Positions 1 through 64,000 of a stretch of DNA of 64,000 nucleotides are shown here, in pieces. The stretch comes from Bacteroidota bacterium (lineage in GTDB: Bacteria > Bacteroidota > Bacteroidia > B-17B0 > Aurantibacillaceae): assembly GCA_020403265.1 (NCBI GenBank), contig JADBXZ010000051.1:1-64000 (forward strand), read 5' to 3'. The notes under the pieces are model-generated. The model did not search any database, was not told the origin of the DNA, and was given only the letters and a program-made list of their open reading frames with translations. The position numbers were made by a program, and so were the translations under genes. Position 1 is the stretch's first letter. Every line of letters starts with the position of its first letter.

Positions 1-64
1 TCTAATCGGTATAAACCACTGTAGCAAAAATAATTATTGGCATAATTATTTTTTCACATTGGTA
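1..64. repeat. Dispersed repeat, inverted copy A
   Basis: These 64 bases are the exact reverse complement of 29617-29680. The match stops sharply at base 64, and on the other side it runs off the window, so the element may be longer. It lies upstream of a SpoIIE phosphatase gene. Its copy begins directly after the stop codon of rny. No coding capacity is visible. It is probably one end of a family of intergenic elements in this genome. Confidence 0.9.
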
Positions 65-260
65 AACCCAAAAGGTGATTTTCTAAATCGGGCTTGCCTG
101 CCTTTAGTAGGCCTACCTGCAATAGGCAGTATAAACCCAAGTAATGCAGTTAGTTCGGCTCATGCTTCGCCTTCTAATGCATAAATTGGGTTTAAAAAAA
201 GAATTTAATCTAAGTGTTATGCTTCTCTTGTATTTTTATCTTAACTTTCAACTCAAATTC
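65..260. other. Leader region with small inverted repeats
   Basis: The region between the 64-bp repeat and the likely start of the first gene holds nested short repeats. GCCTGC/AGTAGGC/GCCTAC/ATAGGC motifs crowd 92-128. An imperfect inverted repeat (AAACCCAAGTAATGCA near 134 against TGCATAAATTGGGTTT near 179) brackets about 30 bases. The reading frame of the downstream gene is open here, but the translated sequence does not resemble a signal peptide, so it is treated as non-coding. Confidence 0.4.
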
Positions 261-2204
261 GTGATTAGACTAATAATATATAGTTTCATACTTATACTCT
301 CCTTTAAGTTGAATGCTCAAACTATTGATTCACTGAAAAATAGTTTGAAAAATCAAAATCATGATACAATTATCCTAAACACTTATTTAAAAATAGGACA
401 AGAATTTTACTATTCCGGAAATATTGATTCTGCTTTAAATAATTACAACATTGGATTAAAAAAATCAATCGCTTTAAATTTGCCCAAATACATATGCACC
501 TTTTACAGTGAATGTGGTTTAATGTACCGAGAAAAAGGTATTTACAATAAGGCCAACGAATTTCTTTTAAGTGCTCTTAAAGTTGCAGATGATCAAAATT
601 TTGAAATCAAAAAAGCAAGTTGTTATAATGGTATTGCAATCATATACTCTATTCAAAAAAACTACAACAAAGCATTTGAATTTTATAATAAAGCCATGGT
701 GATTTACCAAAAAAAAGGGAAATTGAGTGGGCAAGCCTCCATTAATAATAATTTAGGCTTAATTTATCTGGATCAAAAAAAATTTGATGAGGCCCTTGGT
801 TTATTTCATAGAGCCAAAGACTTAAACAAACAAAACAAAAACGACTATGGTTTGGCGGCCAATTTGGAGAATATAGGGATCATTCATGAAAACAAAAAAC
901 GAATGGACTCTGCGCAAACCTATTTAATAAAAGCTTATTCCATTTGGAAAAGTAGAAATGACACACATAGTCTTGCTATTAACATGAGTTATATTGGTAA
1001 TTTATTAATTAAACAACAAAAGTTTCAATATGCAATAGACACATTATTGAAAGCCTTGAATTTTGCGAAACGAATTCAGGTGAAAACATCCGAAAGAGAT
1101 TTGTCTTATTACCTATCTGGCGCATATGAAAAACTTGGCGACCTCAAAACTGCCTTAAATTATTACAAACAAGCAAAACAATTAGGAGATAGTATTTTAA
1201 ATGATGATAAGTTAAGAGAAATTACTGAAATGCAATTAAACTACGCCTTTAATAAAAGACAAATAGAAGATTCTTTAAAATATCAACTCGAAGTTGCAGG
1301 GAAAGAAAAAGAATTAATTGCGCAAAAGAAGAACACCGGAATCACTTTAGTTATCTTAGGTATTATTCTTATTCTTCTATTCTATGTTATTAAAGGATAC
1401 TTGGAAAAAAACAAAGCCAATACCTTGATTACGCAACAAAAAATACTAGTAGAGCAAAAGCAACTCGAAATTCTAGACTCAATTAACTACGCAAAAAAAA
1501 TACAAAATACCTTACTGGCAAATGCTGATTTTCTAAATCAAAATCTTAATTCATATTTTGTATATTACAATCCAAAAGATATTGTTTCAGGTGATTTTTA
1601 TTGGGCAACTAAAAGAGATAATAAGTTTTACATAGCAGCGTGTGATAGCACAGGGCATGGCGTGCCGGGCGCATTTATGAGTTTATTAAATATTGGCTTT
1701 TTATCCGAAGCAATTAATGAAAAAGGAATCGAAGAACCAAACTTAATTTTTGATTTTGTAAGAGAAAGCTTAACTAATAATTTGGGTAAAGATGGACAAA
1801 AAGATGGTTTTGATGGAATATTGATTTGTATGGATCAGAAGACAAAAACTATTACCTATGCCGCAGCTAATAATAAACCAATATTGATTATTAATGGTGT
1901 GCAACAAGAGCTACCTTCAGACCGTATGCCGGTTGGAGCCGGCGAACGCAAAGAGCCATTCAATCTTTACAGCATCGAAAAATCTAATGAGGCTGTTTTA
2001 TATCTTTACACAGATGGTTATGCTGATCAATTCGGTGGACCGAAAGGTAAAAAATTTAAATACAAACAACTTAACGAACTCTTATTAACTCATCACTCCA
2101 AATCAATGTTCGAGCAAAAAGAGATTCTTAAAACGACTTTTGACTCATGGAAAGGAAAATTGGAACAAGTGGATGATGTTTGTGTAATCGGAATAATAAT
2201 TTAA
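261..2204 (+). CDS. TPR sensor with SpoIIE/PP2C phosphatase output
   Basis: Membrane-bound signalling protein, probably a serine phosphatase in a partner-switching pathway (RsbU/SpoIIE family). In order it has a signal peptide (ILILSFKLNAQ), TPR repeats at about residues 50-330, one membrane helix at about 357-381 (ITLVILGIILILLFYVI), a short coiled linker and a SpoIIE domain at about 440-647. Visible phosphatase motifs are SGDFYWA, DSTGHGVPGAFMS, DGFDGIL and DGYADQFGGPKGKK. The ORF opens at ATG 144. The GTG at 261 is preferred because it gives a standard signal peptide and leaves the repeat-rich leader outside; ATG 219 is an alternative. Two more genes in the window (38763-40835 and 58386-61781) carry the same output domain. 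The substrate is unknown. Confidence 0.85.
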   Translation: MIRLIIYSFILILSFKLNAQTIDSLKNSLKNQNHDTIILNTYLKIGQEFYYSGNIDSALNNYNIGLKKSIALNLPKYICTFYSECGLMYREKGIYNKANEFLLSALKVADDQNFEIKKASCYNGIAIIYSIQKNYNKAFEFYNKAMVIYQKKGKLSGQASINNNLGLIYLDQKKFDEALGLFHRAKDLNKQNKNDYGLAANLENIGIIHENKKRMDSAQTYLIKAYSIWKSRNDTHSLAINMSYIGNLLIKQQKFQYAIDTLLKALNFAKRIQVKTSERDLSYYLSGAYEKLGDLKTALNYYKQAKQLGDSILNDDKLREITEMQLNYAFNKRQIEDSLKYQLEVAGKEKELIAQKKNTGITLVILGIILILLFYVIKGYLEKNKANTLITQQKILVEQKQLEILDSINYAKKIQNTLLANADFLNQNLNSYFVYYNPKDIVSGDFYWATKRDNKFYIAACDSTGHGVPGAFMSLLNIGFLSEAINEKGIEEPNLIFDFVRESLTNNLGKDGQKDGFDGILICMDQKTKTITYAAANNKPILIINGVQQELPSDRMPVGAGERKEPFNLYSIEKSNEAVLYLYTDGYADQFGGPKGKKFKYKQLNELLLTHHSKSMFEQKEILKTTFDSWKGKLEQVDDVCVIGIII

Positions 2205-2275
2205 TGTCAAAACTTGAACAAGGTTTTGATAAAGGGTCTTAATACGTAATTAAAGAGGAAAGTACTCTACAGAAA

Positions 2276-2614
2276 TTAAGTTTTTTCAATTAAATCCTTA
2301 ACCTCATTAAAGGCTTGTTTCAAGTTTTTCTTTTGTTCCTCCAAAACCTCTTTACTTTCAGCCTTACCTAAGGCGAGTTGTAGTTCCAGGTGCTCTAACT
2401 TACCTTTAATTTCGTCTTTTTTCCCTTTCGCTTGTTCAATTTTAGAATTTATTTTAGCTCTTAAATCGTTGTATTCGGTTCGCGATTCTTTTTTGAGCTC
2501 TTCAAAATAATCTGTTAGCTCTGCCTTGCCAAGAGCTGCCTGTACTTGTAATTCCTCAATTTTCTGCGTTGCTTTCTTTAAAAAGTCTGTGAACGCTTCT
2601 CCATAATGTGTCAT
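2276..2614 (-). CDS. Small coiled-coil protein with internal duplication
   Basis: Unrecognised soluble protein of about 112 residues, almost all predicted charged helix. Two segments repeat each other: one begins IEELQVQAALGKAEL and the other LEHLELQLALGKAES, about 45 residues apart and each followed by a Lys/Glu-rich helix, so the gene probably arose by internal duplication. There is no signal peptide or membrane segment. The longest ORF begins with TTG at 2632; ATG at 2614 (MTHYGEAF) is preferred. It is convergent with the upstream phosphatase gene. It may be a structural or stress-related helical protein, but no function can be assigned. Confidence 0.65.
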   Translation of the reverse strand: MTHYGEAFTDFLKKATQKIEELQVQAALGKAELTDYFEELKKESRTEYNDLRAKINSKIEQAKGKKDEIKGKLEHLELQLALGKAESKEVLEEQKKNLKQAFNEVKDLIEKT

Positions 2615-2713
2615 ATCTGATTTTTCAAGCAAGTTAAGTCATCATTTTAATTTCACAACTAATAATCATCAGATTATCTTATGATTCTTATCAAACAGTT
2701 AACATCCGCAAAT

Positions 2714-3769
2714 CTATCGTCCGGAATAAACGGCTCCTCCAACACTATTTCTTCTTGCACCTGTAACGCTTTTTAAGGTGTTAGTTTGACCGTTTAATCT
2801 CAAATAACCTAAAAAGGCAAAAATTAAAGCTTCCTTAAAATCAATTATTAAACGATCCGGTACAATCAAACGGCATTGTGTTTTAGCTTGAATCAGTTCA
2901 ATCAAAAATTGATTATGCGTTCCGCCGCCGGTACATAGCACTTCCGGTATTTTATGTTTATTCAAATTAAGTGCAATTTGTTCGGCTAAATGATGGGTAA
3001 ATGTTGAAATTGCGTTTTTAACCTCTAGTTTATTCACTAATGGCTGAATCGACTTTTCAAAATCTTCTCTACCCAAACTTTTGGCGCCTTTTTTTGTATA
3101 ATAAGGTAATTGATTTAAGGTCGATAGTAAGTAAAGATCTAAACCATTTTCCCTTGCAATCAGGCCATTTTTATCGTAGGGCAAACTTAATTTTTGACAT
3201 AAATAGTTTAATGCGATATTAGCTATGGCAATATCATAGGCTATACGTTTACCATTTTTATTGAACGAAATATTGGCAATTCCTCCGATATTTAAGCAGG
3301 CAGCAAAATCGCCAAACAAAAGTTCGTCTCCAATCGGAACCAGCGGCGCACCTTGTCCCTTCAAAGCAACATCCAAACTTCTGAAATCACATATGGTTGT
3401 GAGGCCGGTATTAGCAGCAATTGTTGCACCACAGCCTATCTGTGTTGTGAATCCCTTAACCGGTTCGTGAAAAATGGTGTGACCATGACTGGCAATAAAA
3501 TGCGGGTGAACTTTTGTTTTTTTTATAAATTGATTACAAGACTTTGCTAAAAACTGACCATAGGTGACGTTAAATTCCAAAAAATCTCTTGCACTTAGCT
3601 GATGTGCAGATTTTAAAAATGATTCCACTTGATTTGAATAGGAAACAGTTTGAGCATCCAGTATCTGATAGTTTACTTTGCCCCTAATCATTCTAAACCT
3701 ACATAATGCTAGATCAAGCCCATCCAAAGAAGTACCACTCATTAAACCTAATCCTAAACTATCCTTCAT
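2714..3769 (-). CDS. anmK: Anhydro-N-acetylmuramic acid kinase
   Basis: AnmK phosphorylates and opens 1,6-anhydro-MurNAc to MurNAc-6-phosphate during recycling of cell-wall fragments in the cytoplasm. The family signature GLMSGTSLDGLDLAL lies at the N-terminus, followed by ASHGHTIFHEP, an ATPase-like LNIGGIANIS and CTGGGTHNQFL. Length (351 aa) is close to the family norm. The segment that in many relatives reads D-x-x-P-x-N reads DIAIAN here; the Asp and Asn are kept but the Pro/Gly is lost, a small variation near the catalytic region. It is divergent from the acyl-CoA dehydrogenase gene. Confidence 0.93.
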   Translation of the reverse strand: MKDSLGLGLMSGTSLDGLDLALCRFRMIRGKVNYQILDAQTVSYSNQVESFLKSAHQLSARDFLEFNVTYGQFLAKSCNQFIKKTKVHPHFIASHGHTIFHEPVKGFTTQIGCGATIAANTGLTTICDFRSLDVALKGQGAPLVPIGDELLFGDFAACLNIGGIANISFNKNGKRIAYDIAIANIALNYLCQKLSLPYDKNGLIARENGLDLYLLSTLNQLPYYTKKGAKSLGREDFEKSIQPLVNKLEVKNAISTFTHHLAEQIALNLNKHKIPEVLCTGGGTHNQFLIELIQAKTQCRLIVPDRLIIDFKEALIFAFLGYLRLNGQTNTLKSVTGARRNSVGGAVYSGR

Positions 3770-3819
3770 TTTAATTGTTATTGAACATAAATTAGGGTTG
3801 AAAATAATTATAATTTTAA

Positions 3820-3850
3820 TTGGATGGATGCCTCTACAAAGTTATATTTG
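3820..3850 (+). promoter_or_regulatory. Bacteroidota-type promoter for acyl-CoA dehydrogenase
   Basis: TTG at 3820-3822, 20 bases, then TATATTTG at 3843-3850. This matches the TTG / TAnnTTTG consensus of Bacteroidota primary-sigma promoters and gives a leader of roughly 25-30 bases before ATG 3882. Confidence 0.7.
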
Positions 3851-3881
3851 CAACGCTTAATAAACCTTTAAAAACAGAAAT

Positions 3882-5021
3882 ATGCAGTTTGAACTAACCG
3901 AAGAGCATTTAATGATTCAAAAAGCAGCAAGAGATTTTGCTCAAAATGAATTAAAACCTGGCGTGATTGAACGGGATGAACACCAAAAATTCCCAACTGA
4001 ACAAGTTAAAAAAATGGCCGAATTGGGTTTCATGGGCATGATGGTAGATCCGAAATACGGTGGTGGTGGTATGGATGCAATTTCTTATGTTTTAGCAATG
4101 GAAGAAATAAGCAAAGTTGATGCGAGCTGTTCGGTAATTATGAGTGTTAACAATAGCTTGGTTTGTTGGGGACTTGAAATGTTCGGAACGGAAGAACAAA
4201 AACAAAAATATTTAGTACCCTTGGCTAAAGGAGAAAAAATTGGTGCATTTTGTTTGAGTGAGCCTGAAGCTGGTAGCGACGCTACTTCACAAAAAACAAC
4301 TGCGATTGATAAAGGCGACCATTACTTACTAAATGGTACTAAAAACTGGATTACAAATGGTAACAGTGCAAGCATTTATTTAGTAATTGCTCAAACAAAT
4401 GTTGAAGCCGGACATAAAGGTATTAATGCCTTAATCGTAGAAAAAGGAATGCCTGGGTTTGAAGTTGGTCCTAAAGAAAATAAAATGGGTATTAGAGCCA
4501 GTGATACACATAGCCTTATGTTTAATGATGTTAAAGTTCCTAAAGCTAACCGCATTGGTGAAGATGGTTTCGGTTTCAAATTTGCAATGAAAACATTAAG
4601 TGGTGGCAGAATTGGTATCGCATCTCAGGCATTAGGAATTGCAAGTGGTGCGTATGAATTAGCCTTACAATACAGTAAAGAACGTAAAGCTTTTGGCAAG
4701 GAAATCAGCAAGCATCAAGCAATTCAATTTAAGTTAGCTGATATGGCAACAAGAATTGAAGCATCCAGGCTTTTAATTTATAGAAGTGCTTGGTTAAAAG
4801 ACAATCATTTACCTATGGACAAAGAAAGTGCCATGGCTAAAGTTTTTGCAAGTGAAACTGCTATGTGGGTAACAACAGAAGCCGTTCAGGTACATGGTGG
4901 TTACGGTTATGTAAAAGAATACCATGTTGAACGTTTAATGCGTGATGCTAAAATCACTCAGATTTACGAAGGCACAAGTGAAGTACAGAGAATTGTAATA
5001 TCGAGACAAGTATTAGCCTAA
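3882..5021 (+). CDS. Acyl-CoA dehydrogenase, short-chain type
   Basis: FAD-dependent enzyme that introduces the trans-2 double bond into acyl-CoA and passes electrons to ETF. The 379-residue length is typical of short/branched-chain acyl-CoA dehydrogenases. Visible features are the N-terminal helical domain (LTEEHLMIQKAARDFAQNEL), the signatures GAFCLSEPEAGSD and NGTKNWITNG in the middle beta domain, and RKAFGKEISKHQAIQFKLADM. The C-terminal QIYEGTSEVQRIVISR carries the catalytic Glu position of the butyryl-CoA class. It is monocistronic, with its own promoter and a strong terminator. The exact chain-length preference cannot be read from sequence. Confidence 0.92.
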   Translation: MQFELTEEHLMIQKAARDFAQNELKPGVIERDEHQKFPTEQVKKMAELGFMGMMVDPKYGGGGMDAISYVLAMEEISKVDASCSVIMSVNNSLVCWGLEMFGTEEQKQKYLVPLAKGEKIGAFCLSEPEAGSDATSQKTTAIDKGDHYLLNGTKNWITNGNSASIYLVIAQTNVEAGHKGINALIVEKGMPGFEVGPKENKMGIRASDTHSLMFNDVKVPKANRIGEDGFGFKFAMKTLSGGRIGIASQALGIASGAYELALQYSKERKAFGKEISKHQAIQFKLADMATRIEASRLLIYRSAWLKDNHLPMDKESAMAKVFASETAMWVTTEAVQVHGGYGYVKEYHVERLMRDAKITQIYEGTSEVQRIVISRQVLA

Positions 5022-5050
5022 ACAGCCTTTAATATAGCCCAATTATCTGT

Positions 5051-5086
5051 AAAAGAGAACAAAATATGTTCTCTTTTATTTTTTTG
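5051..5086 (+). terminator. Intrinsic terminator after acyl-CoA dehydrogenase
   Basis: Perfect 11-bp stem AAAAGAGAACA (5051-5061) / TGTTCTCTTTT (5067-5077) with a 5-base loop, followed by a run of T. A TATATTTG -7-like box at 5091-5098 for the next gene sits right after it. Confidence 0.9.
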
Positions 5087-5123
5087 GCATTATATTTGCA
5101 AAGAAACGTTAAATCAATCTACC

Positions 5124-8100
5124 ATGAAAAACACATTAATCATTTTTTTAATCATATTCGCTGGCTTCATAGCGAAGTCACAAAGTACTTGTTCAAGCGC
5201 TGCACCTTTTTGTGCAGGCGGAACTTCCGGCGTAACGTTTCCTGCAACTGTCAATGGACCTGCTGCCCCATCGGGGCCTGCCTATGGTTGCCTTGGCACA
5301 CAGCCTAACCCGGCTTGGTATTATTTACAAATTAGTTCGCCCGGTAATCTTGACCTTTACATTGCCGGTTCAGGCGGAGCTGACGTTGACTTTATTTGTT
5401 GGGGACCCTTCACGAGTTTATCTGCTGCCTGTGCAAATTTAACTACACCAAACATTGTAGATTGCAGTTACTCAAGTAGCCCAACTGAAACATGCAACAT
5501 CGTTGGTGCAACAGCCGGATCGTATTACATGGTATTAATTACCAACTTCGCTAACATTGCTCAAAACATTATTTTTAATCAAATTGGTGGAACCGGTTCA
5601 ACTAACTGTAGTATCCTAGCATCCAGTAGTACAATTTGTGCCGGTTCAACGGCTGTAATAACGGCGAGTAATAGCAGTAATTTAACGAGTCCTGTTTATT
5701 CTATTAACCCAGGAAGTGGAACCAGCACTAATCCAAGCTTCACCGTTTCTCCGGCTGTAACCACTACTTATGTTGTTTCAGTAACAGGTTTAAATACATT
5801 AGGAGCAACTGTAACACAAACAGCTACTGCAATTGTTACAGTGTTGCCAAGACCAACCGTGGCACCAACTCTAACACAAGCTACCTGCACCAATCCATTC
5901 AATGCTTTTAATTTAAATCTAAACTTTCTCCCTCCTACCCCCGTCCCAACCTATACTATAGCATGGAATCCAACGCCTGCAGGGATTTTAACTAACACGC
6001 AGTTCACCTCTAATAACGTACCTGCCGGCACCTATAACGCAACAATAACTGCTCAGGGCGGCTGTACCGCAACTACAAGTATTAATTTAATTAATGTTAC
6101 TCCTCCAACACTCACCGTAACAAATACAACAGGGTCTTTTTCTATTACATGCGCCTCACCAAGTGTTTGTATGACAGCACAAACCACGCCTGCTAATTGT
6201 AGTTATCTCTGGACCAACTCAGGCGCAACTTTTACATCCAATGCTCAAAGTATTTGTACTGCAACTGTTGGTACATACACAGTTTTGGTAACTCATCCGT
6301 CTAATACTTGTACTGCCACACAAACCCTTTCAATTGCAATGAACACAACAGCGCCTAATGGTACAGTAAGTCCAACATCCGTAACCATTAACTGTAGTTC
6401 AAATGCTCCAACATTTACAGCAACAGCTATAACTCCAACTACAAACATGCAAATACAATGGTTTACCTCTACAACTGTTGGTTTGGTGCCAGGCCCGGTA
6501 TACATAAATACCATTTCTATTCAAGCCCTTGGTCCCGGAACACACATAGCCACCTTCTCAAACACAGTAAATGGCTGTATACAAACTCGAACGGTTACTG
6601 TAGTAACCACAACAACCTTTCCAACATTTATTCCAACCAGCAATACTAACTTTACAGTAGGTTGCGCGCCAACACATACTACGACGCTTTGTTTCGGATC
6701 CCCATTTTCAGTAAATGGATCTGTTGATTTTTGTTTTTACCCCGGCCCTACCATGACCACCTCTGTACCTTCGGGCTCATTCAGTGGCGGACCCGGCGCA
6801 TCATGTTTAACGACAAGCATAACAGGTCAATGGAACCTTGTTTTACGAGATGTTGTTAGTGGTTGTCAAACCTCTTTACCTGTATTTATTATAGCTAACA
6901 CGGTTCAACCACATGTGAGTTACACTTTGCCTACCTTCACTTTAATGTGCAGAACACCTTCGTTTGAAGCGGTTGGCAGCAGCACCACCGCCAATACAAA
7001 CGTCGTATGGAACTATCCTGTTCCACCTCCAAATACAACTACAGGTTCTTCCATCACAATTGGAGGTATTGGCTTTGGCCCTTCAACTTGTAGTAATTGT
7101 GCGGGTTCTTATGGCACATATACGGTAGTTGTAACGAATACAGTTAATTCATGTCGCAGCACACAAACTGTTGGAATTGACCAAAACTTTTTATTGCCTC
7201 GCATGGTCACTAATTTATCTACTCCAAATTTCTTCTCTTGTAAAACAACAACTGTTGGCATAAATGTATCCTTGGTTTATGTTGGAACAAGCACTGCCAA
7301 TGCAATAGCAGCTACCAATACATTTGTAGTTCCAGTAGGCACTTCAAGTTTATATACCTTAGGTGGTCCAGGTGTTGTTGCAGTAGTTGTTCCTGATATC
7401 CTTGTACCAAACACTTCAACAATCATTACTCAAGGTAACTTCAATGGCTGTATCTCAAACTCTGTTGTTACAATTAACGGCGATTATACCAAGCCTGTTA
7501 TAGCCCCATCGCAAAACTTTACCTTAGATTGTGCGGTAAGTGCTTCTGTTGTTGGAGTGCCGGTGCGCGTAGCGCTTAGCAATTCATTATCAGCATGGTC
7601 GGTTTTATTCAAAGCATATCCACAAGGAACTTCATTCTCGCCATTAAGTTTCATAACACCTCCGGTTGGTGCCACATGCTCTCCAGGGGCAATCAGTCCA
7701 ACAGTGGCTGTTGACAAAGCAGGCACTTATGAGTTTGTTGTGACTAATGATGTAACCGGCTGTACAGAATTCTCAACTTTAAATGTTATTCCAGGATTAA
7801 TTAATGCCGGATTAAACGCCTCCAGTGATTTTGGTTATGCACCCCTAACTGTTAATTTTAATAATACCAGCGCTTCTACAGGCACATTGAATCCTACTTC
7901 AAACGTCATCTCATCATGGAGTTTTGGTAATGGAACCTTTTCAACCTCTATTTCTAATTCTGTTTCAACAAGTGCTACATTTTTAAATCCTGGTACATAT
8001 ACAGTTTTATTAGTAAGCTCTAAGGGTGAGTGTATTGATAGTACTTTAAAAGTTATAAGAGTTGATATACCATCTAAATTAGAAATTCCAAACATTTTTA

Positions 8101-8354
8101 CCCCTAATGATGACAAAGCGAACGATGTGTTTTTTGTAAAAGCTAGTAATCTAACCAATATTGAGGCAGTTATTTTTGATCGTTGGGGAACCAAAGTTTA
8201 TGATGTAGTTTCAACCACCGGAAATATTGCCTGGGATGGTAAAAACTTTTCAGGTGTTGAATGCCCTGCAGGAACTTATTTTTACATCATCAAAGCAGAG
8301 GGTAAAGACGGTTCAGTTTACGAGAAAAAAGGAACGGTATCCCTTGTCAGGTAA
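5124..8354 (+). CDS. Large T9SS type B secreted protein with Ig-like/PKD repeats
   Basis: Surface or secreted protein of 1076 residues. It starts with a signal peptide (MKNTLIIFLIIFAGFIAKSQ). Next comes a Cys-containing N-terminal domain with APFCAGGTSGVTFPA, often seen in large Bacteroidota surface proteins. Many Thr/Ser/Val-rich immunoglobulin-like modules with paired cysteines follow, then a PKD-like domain at about 900-970 (GYAPLTVNFNNTSA). The C-terminus is a gliding-motility-type (type B, CHU_C) sorting domain: IPNIFTPNDDKANDVF, IFDRWGTKVYD and CPAGTYFYIIKAEGKDG. Type B domains are recognised by the T9SS and often attach proteins at the surface. Ligand and role are unknown. It is flanked by terminators, so it is probably transcribed alone. 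Confidence 0.85.
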   Translation: MKNTLIIFLIIFAGFIAKSQSTCSSAAPFCAGGTSGVTFPATVNGPAAPSGPAYGCLGTQPNPAWYYLQISSPGNLDLYIAGSGGADVDFICWGPFTSLSAACANLTTPNIVDCSYSSSPTETCNIVGATAGSYYMVLITNFANIAQNIIFNQIGGTGSTNCSILASSSTICAGSTAVITASNSSNLTSPVYSINPGSGTSTNPSFTVSPAVTTTYVVSVTGLNTLGATVTQTATAIVTVLPRPTVAPTLTQATCTNPFNAFNLNLNFLPPTPVPTYTIAWNPTPAGILTNTQFTSNNVPAGTYNATITAQGGCTATTSINLINVTPPTLTVTNTTGSFSITCASPSVCMTAQTTPANCSYLWTNSGATFTSNAQSICTATVGTYTVLVTHPSNTCTATQTLSIAMNTTAPNGTVSPTSVTINCSSNAPTFTATAITPTTNMQIQWFTSTTVGLVPGPVYINTISIQALGPGTHIATFSNTVNGCIQTRTVTVVTTTTFPTFIPTSNTNFTVGCAPTHTTTLCFGSPFSVNGSVDFCFYPGPTMTTSVPSGSFSGGPGASCLTTSITGQWNLVLRDVVSGCQTSLPVFIIANTVQPHVSYTLPTFTLMCRTPSFEAVGSSTTANTNVVWNYPVPPPNTTTGSSITIGGIGFGPSTCSNCAGSYGTYTVVVTNTVNSCRSTQTVGIDQNFLLPRMVTNLSTPNFFSCKTTTVGINVSLVYVGTSTANAIAATNTFVVPVGTSSLYTLGGPGVVAVVVPDILVPNTSTIITQGNFNGCISNSVVTINGDYTKPVIAPSQNFTLDCAVSASVVGVPVRVALSNSLSAWSVLFKAYPQGTSFSPLSFITPPVGATCSPGAISPTVAVDKAGTYEFVVTNDVTGCTEFSTLNVIPGLINAGLNASSDFGYAPLTVNFNNTSASTGTLNPTSNVISSWSFGNGTFSTSISNSVSTSATFLNPGTYTVLLVSSKGECIDSTLKVIRVDIPSKLEIPNIFTPNDDKANDVFFVKASNLTNIEAVIFDRWGTKVYDVVSTTGNIAWDGKNFSGVECPAGTYFYIIKAEGKDGSVYEKKGTVSLVR

Positions 8355-8375
8355 CACTTTCTAAAATATTATTTA

Positions 8376-8408
8376 AAGCCCAGTAAGTTAAATTATTGGG
8401 TTTTTTTA
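8376..8408 (+). terminator. Intrinsic terminator
   Basis: An 11-bp stem with two G-U pairs, AAGCCCAGTAA (8376-8386) / TTATTGGGTTT (8393-8403), is followed by a T run, ending transcription of the type B surface protein gene. Confidence 0.8.
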
Positions 8409-8437
8409 TTTATTAGTGGATATTTAAAATAAAATAT

Positions 8438-8445
8438 TAAATTTG
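8438..8445 (+). promoter_or_regulatory. -7 box upstream of sucC
   Basis: TAAATTTG fits TAnnTTTG and lies 35 bases before the sucC ATG. No clear TTG at -33 is visible, so this is a partial promoter match. Confidence 0.45.
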
Positions 8446-8479
8446 AGGCTACAATAATTAGAGTTAATAACTATTTCAT

Positions 8480-9673
8480 ATGAACATTCACGAATATCAA
8501 GGTAAAAGTATTTTAAAAAGTTTCGGTGTTTCAATTCAAGAAGGTATTGTTGCAGAAACAGCAGAACAAGCAGTAGAAGCAGCAAAAAAATTAAAAACAG
8601 ATTATAATAGCGATTGGGTTGTTGTTAAAGCCCAAATACATGCTGGTGGACGCGGTAAAGGTGGTGGCGTTAAGTTAGCGAAAAATTTAGATGAGGTGAG
8701 AGAAAAAGCCGGACAAATTATCGGTATGAATTTAATTACTCCTCAAACCAGTGCTGAAGGTAAAAAAGTGCACAAGGTATTAATTGCTCAAGATGTTTAT
8801 TACCCTGGTGCTAATCCAACCAAAGAGTTTTACATGAGTGTTTTACTTGATAGAGCTAAAGGAAGAAACACATTCGTTTACAGTACAGAAGGTGGTATGG
8901 ACATTGAACATGTTGCGGAAACCACACCTGAAAAAATTTGGAAAGAAGAGATTGATCCACGTGTTGGTTTGCAAGCATTCCAAGCTCGCAAAATAGCTTT
9001 TAATTTAGGATTAAGCGGCAATGCATTTAAAGAAATGTCAAAGTTTGTTACAGCATTGTACAAAGCATATGAAAGTATTGATGCTAGTTTGTTTGAAATT
9101 AATCCTGTTTTAAAAACAAGCGACGATAAAATTATTGCAGTTGACAGCAAAGTAACATTCGATGGAAATGGTTTATATCGTCATCCGCAATACGAAGCTA
9201 TGCGCGATATTTCAGAAGAAAATCCAATTGATGTTGAAGCGCGTGAAGCAGAATTAAACTATGTACAATTAGATGGGAATGTTGGTTGCATGGTTAACGG
9301 TGCCGGATTAGCAATGGCAACTATGGATATTATTAAATTAAGTGGTGGTGAGCCTGCCAATTTTTTGGATGTTGGAGGAACAGCAAACGCTGAGCGTGTT
9401 GAAAAAGCATTTAGAATTATTTTAAAAGACAAAAACGTTAAAGCTATTTTAGTAAATATTTTCGGCGGTATTGTTCGTTGCGACCGTGTTGCGCAAGGTG
9501 TTGTAGATGCCTACAAAAATATGGGTAATATCAACGTTCCTATTATCGTTCGTTTACAAGGAACTAATGCCGACATTGCAAAAAAATTAATCGATGATAG
9601 TGGTTTAAAAGTATATTCAGCAATTGAGTTTCATGAAGCCGCTTCACTCGTAAATAAATTAATCAACAGTTAA
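8480..9673 (+). CDS. sucC: Succinyl-CoA synthetase (ADP-forming) subunit beta
   Basis: Beta subunit of the TCA-cycle enzyme that converts succinyl-CoA, ADP (or GDP) and phosphate to succinate, CoA and ATP. The N-terminal ATP-grasp domain begins MNIHEYQGKSILKSFGV and contains HAGGRGKGGGVKLAKN. The C-terminal CoA-ligase domain shows NGAGLAMATMDIIKL, PANFLDVGG and NIFGGIVRCDRVAQGV. The length of 397 aa is standard. The alpha subunit gene (sucD) is not adjacent, which is common in Bacteroidota. A lipoprotein gene follows after 15 bases and may be co-transcribed. Confidence 0.97.
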   Translation: MNIHEYQGKSILKSFGVSIQEGIVAETAEQAVEAAKKLKTDYNSDWVVVKAQIHAGGRGKGGGVKLAKNLDEVREKAGQIIGMNLITPQTSAEGKKVHKVLIAQDVYYPGANPTKEFYMSVLLDRAKGRNTFVYSTEGGMDIEHVAETTPEKIWKEEIDPRVGLQAFQARKIAFNLGLSGNAFKEMSKFVTALYKAYESIDASLFEINPVLKTSDDKIIAVDSKVTFDGNGLYRHPQYEAMRDISEENPIDVEAREAELNYVQLDGNVGCMVNGAGLAMATMDIIKLSGGEPANFLDVGGTANAERVEKAFRIILKDKNVKAILVNIFGGIVRCDRVAQGVVDAYKNMGNINVPIIVRLQGTNADIAKKLIDDSGLKVYSAIEFHEAASLVNKLINS

Positions 9674-9688
9674 AAAATCAATAATAAA

Positions 9689-10582
9689 ATGAAAAAATCA
9701 ATTTTATTTTGCTTATCTATCGCTACTGCGGTTTCTTTTACATCTTGCGGAAACGATTCAGACAAAACGGATGAAACAGAAAACATCGATACTGCGAAAG
9801 TAGATGAAACAAAAGTTTCTCCTATTTCAGAAACATTCTTTCAAGTTCCTTCTCCCGGCGAAATGTTAACATTCATCAAAATGATTGGTAACACCAGTAA
9901 GGATACAAAAATGTTAAATCCTGCTTCAAACGCCAAAAATTATTCAGATGCAAAAGCTAAAGCTCTTAACTTTGGTATTTACAGTTGTGATTTAAGCTAC
10001 TGTAGTATCTTTGAAATTGGTGCTGAAGCATTAAAGTATTTCCCGGTTGTAAAAAACTTAGGCGACCAAATTGGTGTTTCCACTGCAATTAAACCCGAAA
10101 TCTTAAAAAGATTGCAAGAAAACTTAGGTAAGCCGGATTCGTTGGCTTTAATCACAGATGATATTTACTTCTCATCATTTGAAACCTTAGAGGACAGTAA
10201 ACAAGGACCAACTTTAGCATGTGTTGTTGCAGGTGGATGGATCGAGAGTATTTACATTGCTACTCAGCTTGCTCAATATAAAGCCAACAGTCCTATTATT
10301 GACCGTTTAGCCGACCAAAAATACACATTGGAAAACATTATTGAATTTTTCAAAAAACATGAATCTGACCCTAATGTAGCTGCCGTGAAAGCTGATTTTG
10401 AAGGCTTATTGGCTGAGTTCAACAAAATTGCGGAAAAAGAGGCAGAAGCTTCCAAGCAAACAGAAGCTTCAAAAACCAAAATATTAGCAGGTGGAAAACA
10501 GTTAAATATCACTGAAGAAAACTACAACGCCATTAAAGAAAAAATTAAATCAATTAGGAACGGCTATGCTCAAATAAAGTAA
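9689..10582 (+). CDS. Lipoprotein of unknown function
   Basis: Predicted lipoprotein of 297 residues. The signal peptide ends in a lipobox, SFTSCGN, and an acidic Asp/Glu/Thr linker (SDKTDETENID) follows, typical of lipoproteins sorted across the envelope. The body is mainly helical and contains a conserved-looking FGIYSCDLSYCSIF segment. The C-terminal part is a charged helix (EKEAEASKQTEASKTK). No catalytic motif was recognised. It starts 15 bases after sucC and 32 bases before another small exported protein, so the three may form a transcript, although the functions look unrelated. Confidence 0.75.
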   Translation: MKKSILFCLSIATAVSFTSCGNDSDKTDETENIDTAKVDETKVSPISETFFQVPSPGEMLTFIKMIGNTSKDTKMLNPASNAKNYSDAKAKALNFGIYSCDLSYCSIFEIGAEALKYFPVVKNLGDQIGVSTAIKPEILKRLQENLGKPDSLALITDDIYFSSFETLEDSKQGPTLACVVAGGWIESIYIATQLAQYKANSPIIDRLADQKYTLENIIEFFKKHESDPNVAAVKADFEGLLAEFNKIAEKEAEASKQTEASKTKILAGGKQLNITEENYNAIKEKIKSIRNGYAQIK

Positions 10583-10614
10583 GCGTTTTAAAATTCTAAC
10601 ATTAAAAATTAAAT

Positions 10615-11109
10615 ATGAATCCTATGAAAAAACTTTTAAGTATAATCGTTGCAGTTTTAATTACTTCATCTGCATTCAGTCAGGCTGGAGTTTGTAGTAA
10701 TTTCCACAAAAAATATTGTGTTTTAGAAAAAGGTAAAAGCGAAAAATGGCAGTACAATGCCCAAAGTAAAAGTGGTTTGTTTAATCAAGGTATGGTTAGC
10801 AAATTACGATGTGTAATTTACAAAAACATGGATTACAGAATTTCGGTTTGTTGTGAAACTGTTCTTGGTGATAAAGTAAATTACAAAATTTATGATTCTA
10901 GAACTAATGAATTGTTATTTGATAATGCTACTGCGGAAGATACTCAAGTGTTCGAGTTTCAGAGCGTTGGTACGCGTCAATTAATTATTGAAGTGGTTGT
11001 GCCTCAAGGTGCAACAGAAAAAGATAAACATAAAGCTGCAGATGGCGCTTGTGTTGGCCTTCTTATTGAACATAAAGTAAGTGATAAGCAAGGTTTTTCT
11101 ACTTATTAA
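10615..11109 (+). CDS. Small exported protein of unknown function
   Basis: Protein of 164 residues with a clear signal peptide (MKKLLSIIVAVLITSSAFSQ). The mature part is a beta-rich domain with five cysteines, four of them in the first half (VCSNF, KYCVL, LRCVIY, VCCET). It has no sorting domain, so a periplasmic or outer-membrane-associated location is likely. A second in-frame ATG at 10624 gives an equally good signal peptide. It follows the lipoprotein gene closely and is closed by a strong terminator, making it the likely last gene of the sucC transcript. The family was not recognised. Confidence 0.7.
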   Translation: MNPMKKLLSIIVAVLITSSAFSQAGVCSNFHKKYCVLEKGKSEKWQYNAQSKSGLFNQGMVSKLRCVIYKNMDYRISVCCETVLGDKVNYKIYDSRTNELLFDNATAEDTQVFEFQSVGTRQLIIEVVVPQGATEKDKHKAADGACVGLLIEHKVSDKQGFSTY

Positions 11110-11127
11110 TTAAATACAAACCTTATG

Positions 11128-11160
11128 AAAGGCTGTTTCAGTATCTGAAATAGCCTTTTT
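11128..11160 (+). terminator. Intrinsic terminator after the exported protein
   Basis: A 13-bp stem with one G-U pair, AAAGGCTGTTTCA (11128-11140) / TGAAATAGCCTTT (11146-11158), has a 5-base loop and ends in T. The next start codon lies only about 13 bases downstream, so tcdA may receive its transcripts from a promoter inside this region or by read-through. Confidence 0.85.
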
Positions 11161-11172
11161 AATTTACCGCAA

Positions 11173-11931
11173 ATGGATACAAAGTGGATGGAACGCACAA
11201 GCTTGTTGGTTGGCGCCAAAGGCTTAGAGAAATTAAATAATGCTCATGTATTAATAGTTGGTTTGGGAGGAGTAGGCTCATACGCCGCAGAAGCTATTGC
11301 AAGAAGTGGTATTGGAAACATGACTATTATTGACGGAGATGTTGTTGACCCTACAAATAGAAACAGGCAATTACAAGCCTTAAGCAGTACACATGGCATG
11401 AAAAAAGCTCACTTAATGGGTGAACGAATTCAATTAATCAATCCTGAAATTAAATTGGATGTAATTGACAGATTTAAGAATCCCGATGAAATGCAGCTGT
11501 TACTTAAAAATAAATTCTCGTACGTTATAGATGCAATTGACAGCATTTCACCAAAACTTTACTTGATACAAACTGCTTATTACAATAATCAACGAATCAT
11601 CAGTAGTATGGGTGCCGGCGGTAAAATGGACCCTACAAGAATTAAGGTGGTTGATTTAGCTAAAACCAGAATTTGTCCGATGGCATATTATGTTAGAAAA
11701 CGACTCCGCTACATGAATATTTACAAAGGCATAAAATGTGTATTTAGCGACGAACCTGCCGCGAAACACTCCATCATGAGAACAGATGGAAGCAATTACA
11801 AACGCTCTGCGTATGGAACAATCTCTTATTTACCCGCTGCATTTGGTTTAACTTGTGCTTCGGTAGTTATACGTGATATTGCCGGCTGGAAGGAACCAAA
11901 ATATGGTGTAGAGAAGGAAAAAAATAAGTAA
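11173..11931 (+). CDS. tcdA: tRNA threonylcarbamoyladenosine dehydratase
   Basis: E1/ThiF-family enzyme that uses ATP to cyclise t6A37 of ANN-decoding tRNAs to ct6A. It has the N-terminal start typical of TcdA/CsdL (ERTSLLVGAKGLEKL), the Rossmann motif VLIVGLGGVGSYAAEAIARSG, the acidic binding loop IDGDVVDPTNRNRQ and the conserved YVIDAIDSISPK. The length of 252 aa fits TcdA and is shorter than MoeB or ThiF-rhodanese fusions. It sits next to a terminator and is convergent with the reductase gene downstream. Confidence 0.9.
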   Translation: MDTKWMERTSLLVGAKGLEKLNNAHVLIVGLGGVGSYAAEAIARSGIGNMTIIDGDVVDPTNRNRQLQALSSTHGMKKAHLMGERIQLINPEIKLDVIDRFKNPDEMQLLLKNKFSYVIDAIDSISPKLYLIQTAYYNNQRIISSMGAGGKMDPTRIKVVDLAKTRICPMAYYVRKRLRYMNIYKGIKCVFSDEPAAKHSIMRTDGSNYKRSAYGTISYLPAAFGLTCASVVIRDIAGWKEPKYGVEKEKNK

Positions 11932-12047
11932 AACAAGCCTTAAAGACCTTCATCTTAAATTGCAACATACTGATTAAGTTTTTTACTAAGCACAGATAGC
12001 ATAGGCTTTGGATCAGCTAGCATCATGCAACTAAATTAGTCATTGTT

Positions 12048-13061
12048 CTAAAAGGCATTAACACCTTGCACCGTTGTGTATTTCATTGTGTATTTAATCC
12101 CTGGATTCATATATTTATAAGCGCTGTGACTCATTAACGCAGCTTCATGAAAACCACATAAAATCAATTTCAATTTGTTTTTATAAGTGTTAATGTCTCC
12201 AATTGCATAAATCCCTTCTACATTGGTACTATAATCATCTGTATTTACTTCAATAGCGTTTTTGTCCAAATTTAACCCCCAATTTTCTATCGGCCCAAGC
12301 TTTGGACTTAAACCAAATAATGGAATAAGATGATCCACATCAAAATTACTAACTTCGTTTGTTTTAATATTCTTAATTTGAACAGCTTCTAATCTATCTG
12401 TACCGGAAACACTTTCAATTGCACTGTTAAGTAGTAGATTAATTTTTTTGGATTCTGCAAGCTTCATCACCTTGTTAACACTATCCGGTGCACCTCTAAA
12501 ACTTTCGCTGCGGTGCACCAAGGTTAATTCACTACAAACTTCTGAAAGAAAAATAGTCCAATCCAAAGCACTATCCCCACCTCCAGCGATTAACATTTTG
12601 CTACCACGGTATTTTTCAGGATCTAAAATCATGTAGTTAACGCCTTTGCCATTCTCAAATTTTTCAAGTCCACTAACCTCTGGTTTTCTAGGCTCAAAAC
12701 AACCTAATCCACCGGCAATTACAACTACCTTTGCAAAAACGCTTGTCCCCAAGTTAGTTTCAACAACAAAATCTCTTTCTCCTCTCTTCTCAAGTTTCTC
12801 AACACGTTCCCCTAAAGTGAATGTTGGTTTAAAAGGCTCTGCCTGCTTCATTAAATTATCAATTAACTCTTGGGCTAAAACTGTAGGGTAGCCCGGAATA
12901 TCATAAATTGGTTTTTTAGGATAAATTTCAGATAATTGACCACCAACCTGCGGCAAGTAATCAATCAAATGGCATCTTAACTTTAGTAAGCCGGCTTCAA
13001 ATATTGCAAATAATCCAACAGGACCGGCGCCAATGATAACAATATCAGTTTCTATTTTCAT
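12048..13061 (-). CDS. Ferredoxin/flavodoxin-NADP+ reductase, thioredoxin-reductase-like
   Basis: FAD- and NAD(P)H-binding oxidoreductase (337 aa). Visible motifs are the FAD-binding IVIIGAGPVGLFAIFEAG, a YPQVGGQLSEIYPKKPIYDIPG segment typical of TrxR-like ferredoxin-NADP reductases, and the second dinucleotide fold MLIAGGGDSALDW. The C-terminal FAD contact is IYAIGDINTY. The CxxC redox pair of true thioredoxin reductases is absent, which favours the FNR class. The ORF could extend to 13118, but the extra residues are atypical and overlap a TATATTTG promoter box, so ATG 13061 is chosen. Confidence 0.88.
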   Translation of the reverse strand: MKIETDIVIIGAGPVGLFAIFEAGLLKLRCHLIDYLPQVGGQLSEIYPKKPIYDIPGYPTVLAQELIDNLMKQAEPFKPTFTLGERVEKLEKRGERDFVVETNLGTSVFAKVVVIAGGLGCFEPRKPEVSGLEKFENGKGVNYMILDPEKYRGSKMLIAGGGDSALDWTIFLSEVCSELTLVHRSESFRGAPDSVNKVMKLAESKKINLLLNSAIESVSGTDRLEAVQIKNIKTNEVSNFDVDHLIPLFGLSPKLGPIENWGLNLDKNAIEVNTDDYSTNVEGIYAIGDINTYKNKLKLILCGFHEAALMSHSAYKYMNPGIKYTMKYTTVQGVNAF

Positions 13062-13071
13062 AAATTTTAGG

Positions 13072-13079
13072 CAAATATA
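13072..13079 (-). promoter_or_regulatory. -7 box for the ferredoxin reductase gene
   Basis: Read on the minus strand this is TATATTTG, matching TAnnTTTG, 10 bases before ATG 13061. No TTG at the expected -33 distance was seen. It supports the shorter start. Confidence 0.5.
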
Positions 13080-13168
13080 GGGGATTAATACGGTGTTAAA
13101 ACTTAAAAAAAAGAACAATTGTAATAGAATTTTGTTTAATTTAGTATTCTATTAACAAAATTAAAAAG

Positions 13169-15361
13169 ATGAAAAAAACACTACTTACAATTTTAACAGC
13201 TGGCGCATTATTAAGTGCCAATGCTCAGGTGCCGAGTCCGGCATGGGCAACCTTGCAAAACACTAATTATACTTTAGCTGCAAGTTTTTCGAGCAAATTT
13301 TTGGATGTGATTAATTCAAATGTAGTTTGGTCAATTGGTTACAGTGGTGCTAACGTAAGCCAAAACTTTGTTAATTTCTCCAGAACAATTAATGGTGGAA
13401 CAACGTTTAATACAGGTGCAGTGTATGCAAGTACATTAAACCCGGCAGTTGGTGACACCAATACATACGTAATAGCCAATTTAGATGCTATTGATGCCAA
13501 TACTGCTTGGGTATCAGCATATTTAAAAGGTCCCGGTGCTCAAGGAGCTATCCACAGAACAATTGATGGTGGCGCAACTTGGCAAAACATGACTGCTCCC
13601 GGTATGTTTACAAACTCAGCTTCATTCTGCAATGTAGTTGCTTTCTTAACACCTTCAATTGGTGTTGCACAAGGTGACGGCCACCCTGGAAATGCTAATG
13701 AATATGAAATTTGGAGAACCAACAATGGCGGTACAACTTGGACAATTGTTCCTGGTGCCAATATTCCAAACCCAACTTCTGGTGAGTACTTTTTAGTTAA
13801 TGTTTACGAAAAACAAGGTACAACCAACCTTTGGTTTGGTACAAATAAGGGTCGCGTTTTCCGCTCAATAGATGCAGGTTTAACTTGGAGCGTAAGTGTA
13901 TTACCAAGTGCGCCGTCTGCCAGTATTTCGGTAAGCGATATTGCTTTTTGCAATGCGAACATGGGTATTTGTACGGCATTTAATACTTCTGTTACTCCAG
14001 GAGTTTTCGAACAATTCATCACATCTGATGGTGGTGCTACTTGGACAAAAGTAACTTCGATTGATCCAAACTTTGGAAGAAACGATGTTGCCGGTGTACC
14101 GGGCACAAATGTGTTTGTAAGCGCTGCTAACAGCACAACAGCTACTTCAGGTTTCCTCTCTTACTCAAGTGATGGTGGGCTTACCTGGACCAACTGGGGA
14201 GGTAGTGCTATTCCATACTTAGCAATCGATTTCGCTGATGCAACTTCCGGATGGGCTGCGACGTTCCAAACTTCTCAAACTGCTCCTACCGGTGGTATTT
14301 ACAAATTCAACGGTGCTACTTCTATTTTTAATGCTCCAAGTGCTGTATGTTTTACATCACCTTCTACAACAGTTAATCCAATTAACTGGTCTTTAGGTAA
14401 CTCAACTGTTACTTATTCTTGGTCAGTTTCTCCTGCTGCCACTATTTCGGCACCAACGGCAACTAATCCAACATTAACATTCACTGCTCCAGGTAATTAC
14501 GTTGTAACGCTTGCTGCTACAAACTCATCAGCAAGTTCAAGCAGCAGCAGAACAATTAATGTAACGGCATGCTCTACTCCAACGGCAGATTTTACAGTAC
14601 CTTCCGGTACGTTATGTAATAATGTAGCATTAAACTTTACCAACGTTACTACAGGAACACCAACTCCAACTTATACTTGGTCTACCATTCCTGCAGCCGG
14701 TGTTACCATAAGCCCTAATGCCAATGCAACAAGTCCTGCCATTACGTTCAGCGCCGGTGGAACATACACAGTTAATTTATTAGCATCAAGTGTTGCCGGA
14801 TCTGTTGTTGTTAGTAAAACTATTACAGTAAATTCTTGTACTGCCAGTCCTTCATTCTCTATACCTGCAGCTTTATGCTCAACTGCAATTGTTACACCTA
14901 ATAATAGTACAACTGGTCCTGGGCCAATTTCTTATACATGGTCTACAGCTCCATCATCAAGTGTTGCTTTTGCGCCTAATGCAGTTGCTGCTTCTCCATC
15001 AATTACAATAAGTGGTATTGGAGTTTATACAATTACTTTAAGAGCAGGTAATGCTTCTGGTGTTTCTATTACAACTCGAACAATTGATGTTCAAAATTGT
15101 GTAGGTATTAATGAAACTAAATTTGCTAACCTTACTGATGTTTCTCCTAACCCAACTAATGGAAACTTAAACATTACATTACCAACAAATGGCGATTATA
15201 ATTTAGTTGTAGTAGACGTTTTAGGTTCTGTTATCGTTTCTGAAAAAATCATCAACAGTAACATAGCTAACATTAACTTAGCCGGAAAAGCTAAAGGTGT
15301 TTATTTTGTTACAGTATCTAACAAAGTTGATAAGGTAACCAAGAAAATTGTTTTAGAATAA
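13169..15361 (+). CDS. T9SS type A secreted protein with YCF48-like and PKD repeats
   Basis: Secreted 730-residue protein. After the signal peptide (LLTILTAGALLSANAQ), a beta-propeller with BNR/YCF48-like repeats spans about 20-385; the recurring motif is S/T-x-D-GG-x-TW (RTIDGGATWQ, RTNNGGTTWT, RSIDAGLTWS, TSDGGATWTK, SSDGGLTWTN). Three PKD-like modules follow at about 390-650, each with a TYSWS/TYTWST core. The type A sorting domain has VSPNPTNGNLNIT and GVYFVTVSNKVDKVTKKIVLE. It is probably released or anchored at the surface by the T9SS. Substrate and role are unknown. It is monocistronic with a strong terminator. Confidence 0.87.
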   Translation: MKKTLLTILTAGALLSANAQVPSPAWATLQNTNYTLAASFSSKFLDVINSNVVWSIGYSGANVSQNFVNFSRTINGGTTFNTGAVYASTLNPAVGDTNTYVIANLDAIDANTAWVSAYLKGPGAQGAIHRTIDGGATWQNMTAPGMFTNSASFCNVVAFLTPSIGVAQGDGHPGNANEYEIWRTNNGGTTWTIVPGANIPNPTSGEYFLVNVYEKQGTTNLWFGTNKGRVFRSIDAGLTWSVSVLPSAPSASISVSDIAFCNANMGICTAFNTSVTPGVFEQFITSDGGATWTKVTSIDPNFGRNDVAGVPGTNVFVSAANSTTATSGFLSYSSDGGLTWTNWGGSAIPYLAIDFADATSGWAATFQTSQTAPTGGIYKFNGATSIFNAPSAVCFTSPSTTVNPINWSLGNSTVTYSWSVSPAATISAPTATNPTLTFTAPGNYVVTLAATNSSASSSSSRTINVTACSTPTADFTVPSGTLCNNVALNFTNVTTGTPTPTYTWSTIPAAGVTISPNANATSPAITFSAGGTYTVNLLASSVAGSVVVSKTITVNSCTASPSFSIPAALCSTAIVTPNNSTTGPGPISYTWSTAPSSSVAFAPNAVAASPSITISGIGVYTITLRAGNASGVSITTRTIDVQNCVGINETKFANLTDVSPNPTNGNLNITLPTNGDYNLVVVDVLGSVIVSEKIINSNIANINLAGKAKGVYFVTVSNKVDKVTKKIVLE

Positions 15362-15378
15362 TTTTAAACCATTTTAAT

Positions 15379-15413
15379 AAAAAGAGGTTGTTCATTGGAC
15401 AACCTCTTTTTTT
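15379..15413 (+). terminator. Intrinsic terminator
   Basis: A 12-bp stem, AAAAGAGGTTGT (15380-15391) / ACAACCTCTTTT (15399-15410), with a 7-base loop and trailing T run follows the YCF48/PKD protein gene. Confidence 0.9.
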
Positions 15414-15452
15414 ATGCATATCCTCAAAATTTGAGTAATTTCCAACATTATT

Positions 15453-17657
15453 TTGAAATCCATTTTTAGTCTAATATTCATTGCTTTTTTTTACACTGGT
15501 TATGCACAGAACTTATCCAAAAGCATTCAAGCTAAATATATCACTTCGGATATTAAAGTTGATGGGGTTCTTAATGATAGCATCTGGCAACTTTGTAAAC
15601 CAAGCGGAGATTTTTGGGAAAACTTTCCAGACGATACGTCCATAGCCTTATCAAAAACTGAGGTGAAAATGTGTTATAACGCAAAGTATCTTTATATTGC
15701 TGCTATTTGTTATGACTCCTTACCAGGAAAATACATCGTTCAAACATTAAAACGAGATTTTTCATATCCAATCAGCGATGCTTTTGTTGTTAGTATAGAT
15801 CCATTTAGCGATGGACAAAATGGATTCAGTTTTGGTGTAAATCCATATGGCGTGCAACGCGAAGGCTTAATTGCGATGGGCGGCGGCCAAGGCGTTACAA
15901 CTAATTGGGACAACAAATGGTTCACAGAAGTAAAACGCTACGCCAACTATTGGAGTGTAGAAATGGCTATACCTTTTAAAACCTTAAGGTTTAAGGAAAA
16001 GTTAAAAGAATGGAAAGTAAATTTTGCTCGAAATGATTTAAAACGAAATGAAAACAGCACATGGGTAAAGGTGCCAAGACAGTTTAACATCTCATCACTT
16101 GCCTTCATGGGTTCTCTGGAATTTGAAACACCTCCGCAAAAAAACGGTGGTAATATCTCTATCATACCATATTCTATTGGACGTTTCACAAAAGATTATA
16201 CGACCAATTCAAAAAATTTAATTGAAGGTAATTTTGGTGCTGATGGTAAAATTGTGTTGGGTAATTCCCTGAATCTTGATTTAACTATAAATCCGGATTT
16301 TAGTCAAGTGGAAGTTGACAGGCAAATCACAAACCTTACTCGTTTTAGTCTGTTCTTTCCTGAGCAAAGACAGTTCTTTATTGAGAATAGTGATTTATTT
16401 GAACGCTTCGGTTTCAGGCAAATTAGACCTTTTTTCTCAAGACGAATTGGATTAGATGACGGAAACATCATCCCAATTGTTGGAGGCGCAAGGTTAAGTG
16501 GCAAACCAAATAAAAACTGGCGTGTAGGTTTAATGAACATTCAAACAGCCAAAACATCATTTAACTTTCAAGATGTGTACTCACAAAACTATTTGGTGGC
16601 AGCTGCATCGCGTAATGTATTCAAAAGAAGTAACCTATCTGCTATTTTTGTAAACAGGCAACAATTGGATTCTTCAGGTTTTTCGGCTACAAATTTTAAC
16701 AGGGTTGCCGGATTGGATTTCAACATTTCAAGTGCCGACAATAAATTAAACGGGAAAATATTTTACCATCATTCCTTTTCCAATAATTTCAATAATAATG
16801 CATTTGCCCACGCCTCTTGGTTAGATTACACTACTCGAAATTTCACATTAGATTGGAATCACGAGTATGTAGATAAAAATTATAACGCCGAAGTTGGTTT
16901 TACACCACGTATTTTTCAAAGAGATTCTTCCAACCAAATTAAACGATTAAGTTATTGGCGCTTTGAACCCTGGATAAAATATAATTTCTATCCGAAAAAA
17001 TCAATTATCAATAGAATTACACCAAATGTTTATGGTGACCATTATAGAAATGAAAGATTCGTTAATACAGATTTTTTAATAAACCCAGGGATAGATATTT
17101 TTTTTAACAACTCTGCATATATTAACCTTGATTATAACACCAACTATACTAAGTTACTTTATAACACAGATGTTACCTTTAGTGGACAATCCAAAAAATT
17201 AATTGCCGGAGATTATTATTACCAAAATGCTGCAATCAAATTAGGAAGCAACGTTCGTCGACATTTATACGGCGCTATAAGTTCAAATATCGGTTCGTAT
17301 TTTTCAGGCACAAAGTTCTCATACGGTTTGGAGTTAAGTTATCGATTAAAGCACTATGCTATTTTTTCAGTAAACTATACAAGAGATGACATACAAGTAA
17401 GTTATCTTGATAAACCTGTTACCTTAAATCTTATAAGCCCTCGGATAGATTTTACTTTTTCTAAAAGTTTATTTTTAACCTTATTTGGTCAATACAACAG
17501 TCAGGCAAAAAACATGAATTTTAATGGTAGACTTCAATGGCGGTTTAAACCAATGAGTGATTTATTTATTGTATACAGCGATAATTATACATCTGATAAT
17601 TTATTCATAAAAAATAGAGCCATTGTTTTAAAATTTATTTATTGGCTTAGCGTGTAA
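15453..17657 (+). CDS. CBM9-like/DUF5916 outer-membrane barrel protein
   Basis: Exported 734-residue protein. The start is TTG, chosen because it opens a normal signal peptide (KSIFSLIFIAFFYTGYAQ) and no ATG is placed better. An N-terminal carbohydrate-binding family 9-like sandwich (SDIKVDGVLNDSIWQLC, VEMAIPFKTLRF) covers about 30-220. The rest is a DUF5916-type domain rich in aromatic beta strands (LNLDLTINPDFSQVEVD, FFPEQRQFFIENSDLF), ending in a strand with terminal aromatic or hydrophobic residues, as in outer-membrane barrels. The family is widespread in Bacteroidota; a role in binding or uptake of polymers is suspected but not established. Confidence 0.8.
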   Translation: MKSIFSLIFIAFFYTGYAQNLSKSIQAKYITSDIKVDGVLNDSIWQLCKPSGDFWENFPDDTSIALSKTEVKMCYNAKYLYIAAICYDSLPGKYIVQTLKRDFSYPISDAFVVSIDPFSDGQNGFSFGVNPYGVQREGLIAMGGGQGVTTNWDNKWFTEVKRYANYWSVEMAIPFKTLRFKEKLKEWKVNFARNDLKRNENSTWVKVPRQFNISSLAFMGSLEFETPPQKNGGNISIIPYSIGRFTKDYTTNSKNLIEGNFGADGKIVLGNSLNLDLTINPDFSQVEVDRQITNLTRFSLFFPEQRQFFIENSDLFERFGFRQIRPFFSRRIGLDDGNIIPIVGGARLSGKPNKNWRVGLMNIQTAKTSFNFQDVYSQNYLVAAASRNVFKRSNLSAIFVNRQQLDSSGFSATNFNRVAGLDFNISSADNKLNGKIFYHHSFSNNFNNNAFAHASWLDYTTRNFTLDWNHEYVDKNYNAEVGFTPRIFQRDSSNQIKRLSYWRFEPWIKYNFYPKKSIINRITPNVYGDHYRNERFVNTDFLINPGIDIFFNNSAYINLDYNTNYTKLLYNTDVTFSGQSKKLIAGDYYYQNAAIKLGSNVRRHLYGAISSNIGSYFSGTKFSYGLELSYRLKHYAIFSVNYTRDDIQVSYLDKPVTLNLISPRIDFTFSKSLFLTLFGQYNSQAKNMNFNGRLQWRFKPMSDLFIVYSDNYTSDNLFIKNRAIVLKFIYWLSV

Positions 17658-17699
17658 CTAATTAGAATTATATTTGATGCCGGATAACATCAATCAAAA

Positions 17700-18653
17700 A
17701 TGAAAATAATTTTTATGGGAACACCCGAATTTGCGGTGGCCTCATTAGCAGAACTTATTAAACAAAACTATAAGGTAGTTGGAGTGATTACTGCGCCGGA
17801 TAAACCCGCGGGCAGAGGACAGCAATTACAACAAAGTGCGGTTAAACAATTTGCTCTTCAGCACGGCTTAAAAGTTTTACAACCTGAAAATTTAAAAAGT
17901 GAAACATTTATTCAGGAATTACGATCATTAAATGCAGACATACAAATTGTAGTAGCGTTTAGAATGCTTCCTGAAATTGTTTGGAACATGCCAAAACATG
18001 GTACTTATAATTTACATGCCTCGCTTTTACCAAAATACAGAGGGGCTGCACCAATAAACTGGGCAATTATTAATGGCGAAAAAACAACAGGTGTAACTAC
18101 CTTTAAATTGAAACACGAAATCGATACCGGAAATATATTGTTTCAGGAAAAAGTTGAAATTGAAGAAAATGAGACAGCGGGAAGCTTACATGATAAATTA
18201 ATGAATAATGGAAAACATTTAATAATCAAAACAATTGAAGCGGTTAACAGATGTATTACAAATAATGTTGAATTAAATTTTATTGTACAAGATGACAGTA
18301 TTGCATGCCATGCTCCAAAATTGTTTAAAGAAAATTGTAAAATTAATTTTGCATTAGATGCGCAATCAGCCCATAATTTGGTAAGAGGGTTAAGTCCTTA
18401 TCCTGCGGCGTACACTTCCATTGTTAATGATGGTAAAGCACAGCAATTAAAAATATTCAGTTCAAGAGTTGAGGAATGTAATAAATCAGGAAAACCAGGC
18501 TCTATTTATAGTGATGGCAAAACTTATTTTAAAATACAATGCAAAACTAATTTACTAACGGTTTACGAGTTACAGTTAGAGGGGAAGAAAAAAATGACAA
18601 CCCCTGATTTTTTAAGAGGCTATAAATTAAATTCTGATTCTTATTGTGTTTAG
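17700..18653 (+). CDS. fmt: Methionyl-tRNA formyltransferase
   Basis: Formylates Met-tRNAfMet with 10-formyl-THF for translation initiation. The formyltransferase domain has MGTPEFAVASLAELI, the loop APDKPAGRGQQLQ, the catalytic NLHASLLPKYRGAAPINWA (Asn and His) and HEIDTGNILF (catalytic Asp). A C-terminal OB-fold domain for tRNA binding includes VRGLSPYPAAYT. The length of 317 aa is standard. It begins 42 bases after the DUF5916 gene with no terminator seen between them, so read-through is possible. Confidence 0.96.
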   Translation: MKIIFMGTPEFAVASLAELIKQNYKVVGVITAPDKPAGRGQQLQQSAVKQFALQHGLKVLQPENLKSETFIQELRSLNADIQIVVAFRMLPEIVWNMPKHGTYNLHASLLPKYRGAAPINWAIINGEKTTGVTTFKLKHEIDTGNILFQEKVEIEENETAGSLHDKLMNNGKHLIIKTIEAVNRCITNNVELNFIVQDDSIACHAPKLFKENCKINFALDAQSAHNLVRGLSPYPAAYTSIVNDGKAQQLKIFSSRVEECNKSGKPGSIYSDGKTYFKIQCKTNLLTVYELQLEGKKKMTTPDFLRGYKLNSDSYCV

Positions 18654-18809
18654 TGAGGTTGTAGGAGTTTCAAACTTCAAAATACGTGTGTTATTAACAG
18701 AATAAACCGTTATTCACAAAAAAGGTGCTGTTTTTAGGGCATTACAAGGTGTTTTTATTAACAAAATGCCTATTTATCAACAAAATAATTAAAAAATAAC
18801 TCAAAACAC

Positions 18810-18839
18810 TTGACAAACAAGGATTCTGTGTTACATTTG
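18810..18839 (+). promoter_or_regulatory. Promoter of the HU gene
   Basis: TTG at 18810-18812, a 19-base spacer and TACATTTG at 18832-18839 make an essentially perfect Bacteroidota promoter, 41 bases before the ATG of the abundant DNA-binding protein HU. Confidence 0.85.
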
Positions 18840-18880
18840 CCATACAATTAACAAAAGTTTAACCCTTAAAAAACAAAAAA

Positions 18881-19162
18881 ATGAACAAAGCAGAATTAAT
18901 CGATGCTATCGCATCTGGTGCTAAGTTAACAAAAGCTGACGCTGGTCGTGCTTTAGATGCAACAATTGAATCAATCCACAAAGCCTTAAAAAAAGGTGAT
19001 CGTATTGGTTTAGTGGGTTTTGGTTCTTTCTCAGTAGCTAAACGTGCTGCTAGAACAGGCCGTAACCCTCAAACTGGTAAAGAAATTAAAATTGCTGCTA
19101 AAAAAGTAGTTAAATTTAAAGCTGGTTCTGATTTAGCTGGTTCAGTTAACAAAGGAAAATAA
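18881..19162 (+). CDS. hup: DNA-binding protein HU
   Basis: Small histone-like nucleoid protein (93 aa) that bends and compacts DNA. The N-terminal dimerisation helices [27 protein letters not shown] are split by the usual turns. The saddle motif [19 protein letters not shown] and the arm [25 protein letters not shown] are both canonical, including the intercalating Pro. The HU/IHF choice rests on homodimer-like features; an IHF-type role is not excluded. It has its own strong promoter and terminator. Confidence 0.95.
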
Positions 19163-19184
19163 TTGCTAGACAATTGTTAAAAGG

Positions 19185-19218
19185 GCTACCTAATTTTTAT
19201 TAGGTAGCTTTTTTTTTA
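19185..19218 (+). terminator. Intrinsic terminator after HU
   Basis: A 9-bp stem, GCTACCTAA (19185-19193) / TTAGGTAGC (19200-19208), with a 6-base loop is followed by a run of ten T. Confidence 0.92.
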
Positions 19219-19334
19219 TAAAAGGTTTTTTTTAATGAAAAAAAAACGTTAACTTTACGATATCTAGTGATAGATTGTTATAACTAATTAAAGCAAATTA
19301 ATTAAAATAATATTAACTAAAACAAACAGTAAAC

Positions 19335-21527
19335 ATGAAAAAACAACTACTATTTGGTTCAGCTTTAGTTACTGCTTTTGCAGTAAACGCTCAGAACCAC
19401 AGGGTAAAACCCACTGGGATTGTTAAAGCGCCTAAACCGAATGAACTTTCTTATTCGCCGGTAGAGCCTACAATGTCATCTTCTACAGGTTCACAAAACC
19501 AAACACCTGCTTTATTAGCTAATAAAGAAGCTGTATCCTCTGGTACAGTGCCTACTACTTGGCAAGCTTTTGCGGCTTCTCAAAACGTGTTTGGTCATTT
19601 AGTGCCAAACTCAAGAATTATTAACTATGATGAAAATTTAGATGTAGTATCTTACATTTACCGTAAGCCTTGTAGTTATACTATTTCACCAATTTCAGAA
19701 AGTAATTCAGGTGCTATTTTGGCTAAAATTATCAGAAACTGGAATCCTATTGCTGTAAACGGAACATTCCAACCGCAGTACGATAGTACAGCTTTTGGTT
19801 CAGACGCTACTAATTTAAAGCGTTATCCTCAAGGTGGTATTTACAACCCACCGGGTAACACCAATATTAACAACGCTTACATCGTTGGTTGCGGTCCTAC
19901 TACAGGTGGTAGTGGATGGACAGGTAACTGGTTCTCAAGTAAACAATTAGGAAGTGCTAATTACAATAATATACCAAGCACTACTCCAAACGCTCAGCAA
20001 TGGGTGCCAAATCCTCCGGGATCAAATCCATTGAAAGGTATGAACTTTAACCGTTATAACTTTTCAATTACTGATGATGGTTTAGTTAGATCAGTTGCAA
20101 CTGTTGGTACTGATAATCCTGGTGCATCTCAAGCAGCTCCTGGCGATACTTCACTTTATATTACTACCGGAACATTTGCAGGTGGTACATTTAGCTGGAC
20201 AGGTACGGAATTATACCCGGATTTCCAAAAAGCACCTTCTGATGGTACAACCAACATGCAAGATGTATTGATGGCCTGGAACGAAGCAGGTACTGTTGGA
20301 TACGCTATTGTCATTGGTCAAAACAAAACCACAACTGTAACTGTAAACCGTGGTATTCAACCTCGTGTATGGAAAACAACCAATTCAGGTGCAAGCTGGG
20401 CAGCTATTCCTAATATGGATTTTGCTTCTCCAAGCTTAACAATGGTAACTAATGATTTACCTGCGGCATTGAGCGTTAACAATGCCGTAGCAGTTCCTTG
20501 GTTCAGAAGTAGTGAAGGTATGGATGCAGTTGTTGATAAAGACGATCGTTTACACTTCGTTTCAACAGTTGTATCACATTCAAGTGTTCATCCTGACTCT
20601 ACCTACTTCATTTTCTCATTTAACACTACAGACAGATATTACTTCCCACATGTACCGGGTGCACGCCCATACATATATGATTTTACTACAACTGGTACAA
20701 CATGGTCTGTTCGTAAAATTGACTCTTTATCTTCGGAAGCTCCGCGCGGAAGTGCTGCTGCTGCTGGTAGCGGAACAGGTTATACTGAAAATCCTTGGAC
20801 TGAAGATGCAAGTTCTAAGCCGGTTTCATCGTCTCGTATCCAATTAGGCAGAACGGTTAATGGTAATCAAATTTACTATAGCTGGGCAGAATCTGATACT
20901 TTGATTACAAATGGTAACAAAAAATGGAACACCTTCCCTAATGTTAAAGTGCGTATTTTAGATGTTGCTACTAACTCTCTAAGTCCTGAATTTAACATTA
21001 CTAGCCCTGCTACATCATTGGGTACAAATAACACGGTTAAAAACCGTGCGTTCTTCCACTACACTTCACCAAAATCTCCTAATTTAGCTGGAAGTTTTGC
21101 AGGTAACTACACTTTAGCTATACCTGCTTCAGTTACAAACAACCAATCATTAAATGGTAGTGGTGTTTGTTCACCTGAAACGCCGGTAATTCACTTCTTT
21201 AATGCTGCTACTATTACTAATGCTGGTGTAATATACGTAAATCCAACTGTAGGTATCAATGAGCGAAGCAAAACGTTAACTAACATGCAAGTAATTCCAA
21301 ATCCTGCATCTAACAATGCTAATTTGGTATTTGATATGTTAACTGATGCTAAAGTATTAGTTAGTGTAACAGACGTAACAGGTAAAGTTGTAAAAAGCTT
21401 AACTGCTAATTCTACTTTAGGTCAAAATACAATCAACATTAATGTTGCTGATTTAACAGCAGGTATTTACTTTGTAAGTATTTCTGCTAACAACCAAAAA
21501 ACAACTGCTAAGTTAATTGTTGAGTAA
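19335..21527 (+). CDS. T9SS type A secreted protein, tandem paralogue 1
   Basis: Secreted protein of 730 residues with signal peptide (LLFGSALVTAFAVNAQ). The large central domain is not recognised; it contains NSRIINYDENLDVVSYIYR, GIQPRVWKTTNSGASW and a DAVVDKDDRLHFVSTVVSHS segment, suggesting a propeller-like beta fold. The type A sorting domain is VIPNPASNNANLVFD followed by LTAGIYFVSISANNQKTTAKLIVE split across two strands. The next gene encodes a clear paralogue of the same architecture, and the two genes share an identical 3' end. It is preceded by a 170-bp leader after the HU terminator. Confidence 0.82.
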   Translation: MKKQLLFGSALVTAFAVNAQNHRVKPTGIVKAPKPNELSYSPVEPTMSSSTGSQNQTPALLANKEAVSSGTVPTTWQAFAASQNVFGHLVPNSRIINYDENLDVVSYIYRKPCSYTISPISESNSGAILAKIIRNWNPIAVNGTFQPQYDSTAFGSDATNLKRYPQGGIYNPPGNTNINNAYIVGCGPTTGGSGWTGNWFSSKQLGSANYNNIPSTTPNAQQWVPNPPGSNPLKGMNFNRYNFSITDDGLVRSVATVGTDNPGASQAAPGDTSLYITTGTFAGGTFSWTGTELYPDFQKAPSDGTTNMQDVLMAWNEAGTVGYAIVIGQNKTTTVTVNRGIQPRVWKTTNSGASWAAIPNMDFASPSLTMVTNDLPAALSVNNAVAVPWFRSSEGMDAVVDKDDRLHFVSTVVSHSSVHPDSTYFIFSFNTTDRYYFPHVPGARPYIYDFTTTGTTWSVRKIDSLSSEAPRGSAAAAGSGTGYTENPWTEDASSKPVSSSRIQLGRTVNGNQIYYSWAESDTLITNGNKKWNTFPNVKVRILDVATNSLSPEFNITSPATSLGTNNTVKNRAFFHYTSPKSPNLAGSFAGNYTLAIPASVTNNQSLNGSGVCSPETPVIHFFNAATITNAGVIYVNPTVGINERSKTLTNMQVIPNPASNNANLVFDMLTDAKVLVSVTDVTGKVVKSLTANSTLGQNTININVADLTAGIYFVSISANNQKTTAKLIVE

Positions 21528-21555
21528 TCCTTCAATTAATTTAAATTTAAAAAAC

Positions 21556-21590
21556 CCGCGAGTTTTCTTGCGGGTTTTTTTATTTTTTAT
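21556..21590 (+). terminator. Intrinsic terminator of paralogue 1
   Basis: The stem CCCGCGAG / CTTGCGGG is flanked by A and T runs. It is built on the same framework as the terminator after paralogue 2 (near 23788), with differences that still pair. The TTG of a downstream promoter lies inside this hairpin. Confidence 0.88.
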
Positions 21591-21597
21591 ATCTTTG
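21568..21597 (+). promoter_or_regulatory. Promoter of paralogue 2, overlapping the terminator
   Basis: TTG at 21568-21570, a 19-base spacer and TATCTTTG at 21590-21597 match the Bacteroidota consensus. The -33 element is part of the 3' arm of the preceding terminator hairpin. Confidence 0.65.
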
Positions 21598-21641
21598 ATA
21601 TAAACAAAAACTCTTTTTCAGTTTCAAAATAGTTTAATACA

Positions 21642-23759
21642 ATGTTTATGAAAAAGATCATCCTACTTAACCTTACAGCTATTCTAACAGCAAGTATTTG
21701 CTTTTGTCAGAACCAATCACAAATATCCGGTAATCAAAAAACAAACGAGCAAAACTTCAACACATTGTTTACTTGGCAACCTTTCGCTTCTTCTATGGAT
21801 TTAGGCGGAAATTTAAATCCGAATTCACGAATAATTAATTATTGTGATGAAATTGATGTTGTTTCATTTATTCATCAGAAAACATGTACCTATTCAATAA
21901 CCAATATTGGTCAAAACAATTCGGGAGTAATGGTAGCCAGAATTATACGAAATTGGAATCCCCTATTTAAAAACGTAAGTTGCCCAGCAGCATATGATAG
22001 CACTGCCCTCGCATCAAACTCAATGAATTTCCCTCGCTCTCCCAATGGTGGAATTTACAATCCTCCAGGTAATTCACATATAAACAATGCTTATATTGTA
22101 GGGTGTGGACCAACCACTAACGGCATTGAATGGAGCGGAAATTGGTATTCAAGCAAACAATTAGGTTTTGCAAATTATAACAATACGACTCCCACTCAAC
22201 CCAATTCACAACAATGGTTTGGAAATCCATCAACTGGAAGTATACAAGGACATAATTTCAGTAATAACAATTTTAGTGTAACAGACGATGGCATCATAAG
22301 AACGCTAGCTAAATTAGGAACAAGCTATAATGGTACTTTACAGCCGGGTCCAGGCGACACTTCTTTGTATATTGTAGCAGGGGTGTTTGGAGGTGGCACA
22401 TTTAATTGGACAGGTACTGCCCTTCACCCTAGCTTTGAAAAATCCTCTAGCACTAATAAAGCTAATTTTTCTAAAGCAATAATGGCATGGAACGAAGCCG
22501 GAACTGTTGGATACGCCATTGCTATAGGACAACATAAAAATGCAGGAAATATTGTAAACAGGGGCATGCAGCCAATGGTTTGGAAAACAAGCAATAGTGG
22601 CGCCAGTTGGGTTGCCATACCTAATATGGATTTTGCCTTACCAACTTTTTCAATGGTGATTAATGATTTGGCATCAACGCTAAATACAAACACTAACATT
22701 GCTGTGCCATACTTTAGAGAAATAGAAGGCATGGATGCTGTTGTAGACAAGGATGATCGCTTGCATTTTGCAACAACAATCGTGTCACATGCCTCTGTTC
22801 ATCCTGACTCTATTACTATAGTAAAAAAACATGGATCCGATTACTATTATTGGCCACATACCCCCGGCAAGCGCCCATTTATTTATGACTTTACAACTAC
22901 CGGAACAACATGGGCTGTCAGAAAAATTGATTCGTTATCCACAGAAGCACCATTATCAAAATTAGAAGAGCAAGATCTTGGAACAGGTTACGATGAAAAC
23001 CCATGGGTAGCGTCAGGTACTGAAAAACCGGTGTCCTCAGCGCGAATACAATTAGGAAGGACAGTGGATGGCAAACAAATTTATTTTACCTGGGCAGAAT
23101 CTGATACGTTAATTACAAACGGAAATAGAAAATGGAACACCTTTCCCAACGTAAAAGTAAGGGTATTAGATATCTCAACAAATTCATTAAGTATTGAGAT
23201 GAATGCCACTTCTCCAATAGGAACTTTAGGGCTTAACTCTAAAGTGAGAAACTATGCTCACTTTCACTCTACTTCGCCAAAAACAACTAATATCCTTGGA
23301 AATTTCCCAACCAACTATACTATGGCAATTCCAATGAGTGTTTCTAACAATCAATCATTAAATGGATTTGGTAATTGCATCAACCCTTCTTCCATTACTC
23401 ATTATTATAATGCCGTTACAATTTCAAATTCAGTCATTGGTCAAATTATGTATACATGTTTCGCTCCAAACCCTTGTCCGCTTGCGATTAATGAAATAAA
23501 CCAAAAACATACTAGTATTAAAATTTTCCCAAATCCCAGTGTGGGCAAAGCACAAATAATTTTTGAGCCAACCACAAATGGTTATTCCGCAATTCAAATA
23601 ACCGATTTAACAGGTAAAATTATTCGAATTTTAAAACACTTAAATACTGAAGGGGAAAATTCGATTGTGATAAATACTTCTGATTTAAGTCAAGGTATAT
23701 ATTTTGTAAACTTGCTCTTTAACAACCAAAAAACAACTGCTAAGTTAATTGTTGAGTAA
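21642..23759 (+). CDS. T9SS type A secreted protein, tandem paralogue 2
   Basis: Secreted protein of 705 residues, paralogous along its whole length to the preceding protein. Shared blocks include WQPFASS/WQAFAAS, GGIYNPPGN, NAYIVGCGPTT, GDTSLYI, MAWNEAGTVGYAI, IYDFTTTGTTW and TWAESDTLITNGN. The signal peptide is IILLNLTAILTASICFCQ; ATG 21648 is an equally likely start. The sorting domain (IFPNPSVGKAQIIFE) ends in the same NNQKTTAKLIVE. The divergence of the body against the identical 3' end points to gene conversion or an old duplication with a recently homogenised tail. The role is unknown. Confidence 0.82.
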   Translation: MFMKKIILLNLTAILTASICFCQNQSQISGNQKTNEQNFNTLFTWQPFASSMDLGGNLNPNSRIINYCDEIDVVSFIHQKTCTYSITNIGQNNSGVMVARIIRNWNPLFKNVSCPAAYDSTALASNSMNFPRSPNGGIYNPPGNSHINNAYIVGCGPTTNGIEWSGNWYSSKQLGFANYNNTTPTQPNSQQWFGNPSTGSIQGHNFSNNNFSVTDDGIIRTLAKLGTSYNGTLQPGPGDTSLYIVAGVFGGGTFNWTGTALHPSFEKSSSTNKANFSKAIMAWNEAGTVGYAIAIGQHKNAGNIVNRGMQPMVWKTSNSGASWVAIPNMDFALPTFSMVINDLASTLNTNTNIAVPYFREIEGMDAVVDKDDRLHFATTIVSHASVHPDSITIVKKHGSDYYYWPHTPGKRPFIYDFTTTGTTWAVRKIDSLSTEAPLSKLEEQDLGTGYDENPWVASGTEKPVSSARIQLGRTVDGKQIYFTWAESDTLITNGNRKWNTFPNVKVRVLDISTNSLSIEMNATSPIGTLGLNSKVRNYAHFHSTSPKTTNILGNFPTNYTMAIPMSVSNNQSLNGFGNCINPSSITHYYNAVTISNSVIGQIMYTCFAPNPCPLAINEINQKHTSIKIFPNPSVGKAQIIFEPTTNGYSAIQITDLTGKIIRILKHLNTEGENSIVINTSDLSQGIYFVNLLFNNQKTTAKLIVE

Positions 23760-23780
23760 TCCTTCAATTAATTTAAATTT

Positions 23781-23816
23781 AAAAAAACCCGTAAGAAAAC
23801 TTGCGGGTTTTTTTAT
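23781..23816. terminator. Terminator between paralogue 2 and the sigma factor gene
   Basis: The stem CCCGTAAG / CTTGCGGG has an AAAA loop and is flanked by A and T runs, so it can work in both directions between these convergent genes. Confidence 0.88.
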
Positions 23817-23868
23817 TATAGTTTTATTTTATTAATTCAAAAACTTTTAGATTATAATATCGAATAAA

Positions 23869-24732
23869 TTACCCCAAATACTGTTGTAACAATTTACTTC
23901 TGCTGCTATGACGTAAACGGCGAATGGCCTTTTCTTTAATCTGACGAACACGCTCACGTGTTAACTCAAATTTATCACCAATCTCTTCTAAAGTTAAACC
24001 GTGGTTTAAGCCTATTCCAAAGAATAGTTTAACAACATCGCGTTCTCTATCCGTTAAAGTACTTAAAGCTCTGTCAATTTCCTTGCTTAAACTTTCGTTC
24101 ATTAAACCTGTATCTGCTTTTGGGGAATCAAAATTAACTAATACATCTAACAAACTACTCTCTTCACCATTTGCAAAAGGTGCATCCATACTTACATGGC
24201 GTCCGCTTACTTTCATAGTATCGCTTACTTTGTCAATTGGCAAGTCTAAGATATCCGCTAGTTCTTCAGCACTTGGCTCACGTTCAAATTCTTGCTCTAA
24301 TTTACTGTAAGCTTTATTTATCTTGTTTAATGAACCAACTTGATTTAATGGTAAACGCACGATACGGCTTTGTTCTGCTAAAGCCTGTAAAATACTCTGA
24401 CGAATCCACCATACAGCGTAAGAAATAAATTTAAAACCACGTGTTTCGTCAAAACGACGAGCAGCTTTAATTAAACCTAAATTACCTTCGTTAATTAAAT
24501 CGGGTAAACTTAAACCCTGATTCTGGTATTGTTTGGCCACCGACACCACAAAACGTAAATTTGCTCTGGTTAGTTTTTCAAGTGCTGTTTGATCACCGTC
24601 CTTAATTTTTTTTGCTAAAATTACCTCTTCCTCAGCTGTAATTAACTCTTCTCTTCCTATTTCCTGTAAATATTTATCTAAGGATGCACTTTCACGATTG
24701 GTAATCGACTTGGTAATTTTAAGCTGTCTCAT
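23869..24732 (-). CDS. rpoD: Primary RNA polymerase sigma factor (RpoD/SigA family)
   Basis: Sigma-70 group 1 factor of the short Bacteroidota type (287 aa), with no region 1.1. Region 1.2 is [15 protein letters not shown]. Region 2 is [36 protein letters not shown] and [17 protein letters not shown]. Region 3 is [11 protein letters not shown]. Region 4 ends with the helix-turn-helix [20 protein letters not shown]. Its unusual -7 recognition (TAnnTTTG) agrees with the promoter boxes seen across this window. It is transcribed from the 379-bp gap shared with the coiled-coil gene. Confidence 0.95.
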
Positions 24733-25111
24733 AGTTGAATGATATAGATGTTAAGATTAAGTTAAACAACAAAATTAGTAAAAAAATAGGAGTTTTTTTA
24801 TTAAAAACGATAAAAAAGCGCATTTGTTTAACGGAATTAGGTTTTTGTACGACCATTTTAATAAAATGTTTCACTTGCTAGATACTTTTTTTATTAACCA
24901 TGTTAATGGAACATTAAACTAATGTGAATTCTGACGCCCCCCAATATGGTGTATTTTGAACATTAAAATCGCTGCAAGCCAGTAAAATAAGGGAAAATTC
25001 ACAAAAAGTAATTAACAACTGATGTTTAATATCAAAGGCCGCAATTAACAAATCACTGTTTGGTGTTTATGCTAACCCCTTGTTTTACACGCAACTAACT
25101 TATGTATTTTT
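24733..25111. other. Divergent intergenic region, sigma factor / coiled-coil gene
   Basis: The 379 bases between divergent genes contain no ORF of note. On the minus strand TAATTTTG (24770-24777) fits the -7 consensus for the sigma gene, but a matching TTG is missing. On the plus strand TTG at 25080-25082 and a poor TATGTATT box at 25101 precede the coiled-coil gene. No hairpin or repeat stands out. Confidence 0.5.
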
Positions 25112-27646
25112 ATGAAAACCAAACCTCATTTTATGAACGGACAAGAAATTAAAGCTGATTTGCAGCAGGTGCTTGATAGCGATATTCAATTACGTAAAGA
25201 ATTTGTTGAATTAAAACGCTCATTGGGAGAGTATCGCAATCAATTAATTATGCGTGAAGAGGATTGTAAACGTCTCCAAGTAACCATAGACGTGCTAAAT
25301 ACCAAATTAGCAGTTATGGAGCGCGACAACACCAACTACAAAGCCGAATTAACAGCTTTTAAAGAGCTGAGAGGTAATATTAAAGAACAATTACAGGCAA
25401 AACAAGACGAAATTGATGCGCGTTTGCTGGAAATTGAATCCTTGAAAAACGAACTTTCGGTAATTGGAGAGAATTACGAACAACAAATAGCGGAGGTTAA
25501 ACTATCTGCCAATCAAAACTTGGAATCTGTTTCTGCTCAATTTCAGCTACAAATAGATGAATTGAAATCAAACTCCCACTATAAAGAAAGTGGTATTAAG
25601 CAAGAATTTGAGAATGAACTAAATTTATTGAGTGCATCATTTGCAGATAAAGAACAAGCCTTGTTGTTAAATCATGCCGAAGAATTGCTCACTCTTAAAA
25701 ATAATCATGAAACGGAATTAACCTTCCTGAAAAACGAACATAGTCAGCAACTTAATCAAATTCAATCCGCAAATTCCGAAGAAATAAACACACTTCAACA
25801 CTCACACAAAGTAACTATTTCTAAACTAGAAGAAGATTTTACAAAAAAATTAGAATCATCAGAATATACATTTAAGAATGAAATAGCTGCTTTAAAATTA
25901 CAAATTGAAGAGCAACGTCATCAGTTGACTACAAATCATCAAAACGAAATTGAAGCTCTTAAGAGAACCTCATCAGAGTTTGAGCAAGCTTTAATTGAAC
26001 GATACGAGTCACAACTACTAAGTCTTCAAAACGCCGGCAGTGAATCAACTTTGCTAATTCAGCAACAATTTGAACAACAAATTACCGACTTAAAATTACA
26101 ACATGCAGAAAAGTTAGCAGAATTGCGTTCGGAATTTGAACAAAATTTATCTACAACTACAAATGAGTACGAGTTAAAATTAAGTAATACACTTATCCAT
26201 AGCAACGAGCAAAATTCTAAACTTACCGAAGAGCTCAATAAATTAATTCTTCAAACAAATGATTTACAATCGCAAGTGAAAGAATTAAGTTTAATCATCG
26301 AAACAAATAATTCTACTATTGGTGAATTAAGAACATCTAATGCAGACCTTATCATCCAATTTGAAAACGAAAAACAGTCTCACTTAACTATTAGTCAGGA
26401 ATTCGAGAGTTTCAAACACACCTCCTCTCTATCATCGTCTGAGCAAGTTAACACGTTAAACCAGCAAATTGAAAGTTTAAATAACGAATTACAAAACGTT
26501 GGTAAATTATTCGAAGACAACACCAATATTTTAGCTGAAACTGAAAATAAACTGGATGAGTCAATCGAAACTATAAACACTTTAAATAACATTCAGTCGG
26601 AATTAAAGATAGAATTGGAAAGCCAACTATCTAAAATAGATGCTTTAACAGAAACTGCATATAACAACGAAATAACTATTACCTCACTGCAAACAGAAGT
26701 TGATAATTTAACTACTGCCAATACCTTTTTGCAAAATGAATTGGTGAGTTTACAAACCACCAACGAAGGATTAACGAATCAACTTCAAACTCAAAAAACG
26801 GATTTTGAAATCATATTAAATCAAAGCACCAATAACCATGGTATTGAATTTGAAAAATTGTTGGCTGAAAACACTAATTTAATTTCAGAAATAGAAACAC
26901 TGCAATCTAATTTCGAAGCTAAAGGCAGTGAACTTGAATTGTTAAAAAATGAATTAGATGAACTAAGCAGCAGAAATAGCGGTAAAATTGAAGACTTAAA
27001 AGAAACACTTCAGACTAAAAATTTCGAGTTGACTAACTTAATTGGAACCAATGCTGCAATTAATGCAGAAAATGAACAATTAAAGTCAGAAATTGAATCG
27101 TTTAAAATGAGTTTAGAAAATGCAAGCTTCGCCAACGAAAATTTAAACGCTATTCAGTCAAACTTAGAGCAGTTGAGTTCAGAAAAAGCTGGTTTATTGT
27201 CAGAAATTTCAACATTACGTTCAGACATGAGTGGTTTACAAGACACGATAACTAACTTAAACTTAAAAATTACGAATTATGAATCTGAAATAGAGAACCT
27301 AAAATCGGCCACCAATTCGTCAGACTTAAGCTTAAAATTAGAACAACAGGATGCTTACATTGATAAATTGTTTAAACAAATTGATTTGTTGAGCGACGAG
27401 CGTCTAAACTTGTTAAGTGAAAAAGAGCAAATGGCCAATCAGTTATTAAAAATGAATGACGTGATCGGTGAGATTTCTCAACAAGTTGAAAGTGAGAACA
27501 TTAACGTAAATGATTTGAATAATCACAGAAAAAACATTATCTTAGCAAACGGTTCTAGTAAGACAAGTGACAGTGGTCCTATTAAACAACAAATAAACGA
27601 TTTAGTGCGTGAAATTGATAAGTGTATTGCTTTGTTAAGTGCTTAA
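25112..27646 (+). CDS. Large coiled-coil protein upstream of zapA
   Basis: Cytoplasmic protein of 844 residues, nearly all Glu/Gln/Leu/Asn-rich coiled coil, with no signal peptide or membrane segment. The heptad region runs from about 10 to 740. The last 100 residues (KLEQQDAYIDKLFKQIDLL, then INDLVREIDKCIALLSA) look like a separate conserved module, similar in feel to the short coiled-coil proteins found before zapA in other Bacteroidota. ATG 25133 (MNGQEIKADL) is a possible alternative start. It stops 17 bases before zapA, so a shared transcript and a division-related role are likely but inferred. Confidence 0.75.
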   Translation: MKTKPHFMNGQEIKADLQQVLDSDIQLRKEFVELKRSLGEYRNQLIMREEDCKRLQVTIDVLNTKLAVMERDNTNYKAELTAFKELRGNIKEQLQAKQDEIDARLLEIESLKNELSVIGENYEQQIAEVKLSANQNLESVSAQFQLQIDELKSNSHYKESGIKQEFENELNLLSASFADKEQALLLNHAEELLTLKNNHETELTFLKNEHSQQLNQIQSANSEEINTLQHSHKVTISKLEEDFTKKLESSEYTFKNEIAALKLQIEEQRHQLTTNHQNEIEALKRTSSEFEQALIERYESQLLSLQNAGSESTLLIQQQFEQQITDLKLQHAEKLAELRSEFEQNLSTTTNEYELKLSNTLIHSNEQNSKLTEELNKLILQTNDLQSQVKELSLIIETNNSTIGELRTSNADLIIQFENEKQSHLTISQEFESFKHTSSLSSSEQVNTLNQQIESLNNELQNVGKLFEDNTNILAETENKLDESIETINTLNNIQSELKIELESQLSKIDALTETAYNNEITITSLQTEVDNLTTANTFLQNELVSLQTTNEGLTNQLQTQKTDFEIILNQSTNNHGIEFEKLLAENTNLISEIETLQSNFEAKGSELELLKNELDELSSRNSGKIEDLKETLQTKNFELTNLIGTNAAINAENEQLKSEIESFKMSLENASFANENLNAIQSNLEQLSSEKAGLLSEISTLRSDMSGLQDTITNLNLKITNYESEIENLKSATNSSDLSLKLEQQDAYIDKLFKQIDLLSDERLNLLSEKEQMANQLLKMNDVIGEISQQVESENINVNDLNNHRKNIILANGSSKTSDSGPIKQQINDLVREIDKCIALLSA

Positions 27647-27663
27647 TTTAATCGCCATCAACT

Positions 27664-27975
27664 ATGAGCGAAGTTAACATAAAGGTTGAAATTGCAGGAA
27701 GTACCTTTCCTGTAAAAGTAAACATAGTTGACCAAGCCAACATAGAAGAAGCGATCGATTTAATAAATACAAAAATTGCGGAGTTCGAAAAAAACTATGC
27801 AATAAAAGACAAAAAGGATGTTTTGGCAATGGTAATGTTGCAGCTTGTAGCCCAGCTCTATAAACAAGCAACAACAGCCGAAACAGAATTAAGCAATTTA
27901 AAACAAGTGTTGGAAGATGTTAAGGTAATGCTGGCTCAGCATAACCAAGACATTATAAACATAAACAATGAGTAA
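27664..27975 (+). CDS. zapA: Cell division protein ZapA
   Basis: Small FtsZ-associated protein (103 aa) that bundles FtsZ protofilaments at the division site. The N-terminal beta-hairpin domain reads VNIKVEIAGSTFPVKVN, and the conserved IEEAIDLINTKIAEFEKNYAIKDKKDVLAMVMLQ is split by the usual turn into the long dimerisation helix. Length and layout match ZapA. It lies between the large coiled-coil gene and rny, an order commonly seen in Bacteroidota. Confidence 0.88.
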   Translation: MSEVNIKVEIAGSTFPVKVNIVDQANIEEAIDLINTKIAEFEKNYAIKDKKDVLAMVMLQLVAQLYKQATTAETELSNLKQVLEDVKVMLAQHNQDIININNE

Positions 27976-27999
27976 AGAGTAAGTTTACTTTTTACCGAT

Positions 28000-28047
28000 A
28001 ACGCACAAAATTAAAAGCAGAAATGCATTTGGTTTTGTGCGTTTTTA
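28000..28047 (+). terminator. Hairpin between zapA and rny
   Basis: A perfect 11-bp stem, AACGCACAAAA (28000-28010) / TTTTGTGCGTT (28033-28043), encloses a 22-base loop and is followed by T. It probably ends or attenuates the zapA transcript before rny. Confidence 0.75.
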
Positions 28048-28065
28048 ATTTAAAAAAAGAAGAAA

Positions 28066-29616
28066 ATGGAAATACTAACAATTGGACTGATAGCAGGCGC
28101 ACTCATTTTAGGTGTTTTAGCCGGCTTTTTTATTGCAGGGAGTAAATTAAACGCCACAGCTACTAAAGAAAAAGAAAACATGTTAAAAGAGGTGGAAGTT
28201 AAAGCAGAAGCCACCAAACAGGAAAAAATCTTACAAGCAAAAGAGAAATTCCTGCAATTAAAATCCGAACATGAAAAAGCTGTGCAAGAAAAAAACAGCC
28301 AAATTGCCCAGCATGAAAATAAGATTAAACAAAAGGAAAGTGAATTAAACAAGAAACTGGAAGATTTAAATCGAAAAAATAAAGAAGCCGAAGAACTTAA
28401 AAATCAGGCCAGTCAGCAAATCGAAGTATACAAACACCGCACGGATGACCTTGAAAAATCGCACCGTAAACAAGTTGAAATACTTGAAAAAATTAGTGGT
28501 ATGAAAGCCGAAGATGCCAAATTACAATTGGTAGAAAGCATTAAAGGTGAAGCCAAAACGCAGGCCATGGCTTACGTGAAGGACATCATGGATGAAGCCA
28601 AATTAACTGCAAACAAAGAAGCTAAAAAAATAGTTATTCAAACCATTCAGCGTGTTGCAACGGAAGCCGCTATTGAAAATAGCATTTCTGTTTTTCACAT
28701 TGAAGGTGATGAGACCAAAGGAAGAATTATTGGTAGAGAAGGGCGAAACATCCGTGCATTAGAAGCAGCAACCGGAGTTGAAATTATTGTTGATGATACA
28801 CCGGATGCCATTACGTTAAGTTGCTTCGACTCTATCAGAAGAGAAATTTGTCGATTGGCATTACATCAATTAGTAACCGATGGTCGTATTCATCCGGCCA
28901 GGATTGAAGAGGTGGTTGAAAAAACCAAGAAAATGCTGGAAGAAGAAATCATTGAAACCGGTAAACGCACTTGTATTGATTTAGGCATCCATGGTTTACA
29001 TCCAGAATTAATACGAATGGTGGGCCGTATGAAATACCGTTCTTCTTACGGACAAAATTTATTACAACACAGTCGTGAGGTAGCAAACCTCTGTGCCATA
29101 ATGGCCAGCGAAATGGGCTTAAACCCCAAATTAGCCAAACGCGCAGGTTTATTACATGATATTGGGAAAGTACCTGATGAGGAACCAGAATTACCACACG
29201 CCTTACTTGGTATGAAATTAGCCGAGAAGTACAAAGAAAAGCCTGAAGTTTGTAATGCCATTGGTGCTCACCACGATGAAATTGAAATGACAAGTTTGTA
29301 CTCGCCAATCATTCAGGTATGTGATGCCATTAGTGGTGCAAGACCGGGCGCAAGAAGAGAAATTGCGGAACAATACATGAAACGCTTAAAAGACCTGGAA
29401 GCTTTAGCACAAAGCTACGAGGGTGTTGAAAAAACTTATGCTATTCAGGCAGGACGAGAGTTGCGTGTAATTGTGAGCAGCGACAAAGTTAACGATGGAA
29501 GAGCAGAACAATTAGCTTTTGAAATTAGCCAACGTATCCAAACAGAAATGACCTATCCCGGACAAGTAAAAGTAACGGTTATAAGAGAAGTAAGAGCGAC
29601 AGGTTACGCGAAGTAA
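28066..29616 (+). CDS. rny: Ribonuclease Y
   Basis: Membrane-anchored endoribonuclease that starts mRNA decay (516 aa, typical length). The N-terminal helix [22 protein letters not shown] anchors it in the membrane. A coiled coil covers about 25-190, and a KH domain with [21 protein letters not shown] follows. The HD hydrolase domain has the metal-binding motif [14 protein letters not shown] and GAHHDE, and the C-terminal domain ends [12 protein letters not shown]. The dispersed 64-bp repeat begins at the base after the stop codon. Confidence 0.96.
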
Positions 29617-29680
29617 TACCAATGTGAAAAAATAATTATGCCAATAATTATTTTTGCTACAGTGGTTTATACCGATTAGA
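29617..29680. repeat. Dispersed repeat, inverted copy B
   Basis: Exact reverse complement of 1-64, starting directly after the rny stop codon. Just inside it, ATACCGATTAGAAATAAG (from 29670) can pair with CTTATTTCACTTCGGTAT (ending near 29740) with three mismatches, so the copy continues as a partly folded structure. Confidence 0.92.
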
Positions 29681-29764
29681 AATAAGTTTGGCGCAATGAA
29701 GTGAAACAAAATTGGACCATTGCTTATTTCACTTCGGTATAAAAAGGTAACAAGGCAATTTGAT

Positions 29765-29985
29765 TTTCAATCTCGGTACCAAACAACCATTAATGCCTCT
29801 GCAGAAAGGTATGGGCAGCTTTAACAAAACCTGAACTTGTAAAACAGTATTTTTTGGTACAGATTTAATTACAAATTGGTTACCTGGTAGTCCGCTTAAT
29901 TTTAAAGGTGAGTGGCAAGGCCAGCCATACGAGGACTAAGGAACTGTTTTAGAATATGAACATTGCAAAACTTTAACCCGAAACA
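29765..29985 (+). pseudogene. Remnant of an AHSA1/SRPBCC-domain gene
   Basis: Conceptual translation across three frames gives FQSRYQTTINASAE, then VWAALTKPELVKQYF, then GTDLITNWLPGSPLNFKGEW and QGQPYED, a stop, and GTVLEYE. That is the core of an AHSA1-type START-like protein. Two one-base deletions (near 29808 and within the T run near 29852) and a TAA at 29937, where relatives have Lys, break the frame. No start or full C-terminus remains. The call rests on recognised motifs, not on a search. Confidence 0.75.
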
Positions 29986-30024
29986 AACAACTGAAAACAT
30001 TCAACTGTCTAAGATCTAAGTGTT

Positions 30025-30280
30025 TGTAAGCATTTCAAGCTTATAAGTATTCTAAGAACAAAACCAAAGCCAGAATCCCACAGAATAATGGAATTTGCTA
30101 ACTATTTAATAGAGCTATTCAAGATGAGTTTTATATCATCGCCTTCAAAATAAAAATTTACTCTTCATTGGAGGAGGTGCAAAAAGATCTTGATTAATGG
30201 ATGATTTAATACATTCAGGGAAGAGCGCACAAAAGAAAATGTTATTTTGAAAAACTACTCTTCAAACTTTCCAGAGTTAA
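30025..30280 (+). pseudogene. Remnant of an integrase-core transposase gene
   Basis: One frame reads KTKARIPQNNGIC, stop, LFNRAIQDEFYIIAF, KIKIYSSLEEVQKDLD, stop, WMI. This matches the C-terminal DDE integrase core of IS481/IS3-like transposases (relatives read CERFNRTIQDEFY and DLDEW). Two of the stops are TAA where relatives have Glu GAA. The upstream part and terminal repeats are no longer recognisable, so this is a fossil rather than an active element. Confidence 0.8.
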
Positions 30281-30327
30281 CTATCCTTGGCGAAAGAAAA
30301 ATTGTTGCACAAAAATTTAATAGAATC

Positions 30328-30349
30328 CTAAAAAAAGGTCTTTTTTTAG
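30328..30349. terminator. AT-rich hairpin at the left edge of the MORN gene
   Basis: A 9-bp stem, CTAAAAAAA / TTTTTTTAG, has a 4-base loop. It lies about 47 bases past the stop codon of the minus-strand MORN protein gene and could end its transcript, though it is weak in GC. Confidence 0.45.
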
Positions 30350-30395
30350 ATTAAGCTTTGACTATTACAATTAAATTTTTTTCAAGGTTTATAAA

Positions 30396-31934
30396 TTAAT
30401 TTTTTAAAATAGTTTTCATTTCTTCTATATTGGGAGCTTTTTTGATTAACTTTTCTAATTCTTTAGATTCTTTATCTTCGATTACATTGGAAAGTTTTAT
30501 TAAAATACTAATAAATTCTTTACCTTTTGATATTTTATCAGATGATTCAGAGAATTCAATATTTAGTGAATTTATAAGTTGATTGCCTTTTAGGCAGATA
30601 TCCTTTTTACTTTTTAGTTCAATATATTTAAGTGAAAGTGAATCATAATATTGTTTTCTTTTACTTATAGTATAATTGATTGATTTTGTTAGAAGTTGTT
30701 TTCTGTCTTTTGCGGATAAGGAATCGTTAGAGAATAAAGAATCATTGTATTGATAATTTTTTTGTTCAAGTATTTTATAGATTTCTTTGTTAATAAAATC
30801 AATTTTGGAAATTACTTCTTTTTTACGTGAATCGAAATAATAAGTTGGATAAGTAAGTTGTTTGTCAAATTTTTGATTATTTGTATCTATTAACATTTTG
30901 TAAGCTATTCTTAGTTTATTTTTAGATTTTTTCCAATCACTATTTTTAGCAAGATTATCTGCATCGGTTATTATAACTTCAATGTTTTTCTTAACGGAAT
31001 CAAATTTTAATTTTTTTTGGTTTTCTAATTTTTTCTTTTCATCTAATTCCATTTTTCGTTTTATTTCATTTTCTTCATATTTTTTATTTGCTTCTTCGTT
31101 TTCTTTCAATCTTTTCATTGTATTTTCAAAATCAATCATTTCAGTTGTTTTATTGCCTTTATCATCATAAGATTCAAGAAAGCCTGGTTTTTCTCCTTTT
31201 ATAATAGTTCCATTTTCTCGATACTCATATTTAAAATCATTGCCAATCATGTGTAATTTTAACTTGCCTGAATTGTAAAATTCTCTCAATGAATCTGGTG
31301 ATTCTTCCTCACCTTTTTTATTTATAGTTTGGCAATTAGCACAATAAAATTTTAAACTCAATATTTTACCATTAACATAATAGGTTATTACTTTTTTGTA
31401 GTTATCAGCTTTAATAATTTCCCTGTAAATTTGCTTATTTGAGTAATAATATTTATTAACTTCTGAACAATTGCCATCTGTACATGAAGTTGTTCCAGTG
31501 GCATATGAGTATGGCCCTTGATTATCATTACTTGTTCTAATCGATAAATTCCATATTCCTGTCATTTTATCATCCTTAAAGTTTCCTTGCTTTAAAATAA
31601 CGTTATAATCATTTAAAACATAGCTTTTATATTGGCCATTTAAAATGCCATCTTTATAATTTATAACTTCATTAGGATATTGTCTACCGGAAATAAAAAC
31701 AAAAGATTCATAAGTTCCATTTAATCTACCATTTAAAAAAATAGCTTTCACAATTAATGAAATACCATCATTCGCATATTTTTTATACCAACCATTTTTC
31801 TCACCATTTCCATTAACTTGAAACTCTTCTTTAAGAGTTGTTTTTAAGTATTCGTCATAATAGGTTTTTTTATTTGTCTGTGATATACTATTGTATCCAA
31901 TAATAATTATCATTATGAGAATTTTTACTCGCAT
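30396..31934 (-). CDS. Secreted MORN-repeat (YwqK-like) protein with coiled-coil tail
   Basis: Exported protein of 512 residues with signal peptide ILIMIIIIGYNSISQ. Residues about 35-270 hold MORN_2/YwqK-type repeats (GEKNGWYKKY, NGRLNGTYESF, DGILNGQYKSY, DDKMTGIWN, YYVNGKILSLKFY). Two short Cys pairs occur (CTDGNC and CANC). Residues about 270-512 are Lys/Glu-rich helix. YwqK proteins are often labelled antitoxins, but this one is exported and no toxin neighbour was found, so that label is not adopted. The base composition is AT-rich compared with flanking genes. The next gene upstream starts only four bases away, so the two are probably one operon under the XRE-site promoter region. Confidence 0.7.
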   Translation of the reverse strand: MRVKILIMIIIIGYNSISQTNKKTYYDEYLKTTLKEEFQVNGNGEKNGWYKKYANDGISLIVKAIFLNGRLNGTYESFVFISGRQYPNEVINYKDGILNGQYKSYVLNDYNVILKQGNFKDDKMTGIWNLSIRTSNDNQGPYSYATGTTSCTDGNCSEVNKYYYSNKQIYREIIKADNYKKVITYYVNGKILSLKFYCANCQTINKKGEEESPDSLREFYNSGKLKLHMIGNDFKYEYRENGTIIKGEKPGFLESYDDKGNKTTEMIDFENTMKRLKENEEANKKYEENEIKRKMELDEKKKLENQKKLKFDSVKKNIEVIITDADNLAKNSDWKKSKNKLRIAYKMLIDTNNQKFDKQLTYPTYYFDSRKKEVISKIDFINKEIYKILEQKNYQYNDSLFSNDSLSAKDRKQLLTKSINYTISKRKQYYDSLSLKYIELKSKKDICLKGNQLINSLNIEFSESSDKISKGKEFISILIKLSNVIEDKESKELEKLIKKAPNIEEMKTILKN

Positions 31935-31938
31935 ATTT

Positions 31939-32160
31939 TTAATCTTTTGGGACTAATATTAATTTAATTTTATTTGAATTTTGACTTGACAAATCGCCTG
32001 ACATAGAAACTATAAAACTACCTTTAGCTCTGGCAGATTTTGTTTTTTTAATATTTACCTCCATTACAACTTCTTTAATTAAATATGAATTTTTTTCAGG
32101 ATATCGCTGAGCTTTATTAATTTGTTGTAGTGTTTCTTTTACTAATTCAGATAATTCCAT
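31939..32160 (-). CDS. Trypco2-like small protein
   Basis: Protein of 73 residues, cytoplasmic, with no signal peptide. The N-terminal helix ELSELVKETLQQINKAQ is followed by beta strands EVVMEVNIKKTKSARAKGSF, IVSMSG and a final IKLILVPKD. This helix plus strand layout, with a central velElxV-type strand and a terminal L-x-P, resembles the trypsin-co-occurring domain 2 (Trypco2), a small domain found in predicted bacterial conflict systems. The match is by eye only. It lies directly upstream of the MORN gene and diverges from the XRE regulator across two palindromic sites. Confidence 0.5.
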   Translation of the reverse strand: MELSELVKETLQQINKAQRYPEKNSYLIKEVVMEVNIKKTKSARAKGSFIVSMSGDLSSQNSNKIKLILVPKD

Positions 32161-32212
32161 TATATGATTTATTAATTGATTTATAAGGCTAAAATAAGAA
32201 AGTTTTTTTAAT

Positions 32213-32230
32213 TATAGCACAAGTGCTATA
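32213..32230. promoter_or_regulatory. Palindromic operator 1
   Basis: TATAGCACAAGTGCTATA, an 8-bp inverted repeat with a 2-base centre; with flanks the arms are 10 bp. It lies between the divergent Trypco2-like and XRE genes and shares its TATAGCA half-site with operator 2. Confidence 0.75.
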
Positions 32231-32237
32231 ATATTTC

Positions 32238-32255
32238 TATAGCATATATGCTCTA
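32238..32255. promoter_or_regulatory. Palindromic operator 2
   Basis: TATAGCATATATGCTCTA, the same 18-base layout as operator 1 with one arm mismatch. The centres are 25 bp apart. It ends 8 bases before the GTG start of the XRE gene, a good position for autorepression. Confidence 0.7.
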
Positions 32256-32263
32256 TTTGATAT

Positions 32264-32524
32264 GTGAGAAAACCAAAGAAAAATAAAGCAAAAAGGGTCT
32301 TAATTTACGATGAAATTGGCTTAAAATTACTAGCTAAGAAATTAAAAGAAGTCAGAACCAAAAAAGGCTATACTCAAGAAGAATTAGCATATAAGGCAGA
32401 AATAACATTATCACAAATCGCCAGAATTGAAACAGCAGTGACAAATCCAACTGTTAGTACAATATTTTGCCTAGCTAAAGCATTAGAAATTAATACAGCA
32501 GAATTATTCGATTTTAGATTATAG
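32264..32524 (+). CDS. XRE-family transcriptional regulator
   Basis: Small HTH_3/Cro-C1 type DNA-binding protein (86 aa). The helix-turn-helix lies at about 30-70: KEVRTKKGYTQEELAYKAEI, LSQIARIETAVTNPTVSTIF and LAKALEINTAELF. The first 20 residues are a basic tail (RKPKKNKAKR). The start is GTG, as the ATG two bases upstream is out of frame. Two matching palindromes directly upstream suggest it represses itself and the divergent Trypco2/MORN operon. That is inferred from position and not shown. Confidence 0.85.
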   Translation: MRKPKKNKAKRVLIYDEIGLKLLAKKLKEVRTKKGYTQEELAYKAEITLSQIARIETAVTNPTVSTIFCLAKALEINTAELFDFRL

Positions 32525-32841
32525 AAATTTTAATATATATCTTGAATTAAATATTTGAGGTGTATTGATTCATTTTCTTTTAATATAGAATTAGAGTTTA
32601 TTAATTACGTTTGGAAATATATAGTTATAAGAAACCAGCCGGACAATTTCGTTATGACAAGACAATTCATCCTGCCACTAATCACCCGTAGACTTTGATC
32701 TTAACATTGGACTGTTTCTCTCAGACAGGTGCAATATTTTTTCCTTAACAAATGGACGCTATTTATTAAGCCAGATATATGAACAAAAACTGAGACCCAA
32801 AGTATAAATTCGTAAATTTGTTTAGCTTAAAAATTAAACCT
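32525..32841. other. Gap between XRE gene and small ORF
   Basis: 317 bases without a recognisable gene. The middle part (32635-32740) is somewhat richer in GC than its surroundings and gives no convincing reading frame. A TAAATTTG -7-like box at 32813-32820 precedes the next small ORF; no matching TTG was found. Confidence 0.5.
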
Positions 32842-33069
32842 ATGAAAAAAGCGACTTTAAAAAACATTGTTTACAAACAATCAGGAGAATTTGAAATATA
32901 CTTAGAAACAGATTCGGGACAGGAAATGAATTATTTCGTCAATAACATTGATGGACAGCGAGCTACCAGTGTGCAATTAAACTCCTTAAAAGGAAAACAA
33001 ATTTTCTTTGATATTCATAAGGAACAATACACTAACTCAAAATCCTCAATAGACATAGAAACGAATTGA
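32842..33069 (+). CDS. Small hypothetical protein
   Basis: Unrecognised 75-residue protein, beginning MKKATLKNIVYKQSGEF and predicted to be mostly beta strand (EIYLETDSGQEMNYFV, VQLNSLKGKQIFFDI). It has no signal peptide or membrane segment. The longest ORF starts at TTG 32818, but ATG 32842 is preferred because a -7 box overlaps the extension. Codon use looks like normal coding DNA, and the balance of charges suggests a small soluble protein. It stands alone in the accessory island. Confidence 0.55.
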   Translation: MKKATLKNIVYKQSGEFEIYLETDSGQEMNYFVNNIDGQRATSVQLNSLKGKQIFFDIHKEQYTNSKSSIDIETN

Positions 33070-33519
33070 CCTGTGTGAGGACAAGCTGTGTGCGTCTGGC
33101 AGCTTATAACACCAAGCCAAGCGGCGGGATAACAAGGGCTTCGGCTTAAATCAAAGTCCTCCTCTCTTCGCATCGTCGGGACGCTCTTTTGTTTTTGCCT
33201 CCGCTAAAAAACATGTATCTTCTTATGTAAGTATAGTGCGGGTATACTGATGAATTTTCATAAAGGCGCCTGCGCCTGCTTGCAAAACGATAACTCTTAT
33301 CCTAACAAAACGGATTTAAATGAATTAATTTCTCTAAGTGAGAATAGCCAAAATTTTTCGAAAAAATTGTTTCTTATTGTCCTGTTATTAAAAATAAAAA
33401 ACAAATTACCTCTTTGTTCCTTAATTAAATCTTGATATTATGAAAATTCATCAATTTTCCAACTGTATTCTGAGACAGTACATTTAAAATCAATATAACT
33501 AGTTTATAATTTTTTTAAA
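33070..33519. other. Non-coding accessory gap with inverted repeat
   Basis: 450 bases without a credible gene. Bases 33080-33235 are clearly richer in GC than all neighbours and contain GGCAGCTTATAACACC and GCGGCGGGATAACAAGGG, a style of sequence seen in folded intergenic or cassette-end repeats. Next comes a 16-bp perfect inverted repeat (33248-33263 and 33438-33453) around an AT-rich segment with only a 61-codon ORF. Confidence 0.5.
33248..33453. repeat. Segment bounded by 16-bp inverted repeats
   Basis: TGATGAATTTTCATAA at 33248-33263 is the exact reverse complement of TTATGAAAATTCATCA at 33438-33453. The 174 bases between them carry no recognised gene. The layout resembles a tiny non-autonomous element, but no target duplication was found. 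Confidence 0.55.
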
Positions 33520-34209
33520 TTAATCTCTAATTATTTTAAGTGTTTTAAAATTAGTTACATCTTCTTGAAAATTGACAAAGTAAACACCTTCTTGAAAAGT
33601 AGATAAATCCAATTTAAAATTATTTTTACCTTGCAGAGCATTTAGATTTTTTACCAATAACTCTCTACCTAATAAATCTGTTACAATTATTATTAGGTTT
33701 TGGTTTTTGGTAAAAGTTGAGTTTATATTAAAAATACCTTTGCTTGGATTAGGATAAACATTAACATTAATTAAATTATCAGCAACTTCTTTTAATGAAC
33801 TACTTGTGCTTACCGTAAAAGTGATTGACTTTAAAACACTGTCTAAATAATTACAATTTGATAAAGGTAGACTACTATAATATGCCATAAAATTAAGTGT
33901 CCAAGTACCCGCAGGCAGAATACCAATACTCGTAGTATCTCTGTAATTGAAAGGTGTAAAAAGCGAACCATCACAATACGAATTTTTCAATATAATTAGA
34001 TTATTGGAATAATTAACATTGAAGCTAGTTGAAGTTAAAGTACCAATCATAGCTGGTAAAAAAACATGAGTTGCAACTTTAATATTACTGTTAGTTATGG
34101 GACTACTAGGTATAATACTTGGATTAGAAACACTTATAAAAGACAGCTGGGAATATGTAGTTAGACATAATAAAAGTATAAGTAAAACAGAAGAAATTTT
34201 TTTATTCAT
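33520..34209 (-). CDS. Small T9SS type A secreted protein (cassette copy 1)
   Basis: Exported protein of 229 residues with signal peptide (SSVLLILLLCLTTYSQ). A beta-sandwich-like domain at about 20-130 includes SVSNPSIIPSSPIT and GILPAGTWTLNFMAYY. The type A sorting domain is NVYPNPSKGIFNINSTF, LLGRELLVKN and EGVYFVNFQED. The last 110 residues are nearly the same as in the next gene, and the last 85 nearly the same as in the protease gene beyond that. Paralogous to the 231-residue neighbour along its whole length. Function unknown. Confidence 0.8.
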   Translation of the reverse strand: MNKKISSVLLILLLCLTTYSQLSFISVSNPSIIPSSPITNSNIKVATHVFLPAMIGTLTSTSFNVNYSNNLIILKNSYCDGSLFTPFNYRDTTSIGILPAGTWTLNFMAYYSSLPLSNCNYLDSVLKSITFTVSTSSSLKEVADNLINVNVYPNPSKGIFNINSTFTKNQNLIIIVTDLLGRELLVKNLNALQGKNNFKLDLSTFQEGVYFVNFQEDVTNFKTLKIIRD

Positions 34210-34249
34210 AACTATAAATTTAATTTAACTAGTTAGTAATTTTTTCAAA

Positions 34250-34945
34250 TTAATCTTTAATAATCTTAACTGTTTTAAAATTAGTTGCACCTTCTTGAAA
34301 ATTGACAAAGTAAACACCTTCTTGAAAAGGAGATAAATCCAATTTAAAGTTATTTTCACCTTGAAGAGCATTTTGATTTTTTACCAATAACTCTCTACCC
34401 AACAAATCCGTTACACTAATTGTTAAGTTTTGATTTTTGGTAAAAGTTGAGTTTAAATTAAAAATACCTTTACTTGGATTAGGATAAACATTTACATTAA
34501 TTAAATTATCAGCAACTTCTTTTAGTGAACTACTTGTGCTTACCGTAAAAGTGATTGACTTTAAAACACTGTCACTTACATTACAACTAGTGAAAATTTG
34601 ACTGCCGTAATAAGCATTAAAGTTTAATGTCCACACACCTGCGGCTAAAGTTCCAATACTTGTTGTATCTTTCATTATATGTCCAGCTGTTAATGCGCCA
34701 TCACAGTATCTGATTTTTAACGTAACAATATTATTAATGTTATCAACAAAAAAATTATTTGAGATCTTCCAGCCAATATTTGGAGTTTTAACTTGCGTTG
34801 CTACTTTTATTATATTATTTGAAGTAGGCTGATTGGGTATGATTGTTGGATTTTCAACGCTCAAAAATACAAATTGTGCTTTGACTAAAATTATTTGAAA
34901 AAAACACAAATACAGCATCAGTTTTGTTTTATACATATAATTCAT
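34250..34945 (-). CDS. Small T9SS type A secreted protein (cassette copy 2)
   Basis: Exported 231-residue paralogue of the neighbouring 229-residue protein. The signal peptide is LMLYLCFFQIILVKAQ. The N-terminal domain keeps SVENPTIIPNQPTSNN, KIRYCDGALT and GTLAAGVWTLNFNAYYG, showing a common origin although the middle has diverged. The last 110 residues, from SDSVLKSITFTVSTSSSL to the end, are almost unchanged between the two. It lies 40 bases from copy 1 and 7 bases from the protease gene, so all three may be one operon read from the protease gene. Confidence 0.8.
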   Translation of the reverse strand: MNYMYKTKLMLYLCFFQIILVKAQFVFLSVENPTIIPNQPTSNNIIKVATQVKTPNIGWKISNNFFVDNINNIVTLKIRYCDGALTAGHIMKDTTSIGTLAAGVWTLNFNAYYGSQIFTSCNVSDSVLKSITFTVSTSSSLKEVADNLINVNVYPNPSKGIFNLNSTFTKNQNLTISVTDLLGRELLVKNQNALQGENNFKLDLSPFQEGVYFVNFQEGATNFKTVKIIKD

Positions 34946-34951
34946 AAAAAT

Positions 34952-37900
34952 TTAGTATTTTATTATTTTAACTGTTTTGAAATTAGTTGCGGCTTCTTTA
35001 AAATTGACAAAATAAACACCTTCTTGAAAAGTAGATAAATCCAATTTAAAGTTATTTTCACCTTGAAGAGCATTTTGATTTTTTACCAATAACTCTCTAC
35101 CCAACAAATCCGTTACACTAATTGTTAAGTTTTGATTTTTGGTAAAAGTTGAGTTTATATTAAAAATGCCTTTACTTGGATTAGGATAAACAACTAAATC
35201 TGAAATAGGATTGTGTGTGTCATTAATGCCCATTACCCCTGTTGGATCATAGATGTAAAGTGATGCGGCAGTGTTTACAATTGAATTATCAGCCGGGTAA
35301 AATTTATTGTGAAGTGTAGAATAATGAAACCAAGTACGCATCACAACCTGACTTTGCGAAAAAGATACAATTTCACAATAATAAGGTCTATCAACCCTTA
35401 TTGTACTTGAATCTCTGTTCCCGATACATTCCTTAGTATGCGGCCAAACAGCAACCAAACTCTGTGTTGGTGATAATGAAAAATTTAAAGTAGTTGTTTG
35501 TTCATAAACTATTGTATTGTGTGTACCTTGTGGCACACCTTGTAATTGTGGCCAATTCCTTGGCACATTAACAGCAATGGGTGTAGAACTTTTTACACCT
35601 GTAGCAAAATGATTTAAATCTGCATGTTTAACAGTGTAAAAACCCTTTTTTAATTTTGAAATTGCCCTGTTAACATTAACTCTACCCCAGCCTGTCGCTT
35701 CATCATAACCAACCGTTTCAGAATAAGTTCCAGTTGTAATATCGGTGGCCGTTCTTTGTAAAATATATTCGCAATCCTCACCAGCTAAATTATCCCAAGA
35801 TGGTAAAGGTGAATTTATATAACTCATCATTAAAGCCGATGCACCTGAGACATGAGGAGTAGCGAATGAAGTTCCATCATCCTTTATGTAGGTATTTCCA
35901 ACATAAAGAGTTTTAACAAGCGAGTCAGTTCCTGGTGCGATAAAATCGATATTAGTTCCGCGGCCAGAATTGTTCGAACAGTTTGTCCCAAGTACACAAT
36001 AATTTCCATCAGTGCCTGAAGAACCAACAGCCATAACCACTTCGTCACCAATGTCTGCTGGGAAAAGTATCAATATAGCATTAAAATTTCCTTTTGCCGC
36101 GCATATTGCTGCACCGTGTTTGTTGGCAAGATTAATTTGTTCTGTTTCCGGCCAGTACAAATTAAAAGGATTATTTGCACCGCCTGTTCCAATACTAAAA
36201 TTAAGAACATTTAATCCATTACCCCCAATACTCGGACTCGTAACCTCATTAAAAACACCTTGTATAAAACTACTTGTATAACATACGCTAAATGCGCATA
36301 TTTTACAATCATGCATAGTAACACCCTGTTTGCCTATACTAGCATCGCCACCCGCTATACCGGCAATTCCAATACCATTGTTGCGCACAGCACCTATTAT
36401 GCCTGAAACAGCTGTCCCATGATTTCCCTCATCTAAGTTAGACAAGGAAGTGTTGTTTACATAATTGTAACCACCGGTTGTAACGCCTGTATAATCTGAA
36501 TGATTAAACTCAATTCCAGAATCAAAAACACCAACTTTAATATTGTTTTCGCCTGTTGTAAAAGCCCAAGCAGAATCAACATTAACATACCCATTTGGGT
36601 AGCTTGCAGATTGATTTAAACTGTGTTGCAAAACATACTCAGGATCATTACTTGCAAAAGTCCTATAAACTCTATTATAATTGGCGCTGATTATATCAGT
36701 ATATAATTTCATAAGCCTTCTTCCAATTGTATCTATACCAAGGCATTCAGGTAACTTAATCAATAATGAACTATAAACCGGCGGTAGCTTAACAGTGTCA
36801 CCCATTCTACTTATGGACAATGTATCGTTGGACGTTGCCTTATAAAAAATTTTTCTTGTCTCAATTTCCGCACTTTTGAATTGACATTTACCTCTTAAAA
36901 TAGAATCCATTTTACTGCAAGTTGAATCTTGAATAAAGTCATTTAACTTTCCAAACAAAAAGTCCTTATTATTGATTGCACCTAATTTCAATGTAGCCTT
37001 ATCAAATCGAACAATCAATTCCTTACTTTCAATCTCTTCATTTGCGTTAAGAAAAACAGGAGTTTGGTTAAAATCTTTGTATTCATATTTTACCGTTACA
37101 TTCTGGTCAATAATGCCGTTAAATGATTTTGCACTTAACACCACAAAATTACCATCCACAAGCATGTCTAGTAATTCATCTTTAAGATTACTGGACCCGT
37201 TATAAATGGCCTCTAAATTTTGAACACCATTTACATTGAATCTTAATAATGCAGCATCTTTATTACTATTTTTGGTATAGTTTGCGCCAACAAATACTTC
37301 GTTTGTGTTTTTAATTATAACTTTTATTCCTTCTGCATCACTTTGGTTAAAAACTGGTTGCTTTTTTGTTAAATATAATTGCGTTCCTGCCGTGTTATAC
37401 TTCAATAATACGAGTTCCTTGGTAAGGTTTGGTCTCGTAAAATAACCTGTTACATAAACATTTCCACTAGGATCAACAGTTACGTCATTTCCTTGATCAC
37501 TTTTTCCATAACCATCAACAATTTTCGACCATAATAAATTCATACTCGCATCATACTTAAGGAGTTGAATGTCAAAATCAATTCCATTGCTACTTGTACT
37601 ACCGGTAACGTATATGTTACCAAAGGCGTCTTTAAATTGTCCGGTAACAATATCTTTCGCATTCCCAACATTGGCCTGCCTTTGAACTTGCATTTGAGCA
37701 CCTGTATTAGAATTATATTTAACAGTTGTAAAATCCATATTGTTATTAAATGAACTAGATGAACTGCTACCACTGACAATAATATTATTTGAGTTGTCAA
37801 TACAAATACCTGTTGGTAAATCTAAACCATTGCTAAAGTTGTATCTACTTACCCATTGTTGAGTACCTGCAGAATTAAATTTGATCGTTACATAATCTAC

Positions 37901-38398
37901 TTGAGCGAATAAACCACCAAAACTTGCACCACTAACATAAACGTTATTACTTGCATCTATAACTACACTTGTGGCAACATCATAATTATTGCCCGGTCCA
38001 TTATAATACTTAACCCAAATGGGCGAACCACCTGTCGGTGCATACTTCACAACCGTTAAGTCATAACCATTCAATCCATTCACATAAGCAGCGCCTACAA
38101 CAATAATATTCCCTGCATTATCTTTAGTATTAAATGTACTAAAGGCCTTACCGGTTCCGGCAGTATGTTGTTGATTCCATTGTATAATAATGTTTCCGTT
38201 TAAGCAAGTTGTCTGCATATTGTTTTGTGTACTCGTCACTTTTTGGTTAGAGCTTACAACGTAACTGTTTGCACCAACCTTCAAAATGGGACCTAAATTA
38301 GCAGTGTCGGTATTTCCAGTTACTACTTCACTAACTTTTTGTACTAAACCGGTAGTAGTTGTTTGGCTATTTGATAACTTAATAATTGCCAATGACAT
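34952..38398 (-). CDS. T9SS-secreted subtilisin-like protease with SBBP propeller
   Basis: Secreted serine protease of 1148 residues or slightly more. Residues about 50-430 form an SBBP beta-propeller (repeats such as VVIDASNNVYVSG, VTVDPSGNVYVTG). The S8 domain has the catalytic triad in VGVFDSGIEFNH (Asp about 623), EGNHGTAVSGIIGA (His about 660) and GTSFATPHVSGASAL (Ser about 844). The type A sorting domain VYPNPSKGIFNINSTF shares its sequence with the two small downstream genes. The first ATG at 38398 gives a truncated signal peptide. One base more in an upstream A run would join it to a normal MKK start, so an indel is likely. Confidence 0.85.
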   Translation of the reverse strand: MSLAIIKLSNSQTTTTGLVQKVSEVVTGNTDTANLGPILKVGANSYVVSSNQKVTSTQNNMQTTCLNGNIIIQWNQQHTAGTGKAFSTFNTKDNAGNIIVVGAAYVNGLNGYDLTVVKYAPTGGSPIWVKYYNGPGNNYDVATSVVIDASNNVYVSGASFGGLFAQVDYVTIKFNSAGTQQWVSRYNFSNGLDLPTGICIDNSNNIIVSGSSSSSSFNNNMDFTTVKYNSNTGAQMQVQRQANVGNAKDIVTGQFKDAFGNIYVTGSTSSNGIDFDIQLLKYDASMNLLWSKIVDGYGKSDQGNDVTVDPSGNVYVTGYFTRPNLTKELVLLKYNTAGTQLYLTKKQPVFNQSDAEGIKVIIKNTNEVFVGANYTKNSNKDAALLRFNVNGVQNLEAIYNGSSNLKDELLDMLVDGNFVVLSAKSFNGIIDQNVTVKYEYKDFNQTPVFLNANEEIESKELIVRFDKATLKLGAINNKDFLFGKLNDFIQDSTCSKMDSILRGKCQFKSAEIETRKIFYKATSNDTLSISRMGDTVKLPPVYSSLLIKLPECLGIDTIGRRLMKLYTDIISANYNRVYRTFASNDPEYVLQHSLNQSASYPNGYVNVDSAWAFTTGENNIKVGVFDSGIEFNHSDYTGVTTGGYNYVNNTSLSNLDEGNHGTAVSGIIGAVRNNGIGIAGIAGGDASIGKQGVTMHDCKICAFSVCYTSSFIQGVFNEVTSPSIGGNGLNVLNFSIGTGGANNPFNLYWPETEQINLANKHGAAICAAKGNFNAILILFPADIGDEVVMAVGSSGTDGNYCVLGTNCSNNSGRGTNIDFIAPGTDSLVKTLYVGNTYIKDDGTSFATPHVSGASALMMSYINSPLPSWDNLAGEDCEYILQRTATDITTGTYSETVGYDEATGWGRVNVNRAISKLKKGFYTVKHADLNHFATGVKSSTPIAVNVPRNWPQLQGVPQGTHNTIVYEQTTTLNFSLSPTQSLVAVWPHTKECIGNRDSSTIRVDRPYYCEIVSFSQSQVVMRTWFHYSTLHNKFYPADNSIVNTAASLYIYDPTGVMGINDTHNPISDLVVYPNPSKGIFNINSTFTKNQNLTISVTDLLGRELLVKNQNALQGENNFKLDLSTFQEGVYFVNFKEAATNFKTVKIIKY

Positions 38399-38762
38399 TA
38401 AGATAAATAGAATTGTTTTTTCATCGTTTGTTGTTTTTTAAGGTTTAAATAATCTTCCCCTAAAAAAAGGGGGCGTAATTTCAAAACTACTATTCTCAGG
38501 AACAGCGACGAACCCTTAACACAGATAGTATGAAACACGCCCTTTCGGGCGTTTTCATTAACTGTTTCTGTGTTAATTCTTTTTTTGTCGCTGTTTTGAG
38601 AATTAATTTTCAGTTAGGAAAACGCATTATTTTAAAGTTGGTTTTTATTTCATTTAATATTCAAATTTTAATCAAATTTAAAACAAATTTTGAGAATTCC
38701 AAACTTAACTTAAAATTAAGGTACTTTTATTTAATAAGCGATGTTTATAAAAGTTCTAAAAA
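38399..38762. other. Intergenic region with large hairpin
   Basis: The 364 bases between two minus-strand genes hold the remains of the protease start (38399-38435), a small C/G hairpin (CCCCT at 38457 pairing with AGGGG at 38468) and the 112-bp extended hairpin described separately. The rest is AT-rich and featureless. Confidence 0.6.
38492..38603. repeat. 112-bp extended imperfect hairpin
   Basis: The sequence folds on itself in nested blocks: ATTCTCA/TGAGAAT at the base, AACAGCGAC/GTCGCTGTT, TTAACACAGA/TCTGTGTTAA, then ATGAAA with CGCCC / GGGCG and TTTCAT around a TTTC tip. Internal loops separate the blocks. It may be a structured RNA, a cruciform or a MITE-like element; the tip also resembles a terminator. 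Confidence 0.8.
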
Positions 38763-40835
38763 TCAAATCTTCACCCCAATCACACACACATCATCAACTT
38801 GCTCCAAATTTCCTTTCCATTGGTTGAAAAAATGTTTCAAGGCATTGGCCTGTTCGCTTGGCGGAGACTGGCAATTAGCAACTAATACATCGCAAAACTG
38901 TTTGTATTTTAATTTCTTACCTTTTGGTCCGCCAAATTGATCTGGATATCCATCGGTAAACAAATAAATGGTATCGCCTTTTTCAACGTCTAATTTTTGA
39001 GTAGTAAACTTTTGTATATTATCTTCTATAAAAGCACCTACCGGAAACTTATCCCCTTTTACTTCAATAATTCTGCCATCCTTTTTCAAATGATAAATAG
39101 GATTGTTGGCACCGGCAAAGCGCACTTCCCCGCTCTTTTTATTAATTGAAACTAGGGTAATATCCATCCCGTCTTGAATGGATGATTCGTTGTAACTTTG
39201 GTGTAAAGATTGGGTTAGGTATTCATTAACCGTATCGAGAATTTTACCCGGCTCGTAAATGTTTTTCTCTAACACAGCCTTATTTAATAAATTATAATTA
39301 ACGATGCTCATCAAAGCACCCGGAACGCCATGTCCGGTGCAATCAGCTGCTGCCACAAATACATATTCCTCTGTTTGCTCCAACCAATAAAAATCACCAC
39401 TTAAAATATCCTTTGGTTGGTACAACACAAACGAGTCGGGTAAAACAGTACGCCAATATTTTAAAGGTGGTAAAATAGCTTCCTGAATGCGTGTGGCGTA
39501 CTTAATACTATCGTTAATGTCTTTGTTCTTTTCCTCAACCAAATGCTTTTGCAGTTCAATGATGCTATTTTTTTCGCTAAGTAAGTTGTTTGCATGACGT
39601 TGTTTTGTAACACCCCTTACCAACAAAAATGAAACGCCAATTAAAAGCAAACAACCTCCCAAAGCTGCGTATATAATCAATTGCTTGTTGTTGGCCTCTA
39701 ATTCTTTTTTCTCCAGTTCTAATTTAGTTTTAGCCGTTTCATACTTGGTTTGCATGTCGTTTAAAGACTTAATACCTTCACGAGAATAAATACTGTCCTT
39801 AATTGTTAAGCATGAATCCTGAAAAGCAAACGATTTAGGGTAATTCCCTAATTTGTGGGCCACCTCAGCTAAATTATAATATAAATTTTCTTTTACTGCC
39901 AAATCATTTTGGTCAACATACTTTAATGCTTCATCGTAGTATTTTTCGGCGTTTACAAAATCTTTATTATTATAAGAAATATTGCCAATATTAATGTAGC
40001 AAATTGCAATAGCATTAAGTCGGTTATACTTTTTATTTATTTCAATTGCTTCAAAATAATATTTATTGGCAGTAGTATACAATTTTTTAGCTGAAAAAAC
40101 CGTACCTAAATTTGCAAGTAACACTGCTACTTCTACATCGTGTCCACGACTTCTCCGAATTTTTAAGGCTCTTTCATAATATTCAATAGCTAAATCATTA
40201 TTATTTTGATTAGAATAAATGTTTCCCAAACCTACATATGCAGCGGCAACATGGCTACTGAATCTATTCGACTTAGCTAATTCCAAAGATTTATTATAAA
40301 ACTCAATGGCTTTAGCAATATTTTTAAGTTTGTAATTAATTAACCCGATTTGAAAATAAGCCGAAGCTATAAAATTTTGATCTTGTTGCTTTTCAAAATC
40401 TTTTAAAGAAGAAAAAAACAAATCTATTGCCGTTTTATAATCGTTTGTTTTTAAATAATATTTGCCCAAGGCATAATTAGCTTTGGCAAGGTGTTGTTGC
40501 TTTTTAAATTCCTGTGATTTTAGTTTCAATTGAGATAAGGTTGTAAATGCTTTATTGAGTTGATTTAGTCTTATGGCATAAGTGCCATAATAATAAGCAG
40601 CATTCAAGTAATTTACTGTGTCGTACTCTTTTACCTCAAAATATAGTCTCTCTGCTAATTTGCTCCCCTCTATTTCATCAACATAAATAAACTCTTCTAA
40701 CATTTGCCACTGTAGAGCGATTTTACAATTCTCTGTTTTGCAATTGGAAAGTTCCTGCTTAAGAGAATCAACAGATGGCTGAGCCCAAGCCTGAGTCAGA
40801 AAAACAAAAAAAACTATGAATAACCTGTATTTCAA
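38763..40835 (-). CDS. TPR sensor with SpoIIE/PP2C phosphatase output
   Basis: Second TPR/SpoIIE phosphatase of the window (690 aa). Signal peptide KYRLFIVFFVFLTQAWAQ; TPR repeats at about 60-330 (for example FYNKSLELAKSNRFSSHVAA, NIGNISYNNKDFVNAEKYY); membrane helix at about 385-408 (AALGGCLLLIGVSFLLV); coiled linker; SpoIIE domain at about 465-690 with SGDFYWLEQ, DCTGHGVPGALMS, QDGMDITL and DGYPDQFGGPKGKK. The ORF opens at 40862, but that extension overlaps the terminator of the upstream gene; TTG 40835 is preferred because it starts the signal peptide directly. Likely a phosphatase acting on an anti-sigma-antagonist type partner, but no partner gene is nearby. Confidence 0.85.
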   Translation of the reverse strand: MKYRLFIVFFVFLTQAWAQPSVDSLKQELSNCKTENCKIALQWQMLEEFIYVDEIEGSKLAERLYFEVKEYDTVNYLNAAYYYGTYAIRLNQLNKAFTTLSQLKLKSQEFKKQQHLAKANYALGKYYLKTNDYKTAIDLFFSSLKDFEKQQDQNFIASAYFQIGLINYKLKNIAKAIEFYNKSLELAKSNRFSSHVAAAYVGLGNIYSNQNNNDLAIEYYERALKIRRSRGHDVEVAVLLANLGTVFSAKKLYTTANKYYFEAIEINKKYNRLNAIAICYINIGNISYNNKDFVNAEKYYDEALKYVDQNDLAVKENLYYNLAEVAHKLGNYPKSFAFQDSCLTIKDSIYSREGIKSLNDMQTKYETAKTKLELEKKELEANNKQLIIYAALGGCLLLIGVSFLLVRGVTKQRHANNLLSEKNSIIELQKHLVEEKNKDINDSIKYATRIQEAILPPLKYWRTVLPDSFVLYQPKDILSGDFYWLEQTEEYVFVAAADCTGHGVPGALMSIVNYNLLNKAVLEKNIYEPGKILDTVNEYLTQSLHQSYNESSIQDGMDITLVSINKKSGEVRFAGANNPIYHLKKDGRIIEVKGDKFPVGAFIEDNIQKFTTQKLDVEKGDTIYLFTDGYPDQFGGPKGKKLKYKQFCDVLVANCQSPPSEQANALKHFFNQWKGNLEQVDDVCVIGVKI

Positions 40836-40837
40836 AA

Positions 40838-40866
40838 CAAAAAAGCCGGTGCACATGTGCACCGGC
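40838..40866 (-). terminator. Terminator of the cold-shock-like gene
   Basis: A 22-base perfect palindrome at 40845-40866, with arms GCCGGTGCACA and TGTGCACCGGC, is followed on the minus strand by six T. It is the strongest hairpin in the window and lies just ahead of the SpoIIE gene start. Confidence 0.93.
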
Positions 40867-40883
40867 CTCTAATTTAATCATTT

Positions 40884-41288
40884 CTATTGATTAGCAGTTA
40901 ATCTCAATGAAGTTGCTTTTGGTTTTCCACCTACATTCACCATGATGTATCTCACATTGCTGTTCACCACAAAACCCATCTCTTTTGCAAATGCCTGTTC
41001 AAATTCTATTGGATTACCAAATCGGTCATTTAAAACACCAATTCCGGTTTCGTAATTAATACTTTGTATGGTGCCGCGCTCAACAGGATCCAAAGATGCA
41101 CCGTAAGTAACACCACCTGATACAACAGTTTCAAATTGTACAATCATGTCTTTTACCAAACCCAATTGTTCCCCATAGGGTTGTACGTATGGGTAATCCA
41201 CTCGCGTTGATGTATCGGTTACTGTTCCTGTTGATCGCATTGAACCCGGGTCTGTTTTTACGTCTTTTACTTTTCCTCTAATGGCCAT
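40884..41288 (-). CDS. Tandem cold-shock-domain-like small protein
   Basis: Unrecognised 134-residue soluble protein. The C-terminal half (RGTIQSINYETGIGVLND, PIEFEQAF, NVRYIMVNVGGKPKATSL) follows the strand order of a cold-shock domain, but the RNA-binding KGFGFI and VFVHF motifs are replaced. The N-terminal half (GKVKDVK, GLVKDMIVQFETVVSGGVTYGA) shows a weaker second copy. An OB-fold nucleic acid or ligand binding role is possible. It has its own very strong terminator, suggesting good expression. Confidence 0.55.
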   Translation of the reverse strand: MAIRGKVKDVKTDPGSMRSTGTVTDTSTRVDYPYVQPYGEQLGLVKDMIVQFETVVSGGVTYGASLDPVERGTIQSINYETGIGVLNDRFGNPIEFEQAFAKEMGFVVNSNVRYIMVNVGGKPKATSLRLTANQ

Positions 41289-41464
41289 AGTTTTATGTTT
41301 TTAATTGGTTAATTGCCTCTAATATAAACCTAATTAATTAAAAACAAAAGTTCATTAAACAACTATTTTACAAGTGGAGAAATTTGATTACAGATGTTAT
41401 TATTTGGTAACATCTGCTCAATCTATTATTAACAATTAATTCATTAGGCCGACTGTGAAACGTT

Positions 41465-43966
41465 TTACTTACCAAAATCCAAACCATCCTGGTTACCTTG
41501 GTTTTGATCGCCCATACCTTTCATCTGTTTACCTCGTTTAAAAATACTGGCATCCATTTTACCAAATAAATAGGTAACAGTAAATCTAAAAAATCGGTTT
41601 TCTCTTCGTCTGCTTAACTCCTGTATGTAAAAAGGTGTCTCATAATAAGTTCCCATTCTTCGAGTATTCATCACATCGCTTACAGTGGCATTAAATATCC
41701 ATTTCACACCAATCATTTTATTTACACTCACATCAAAGCCATAATTAGGTTGAGAATAACCTAGTAATAAAATTCGTGGCGACTCATAACTGCCATTCAT
41801 TTGAAGTGTAAAGTTTTTAGGAAACTTATAACTAATGGTTGATTTGACGTTATAAGCATAACCAGTAGATGTAACAACGGGTTCAGTTGGCACCACCAAT
41901 CCGCGCAAATAAATATAAAAAGCGTTGGCGTTTAGCATTACATCTAAGTTTTTAAACAGCGTATACTTGAAGGTATGCTCCATTCCGTATCGGATACTAT
42001 TGGAACCATTAACCGTTGTATTGACCAAAACATTTGGATTATTTGGATCAGGATACGCCACATCCGTAATTGGTTGCTCCTCGTATCTAAAATAACCGCT
42101 GCCTAAATAGTTCCCCTTTTCAAAAATTTTATTGTAATTCAACTCAGCAATGTTTTTAAACTCCGGTTTTAATTGTGGATTCCCAATACGGTAATTTTGC
42201 GCATCGGCAAACATTACTACGGGCATTAATTGAAAGAAATTTGGTCTCTGAATTTTTCTGCTGAAATTTAATTGAAGTTCTTGTTGCTTTGCTAATTTCT
42301 TTGAGAAATATATGCCGGGGAAAATGGATTTTAAAATGTCATTGGTTGTTGATGGGTAATTGTATGAAAACGAAATATTTTTGTCTGTTATATTTCCAAG
42401 ATAATACGATTGCTCAAAACGCAATCCGGCTTGATAACCTATACCCCAAATGGTTGTACTATTATAGTTAACATAGGCAGCGTTAATCATGTCGTCTATC
42501 ACATAAATATTACTCATGGCACTGTCTCTCACATATTCGTTTTTTGAATAACTGTAATTAGAGGTCGTATTTGCTTGTGTTGTTTGTTTGTAATAGGCTT
42601 TAACACCTGCCTCAAACTTTTTAGTTTCTGAAATAGGATTAACGTAATCTAATTGAAAAACCCCTTGATTGGCATAATTAGTTCCCTTGTTATTTTGCAA
42701 ACTCACCGGGAAATTAGGCAAATAGGTAGAAAACAAAAAACCATTATCTGCAATTGTTCTGTTGTAACTTACATCTGCCGTAAGCTCTTTACCAACCTTA
42801 GGATATGTTTTTTTATAAAGAAGTTGCGCGTTATAATTATAAAATTTCGCAAATTGTTCATTTACGCGTTCTGCACTTAATAATGAAACTTTATCCTTAT
42901 CCAATAATTCAAAACTTTGATCGTCACTAGATTTAATTTTTCCGGAAACTATCATCCCGTTTAAAGAAATCATGTTACGGATATTTATATTATAATCAAT
43001 CCCCAATCTACCAAAATTAAAAACGTTTTGGAAATTTGTATTATTCTCTTGATTAAAATAACCGGTAACCGTTTTATTTTTTGCCGTATCCAGTTGTGTT
43101 CTGTTTGTAAAACCTTTGGTTCTGTTCATTTGTTGGTTATAGGAGTACATTCCACTGATATTCCAACGACCTTCTTTTACATTTAAATTCATCATGCCAC
43201 CATAGCGATCGCCGGTTCCAACGTAGGCCATTGCCATACCATTATAACCCGGTTTTAAATTCTTTTTCATGATGATATTTAAAATACCACCGGTAGCATT
43301 GGCATCAAATTTTACAGATGGATTAGTGATGATTTCTACCCTGTCTATTTGATCGGCCGGGATTTGTTGTAAAGTTAAATTACTTGGTCTTCCATCAACA
43401 AAAATAATCGGACTTTGATTTCTTAACTGAGCGTTACCATCTGCATCTACCGTTACACCGGGCACATTTTTCATTACATCAACACCAGTTCCGCCTTTCA
43501 CTGATAAATCCTTATCAACATTATAAACACGTTTATCAATGGATAAGTTAACAGAACTTTTTTGAGTCGTCACTTCCACCTCACCTAATAATTTTTCATC
43601 AGGCTCTAACTTCATGTCTCCTAAATCAACCTCTAACTTATTAGGCACTTGAATAAAAAACTTAGAAATACTCGTCTTATAGCCAATCTGACTTATTTTA
43701 AGTCTAAAGCCACCCATTGGAGGCAAATTTTCGATATTGAACTCACCATTATCTTTTGCTAAAACACCATTTAAAATACTGTCTTTATTATACCAAAGCA
43801 CAACAACCGATGCAAATTCAACCGGCTTTTTTGTTTTAGAATCTATTACCTTTCCGTAAACACGACCTTTCAAATCTTTCATGGCTTTCATCATCGGATT
43901 ATTACCTTGTGAGAAGCATAAGCTAGTGATGAAGATACTTAGAAAGAGGGGAATTATTTTTTTCAT
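41465..43966 (-). CDS. TonB-dependent-receptor-type outer membrane protein
   Basis: Outer membrane protein of 833 residues. Signal peptide IIPLFLSIFITSLCFSQ; a carboxypeptidase-regulatory-like beta domain at about 30-115 (GRVYGKVIDSKTKKPVEFAS); a plug domain at about 140-230 (VMKNVPGVTVDADGNAQLR, IIFVDGRPSNLTLQQIPADQIDRVEI is split here at conserved turns); and an outer-membrane beta-barrel family 3-like domain to the end (NFSRKIQRPNFFQLMP, GNPQLKPEFKN). The last residues are charged rather than aromatic, after FRFTVTYLFGK. No partner SusD or specific substrate gene is adjacent, so the ligand cannot be named. Confidence 0.88.
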   Translation of the reverse strand: MKKIIPLFLSIFITSLCFSQGNNPMMKAMKDLKGRVYGKVIDSKTKKPVEFASVVVLWYNKDSILNGVLAKDNGEFNIENLPPMGGFRLKISQIGYKTSISKFFIQVPNKLEVDLGDMKLEPDEKLLGEVEVTTQKSSVNLSIDKRVYNVDKDLSVKGGTGVDVMKNVPGVTVDADGNAQLRNQSPIIFVDGRPSNLTLQQIPADQIDRVEIITNPSVKFDANATGGILNIIMKKNLKPGYNGMAMAYVGTGDRYGGMMNLNVKEGRWNISGMYSYNQQMNRTKGFTNRTQLDTAKNKTVTGYFNQENNTNFQNVFNFGRLGIDYNINIRNMISLNGMIVSGKIKSSDDQSFELLDKDKVSLLSAERVNEQFAKFYNYNAQLLYKKTYPKVGKELTADVSYNRTIADNGFLFSTYLPNFPVSLQNNKGTNYANQGVFQLDYVNPISETKKFEAGVKAYYKQTTQANTTSNYSYSKNEYVRDSAMSNIYVIDDMINAAYVNYNSTTIWGIGYQAGLRFEQSYYLGNITDKNISFSYNYPSTTNDILKSIFPGIYFSKKLAKQQELQLNFSRKIQRPNFFQLMPVVMFADAQNYRIGNPQLKPEFKNIAELNYNKIFEKGNYLGSGYFRYEEQPITDVAYPDPNNPNVLVNTTVNGSNSIRYGMEHTFKYTLFKNLDVMLNANAFYIYLRGLVVPTEPVVTSTGYAYNVKSTISYKFPKNFTLQMNGSYESPRILLLGYSQPNYGFDVSVNKMIGVKWIFNATVSDVMNTRRMGTYYETPFYIQELSRRRENRFFRFTVTYLFGKMDASIFKRGKQMKGMGDQNQGNQDGLDFGK

Positions 43967-44069
43967 TAAAATTAAAAATCAAGAACACAAAAATAAAGGA
44001 ATGGTTTATAATTTCAGCCGATTTTTCGTTAAATGGCAGCTTTAGATATAAAAACGGCGTTAATAGATG

Positions 44070-44783
44070 TTAATAAATTAACTCCGCGGCAAAAAGCGAT
44101 TCGAAATGGTTAAGCAAAAACTTTTTTACTTCTTTCATATCAACTGAATGATTAAGTTCTTTTTGAATACTTGTTACTGCCTTATCTGTAATACCACAAG
44201 GGATAATATTGTTGAAATAATTTAAGTCTGAATTTACATTCAATGCTAAACCGTGCATTGTTACCCATCTACTGCATTTAACACCCATTGCACAAATTTT
44301 TCGTGCCTTACCAGGCGCATCAGGTTCAAGCCATACACCGGTTTCCCCTTTGCTTCTTTCCCCAACAATTCCAAACTCTTTTAAAGTTAAAATTACAGTC
44401 TCTTCCAGTAAACGCAGGTATTTGTGAATGTCTGTAAAAAAATGATCCAAATCCAATATTGGATATACAACCAATTGGCCGGGCCCATGATAAGTTATGT
44501 CTCCTCCTCTATTTATCTTATAATACGATGCGTTATTTTCTTTAAGTTCTGATTCATTTACCAATAAATTTTTTTCATCCCCACTTTTTCCAAGTGTGTA
44601 AACATGCGGGTGTTCTACCAACAACAAATAATTTTTTGTTGTGATTGAATCTGGTTCCTGAAGGTGTCGATTTTTGGTTTTTTGTTCAACAATTGAATTA
44701 AATAAGGCCTCTTGGTAATCCCAACAAGCCTTGTAATCCATCAATCCTAAATCTTTTACTATTACGTGTTTGGAATTAATCAA
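44070..44783 (-). CDS. lipB: Octanoyl-[acyl carrier protein]:protein transferase
   Basis: LipB moves octanoyl groups from ACP to lipoate-dependent enzymes. Conserved motifs are INRGGDITYHGPGQLVVYP, KICAMGVKCSRWVTMHGLAL with the catalytic Lys, and the Cys-containing IIPCGITDKAVTSI. The length of 237 aa fits the family. It overlaps the isomerase gene upstream by four bases, so it is translated from the same transcript; the link between the two functions is not obvious. Confidence 0.95.
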   Translation of the reverse strand: MINSKHVIVKDLGLMDYKACWDYQEALFNSIVEQKTKNRHLQEPDSITTKNYLLLVEHPHVYTLGKSGDEKNLLVNESELKENNASYYKINRGGDITYHGPGQLVVYPILDLDHFFTDIHKYLRLLEETVILTLKEFGIVGERSKGETGVWLEPDAPGKARKICAMGVKCSRWVTMHGLALNVNSDLNYFNNIIPCGITDKAVTSIQKELNHSVDMKEVKKFLLNHFESLFAAELIY

Positions 44784-45763
44784 AATTTACTTAATTCATT
44801 TTTCAAATGATTAATGACGTTCACCTCAACTGGGTCAACATTTTTATTTTCTGCAATGTAACAGCTAACGTAATCGCCAATGTTGATTAAATAAAAAAAC
44901 TGTTCTAGCTTCGTATTGCCTTTAGCTTCAATATCAATAACTTTGGCGGAGAATTTTTGAAATAAAGGTTTACAAACTTCATAACGTTTTTTTGTTCTGC
45001 TAAAGTCAAAGGAAGTGTGAAAAGTAACTACAACCAAATTCTCATTTCTTTCAGTCCAACCTACTAATTCATTATGGTTCATTTCAGGAAAAACATGATG
45101 CCAGCATAATTGTTTGCCATTCTCATTCACTTGCTGTCTGAATCTTACGCATACACCCTCACTTCCACCTAAACTATAAATCACGGCTAATTTACCGGTT
45201 AAATCATCAGCTATTGTTTTAGCTTCATTTTTAATTTGACTGTTAAAGTCAATTAAAAGTTGTTGTGATTGTTCAACCTCCTCTAACAAAGAAGCAGGAG
45301 CTAATTTCTTTTGTATGAAAATTTTAATGAGTTGCACTAAGGAAAAACCAATGCAAGAGCGTGGCGGCTGTCCCCCTGGAATCTCAATGAATTCAATTAA
45401 ATTTTGCTTTGCCAATTCTAAAATTTTCCCTCCACTTGTTACACAAACTATTTGAGCATGCTTGCTCATAGCTTGTTCCATGGCCTGCACTGTTTCTTCT
45501 GTGTTACCGGAGTAACTCGACACAATCAATAATGTATTTTCATTAACGAAAGCAGGCAAAAAATAATCCTTATTAATTAAAACAGGCACTTTAACAGAAT
45601 CCATTAATACTTCTGTAAGTATAGTTCCTCCAATACCAGATCCCCCTAAACCAGTCACTACTACATTATGTATTGGCTTATTTGGCTCGCTGACTACAGC
45701 TGAATTGGCTATCGAAAGGGCTTCTTTTAATTGATTCGGAAAATTATCGACAAGTTTAATCAT
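44780..45763 (-). CDS. Bifunctional phosphoglucose/phosphomannose isomerase
   Basis: SIS-domain sugar-phosphate isomerase (327 aa) that interconverts glucose-6-P or mannose-6-P with fructose-6-P. Motifs are VVTGLGGSGIGGTIL, the phosphate-binding SSYSGNTEETVQAM, and a C-terminal PEMNHNELVGWTE that matches the bacterial/archaeal dual-specificity Pgi/Pmi type. The length is near the usual 300-350 aa. A full promoter lies directly upstream and the gene overlaps lipB by four bases. Confidence 0.88.
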   Translation of the reverse strand: MIKLVDNFPNQLKEALSIANSAVVSEPNKPIHNVVVTGLGGSGIGGTILTEVLMDSVKVPVLINKDYFLPAFVNENTLLIVSSYSGNTEETVQAMEQAMSKHAQIVCVTSGGKILELAKQNLIEFIEIPGGQPPRSCIGFSLVQLIKIFIQKKLAPASLLEEVEQSQQLLIDFNSQIKNEAKTIADDLTGKLAVIYSLGGSEGVCVRFRQQVNENGKQLCWHHVFPEMNHNELVGWTERNENLVVVTFHTSFDFSRTKKRYEVCKPLFQKFSAKVIDIEAKGNTKLEQFFYLINIGDYVSCYIAENKNVDPVEVNVINHLKNELSKF

Positions 45764-45770
45764 AGACTTA

Positions 45771-45800
45771 CAAATTTAAAAAATTCAATTAAATTTTCAA
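45771..45800 (-). promoter_or_regulatory. Promoter of the isomerase-lipB operon
   Basis: On the minus strand TTG (45798-45800), 19 bases, then TAAATTTG (45771-45778). The ATG at 45763 follows only 7 bases after the -7 box, so the transcript should be leaderless or nearly so. Confidence 0.75.
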
Positions 45801-46358
45801 TTAAAATTTTCCTTCGTTTAACAACAACTTTGTTTTCAAAACACCAACCATGCTTAATGAATCTGTTATTTCGCCATTCATTACCATTTGATACACAGTT
45901 TCAAAAGGTAATTTTTTAACAACCAACTCCTCACTCTCCTCGGGTTCAGATTCTTCAAAAGAAAGGCCTTGTGCAAGATAAATGTGACAATATTCGTCTG
46001 TTGCAGAATTACTGGTATGCATATTACAAAGCAATGTAAATTTGTTAGCAACAATGCCGGTTTCTTCTTTCAATTCACGCTTTGCAGATTCCAAAGGGCT
46101 ATCATTTAATGGCCCGCCACCTTCAATGATTTCCCAACTATAAGAGTTAAGTGGAAATCTCCATTGACCTACGATCCAAGTATTATGATCTTCATCTAAT
46201 GGAATTATACCAATAGCCAGATTTTTGAAGTGAATTGTTCCATAAATTCCAGGCCTAGAAGCAGGATTAATCACTTCATGATGATTTACCTCTATCCATG
46301 GCGATTCATAAACTTTTTTAACAGAATTAATTTTCCATGGATTTGTTTGGTGGCTCAT
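45801..46358 (-). CDS. Nudix hydrolase
   Basis: Pyrophosphohydrolase of 185 residues, probably of the ADP-ribose pyrophosphatase type. The Nudix box reads EGGGPLND followed by RELKEETGI, with Asp in place of the first Glu. A strand with WIVGQWRFPLNSYSWEI precedes it, as in ADP-sugar hydrolases. The substrate cannot be settled by sequence. It ends at the promoter of the isomerase gene and is probably transcribed separately. Confidence 0.9.
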   Translation of the reverse strand: MSHQTNPWKINSVKKVYESPWIEVNHHEVINPASRPGIYGTIHFKNLAIGIIPLDEDHNTWIVGQWRFPLNSYSWEIIEGGGPLNDSPLESAKRELKEETGIVANKFTLLCNMHTSNSATDEYCHIYLAQGLSFEESEPEESEELVVKKLPFETVYQMVMNGEITDSLSMVGVLKTKLLLNEGKF

Positions 46359-46402
46359 AATATAGATTAGTCTAAAGATTAAAAATAATTATCACACTTT
46401 TT

Positions 46403-46418
46403 ATTTGTCTCGACAAAT
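46403..46418. promoter_or_regulatory. Palindrome upstream of the SprB-like gene
   Basis: ATTTGTC TC GACAAAT is a perfect 7-bp inverted repeat with a 2-base centre, in the 116-bp gap between the divergent Nudix and adhesin genes and just ahead of a TATATTTA box. It is a candidate operator for the adhesin. Confidence 0.45.
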
Positions 46419-46474
46419 TTTACTATATTTATCGATATAATTTTATAGGTTGTAAAAATACGTTAAAAAAATTT

Positions 46475-49400
46475 ATGCGCCCTTTTGGTTCTATAAAACA
46501 GCTTTTACTAAACGCTAGTCTCATGCTTTGTAGTTTTTTAACATTTGGGCAGGATTTGTATTGGATTGGCAGTTCAGGAAGTTTTAATGACCCAAATCAC
46601 TGGAGCTTGACAAAAAATGGAGTGTCAGCCGGCATAATACCGAATAAAAATATAACCATACATTTTGAAAAAGAAGAAGCAGGAACAATTGTAGTTAGTT
46701 TCGTTGGGGCATCTAACTTCAAAAAGTTACAGGTTCTTAATTCTTTAACACAATATCATTTTATTTTTTCCAATTTTTCTGAAACTAGTATATGGGGTGA
46801 CTTTGAATTAGCTCCTAACAGCAAAATAAGCGGCTCAGGTAAGTTCATTTTCAATAACGAAGGATCACTTTCTAAAATTAATTTTTTAAATCAGAGTTAT
46901 GACGGAGACATCCTATTTAAAGGTGGAAATTGGCAAATAAAATCAATTAATACCTCCGACGATAACAGTTTAGTCTTGGAAGAAGGAAAATTCAATTTGA
47001 ATAATGCAAGAATCAATACAGGTAATTTCGTTAGTAAAACAGGTAACGTTCAAATTAACAATATTAATTCAATACTAGATGTAAAAAAAAGTTTCGAAAT
47101 AGGAAACTCCACACAATTTAACTCAAATGGCTTATATGTTAAAACTCCGCTTGACCTAGAACATTACAAAATATCAAATGGCGTAAACTTTGGTTCAAAC
47201 TATAAAACTTTAAACTCAACTTTTGCTGTTTGCGGGGCAACATTAAGTTCAGTTGGGATTTCTTGTTCAGGCGTTTGTGATGGTACTTTAGTTTTAAATA
47301 TTGATCCTACTTGTCCGGGTGCGCCATACACTTTAAATTGGAGTAATCCTTCATGTGCGTTGCCAACTCTGAATAATGTTGGGCCTGGTACGCATACCAT
47401 CACCGGACTTTGCGCTTGTGCAGACTTTTACAGCGTGTTGGTTTTTGATAACATTGGTAACTTACTTACAATATCGAACCAAGTTAATATTCCAGGACAA
47501 TCAGCTATCAACTTTGTGCCAATTGCTTTTGTTCAACCACTTTGTTTTGGGAATTGCAATGGTTCAATTACTGCCAATTTAAGCGGTAGTGTTGGTCCTT
47601 ATACAGTTACCATAAATGGAAGCTCGGTTGTACCGGTTCCTTCCGGTAACACAACTTATTCTATGCTTTGTGGCGGAACAAATTCCTTTTCTGTAATTGA
47701 CACAAAAGGCTGTGTTCGTAACTTCACGATTAATTTAAATCAACCGCCCACTTTAACACTTACGTCTGTTACTTCAAGCATTAATTGTAACAGTGTATGT
47801 AATGGATCAGTTGTTATTAATCCAGTTGGTGGTACACCAAATTACACCGTTGTAAGCTCCATACCTACAACAAGTAATGTGTCCACAGGAGGTTCAGTTG
47901 CATTAACAGGGCTTTGTCAGGGTGTTGTTACCACAACTATAACAGACTTTAGAGGCTGCATCAGAACTTCCACATTTACAATTAATCAGCCTCCTACTTT
48001 AACTGTTACATCAACACAGACAAATGTTGCTTGCTTTGGCTCTTGCACAGGAATTGGTTCAGTTACTCCTTCAGGAGGCACAGCTCCTTACACTTTTACC
48101 TGGACACCGGGTGGGAATAATTCCCCGATAAATTCAACACTTTGCGCAGGTGTTAACACTGTAACCATTCGGGATAATAACAATTGTACATTAGTTCAGA
48201 CTTTAACAATAACACAATCTCCTTCTATAAGTATTTCAGCAACCCAAACCAATGTACTTTGCAATGCTCAATGCAATGGTGCTGCAAGTGTGACAGCATC
48301 AGGAGGCGCTGGTGCATTTACGTTTACATGGGTGGCACCCGGAAACACAACCATTTCAACAACTCAAAGCGCAACCGGACTATGTGCAGGTGTTTACACG
48401 GTCTTTGTTAGAGATTTAAATAATTGCTTAACACAAAGTTTAGTTACAATTAACCAACCTCCAGCTTTAACAATAACGGCGCAAACACAAAGCATTCAAT
48501 GCTTTGGAGTTTGCAGTGGTGCCGCAACTGTAGTTGCAAGCGGAGGAAATGGAGCACCGTATAACGCCACATGGACACCAACAGGGTCAGGTACAATCAG
48601 CAATGCACTATGTGCCGGAAATTATACTGTAGCAGTTACAGATGCTTCAGCATGTCCTATAAGTACTGTTTTTACGATTGTTCAACCAGCATCAATCACT
48701 ATTAATGTTAGTACAACTAGTTTAAGTTGTAATGGTGTTTGCAATGGATCTATAAGTTTCACAACCTCTGGCGGTTTAGCACCAATAGCAACTCCTACGC
48801 TCCTAACACCAACAGGTTCAATTGTTGCTAATCCTCCGTATAACGCTCTTTGTGCTGGAAACTATACAATTATTGTTAGAGATGCTTCAAATTGCGTTCA
48901 AACCAGAACCGTTACTTTAGCTCAACCAAATTTATTAACAAGTAATGTTGTAACAAATTCCGTTACTTGTTTCAATGCTTGTAATGGATCGCTTTCAGGA
49001 AGCGCTGTTGGAGGTACACCAAGTTATACTCTGAGCTGGTTAACTGCAACAAGTGTTATTCCCGGAGGGTTAGTTGCCGGGGCTTGTGCTGGTACTTACA
49101 CTTTTCAAATAACAGATGCTAATGGTTGTACAAGTAATTCTGTTGTAACAATTAACCAACCGCCTGCAATCACCACCACTATTAATGCAACCAGTCCACT
49201 ATGTTTCGCAGGATGTAATGGTGTGCTAAACGCAAATGTTTCGGGTGGTGTCCCCGGTTACACATTAAATTGGTCTAATGGCTTTACTGGCAATCCAAAT
49301 ACCAATCTATGCGCCGGTGGATATACTTTGACAGTAAACGATGCGAATGGATGTACTTCAAGTTTTACTGCGGCCGTGTTGGCACCATCACCTATGACGA

Positions 49401-52400
49401 TTAATGTCTCCACCTCCTCTGTTACATGTGCTGGTAATTGTAATGGTTCTGCCACAGTTACTGTTACAGGTGGTGCTCCGGGCTATACGATGAATTTTAA
49501 TACTATTCCGGTAGTTACAAATACTACAGGAATAGTTGGGGGCCTATGTGCAGGTCCATTTATAGTAAGCGTAAATGATATAAATGGTTGTGTTCAAAAT
49601 CAAAACTTCATAATCACTCAACCTATTGCTTTAAGTGCTGCCATTACAGGAACTCAAAACAGTTGTAATGCTTGTACCGGCGCAGGAACAGTCACTGCCT
49701 CTAATGGAACGCCACCTTACACTTATTCTTGGACCAATTCTCTAAGTGTAGTTGTTTCAACTTCAAGTGTTGCATCTAATTTATGCCCTGGTAATTATAC
49801 TGCCACTGTTACAGACTCTCAAGGTTGTAATACAGCTGTAAATTACTCTGTATCACAAGTAGTAACCGTAATTGTTGTTGCCAGTGGAACAGCAATTCCG
49901 TGCTTTGGTATTTGTTCAGCAACTGCGCAAGCCAATGCTCTTGGCGGCACCTTACCTTATACTTATACCTGGAACGTAACTGCACCAACACAAACAACGC
50001 AAACAGCTACCAACTTGTGCGCTGGAAATTATACAGTTACTGTTGCTGATGCATTGGGTTGTGCAAATACAGCTACAGTTAGCTTTGCAAATCCGCCAGC
50101 AATTGTTATTGCTCCTACACTTACAAATGTTACTTGTTTCGGACAATGTAATGGTATTCTTAATTCTAATGCTACAGGAGGAACCGGTGCGTTAACATAC
50201 ACATGGCTTCCAGGTGGTCAAAACACCAGCTCTATCACCGGGCAGTGCGCCGGAAACTACACTGTTATAGTTAGAGATGCTAATGGCTGTACCCAAACTG
50301 CAACAATGTCCATTACCCAACCTCCAACATTGAATGGTACATTGAATGCAACTAATCCAAATGCTTGTATTGTTAATAACGGAAGTATTTGTGTTACACC
50401 TTCAGGTGGCTCCGGTCCTGTTTACTCATTTACATGGTCACCAGCCGGTGGTAGCGGAATAAATAGTAACTGTTATACAAATTTAGGGGCAGGTTTATAC
50501 TCTGTAGTTGTGTCTGATAACGTTGGATGTATAAGAACATTCACTGCCAATCTTAGTTCGCCAACAGGTCCAACACTTGCAATAAGTACAAATTCAATTA
50601 ATTGTTTTGGAGGTTCAAATGGGTCAGCAACTGTTACAGCAAGCGGTACACCAGCATTTACTTTTACTTGGACACCTGCTGTTGCTTTTGTCAATATTGG
50701 TAACACAAGTACCGCTACCGGTATGTTGTCTGGAACATATAATATCGGCGTTACTGATGGTAATGGGTGTATCCGAAATCAAACTATAAGTATTGTACAA
50801 TCCCCTTCATTAATTGTTAACTCTTCGGTATCAAATGCATTATGTAATGCAAGCTGCAATGGCTCAATTACATTATCAACCAGTGGCGGTACCCCAACAT
50901 ACACATTTTCCTGGTTACCTTCCTTGCCTCCAATTACCGGTCAGGGAACGCAAACAGTTACAAATCTTTGTGCCGGAAATTATACTGTCAATATTACTGA
51001 TGCTGCGAGTTGTATCGTGACTAGAACCTTCGCCATTACCCAACCTGCGGCGATTAATGTAACAGCAACGCCAAGCAATTTATTATGTAACGCAGTTTGC
51101 AACGGATCAATTACTACATTAGCTTCTGGTGGAACTGCACCATTAACATACAGCTGGGCTCCTGCAGGAAGTTTTCTTGGAGCGGTTACTCCAACTATAA
51201 TTAATCTTTGTGCGAATGTTTATACATTAACTATAACTGATGCTAATTTGTGTACTAGAATTGTAACTACGCAAGTTAATCAGCCAACTGCATTAACAAG
51301 CACTGTTAACTTTTTAGGTGCAACTTGTTCAAATTCATGTAATGGAACTGCCACAGTAACTGTCTCGGGTGGTACACCAACTTATAGTTACACTTGGAGC
51401 AGCAGTCCTTCAACCTCAAGCATTGTTAGCACATTATGTGCAGGCAATGTTGTTTCTACTGTTACTGATGGAAATGGCTGTACAGTTAATAACAGTTTTA
51501 CAATTACAGCTCCTCCAATATTTTCCTTAAATCTAAGTCCGTTTAATCCACTTTGTAATGCAGCTTGCAATGGCAGTATATCTACCTCTACGGTTGGTGC
51601 TCAAGGAGCAGTAAGTTATGTTTGGAATCCCGCAGGAAGTGGACAAAACCCTACAGGCCTATGCGCAGGTAACTACACCGTTGTTGCAACCGATGGTGCA
51701 GGCTGTGTTGCTAATTCAGCAGCTATTTTAAATAACCCACCTGCAATTTTAGCTAACGTTACATTTACTAACCCGGCTTGTAACAGTAATTGTAATGGCA
51801 TTGCTGTAAGCACACCAACCAATGCAGTTGGTGTTGTTAGTTATACTTGGCTTCCGAGTGGCACTTCCACAACATTAAATACTTTAAATGCTCAATGTGC
51901 CGGAAATTATACAGTTCAGATTCAGGATGCTAATGGTTGTGTAGATGTGCAAACCTATACATTAATAAATCCTCCTGTTTTGAATATAAATTCTTCTGTT
52001 GGTCCATCAGCTTGCTCTCCGCCTAGCGGATCCATTACTGTTTTAGCAACGGGAGGAACACCAAGTTACACCTATACCTGGTTGCCACCGGTAGTAAGTA
52101 CAAGTTCAGTATTAACCGGATTAACGGCCGGTGTTTATACAGTTGTGGTTAATGATGCTAACAATTGTACAAACACTGTTGCTATTCCGGTATCAAGTTC
52201 AAATGGACCAAGCGCGGCAGCAATTACAGTTACAAATATTACATGTAATGGACTTTGCACAGGTGCAGCATCTGTCACAACAATCACAGGAGGAACACCG
52301 GGTTATACTATTTCCTGGGTAAGTCCGCCTGCACCAGGTCCGAGCAATCCAATTTCCGGACTCTGTGCCGGTAATTATACAGCACAGATTACTGATGCTA

Positions 52401-55027
52401 ATAATTGTATTTTGTTTGCGGGAGCCACAATAACTCAACCTTCACCAATAACCATTTCACCAAGTTTTACTTTGCCAACGTGTACTGGTTTATGCAATGG
52501 TGCCATTGTTCTTAATCCAAGCGGCGGAACAGGCGGTTTTAATTATACCTGGACACCTTCAGCGCCAAATAGCGCAACTTTAACTAGCTTGTGTACCGGA
52601 AACTATAGTGTGCAAATTGCAGATGCAAATAATTGTACATCTACTCAATCTATTTCCTTCCCTGCACTTACTAATATTGCAGCTTTAACTACTTCAACTA
52701 ATAATTTATGTTTTGGTAATTGTAATGGTAATGCAAATGTGGCTGGCTTTTCAGGCGGTTTACCTCCATATACAATAAATTGGAATACCGGACAAACAAC
52801 AGGGTTCATTAGTAGCTTATGCAATGGAAGCTATACAGCCACGGTTAATGATAATCAAGGTTGTACCAACACATTTACGGCTCTAATTTCCTCGCCAAGT
52901 GCAATCACTGCAACAACCTCAGCCAGCCAACCATCTTGTGGTTTATGTAATGGCTCTTCAACTGTAATAGCCGCCGGAGGTGTAGGCCCTTACGCATTGT
53001 CTTGGACCAATGGAAGTTCAGGTACAACCGCAAGTAGTTTGTGTGCAGGGATTTATCAAGTAAACATTGTCGATTTTAACGGTTGCAGCAGCCTTCAGAA
53101 TGTATTAATAAACAGCTCTAATGGCATTACTGGTCAAACATTTAATAACCAAAATGTTTTATGTGCAGGTAACTGTAATGGTTCAACAACTGTTTCGCCA
53201 ATTGGAGGTACTGCCCCAATTACTTATAGTTGGGTTGCTCCAGCATCTACTAACAGTTTTGTATCTGGTTTATGCCCTGGTAATTATTTTGTTCAAATGA
53301 CTGATGCGCAAGGATGTATCAGAACTGCCAGTACTGCAATTAACGCAGCAACTAACCTCACATTAACACCAAGTGTCACTAATCCTTCTTGCGCTGCCAC
53401 TAATGGCAGTATTAACGTTAATGTAACAGGAGGCACAGCTCCGTACACATATACTTGGTCACCTGGTGGAGCAAACACAAGCAGTTTAACAAACCTAGGT
53501 GTTGGAAGTTATACTTTACTAACCCAAGATAATAATGGTTGTGCCTCGTCGCAGCAATTTAATTTAACTAACCCTACAGGCCCTGTATTAAGTTTTACAC
53601 AGTCGAATATCAATTGTTTTAATGCTTGCACAGGTTCTATTGTAGTTGTGGGCACAAGCACTAGTTTACCAATAACTTATAATTGGAGTAATGGCTCTAC
53701 TTCACAAACTGTTACCGGTCTATGTAACGGTATAATTACAGTTACTGTATCAGCAGGTGGATGTTTAACCATACGTAGTTTTACAATTACGCAAAATCCA
53801 GAACTTAACTTAAGTCTTTCAAATATTAATGAGCCTCGTTGTAATAATGATTGCAATGGCTCTGTAACGCTTATACCTTTTGGAGGAACCCTGCCTTATA
53901 CTTTTAGTTGGAATACTGCGCCAACAAGCAGTCTTAACCCACAAACTGCTTTATGTAGTGGAACTTATATTGCAACTGTAACTGATAACAGAGGTTGTGT
54001 AAGAACACAAACGGTCAATCTTCAAAACCCTGCCAGTTTAACTGTTACCAATACATTTAGTAATAGTACCTGTAGTAATAGTAATGATGGAAGTGCTACT
54101 GTTACTGTTTCAGGAGGTACACCAACCTATAATATTCTTTGGAATGGCCCAGCCACATTTACATCCAACTCTGCTACAATAACAAATATTCCAATTGGTA
54201 CATATACTGCGACTGTTGTTGACAGCAGAAGTTGTGCCAACACAAGCACACTACAAATAATTCCAACAACCACGCTTGTTGCGATTACAAATACGCCAAG
54301 CGCCTGTATTGGAAATTCAGTTGTTTTATCCGGAACGAATTCGATTGGAGCTAATACTTACAATTGGTTTCTATTGCCTGATTTAATTAATCCTGTTTCT
54401 ACTAATTCGCTCTTCACAATACCATTCGTTACTAATACAAGTTCATATGTTTTGCAAGTTGTGTCAACCGTAACTACCTGTATAGATACAAGAACGGTTG
54501 TTGTTTCTGCTTTGCCATTTCCGATTGTAAATGCCGGACCTTCATTCACCATTCCTTTATTCTCAACCGTAACAATTGGTGGTAATCCCACATCTCCAAC
54601 GGCTTTAAGTTATACTTGGATGCCACCATTTACTTTAGATAACTCCAATACACCTAATCCAACTGCCTCTAACACTGTTAATACGATTTACACAGTTACG
54701 GTGCAGGATGCAAATGGATGTATAGCCACTTCAACTGTTGGCGTTGATATTTATCCGGAAATTGATATTCCGAATGGATTTAGTCCAAATAACGACGGTA
54801 AAAATGATGTTTGGATAATAGACAATATTGAGCAGTTTGTGGATTGTACGGTAGAAGTTTATAATCGTTGGGGAGAACAACTATTCTTTAACCGTGGTTA
54901 TACCAAAAAATTTGACGGGAAATACAACGGCAAAGATCTACCAGTTGGAACATATTATTATGTTATTAATTTAAATCATCCTGTATATACTAAACCATAT
55001 ACCGGGCCATTAACTATTTTTAGATAA
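46475..55027 (+). CDS. Giant SprB-like repeat adhesin with T9SS type B domain
   Basis: Cell-surface protein of 2850 residues. Signal peptide LLLNASLMLCSFLTFGQ; an N-terminal beta-rich domain opens with DLYWIGSSGSFNDPNHWS at about 27-250. About 30 SprB-type repeats of roughly 80 residues then follow to about 2690, each opening with a C-x2-3-C-N-G-S/A motif and closing with LCAGNYTVTVTDANGC-like strands. The C-terminus is a type B sorting domain (IPNGFSPNNDGKNDVW, VYNRWGEQLFF, LPVGTYYYVINLNH). SprB in Flavobacterium johnsoniae is the mobile adhesin of gliding; this family member likely acts in gliding or attachment. The PorP/SprF-like gene follows after one base. Confidence 0.93.
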   Translation: MRPFGSIKQLLLNASLMLCSFLTFGQDLYWIGSSGSFNDPNHWSLTKNGVSAGIIPNKNITIHFEKEEAGTIVVSFVGASNFKKLQVLNSLTQYHFIFSNFSETSIWGDFELAPNSKISGSGKFIFNNEGSLSKINFLNQSYDGDILFKGGNWQIKSINTSDDNSLVLEEGKFNLNNARINTGNFVSKTGNVQINNINSILDVKKSFEIGNSTQFNSNGLYVKTPLDLEHYKISNGVNFGSNYKTLNSTFAVCGATLSSVGISCSGVCDGTLVLNIDPTCPGAPYTLNWSNPSCALPTLNNVGPGTHTITGLCACADFYSVLVFDNIGNLLTISNQVNIPGQSAINFVPIAFVQPLCFGNCNGSITANLSGSVGPYTVTINGSSVVPVPSGNTTYSMLCGGTNSFSVIDTKGCVRNFTINLNQPPTLTLTSVTSSINCNSVCNGSVVINPVGGTPNYTVVSSIPTTSNVSTGGSVALTGLCQGVVTTTITDFRGCIRTSTFTINQPPTLTVTSTQTNVACFGSCTGIGSVTPSGGTAPYTFTWTPGGNNSPINSTLCAGVNTVTIRDNNNCTLVQTLTITQSPSISISATQTNVLCNAQCNGAASVTASGGAGAFTFTWVAPGNTTISTTQSATGLCAGVYTVFVRDLNNCLTQSLVTINQPPALTITAQTQSIQCFGVCSGAATVVASGGNGAPYNATWTPTGSGTISNALCAGNYTVAVTDASACPISTVFTIVQPASITINVSTTSLSCNGVCNGSISFTTSGGLAPIATPTLLTPTGSIVANPPYNALCAGNYTIIVRDASNCVQTRTVTLAQPNLLTSNVVTNSVTCFNACNGSLSGSAVGGTPSYTLSWLTATSVIPGGLVAGACAGTYTFQITDANGCTSNSVVTINQPPAITTTINATSPLCFAGCNGVLNANVSGGVPGYTLNWSNGFTGNPNTNLCAGGYTLTVNDANGCTSSFTAAVLAPSPMTINVSTSSVTCAGNCNGSATVTVTGGAPGYTMNFNTIPVVTNTTGIVGGLCAGPFIVSVNDINGCVQNQNFIITQPIALSAAITGTQNSCNACTGAGTVTASNGTPPYTYSWTNSLSVVVSTSSVASNLCPGNYTATVTDSQGCNTAVNYSVSQVVTVIVVASGTAIPCFGICSATAQANALGGTLPYTYTWNVTAPTQTTQTATNLCAGNYTVTVADALGCANTATVSFANPPAIVIAPTLTNVTCFGQCNGILNSNATGGTGALTYTWLPGGQNTSSITGQCAGNYTVIVRDANGCTQTATMSITQPPTLNGTLNATNPNACIVNNGSICVTPSGGSGPVYSFTWSPAGGSGINSNCYTNLGAGLYSVVVSDNVGCIRTFTANLSSPTGPTLAISTNSINCFGGSNGSATVTASGTPAFTFTWTPAVAFVNIGNTSTATGMLSGTYNIGVTDGNGCIRNQTISIVQSPSLIVNSSVSNALCNASCNGSITLSTSGGTPTYTFSWLPSLPPITGQGTQTVTNLCAGNYTVNITDAASCIVTRTFAITQPAAINVTATPSNLLCNAVCNGSITTLASGGTAPLTYSWAPAGSFLGAVTPTIINLCANVYTLTITDANLCTRIVTTQVNQPTALTSTVNFLGATCSNSCNGTATVTVSGGTPTYSYTWSSSPSTSSIVSTLCAGNVVSTVTDGNGCTVNNSFTITAPPIFSLNLSPFNPLCNAACNGSISTSTVGAQGAVSYVWNPAGSGQNPTGLCAGNYTVVATDGAGCVANSAAILNNPPAILANVTFTNPACNSNCNGIAVSTPTNAVGVVSYTWLPSGTSTTLNTLNAQCAGNYTVQIQDANGCVDVQTYTLINPPVLNINSSVGPSACSPPSGSITVLATGGTPSYTYTWLPPVVSTSSVLTGLTAGVYTVVVNDANNCTNTVAIPVSSSNGPSAAAITVTNITCNGLCTGAASVTTITGGTPGYTISWVSPPAPGPSNPISGLCAGNYTAQITDANNCILFAGATITQPSPITISPSFTLPTCTGLCNGAIVLNPSGGTGGFNYTWTPSAPNSATLTSLCTGNYSVQIADANNCTSTQSISFPALTNIAALTTSTNNLCFGNCNGNANVAGFSGGLPPYTINWNTGQTTGFISSLCNGSYTATVNDNQGCTNTFTALISSPSAITATTSASQPSCGLCNGSSTVIAAGGVGPYALSWTNGSSGTTASSLCAGIYQVNIVDFNGCSSLQNVLINSSNGITGQTFNNQNVLCAGNCNGSTTVSPIGGTAPITYSWVAPASTNSFVSGLCPGNYFVQMTDAQGCIRTASTAINAATNLTLTPSVTNPSCAATNGSINVNVTGGTAPYTYTWSPGGANTSSLTNLGVGSYTLLTQDNNGCASSQQFNLTNPTGPVLSFTQSNINCFNACTGSIVVVGTSTSLPITYNWSNGSTSQTVTGLCNGIITVTVSAGGCLTIRSFTITQNPELNLSLSNINEPRCNNDCNGSVTLIPFGGTLPYTFSWNTAPTSSLNPQTALCSGTYIATVTDNRGCVRTQTVNLQNPASLTVTNTFSNSTCSNSNDGSATVTVSGGTPTYNILWNGPATFTSNSATITNIPIGTYTATVVDSRSCANTSTLQIIPTTTLVAITNTPSACIGNSVVLSGTNSIGANTYNWFLLPDLINPVSTNSLFTIPFVTNTSSYVLQVVSTVTTCIDTRTVVVSALPFPIVNAGPSFTIPLFSTVTIGGNPTSPTALSYTWMPPFTLDNSNTPNPTASNTVNTIYTVTVQDANGCIATSTVGVDIYPEIDIPNGFSPNNDGKNDVWIIDNIEQFVDCTVEVYNRWGEQLFFNRGYTKKFDGKYNGKDLPVGTYYYVINLNHPVYTKPYTGPLTIFR

Positions 55028-55028
55028 G

Positions 55029-55946
55029 ATGAGAAAAAGTAGTTTCATTCTTTGTTTTTTCCTTTTGGCATTTGTGCTTGATGCCCAACAATTGCCGCAG
55101 TACACCCAATACATGCTGAATGAAATGGCCATTAATCCTGCTGTTGCAGGAAAAGATGAGTTTGCGGATGTAAGATCTAATAACCGATACCAATGGATTG
55201 GTATAACAGATGCTCCTAGAACCTATATGTTAACCTTGCATGGCCCAATTAAGGATAAAAACATGGGACTTGGAATGCATTTATATACGGATATTGTTGG
55301 ACCTACCAGAAGGACAGGACTAAATGCAAGTTATGCATACCATTTAAAGCTTAAGAAAGATTTATTTTTGTCGATGGGCTTAACAGCAGGTATTATGCAA
55401 TGGGGAATTGACGGGCATAAACTAAAGTTACATGATTCAGGAGATGAGAATTTGTTGGTTTCCTATCAAACAACTTATGTACCCGATTTTGGAACAGGCT
55501 TGTATTTTCATAAAAAAGATGTGTTTTATTTTGGGCTATCAGTTCCACAAATTTATCAAGCTCCGATTGGGCTTTATCCAAACAGTTCAAGCACCAGTAA
55601 ACTTGTAAGTCATTTTAATTTAAATGGTGCTTACAAATTTGTATTAAGTGATGATTTTAAAGTAGAACCTTCGTTTCTGCTAAAATACGCTTCACCTGCA
55701 CCACCAAAAATTGATGGAGGTATTCGTGTAATTTATCAGGAACAGATTTGGTTAGGCGGTGCTTACAGACACAACGATGCTTTTACAGCTTTGATTGGAT
55801 ACTTTTATAAAAACTATTTGATGATAGGATATTCATATGACTTTACAACTACAAATATTAAACGCTATACAACCGGCACGCACGAAATTATGCTGGGTTT
55901 AAGATTCTCGCATAAACAAGCAGCTACCTGGGAACAGCCCAAATAA
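55029..55946 (+). CDS. PorP/SprF-family type IX secretion partner protein
   Basis: Outer membrane protein of 305 residues, with signal peptide FILCFFLLAFVLDAQ. The family signature QQLPQYTQYMLNEMAINPAVAG follows directly, then alternating beta strands with HLYTDIVGPTRRTGLN and GLSVPQIYQAP up to the C-terminal LGLRFSH. SprF-like proteins are needed for secretion or attachment of their cognate SprB-like adhesin. The one-base gap to the adhesin gene shows translational linkage and supports a dedicated pair. Confidence 0.92.
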   Translation: MRKSSFILCFFLLAFVLDAQQLPQYTQYMLNEMAINPAVAGKDEFADVRSNNRYQWIGITDAPRTYMLTLHGPIKDKNMGLGMHLYTDIVGPTRRTGLNASYAYHLKLKKDLFLSMGLTAGIMQWGIDGHKLKLHDSGDENLLVSYQTTYVPDFGTGLYFHKKDVFYFGLSVPQIYQAPIGLYPNSSSTSKLVSHFNLNGAYKFVLSDDFKVEPSFLLKYASPAPPKIDGGIRVIYQEQIWLGGAYRHNDAFTALIGYFYKNYLMIGYSYDFTTTNIKRYTTGTHEIMLGLRFSHKQAATWEQPK

Positions 55947-56027
55947 ATTTAAGTTATACAAAACTTAGCTTTACTGTTGCATTATTAAACTTATTTTACT
56001 TAATTTGAGAGATTAATTATCAGAACT

Positions 56028-57512
56028 ATGTCTATTTGGAGATTAAAACCAGTGTCAGCTTTTGAGGCTGATATGAAAAAAAATGATTTAAAACGCGTAT
56101 TAACCAAATGGGGCCTAACATCATTAGGAATTGGTGCAATTATTGGTGGCGGAATTTTTACGCTTACAGGTATAGCGGCACACGATTACGCCGGACCGGC
56201 TTTAGCTTTGTCCTTTGTAATTGCGGGTATTGGTTGTTTATTTGCTTCGTTGTGTTATGCAGAATTTGCTTCTGTATTGCCAGTTGAAGGTAGTGCTTAT
56301 GCTTATGCCTACGGAACAGTTGGTGAACTTTTTGCCTGGTTCATTGGCTGGAATTTAATTTTAGAATACATGATGGGCGCCACAACTGTTGCGGTAGCTT
56401 GGAGTGGATATTTTGTTAAACTTTTGCATTTATTTCATATTGAATTTCCAATTTGGTTATGTAACGATTTGGCAACTGCCATTGAAAAATCAAAGGAAAT
56501 GGGCTTAGCTGCTCCTAGTTTTGCTTTTAACCTACCCGCCTTTATTATCACTTGGATTGTAACAGCTATTTTGGTAAAAGGAATTAAAGAAGCTGCTAAA
56601 ACTAATAATATCATTGTTGTCGTTAAAATAGCTGTTGTCCTTTTTGTAATTATTGTGGGTGCTTTTTATATCAACACCGAAAATTGGACACCTTTTATTC
56701 CTGATGAAGTACCTGCATTAGATAAAGAAGGAAATGCAACCGGAAAAATGAACTTTGGTTTTGGCGGAGTTTTAACTGCCGCTACAATTGTGTTTTTTGC
56801 ATACATTGGCTTCGATGCAGTGTCCACTCAAGCAGGTGAGGCTATTAATCCTAAAAAAGATGTTCCTTTTGCAATCGTAGCCTCTTTAATTATCTGTACA
56901 CTTTTATACATTCTGGTGTCGCTTGTATTAACCGGTATGGTTAAATATTCTGAATTAGATAAAGCTGCACCGGTTGCTTCTGCATTTTCCGGAATTGGAA
57001 TAAATTGGGCCGTTCTCATTATTACAATAGCTGCTACAGCAGGTTTAACATCTGTAATGCTAGTAATGATGCTTGGTCAAACACGTATCTTTTTAGGTAT
57101 GGCTAAAGATGGATTACTACCGAAATTTTTTAAAGCACTTCACCCTAATTTTAAAACCCCGCATAAGAGTACTATTTTAGTCGGTGGTATTATCTCCCTT
57201 GTAGCTGCATTTACACCAATTGATAAAGTTAGTGAGATGTGTAGTATGGGAACCTTGTTAGCCTTTGCTATGGTTTGTGTTGCAGTAATGATTTTAAGAT
57301 ATAAAAAACCAGAATTAGAAAGACCTTATAGAACTCCAGCGGTATATGTTATTGGTACTTTAGGAGTTGCCTTTAACTTATTTCTAATGACTCAAGTAAG
57401 ATTAGCAACTTGGAAGTTCTTTATTGTATGGGGCGCATTAGGTGTGATTGTATACTTCCTTTACAGCAGGAAAAACAGTAACCTAAACAATAAAGATGTT
57501 GAAGAACTTTAA
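56028..57512 (+). CDS. APC-family amino acid permease
   Basis: Integral membrane transporter of 494 residues, about 12 or more helices. The first helix motif IGAIIGGGIFTLTGIAA and the loop VLPVEGSAYAYAYGTVGE are typical of the cationic amino acid transporter branch of the APC superfamily (YfnA/CAT-like). Further conserved segments are FFAYIGFDAVSTQAGEAINP and MLGQTRIFLGMAKDGLLP. The likely substrate is an amino acid; which one is not determined. It is convergent with dapD, with only six bases between the stop codons. Confidence 0.9.
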   Translation: MSIWRLKPVSAFEADMKKNDLKRVLTKWGLTSLGIGAIIGGGIFTLTGIAAHDYAGPALALSFVIAGIGCLFASLCYAEFASVLPVEGSAYAYAYGTVGELFAWFIGWNLILEYMMGATTVAVAWSGYFVKLLHLFHIEFPIWLCNDLATAIEKSKEMGLAAPSFAFNLPAFIITWIVTAILVKGIKEAAKTNNIIVVVKIAVVLFVIIVGAFYINTENWTPFIPDEVPALDKEGNATGKMNFGFGGVLTAATIVFFAYIGFDAVSTQAGEAINPKKDVPFAIVASLIICTLLYILVSLVLTGMVKYSELDKAAPVASAFSGIGINWAVLIITIAATAGLTSVMLVMMLGQTRIFLGMAKDGLLPKFFKALHPNFKTPHKSTILVGGIISLVAAFTPIDKVSEMCSMGTLLAFAMVCVAVMILRYKKPELERPYRTPAVYVIGTLGVAFNLFLMTQVRLATWKFFIVWGALGVIVYFLYSRKNSNLNNKDVEEL

Positions 57513-57518
57513 ATTAGT

Positions 57519-58328
57519 TTAAACTGAAACATTATGCTCTCTTAAAGCATCATTTAAACTTGTTTTTAAATCGGTGCTTGCTTTCCGTTTACCAATTATT
57601 AGAGCGCAAGGCACTTGATACTCACCTGCGGAAAATTTTTTCGTATAACTTCCGGGAATTACTACGCTTCGCTCAGGCACATAGCCTTTTGTTTCAATAG
57701 GTTTTTCACCGGTAACATCAATAATTTTTGTGCTTTGGGTTAATACAACGTTGGCGCCTAACACTGCTTCCTTTCCTACTCTAACACCTTCCACAACAAT
57801 ACAACGGCTTCCTATAAACGCATCATCTTCAATTATCACAGGTGCAGCCTGAACAGGCTCCAACACGCCACCAATTCCAACCCCACCACTTAAATGCACA
57901 TTCTTACCAATCTGTGCACAACTTCCTACAGTTGCCCAAGCATCAACCATACTACCACTATCAACATAAGCCCCTATATTTATAAAACCAGGCATACAAA
58001 TTACACCCTTATTCACAAAACTCCCATAACGAATGATAGAGCCCGGAACAGTTCTAATGCCTGCTGCTTCCATTCCGGTTTTTAATGGAATTTTATCATA
58101 GTATTGTTCCGGTCCTTCTTGCATGATTTTCATTGGCATTGTAGGAAAATAAAGGATTACAGCTTTTTTTACCCAATCATTTACTTGCCAGCTGCCATCT
58201 TGCTTTGGTTCCGCTACCCTAATTAAACCTTTATCTAAGCTTTCAATCACATCATGTATTACCTTTACGTTCGATGCGTCTTTTAGTAGCTCTCTATCGT
58301 TCCAAATTTGTTCAATTAAGTGTTGCAT
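57519..58328 (-). CDS. dapD: Tetrahydrodipicolinate N-succinyltransferase
   Basis: Succinyl-CoA-dependent enzyme of the lysine/meso-diaminopimelate pathway (269 aa, standard length). The N-terminal helical domain (LIEQIWNDRELL) is followed by a left-handed beta-helix of hexapeptide repeats: GSIIRYGSFVNKGVICMPG, VDAWATVGSCAQIGKNVHLS, DDAFIGSRCIVVEGVRVG. The substrate-binding motif GGVLEPVQAAP is present. It is divergent from the SpoIIE phosphatase gene by about 55 bases. Confidence 0.96.
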   Translation of the reverse strand: MQHLIEQIWNDRELLKDASNVKVIHDVIESLDKGLIRVAEPKQDGSWQVNDWVKKAVILYFPTMPMKIMQEGPEQYYDKIPLKTGMEAAGIRTVPGSIIRYGSFVNKGVICMPGFINIGAYVDSGSMVDAWATVGSCAQIGKNVHLSGGVGIGGVLEPVQAAPVIIEDDAFIGSRCIVVEGVRVGKEAVLGANVVLTQSTKIIDVTGEKPIETKGYVPERSVVIPGSYTKKFSAGEYQVPCALIIGKRKASTDLKTSLNDALREHNVSV

Positions 58329-58385
58329 AGCCTTTTTTTTGCAAAACTACTAAATAATAATTTATCAACTAAATAAGTTTAGTTG

Positions 58386-61300
58386 ATGCAACTTTTACTT
58401 ATCTTTAATCTTATCAAAAAAATCAAAATATTACTTCTATTTGGTTTAGTGGCAAACTACCTGCTGGCTCAAAACATAATTGACTTAAACTTTAAAAATA
58501 TTGAGCCGGAAGCCATTGGTGTAAAAGCAATATATAGAGGGCTTTATAGTAAAAAACACAATTTCATGTGGTTAAGTACTAATGAAGGCTTAGGAATTTA
58601 TAATGGGTATTATTACCGTAAAATGATCAACCCCAACGACAGTAATGATAAACCGCTATCCAAACGTATTCTTACACTTTATGAAGATAAAGATGGGTTT
58701 TTATGGATTGGTTACCAGGATTCAATTGGTTTTACCGGTTTTGATTACGAAACGAAACACTTTACCCATTTTAAACCAGACAAATCCAATAAAGATGTTT
58801 TTGCTAAAGAGTTTATCCCCTCTCAATTCTATCAGGACCTTGAAAATCGAATTTGGATTGCAACCTGGGGCGGAGGCCTGCTTCAATATAATAAAATCAC
58901 TAAAAAATTTAAATGTTATAATACCGAGACTAAATTTACCAATAACGCAAAAATTGTTTGTGCCACGGTAAGAACAATTTTTGAACTTGAAAAAAACAAG
59001 TTTTTAATTTGCTTTTTTCAAGAACGACCTGCTGCCTACCCGAGTATTTTAGATTTAGATAAAAATACTTTAACAGAATTTCCCATTGAAAACTATGCTA
59101 AAAATTTAAGCCCACTTGGATTAGCTCAATTAAAAAGTTTTTCAACCATTATTCATAAAACTTTTTACGATCAACAAGACCAAAAAATTTGGTTTGGAGG
59201 TTACAGTTGTGTCTTCTATATCGATTTAAAAAATAAGCAAAGTAAAAGAGTTTCACCTCGAACATTTAAGCAAGAAGATGACATTAATCTGGATAATGTA
59301 TCAGATTTTATTAAATGCCGAGACGGTAATATCTGGGCAAGCACTACAAATAGTGGGATAATGATCATTAATCCTGTTACACTAAGAGCGAAATATCACA
59401 AGCAAGATGGGAATTGTGCAACATGTGTGGGTGATAATGCAATTCGAAATTTTACATGCGATAAAAACGATAACATTTGGGTATTTAATGTTTCCAATAA
59501 AATAAGTGTTAACACACCATTCGCTCAAGAAATAAAGGTTAAAAAATGGAGCGAATTAAATTTAGATTACTTAAACGCATCGCACCAAGCTGTACCCGTT
59601 TCTCAAATGCTGGCTCATTCAACACACAAAATTTACCTGGGCAGTTCAAAAGGACTTAGTGTTTATGATTATCAAAATGATTCGTTACTTAAGACAATTA
59701 CCTTTGGAAAAACTTCATACGAAAACAGCATTCAAACCTTCAAATTTGGCAAAAACAATACGGTTGAATTTGCAAGAAATAACCCTAAAAAAAACTATAG
59801 TCATTTTGCAATTCATAATCTAAATACAGACAAAACCACCAATGAAAAAACATTACAGCACATTTATAGTGTTAATTTTTTAAATGATTCAGTTTCAGGA
59901 ACCTATGCCTTCTCAAAGTACTATACAGATTTATTCAAATACAATTATTTCAAAAACACATTTGATACTTTTTTTGTTTTCCCTCCAGAAAAAGCCCCGG
60001 AACCCAGCTATGGATTGAAAATAAACGATAATAAATTTTTATTCTACACCGATAAAAAAGGCTTTACACTTCTTGATTCAAAATTAAAAAAAGTCACCAC
60101 CTTTAAACCAAACAAAGGAGATAAGTTTTTTCCTGACAGCATTCTTACTAGTTATTATTTCAACAACAAAAGTAGTTTATGGATAGGAACTAAAAATGGC
60201 TTATATGAATTCAATACCAACACAGAAACCTTCGTCGATCATTCGATTTACCTTAATATTAAAAACAACATTATATATAATGTTTTCGAAGATCCGTCCG
60301 GCGTTGTGTGGTTCACCACATCTAATGATTTATTTAGATACGAACCGCGTAAAAAACAGTTTACGGTATTTAATAAAAATATAGATGCTACAAACTTTGT
60401 CTTTAATATAGTAGACTTTAAACTAACTGTTGCAAGTGATGGAGATTATTTATTTTTACCGAGTAAAAAAGGATTAATGTATTTTAATACTAAAAGCCTT
60501 AAATTACCATCGGATACACCCCTTATTTCCGTTTTTGAATTATCAGTTAATGACAAATTACGTTCTATACCTATAAATGAAATTGATTTGAAGTATAATG
60601 AAAACAATCTTTCAATCAAATTAATAACTAACGAACTATACCGTTCGGCTCAGGGAACATTTAGCTATTCATTACTGGGCTTGGATGACAAAGTCAAACC
60701 ATTAAAAATAAACGAAATTGAACTTCAGAACCTACCGCCGGGCAGATATGAACTGAACATCTTCTATAAAAATTCGTTTGGTTATTTTGCTCAAAAATTA
60801 ACTTATGTAATTAACGTAAATGCACCATTTTGGAAAAGATGGTGGTTCCTTTTAATTATCGCTATTTTGATTATTGCATTAATACTTTATGGCGTTAAAC
60901 AGCGTGAAAAAAACTTATTAAAAAAACAACAGCAATTGGAAAATATTGTAAGTGAAAGAACACAAGAACTTGTTATTAAAACAAAGGAAATAACACTTCA
61001 AAAGCACGTGATTGAAGAAAAACAAAAAGAAATAGTTGACTCAATTATTTATGCCAGAAGAATACAGAATGCTTTATTAGCCAGCAAAACTTTGTTAAAC
61101 AAACACTTAAAAAACTATTTCATTTATTTTAATCCTAAAGAATTGGTAAGTGGTGATTTTTACTGGGCTACTGCGTTAAATAATAAATTTTATTTCATGA
61201 TTGGAGATAGTACCGGACATGGTGTTCCGGGTGCATTTATGAGTTTGTTAAATATCAACTTTTTAAATGAAGCGATTAATGAAAAAGGAATTGAAAAGAC

Positions 61301-61781
61301 AAATGAAATATTAAACTATGTTAGAAATAAATTAATTCTCAGTTTAGCAGAAGACGGAAGTCAAGACGGTGGAAAAGATGGAATGGATTGTAGTTTATTA
61401 TGTTTTGACTTCGAAAAAATGGTACTTGAATTTAGCTGTGCAAATAACCCTATCATCCTTATTAGCAAAGGACAATTAACCGAATTTAACGCAGACAGAA
61501 TGCCGGTTGGTAAATCGCCTAAGGATAATATTCCTTTTTCATGCAACAGTATAAACTTAAACCCGGGAGATATAATTTATGCATTAACAGACGGTTTTGC
61601 TGACCAGTTTGGAGGACCTACCGGAAAAAAAATGAAACACAAGAATTTAAGGAATCACCTCCAAAAAATAAGCCATGAAACTTTAACCGAGCAACAAGAA
61701 TTATTGAAAACTGAATTTAACAGGTGGAAAGGAAATTTGGAGCAAATTGACGACGTTTGTATTATTGGAATTAAGGTTTAG
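58386..61781 (+). CDS. Two-component-type propeller sensor fused to SpoIIE phosphatase
   Basis: Membrane sensor of 1131 residues. After the signal peptide (LLLFGLVANYLLAQ), two-component-regulator propeller repeats fill about 35-720 (LYEDKDGFLWIGYQD, FYQDLENRIWIATWGGGLLQ, VFEDPSGVVWFTTSND). A Y_Y_Y-like domain at about 745-805 (LPPGRYELNIFYKN) precedes a membrane helix at about 815-836 (WWFLLIIAILIIALILYG), a coiled coil and the SpoIIE domain with SGDFYWA, DSTGHGVPGAFMS, DGMDCSLL and DGFADQFGGPTGKK. Most proteins with this sensor end in a histidine kinase; here the output is a phosphatase. ATG 58386 is chosen over TTG 58383. Confidence 0.87.
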   Translation: MQLLLIFNLIKKIKILLLFGLVANYLLAQNIIDLNFKNIEPEAIGVKAIYRGLYSKKHNFMWLSTNEGLGIYNGYYYRKMINPNDSNDKPLSKRILTLYEDKDGFLWIGYQDSIGFTGFDYETKHFTHFKPDKSNKDVFAKEFIPSQFYQDLENRIWIATWGGGLLQYNKITKKFKCYNTETKFTNNAKIVCATVRTIFELEKNKFLICFFQERPAAYPSILDLDKNTLTEFPIENYAKNLSPLGLAQLKSFSTIIHKTFYDQQDQKIWFGGYSCVFYIDLKNKQSKRVSPRTFKQEDDINLDNVSDFIKCRDGNIWASTTNSGIMIINPVTLRAKYHKQDGNCATCVGDNAIRNFTCDKNDNIWVFNVSNKISVNTPFAQEIKVKKWSELNLDYLNASHQAVPVSQMLAHSTHKIYLGSSKGLSVYDYQNDSLLKTITFGKTSYENSIQTFKFGKNNTVEFARNNPKKNYSHFAIHNLNTDKTTNEKTLQHIYSVNFLNDSVSGTYAFSKYYTDLFKYNYFKNTFDTFFVFPPEKAPEPSYGLKINDNKFLFYTDKKGFTLLDSKLKKVTTFKPNKGDKFFPDSILTSYYFNNKSSLWIGTKNGLYEFNTNTETFVDHSIYLNIKNNIIYNVFEDPSGVVWFTTSNDLFRYEPRKKQFTVFNKNIDATNFVFNIVDFKLTVASDGDYLFLPSKKGLMYFNTKSLKLPSDTPLISVFELSVNDKLRSIPINEIDLKYNENNLSIKLITNELYRSAQGTFSYSLLGLDDKVKPLKINEIELQNLPPGRYELNIFYKNSFGYFAQKLTYVINVNAPFWKRWWFLLIIAILIIALILYGVKQREKNLLKKQQQLENIVSERTQELVIKTKEITLQKHVIEEKQKEIVDSIIYARRIQNALLASKTLLNKHLKNYFIYFNPKELVSGDFYWATALNNKFYFMIGDSTGHGVPGAFMSLLNINFLNEAINEKGIEKTNEILNYVRNKLILSLAEDGSQDGGKDGMDCSLLCFDFEKMVLEFSCANNPIILISKGQLTEFNADRMPVGKSPKDNIPFSCNSINLNPGDIIYALTDGFADQFGGPTGKKMKHKNLRNHLQKISHETLTEQQELLKTEFNRWKGNLEQIDDVCIIGIKV

Positions 61782-61829
61782 ACAATTTTAAAGCCTATTT
61801 TTTTATTTTTTTCTTTATAAAAATAGTTG

Positions 61830-61837
61830 TATATTTG
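61830..61837 (+). promoter_or_regulatory. -7 box of the tRNA-Arg gene
   Basis: TATATTTG, a perfect TAnnTTTG match, ends 12 bases before the tRNA. No TTG at the usual -33 spacing is visible. Confidence 0.65.
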
Positions 61838-61849
61838 TAGCCCAAAAAT

Positions 61850-61923
61850 GGCTTCGTAGCTCAACTGAATAGAGCACTTGACTACGGATCAAGAGGTTAG
61901 GGGTTTGAATCCCTTCGAGGTCA
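61850..61923 (+). tRNA. tRNA-Arg (anticodon ACG)
   Basis: Cloverleaf read by eye: acceptor GGCTTCG/CGAGGTC, D-arm GCTC/GAGC, anticodon stem CTTGA/TCAAG with the loop CTACGGA giving ACG, and T-arm AGGGG/CCCTT with loop TTTGAAT. Discriminator A. The 3' CCA is not encoded. The ACG anticodon (A34 usually edited to inosine by TadA) reads CGU, CGC and CGA. Confidence 0.95.
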
Positions 61924-61925
61924 CA

Positions 61926-61957
61926 AAAAAATCCTGAAACAAGTTTCAGGATTTTTT
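61926..61957. terminator. Terminator after tRNA-Arg
   Basis: A 14-bp stem, AAAAAATCCTGAAA (61926-61939) / TTTCAGGATTTTTT (61944-61957), with a 4-base loop. It is flanked by A and T runs, so it can serve both the tRNA and the convergent surface-protein gene. Confidence 0.92.
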
Positions 61958-61977
61958 ATTTAAGCTAAATAAATATT

Positions 61978-64000
61978 TTAATCTACAATAACCAATCGTT
62001 TTGTTTCTCTTTTCAAGTCAACTATACCTTCTATTAAATAAACACCGGGAGACATACCCTTCAGGGAAACTATCGAATTATTAGCGTCTAAAGTCTGCTC
62101 ATAAACTTTCTTCCCTATAGAATTATAAATTCGCAATTCTACTAAAGACGAAGATGTGCTGATACTGAATTCTCCGTTCGAAGGATTCGGATAAACAATA
62201 AAGTGTGACGCTTGATTTAAGGTTTTAGAATCTATATCTGTACATGGAGATACAGATTGAGAAATTATTGCACTTGCAGAACAATTCAAAGTATTAGTTC
62301 CTGTAACTGTATAATTTGTTGTTACAGTTGGACTAATAACAATAATGACTGTATTGGCACTTGTATTCCAAGTATAAGTTGATGCTCCGCTAGCAGTTAA
62401 AGTTGCGCTGTATCCGGCACATACATAGTCTGTATTGCTGCTTACTGCATTAATAATTGGCACTGGATTAACAGTAACGTTCGACACTACCGGAGTTCCA
62501 ACACAACCGGCATTTGAACCTGTAACGGTGTAAGTGCTATTTGCCGTAGGACTCACCACAGCAGAACCTCCACTGTAAGTGTAATTTGAAGCGCCACTTG
62601 GTGTGATTGTAAATGAATTACCTGAGCATATAGCACCGCTATTAACGGTAATAGTTGGTATTGCATTAACAGTTACAATATTAACTGCAGAACTAACACA
62701 ACCTACAGTATTGGTGCCGGTTACGGTATAAGTAGTATTGACTGTTGGCGTAACTGAAATTGAATTAGTATTAGCACCTGTACTCCATGTATAAGTAGAT
62801 GCACCAGTAACATTAAGTGTTGTGCTTCCACCAGCACAAATAGACAATGTTCCAGAAGTTACGTTCAATGTTGGACTTGGTAAAACGTTTATCGTTTGAG
62901 ATAAAGAAGATGTTACACAATTAGTACCGTTTGAAATGCTTACATTGTAATTACCATTAGTTGATGGTGCAAAGGTATTTGAAGTAGCACTTGGAATTAA
63001 TGTTGATCCGTTATACCATTGATAGACAGCACCTGAAACCTGATTAACGGAAATTGTAGAAGAATTCGGACAATTAGTTGTACCTCCACTTACACTTAAA
63101 GAACTTGATAATGGAATGGTGCAACCCGGAATACCCCAAATACTCAAAGTACTACTAATTTCATTGGCAGCAATAACAAGGTGCATTCCATTTGGACTTT
63201 GTGATTGAGGTATAAAAATGATCCCCTCTGCACCTCTATCTGGTCCGTTAGACAAAACATTTCTATTATTAACATAAGTTACAAATACAGGCGCTAATGG
63301 ATTAGACACATCATATACCATAACACCGCCAATTCGCTCAAGAGCTATAAATGCATAAGTATTTCCATTAATACTACCAATGGCTACCCCTTCAGGTTCC
63401 GGTCCTTTATCATCACTTCTATCTTTAGCAGCTGCACCGGTATTACTTGCATTAAACATTACAGAAAAACTTGTATTAGCCGTAATACGCTCAAAATCAT
63501 CTTTACTATCGTACACCATTACACCCGTATTAGCGTTCCATATAGAAAAAGAACGCGAACCAAAACAAAAAACAGAATCAATATCACCATCATTGTCCGT
63601 ATCTCCATTTTTATTTGTGCAAACTAATCTACCTAACACATTGTTATTTTTCAAATCAGCTTGATTAGGAAATTTTGTTGGATCTAAACTTAAGGTGGCG
63701 AAGCGTCCCTCTTCATTCATTCCGCTGTATGCACGGGCATCACCTTCGTTGGCAATTATATAATAATTAACGCCTCCAACTGTATAACTTGCAATAGCAT
63801 CAGGCAAGAAGAAACCCTTTACAGGGAAATTGCTCAAGTTAATACCTTTGGTTAAATTCGAAACATCCATACCATTATTGAGCAGAGAAGCATCTTTTGT
63901 TCCAAGCGCTTTAATTGAAGTAATAGTATTTGTCAATAAATTAATTTCAACTACAGCATTATTTTCTTGTAACGTTACCCAGGCTTTTGAGTCATCTTTA
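61978..64000 (-). CDS. Choice-of-anchor I domain T9SS type A protein, 5' end outside window
   Basis: Partial gene: the frame stays open past the TTG at 63936 to the window edge and translates as KAWVTLQENNAVVEINLL, the normal continuation of the domain. A choice-of-anchor I (alkaline-phosphatase/phytase-like propeller) region is visible as FFLPDAIASYTVGG, IIANEGDARAY and DKGPEPEGVAIGSI. Four or five Ig-like modules with VTPTVNTTYTVTGTN-type repeats follow. The type A sorting domain is VYPNPSNGEFSISTS and SPGVYLIEGIVDLKRETKRL. It is secreted by the T9SS; enzymatic activity is unproven. Confidence 0.85.
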   Translation of the reverse strand, partial: KDDSKAWVTLQENNAVVEINLLTNTITSIKALGTKDASLLNNGMDVSNLTKGINLSNFPVKGFFLPDAIASYTVGGVNYYIIANEGDARAYSGMNEEGRFATLSLDPTKFPNQADLKNNNVLGRLVCTNKNGDTDNDGDIDSVFCFGSRSFSIWNANTGVMVYDSKDDFERITANTSFSVMFNASNTGAAAKDRSDDKGPEPEGVAIGSINGNTYAFIALERIGGVMVYDVSNPLAPVFVTYVNNRNVLSNGPDRGAEGIIFIPQSQSPNGMHLVIAANEISSTLSIWGIPGCTIPLSSSLSVSGGTTNCPNSSTISVNQVSGAVYQWYNGSTLIPSATSNTFAPSTNGNYNVSISNGTNCVTSSLSQTINVLPSPTLNVTSGTLSICAGGSTTLNVTGASTYTWSTGANTNSISVTPTVNTTYTVTGTNTVGCVSSAVNIVTVNAIPTITVNSGAICSGNSFTITPSGASNYTYSGGSAVVSPTANSTYTVTGSNAGCVGTPVVSNVTVNPVPIINAVSSNTDYVCAGYSATLTASGASTYTWNTSANTVIIVISPTVTTNYTVTGTNTLNCSASAIISQSVSPCTDIDSKTLNQASHFIVYPNPSNGEFSISTSSSLVELRIYNSIGKKVYEQTLDANNSIVSLKGMSPGVYLIEGIVDLKRETKRLVIVD

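Follow-up and report, generated by a model that had tools for sequence, protein, structure and literature searches.

What is the long hairpin that occupies the gap between two minus-strand genes at 38492-38603 of the window, the whole 64,000-nucleotide stretch of DNA that we analyzed? The gap is bounded by the 3' end of a gene for a TPR/SpoIIE-phosphatase protein (38763-40862, minus strand), the stop codon side of which faces the hairpin, and by the 5' end of a subtilase gene (34952..38398, minus strand), which reads as 1148 aa and carries SBBP repeats and a T9SS sorting tail by Pfam. The fold energy of 38480-38615 was -52.9 kcal/mol, compared with -21.5 ± 3.1 kcal/mol for shuffled sequences (z -10), and none of 200 shuffles was as low. 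The structure, which we call the rod, is a single unbranched hairpin of 112 nt with internal loops; DNA folding parameters gave the same rod (z -9.4), and the region is the most stable 140-nt fold of the window. The initial annotation was therefore right that a 112-bp extended hairpin with internal loops lies between two genes, but it missed the strand, the related copies and the full extent. Its limits, 38492-38603, are too narrow: the functional unit covers about 38459-38680 on the minus strand and includes, besides the rod, a U-tract and a second hairpin that is an alternative to it, together with a promoter box and a 5' motif. Two more strong and intergenic-looking hairpins, of the GCACAAAATTAAAAGC...GCACAAAACC type, were among the window's best folds (27990-28040 and 29601-29740), and neither matched the covariance model of the rod.

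A DNA search of the element's own genome found, apart from the rod, only a partial match of 34 nt that falls within a coding region, and the rod was unmatched in a DNA search of 40 congeneric genomes, which gave only chance matches of 28-36 nt. We considered a MITE or REP sequence and found no support for it, because such elements require several similar DNA copies. Homologues of the downstream gene in other genomes (G019, locus L036; G012, L037; G008, L053) and the paralogue on G000:C64 (L066) nevertheless bear rods that equal it in size and position, although their stems are unrelated in sequence. One subtilase paralogue, G000:C19, has no element, so the gene family by itself cannot explain it. 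The upstream TPR/SpoIIE gene has orthologues in G026, G021 and G006, and none of these is followed by such a hairpin.

A first covariance model built on three rods recovered copies in many congeneric genomes. With models that all descend from these three seed rods, and with E-values from short calibrations, the element was detected in 22 of 40 genomes of the same genus (refined model, E<=0.01), in 42 of 87 genomes at the family level (1e-5), in 102 of 395 genomes and 64 of 196 genera of the class, and in 58 of 396 genomes of a phylum sample, 20 of these outside the class. Genomes hold between 0 and 8 copies. The own genome has three: the rod under study lies on C86, another on C64, and the third, on C24, is a weak match (E 0.003). 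The record JAIUNM010000002.1, a Bacteroidetes metagenome bin, is equivalent to G019. Searches of viral contigs (by exact pattern) and of plasmids (by BLAST), both insensitive tests, gave no matches.

Several copies have unusual surroundings. The 1.9 Mb genome G374 (contigs C6, C24, C36 and C10) has 8 copies, several of them within 1.3 kb of contig ends, which suggests repeats or recent duplication in the regulated regions. On G030:C58 (L128:6577-9009), a tyrosine recombinase gene adjoins an apparent tRNA region and is followed by a leader copy and cargo genes, an arrangement that reads like an integrative element carrying the leader. Three copies stand in tandem on G030:C1 (L129:8809-9893) with no normal-size gene between them. 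Two of these are near-identical in flanks and promoter, yet their base stems differ by compensated changes (CCGCTAA/TTAGCGG versus CCGCAAA/TTTGCGG), indicating that the stems evolve fast and pairwise. The triple copy prompted us to consider an integron attC site, which we rejected: there are no cassette genes between the tandem copies, and attC boxes, RYYYAAC ... GTTRRRY, are opposite in direction to the element's terminal motifs, GCGTT...AACGC.

The pairing of the rod is strongly conserved. In an alignment of 42 copies, 38 of 41 base pairs had changed on both sides with pairing retained; paired cells amounted to 90.8%, compared with 58.8% in shuffles and about 40% when partners were slid, and the covariation score was 0.82 versus 0.22. 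An earlier set of 18 copies gave the same picture. Fold and covariation together define the rod as four helices, P1-P4, and an apical stem-loop on the minus strand, and the model match spans 38488-38606. The outer helix P1 (5' strand 38597..38606, partner 38492-38498) and the helix P3 (38567..38576 with 38516-38525) each showed compensatory changes in 8 of 8 pairs. Fold and covariation also support the base helix P2 (38587..38594 with 38502-38509) and the apical stem-loop AACGCCC-GAAA-GGGCGT (38537..38553), the two arms of which we refer to as a5 and a3. The sequences of P1-P3 vary almost freely, whereas a few unpaired positions recur: the family-conserved internal loops that flank P2 (5' AA and 3' ACC, and a 3' GGG), and an apical C-GNAA-G or CACGC..GCGTG. 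The element is thus an RNA family set by structure, not by sequence. On the gene-sense strand, G-U or U-G cells numbered 179 against 43 for A-C or C-A, and although the covariance model itself tolerates G-U, so that part of the gap may be bias, the roughly fourfold excess indicates that the element folds as RNA.

The features around the rod lie outside the covariance model and were not built in by the search. Of 85 copies, 58 had a Bacteroidota-type -7 box of the form TAnnTTTG in the 160 nt upstream, with a peak 60-80 nt before the rod; the opposite strand had one in 9 copies and a control region downstream in 7. The box in the window, TAAATTTG (38673..38680, minus strand), is 66 nt upstream of the rod and falls within this peak. 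A same-strand reading frame of at least 80 aa began with ATG 15-300 nt downstream in 72 of 85 copies, at a median of 72 nt; the control for divergent gene starts gave 20 of 85, none closer than 100 nt. A U-tract was present near the downstream GC motif in 74 of 85 copies (22 expected), and the other 11 had no clear one. In the window the U-tract, TTTTTTT, follows directly after the terminator stem described below (38459..38470, minus strand; U-run 38468-38462). In one subtype (window 38457-38475, L075, L078, L079 and L100) the tract is bracketed as CCCC-TTTTTTT-GGGG, and the bracket could form a small hairpin able to mask the U-run once made. The rod is thus predicted to be transcribed from the minus strand as the 5' leader of the secreted subtilase gene.

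The initial annotation had offered a structured RNA, a folded single-strand DNA site or a MITE relic. Covariation, the excess of G-U over A-C on the gene-sense strand and the enrichment of promoter boxes and gene starts all favor the first; the G-U/A-C asymmetry weighs against the second, and the lack of any second DNA copy in the own genome or the 40 congeneric genomes against the third. Two of the checks it had proposed, covariation among homologues and a genome-wide copy search, gave compensatory changes in the one case and, in the other, nothing by DNA but further copies once structure was searched, so that the absence of both, which it had named as refuting, does not hold.

A second fold competes with the rod. 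About 13 nt past the rod end lies a GC motif, the 3' motif, and the apical 3' arm covaries with it (z -9.4 among the 47 copies of set 1, and z -8.4 among the 38 of a second, separate set). Kinship among the copies inflates such permutation z-scores somewhat, yet the negative controls remained near 0. The match reaches one base into the apical loop (45 versus 32 expected, 2/10000), and atypical apical sequences still match their motifs: GGGTGCGG/CCGCACCC in L172, GCGTGAGC/GCTCACGC in L132 and GGCGTGGC/GCCACGCC in L177. A second helix of the same hairpin, formed by the strand after the apical arm and the linker, gave z -15.9 (0/5000; negative controls 0.5 and 0.1), and covariation was absent for a third, P3' with P1' (z +0.9). 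In the window, the 5' arm of this candidate terminator hairpin is GGGCGTGTTTCATACTAT (38525..38542, minus strand), which comprises a3 and the P4' strand, and its covarying 3' arm comprises the linker and the 3' motif ATAGTAGTTTTGAAATTACGCCC (38471..38493, minus strand). The 3' half folded alone gave a long hairpin of -32.5 kcal/mol (z -4.6) that ends at the U-tract; the 5' half alone was weaker (-15.2, z -1.6), and the full rod reached -54.2. Because the apical 3' arm and the P4' strand are used by both folds, rod and terminator are mutually exclusive. Upstream of the rod, a 5' motif with an RCGTT box, AATGCGTTTT (38619..38628, minus strand), covaries both with the apical 5' arm (set 1, z -7.2; set 2, z -3.0) and with the 3' motif (set 1, z -3.2; set 2, z -5.4), suggesting that it can serve as a pairing partner in each of the two states.

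At the sequence level, then, the locus has the parts of an attenuator: a same-strand leader between promoter and gene, a hairpin with a U-tract, and an antiterminator fold that excludes it. We consider it probable, at about 0.7, that the element is a cis-acting transcription attenuator in which rod and terminator are mutually exclusive folds. Transcription would start near 38668 from a minus-strand promoter near 38675. The 5' and 3' halves would pair into the long rod (P1-P4 and the apical stem), which would act as the antiterminator and zip up as the 3' half emerges, ahead of the terminator 3' arm. Since the rod would form before that arm exists, read-through is the likely default. If the 5' half were kept away, or the rod opened, the apical 3' arm and the P4' strand could instead pair with the linker and the GC motif; the resulting hairpin of about 17 bp (38542-38471), followed by the U-run 38468-38462, would be an intrinsic terminator, and transcription would halt about 40 nt before the ATG at 38424, ahead of the gene. 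We infer that the second hairpin terminates and that the rod permits read-through. The rod is favored energetically (about -54 versus -32 and -15), so termination must have a cause that is kinetic or acts in trans. Presumably, the conserved internal loops let a trans factor or ligand pick the fold, and a factor recognizing these loops in the rod would be an activator.

Two other readings of the leader region deserve weight, and we regard both as improbable, to about the same degree. In the first, the element is an independent small RNA that has a promoter and a terminator of its own, and the next gene is separately promoted and merely a neighbor. The promoter box, the compact fold and the U-tract would suit a discrete transcript of about 165-200 nt, as would the triple copy on G030:C1 with no normal-size gene in between; yet most copies have a same-strand gene start downstream, at a median distance of 72 nt, and on the opposite strand there is none within 100 nt. 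The neighboring genes also vary, and the stem sequences are unconserved, unlike what a base-pairing small RNA needs. In the second, the leader RNA acts on translation, on mRNA stability or by processive antitermination, not through one attenuator terminator. A long, rigid rod with conserved internal loops fits such modes, and many of the downstream genes encode large exported proteins or are laterally mobile, but a dedicated, covarying second hairpin with a U-tract would be superfluous.

Far less credible is a DNA element, whether a MITE or REP, an integron attC, or a single-stranded DNA promoter or recombination site. The near-palindrome with its short terminal inverted motifs (GCGTT...AACGC), the occasional tandem copies and an integrase gene close to one copy lend it some color, but the G-U over A-C asymmetry points to strand-specific RNA folding, and the copies share no common sequence while their orientation and distance to a gene start are fixed. 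The reading that the upstream TPR/SpoIIE gene simply ends in an ordinary, if extended, terminator, which the position in the gap after its stop codon and the terminator-like hairpins called there might suggest, is equally hard to credit, for the conserved association is with the downstream gene start, the upstream orthologues lack the hairpin, and the promoter box is located upstream of the rod.

The intended start of the subtilase gene is probably the ATG at 38424. In the window (38387-38424), the frame that opens with the likely signal peptide start ATGAAAAAACAATTC closes after 8 codons, and the long frame begins 26 nt downstream. At this point the G008 homologue (L053) is intact in frame. 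The G019 orthologue is broken as well, by a frame change deeper in the gene; such breaks could reflect decay, phase variation or sequencing error. The first genes after the element are dissimilar across copies, and no shared function or pathway was found among them. They encode SBBP/T9SS and other exported proteins (the signal-peptide counts are a rough heuristic), lipoproteins, a SusC-like protein, DNA methyltransferases, restriction-type proteins, response regulators, LuxR/Cro-type HTH proteins, an ECF sigma factor, and small proteins without known function that are placed ahead of T9SS genes. In L078, L079, L100, L135:9083, L102 and L115/L143, proteins of 61-185 aa come directly after the leader and several precede T9SS genes; those tested had no significant Pfam match, and on visual inspection the C-terminal part looks like a helix-hairpin-helix or an RNA polymerase alpha-CTD-like domain. 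With respect to a metabolite riboswitch, short internal-loop motifs do recur, and the downstream genes have no common pathway. A wider proposal, which we put forward tentatively and at somewhat less than even odds, is that the element is a phylum-wide sensory RNA class in which one common trans factor or ligand, sensed through the conserved internal loops, switches rod and terminator everywhere and thereby governs a dispersed regulon made up of accessory genes, those for secreted proteins, for restriction-modification and other defense functions, and for regulators.

If the attenuator reading is true, a bistable leader in about a quarter of the sampled genomes of the class would mean that a major level of gene regulation in Bacteroidota has gone unrecognized. 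It precedes genes for exported surface proteins, restriction-modification and regulators, which a cell may have reason to silence or to switch. Since both folds are strongly predicted, the mechanism is open to direct testing by point mutation, and the conserved internal loops offer a handle for finding the factor or ligand.

How does the element compare with known systems? No Rfam 15 family matched at its gathering score, Flavo-1 and 6S-flavo included, and a scan of eight element loci with every Rfam 15 family, up to E 5, gave only weak, scattered chance matches; in the full-text literature we found no description of it. Flavo-1 (RF01705), 6S-flavo (RF01685) and Bacteroid-trp (RF01692) are structured RNAs of the same phylum (PMC2864571) that do not match the element. 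Flavo-1 is among the Bacteroidetes RNA motifs located in 5' regions, and transcriptomics of F. psychrophilum reported 64 structured 5' regions (PMC9723704), which could include members of the family. Fremin and Bhatt (2021) list the palindromic Bacteroidetes candidates HMP2_4078, HMP2_4205 and HMP2_1032, of 106-132 nt, and call two of them terminators (PMC8040213). These resemble the element in phylum, length and palindromic form, and an overlap with one of them is possible; their reported context, phage genes, TPR genes and tonB, is different, and the text of the paper describes no bistable fold. RfaH/ops, JUMPstart, LoaP and EAR leaders likewise precede long, laterally acquired or surface operons, but they work through a short DNA or RNA site, or another RNA fold, with an elongation factor. 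The closest parallels are the trp-type, T-box and riboswitch-platform attenuators, which share with the element a leader RNA before the gene, two exclusive folds and one hairpin with a U-tract. The element differs from these in several ways: no sensor domain is known for it, and the 5' regions that we inspected gave no hint of a leader peptide; its antiterminator is one 110-nt rod with freely variable helices, and the genes downstream are unrelated accessory genes. An attenuator leader is thus a known kind of regulator; what appears to be new is this particular family, together with its spread and a 3' half that is double-coded throughout, the HMP2 candidates having been compared by description.
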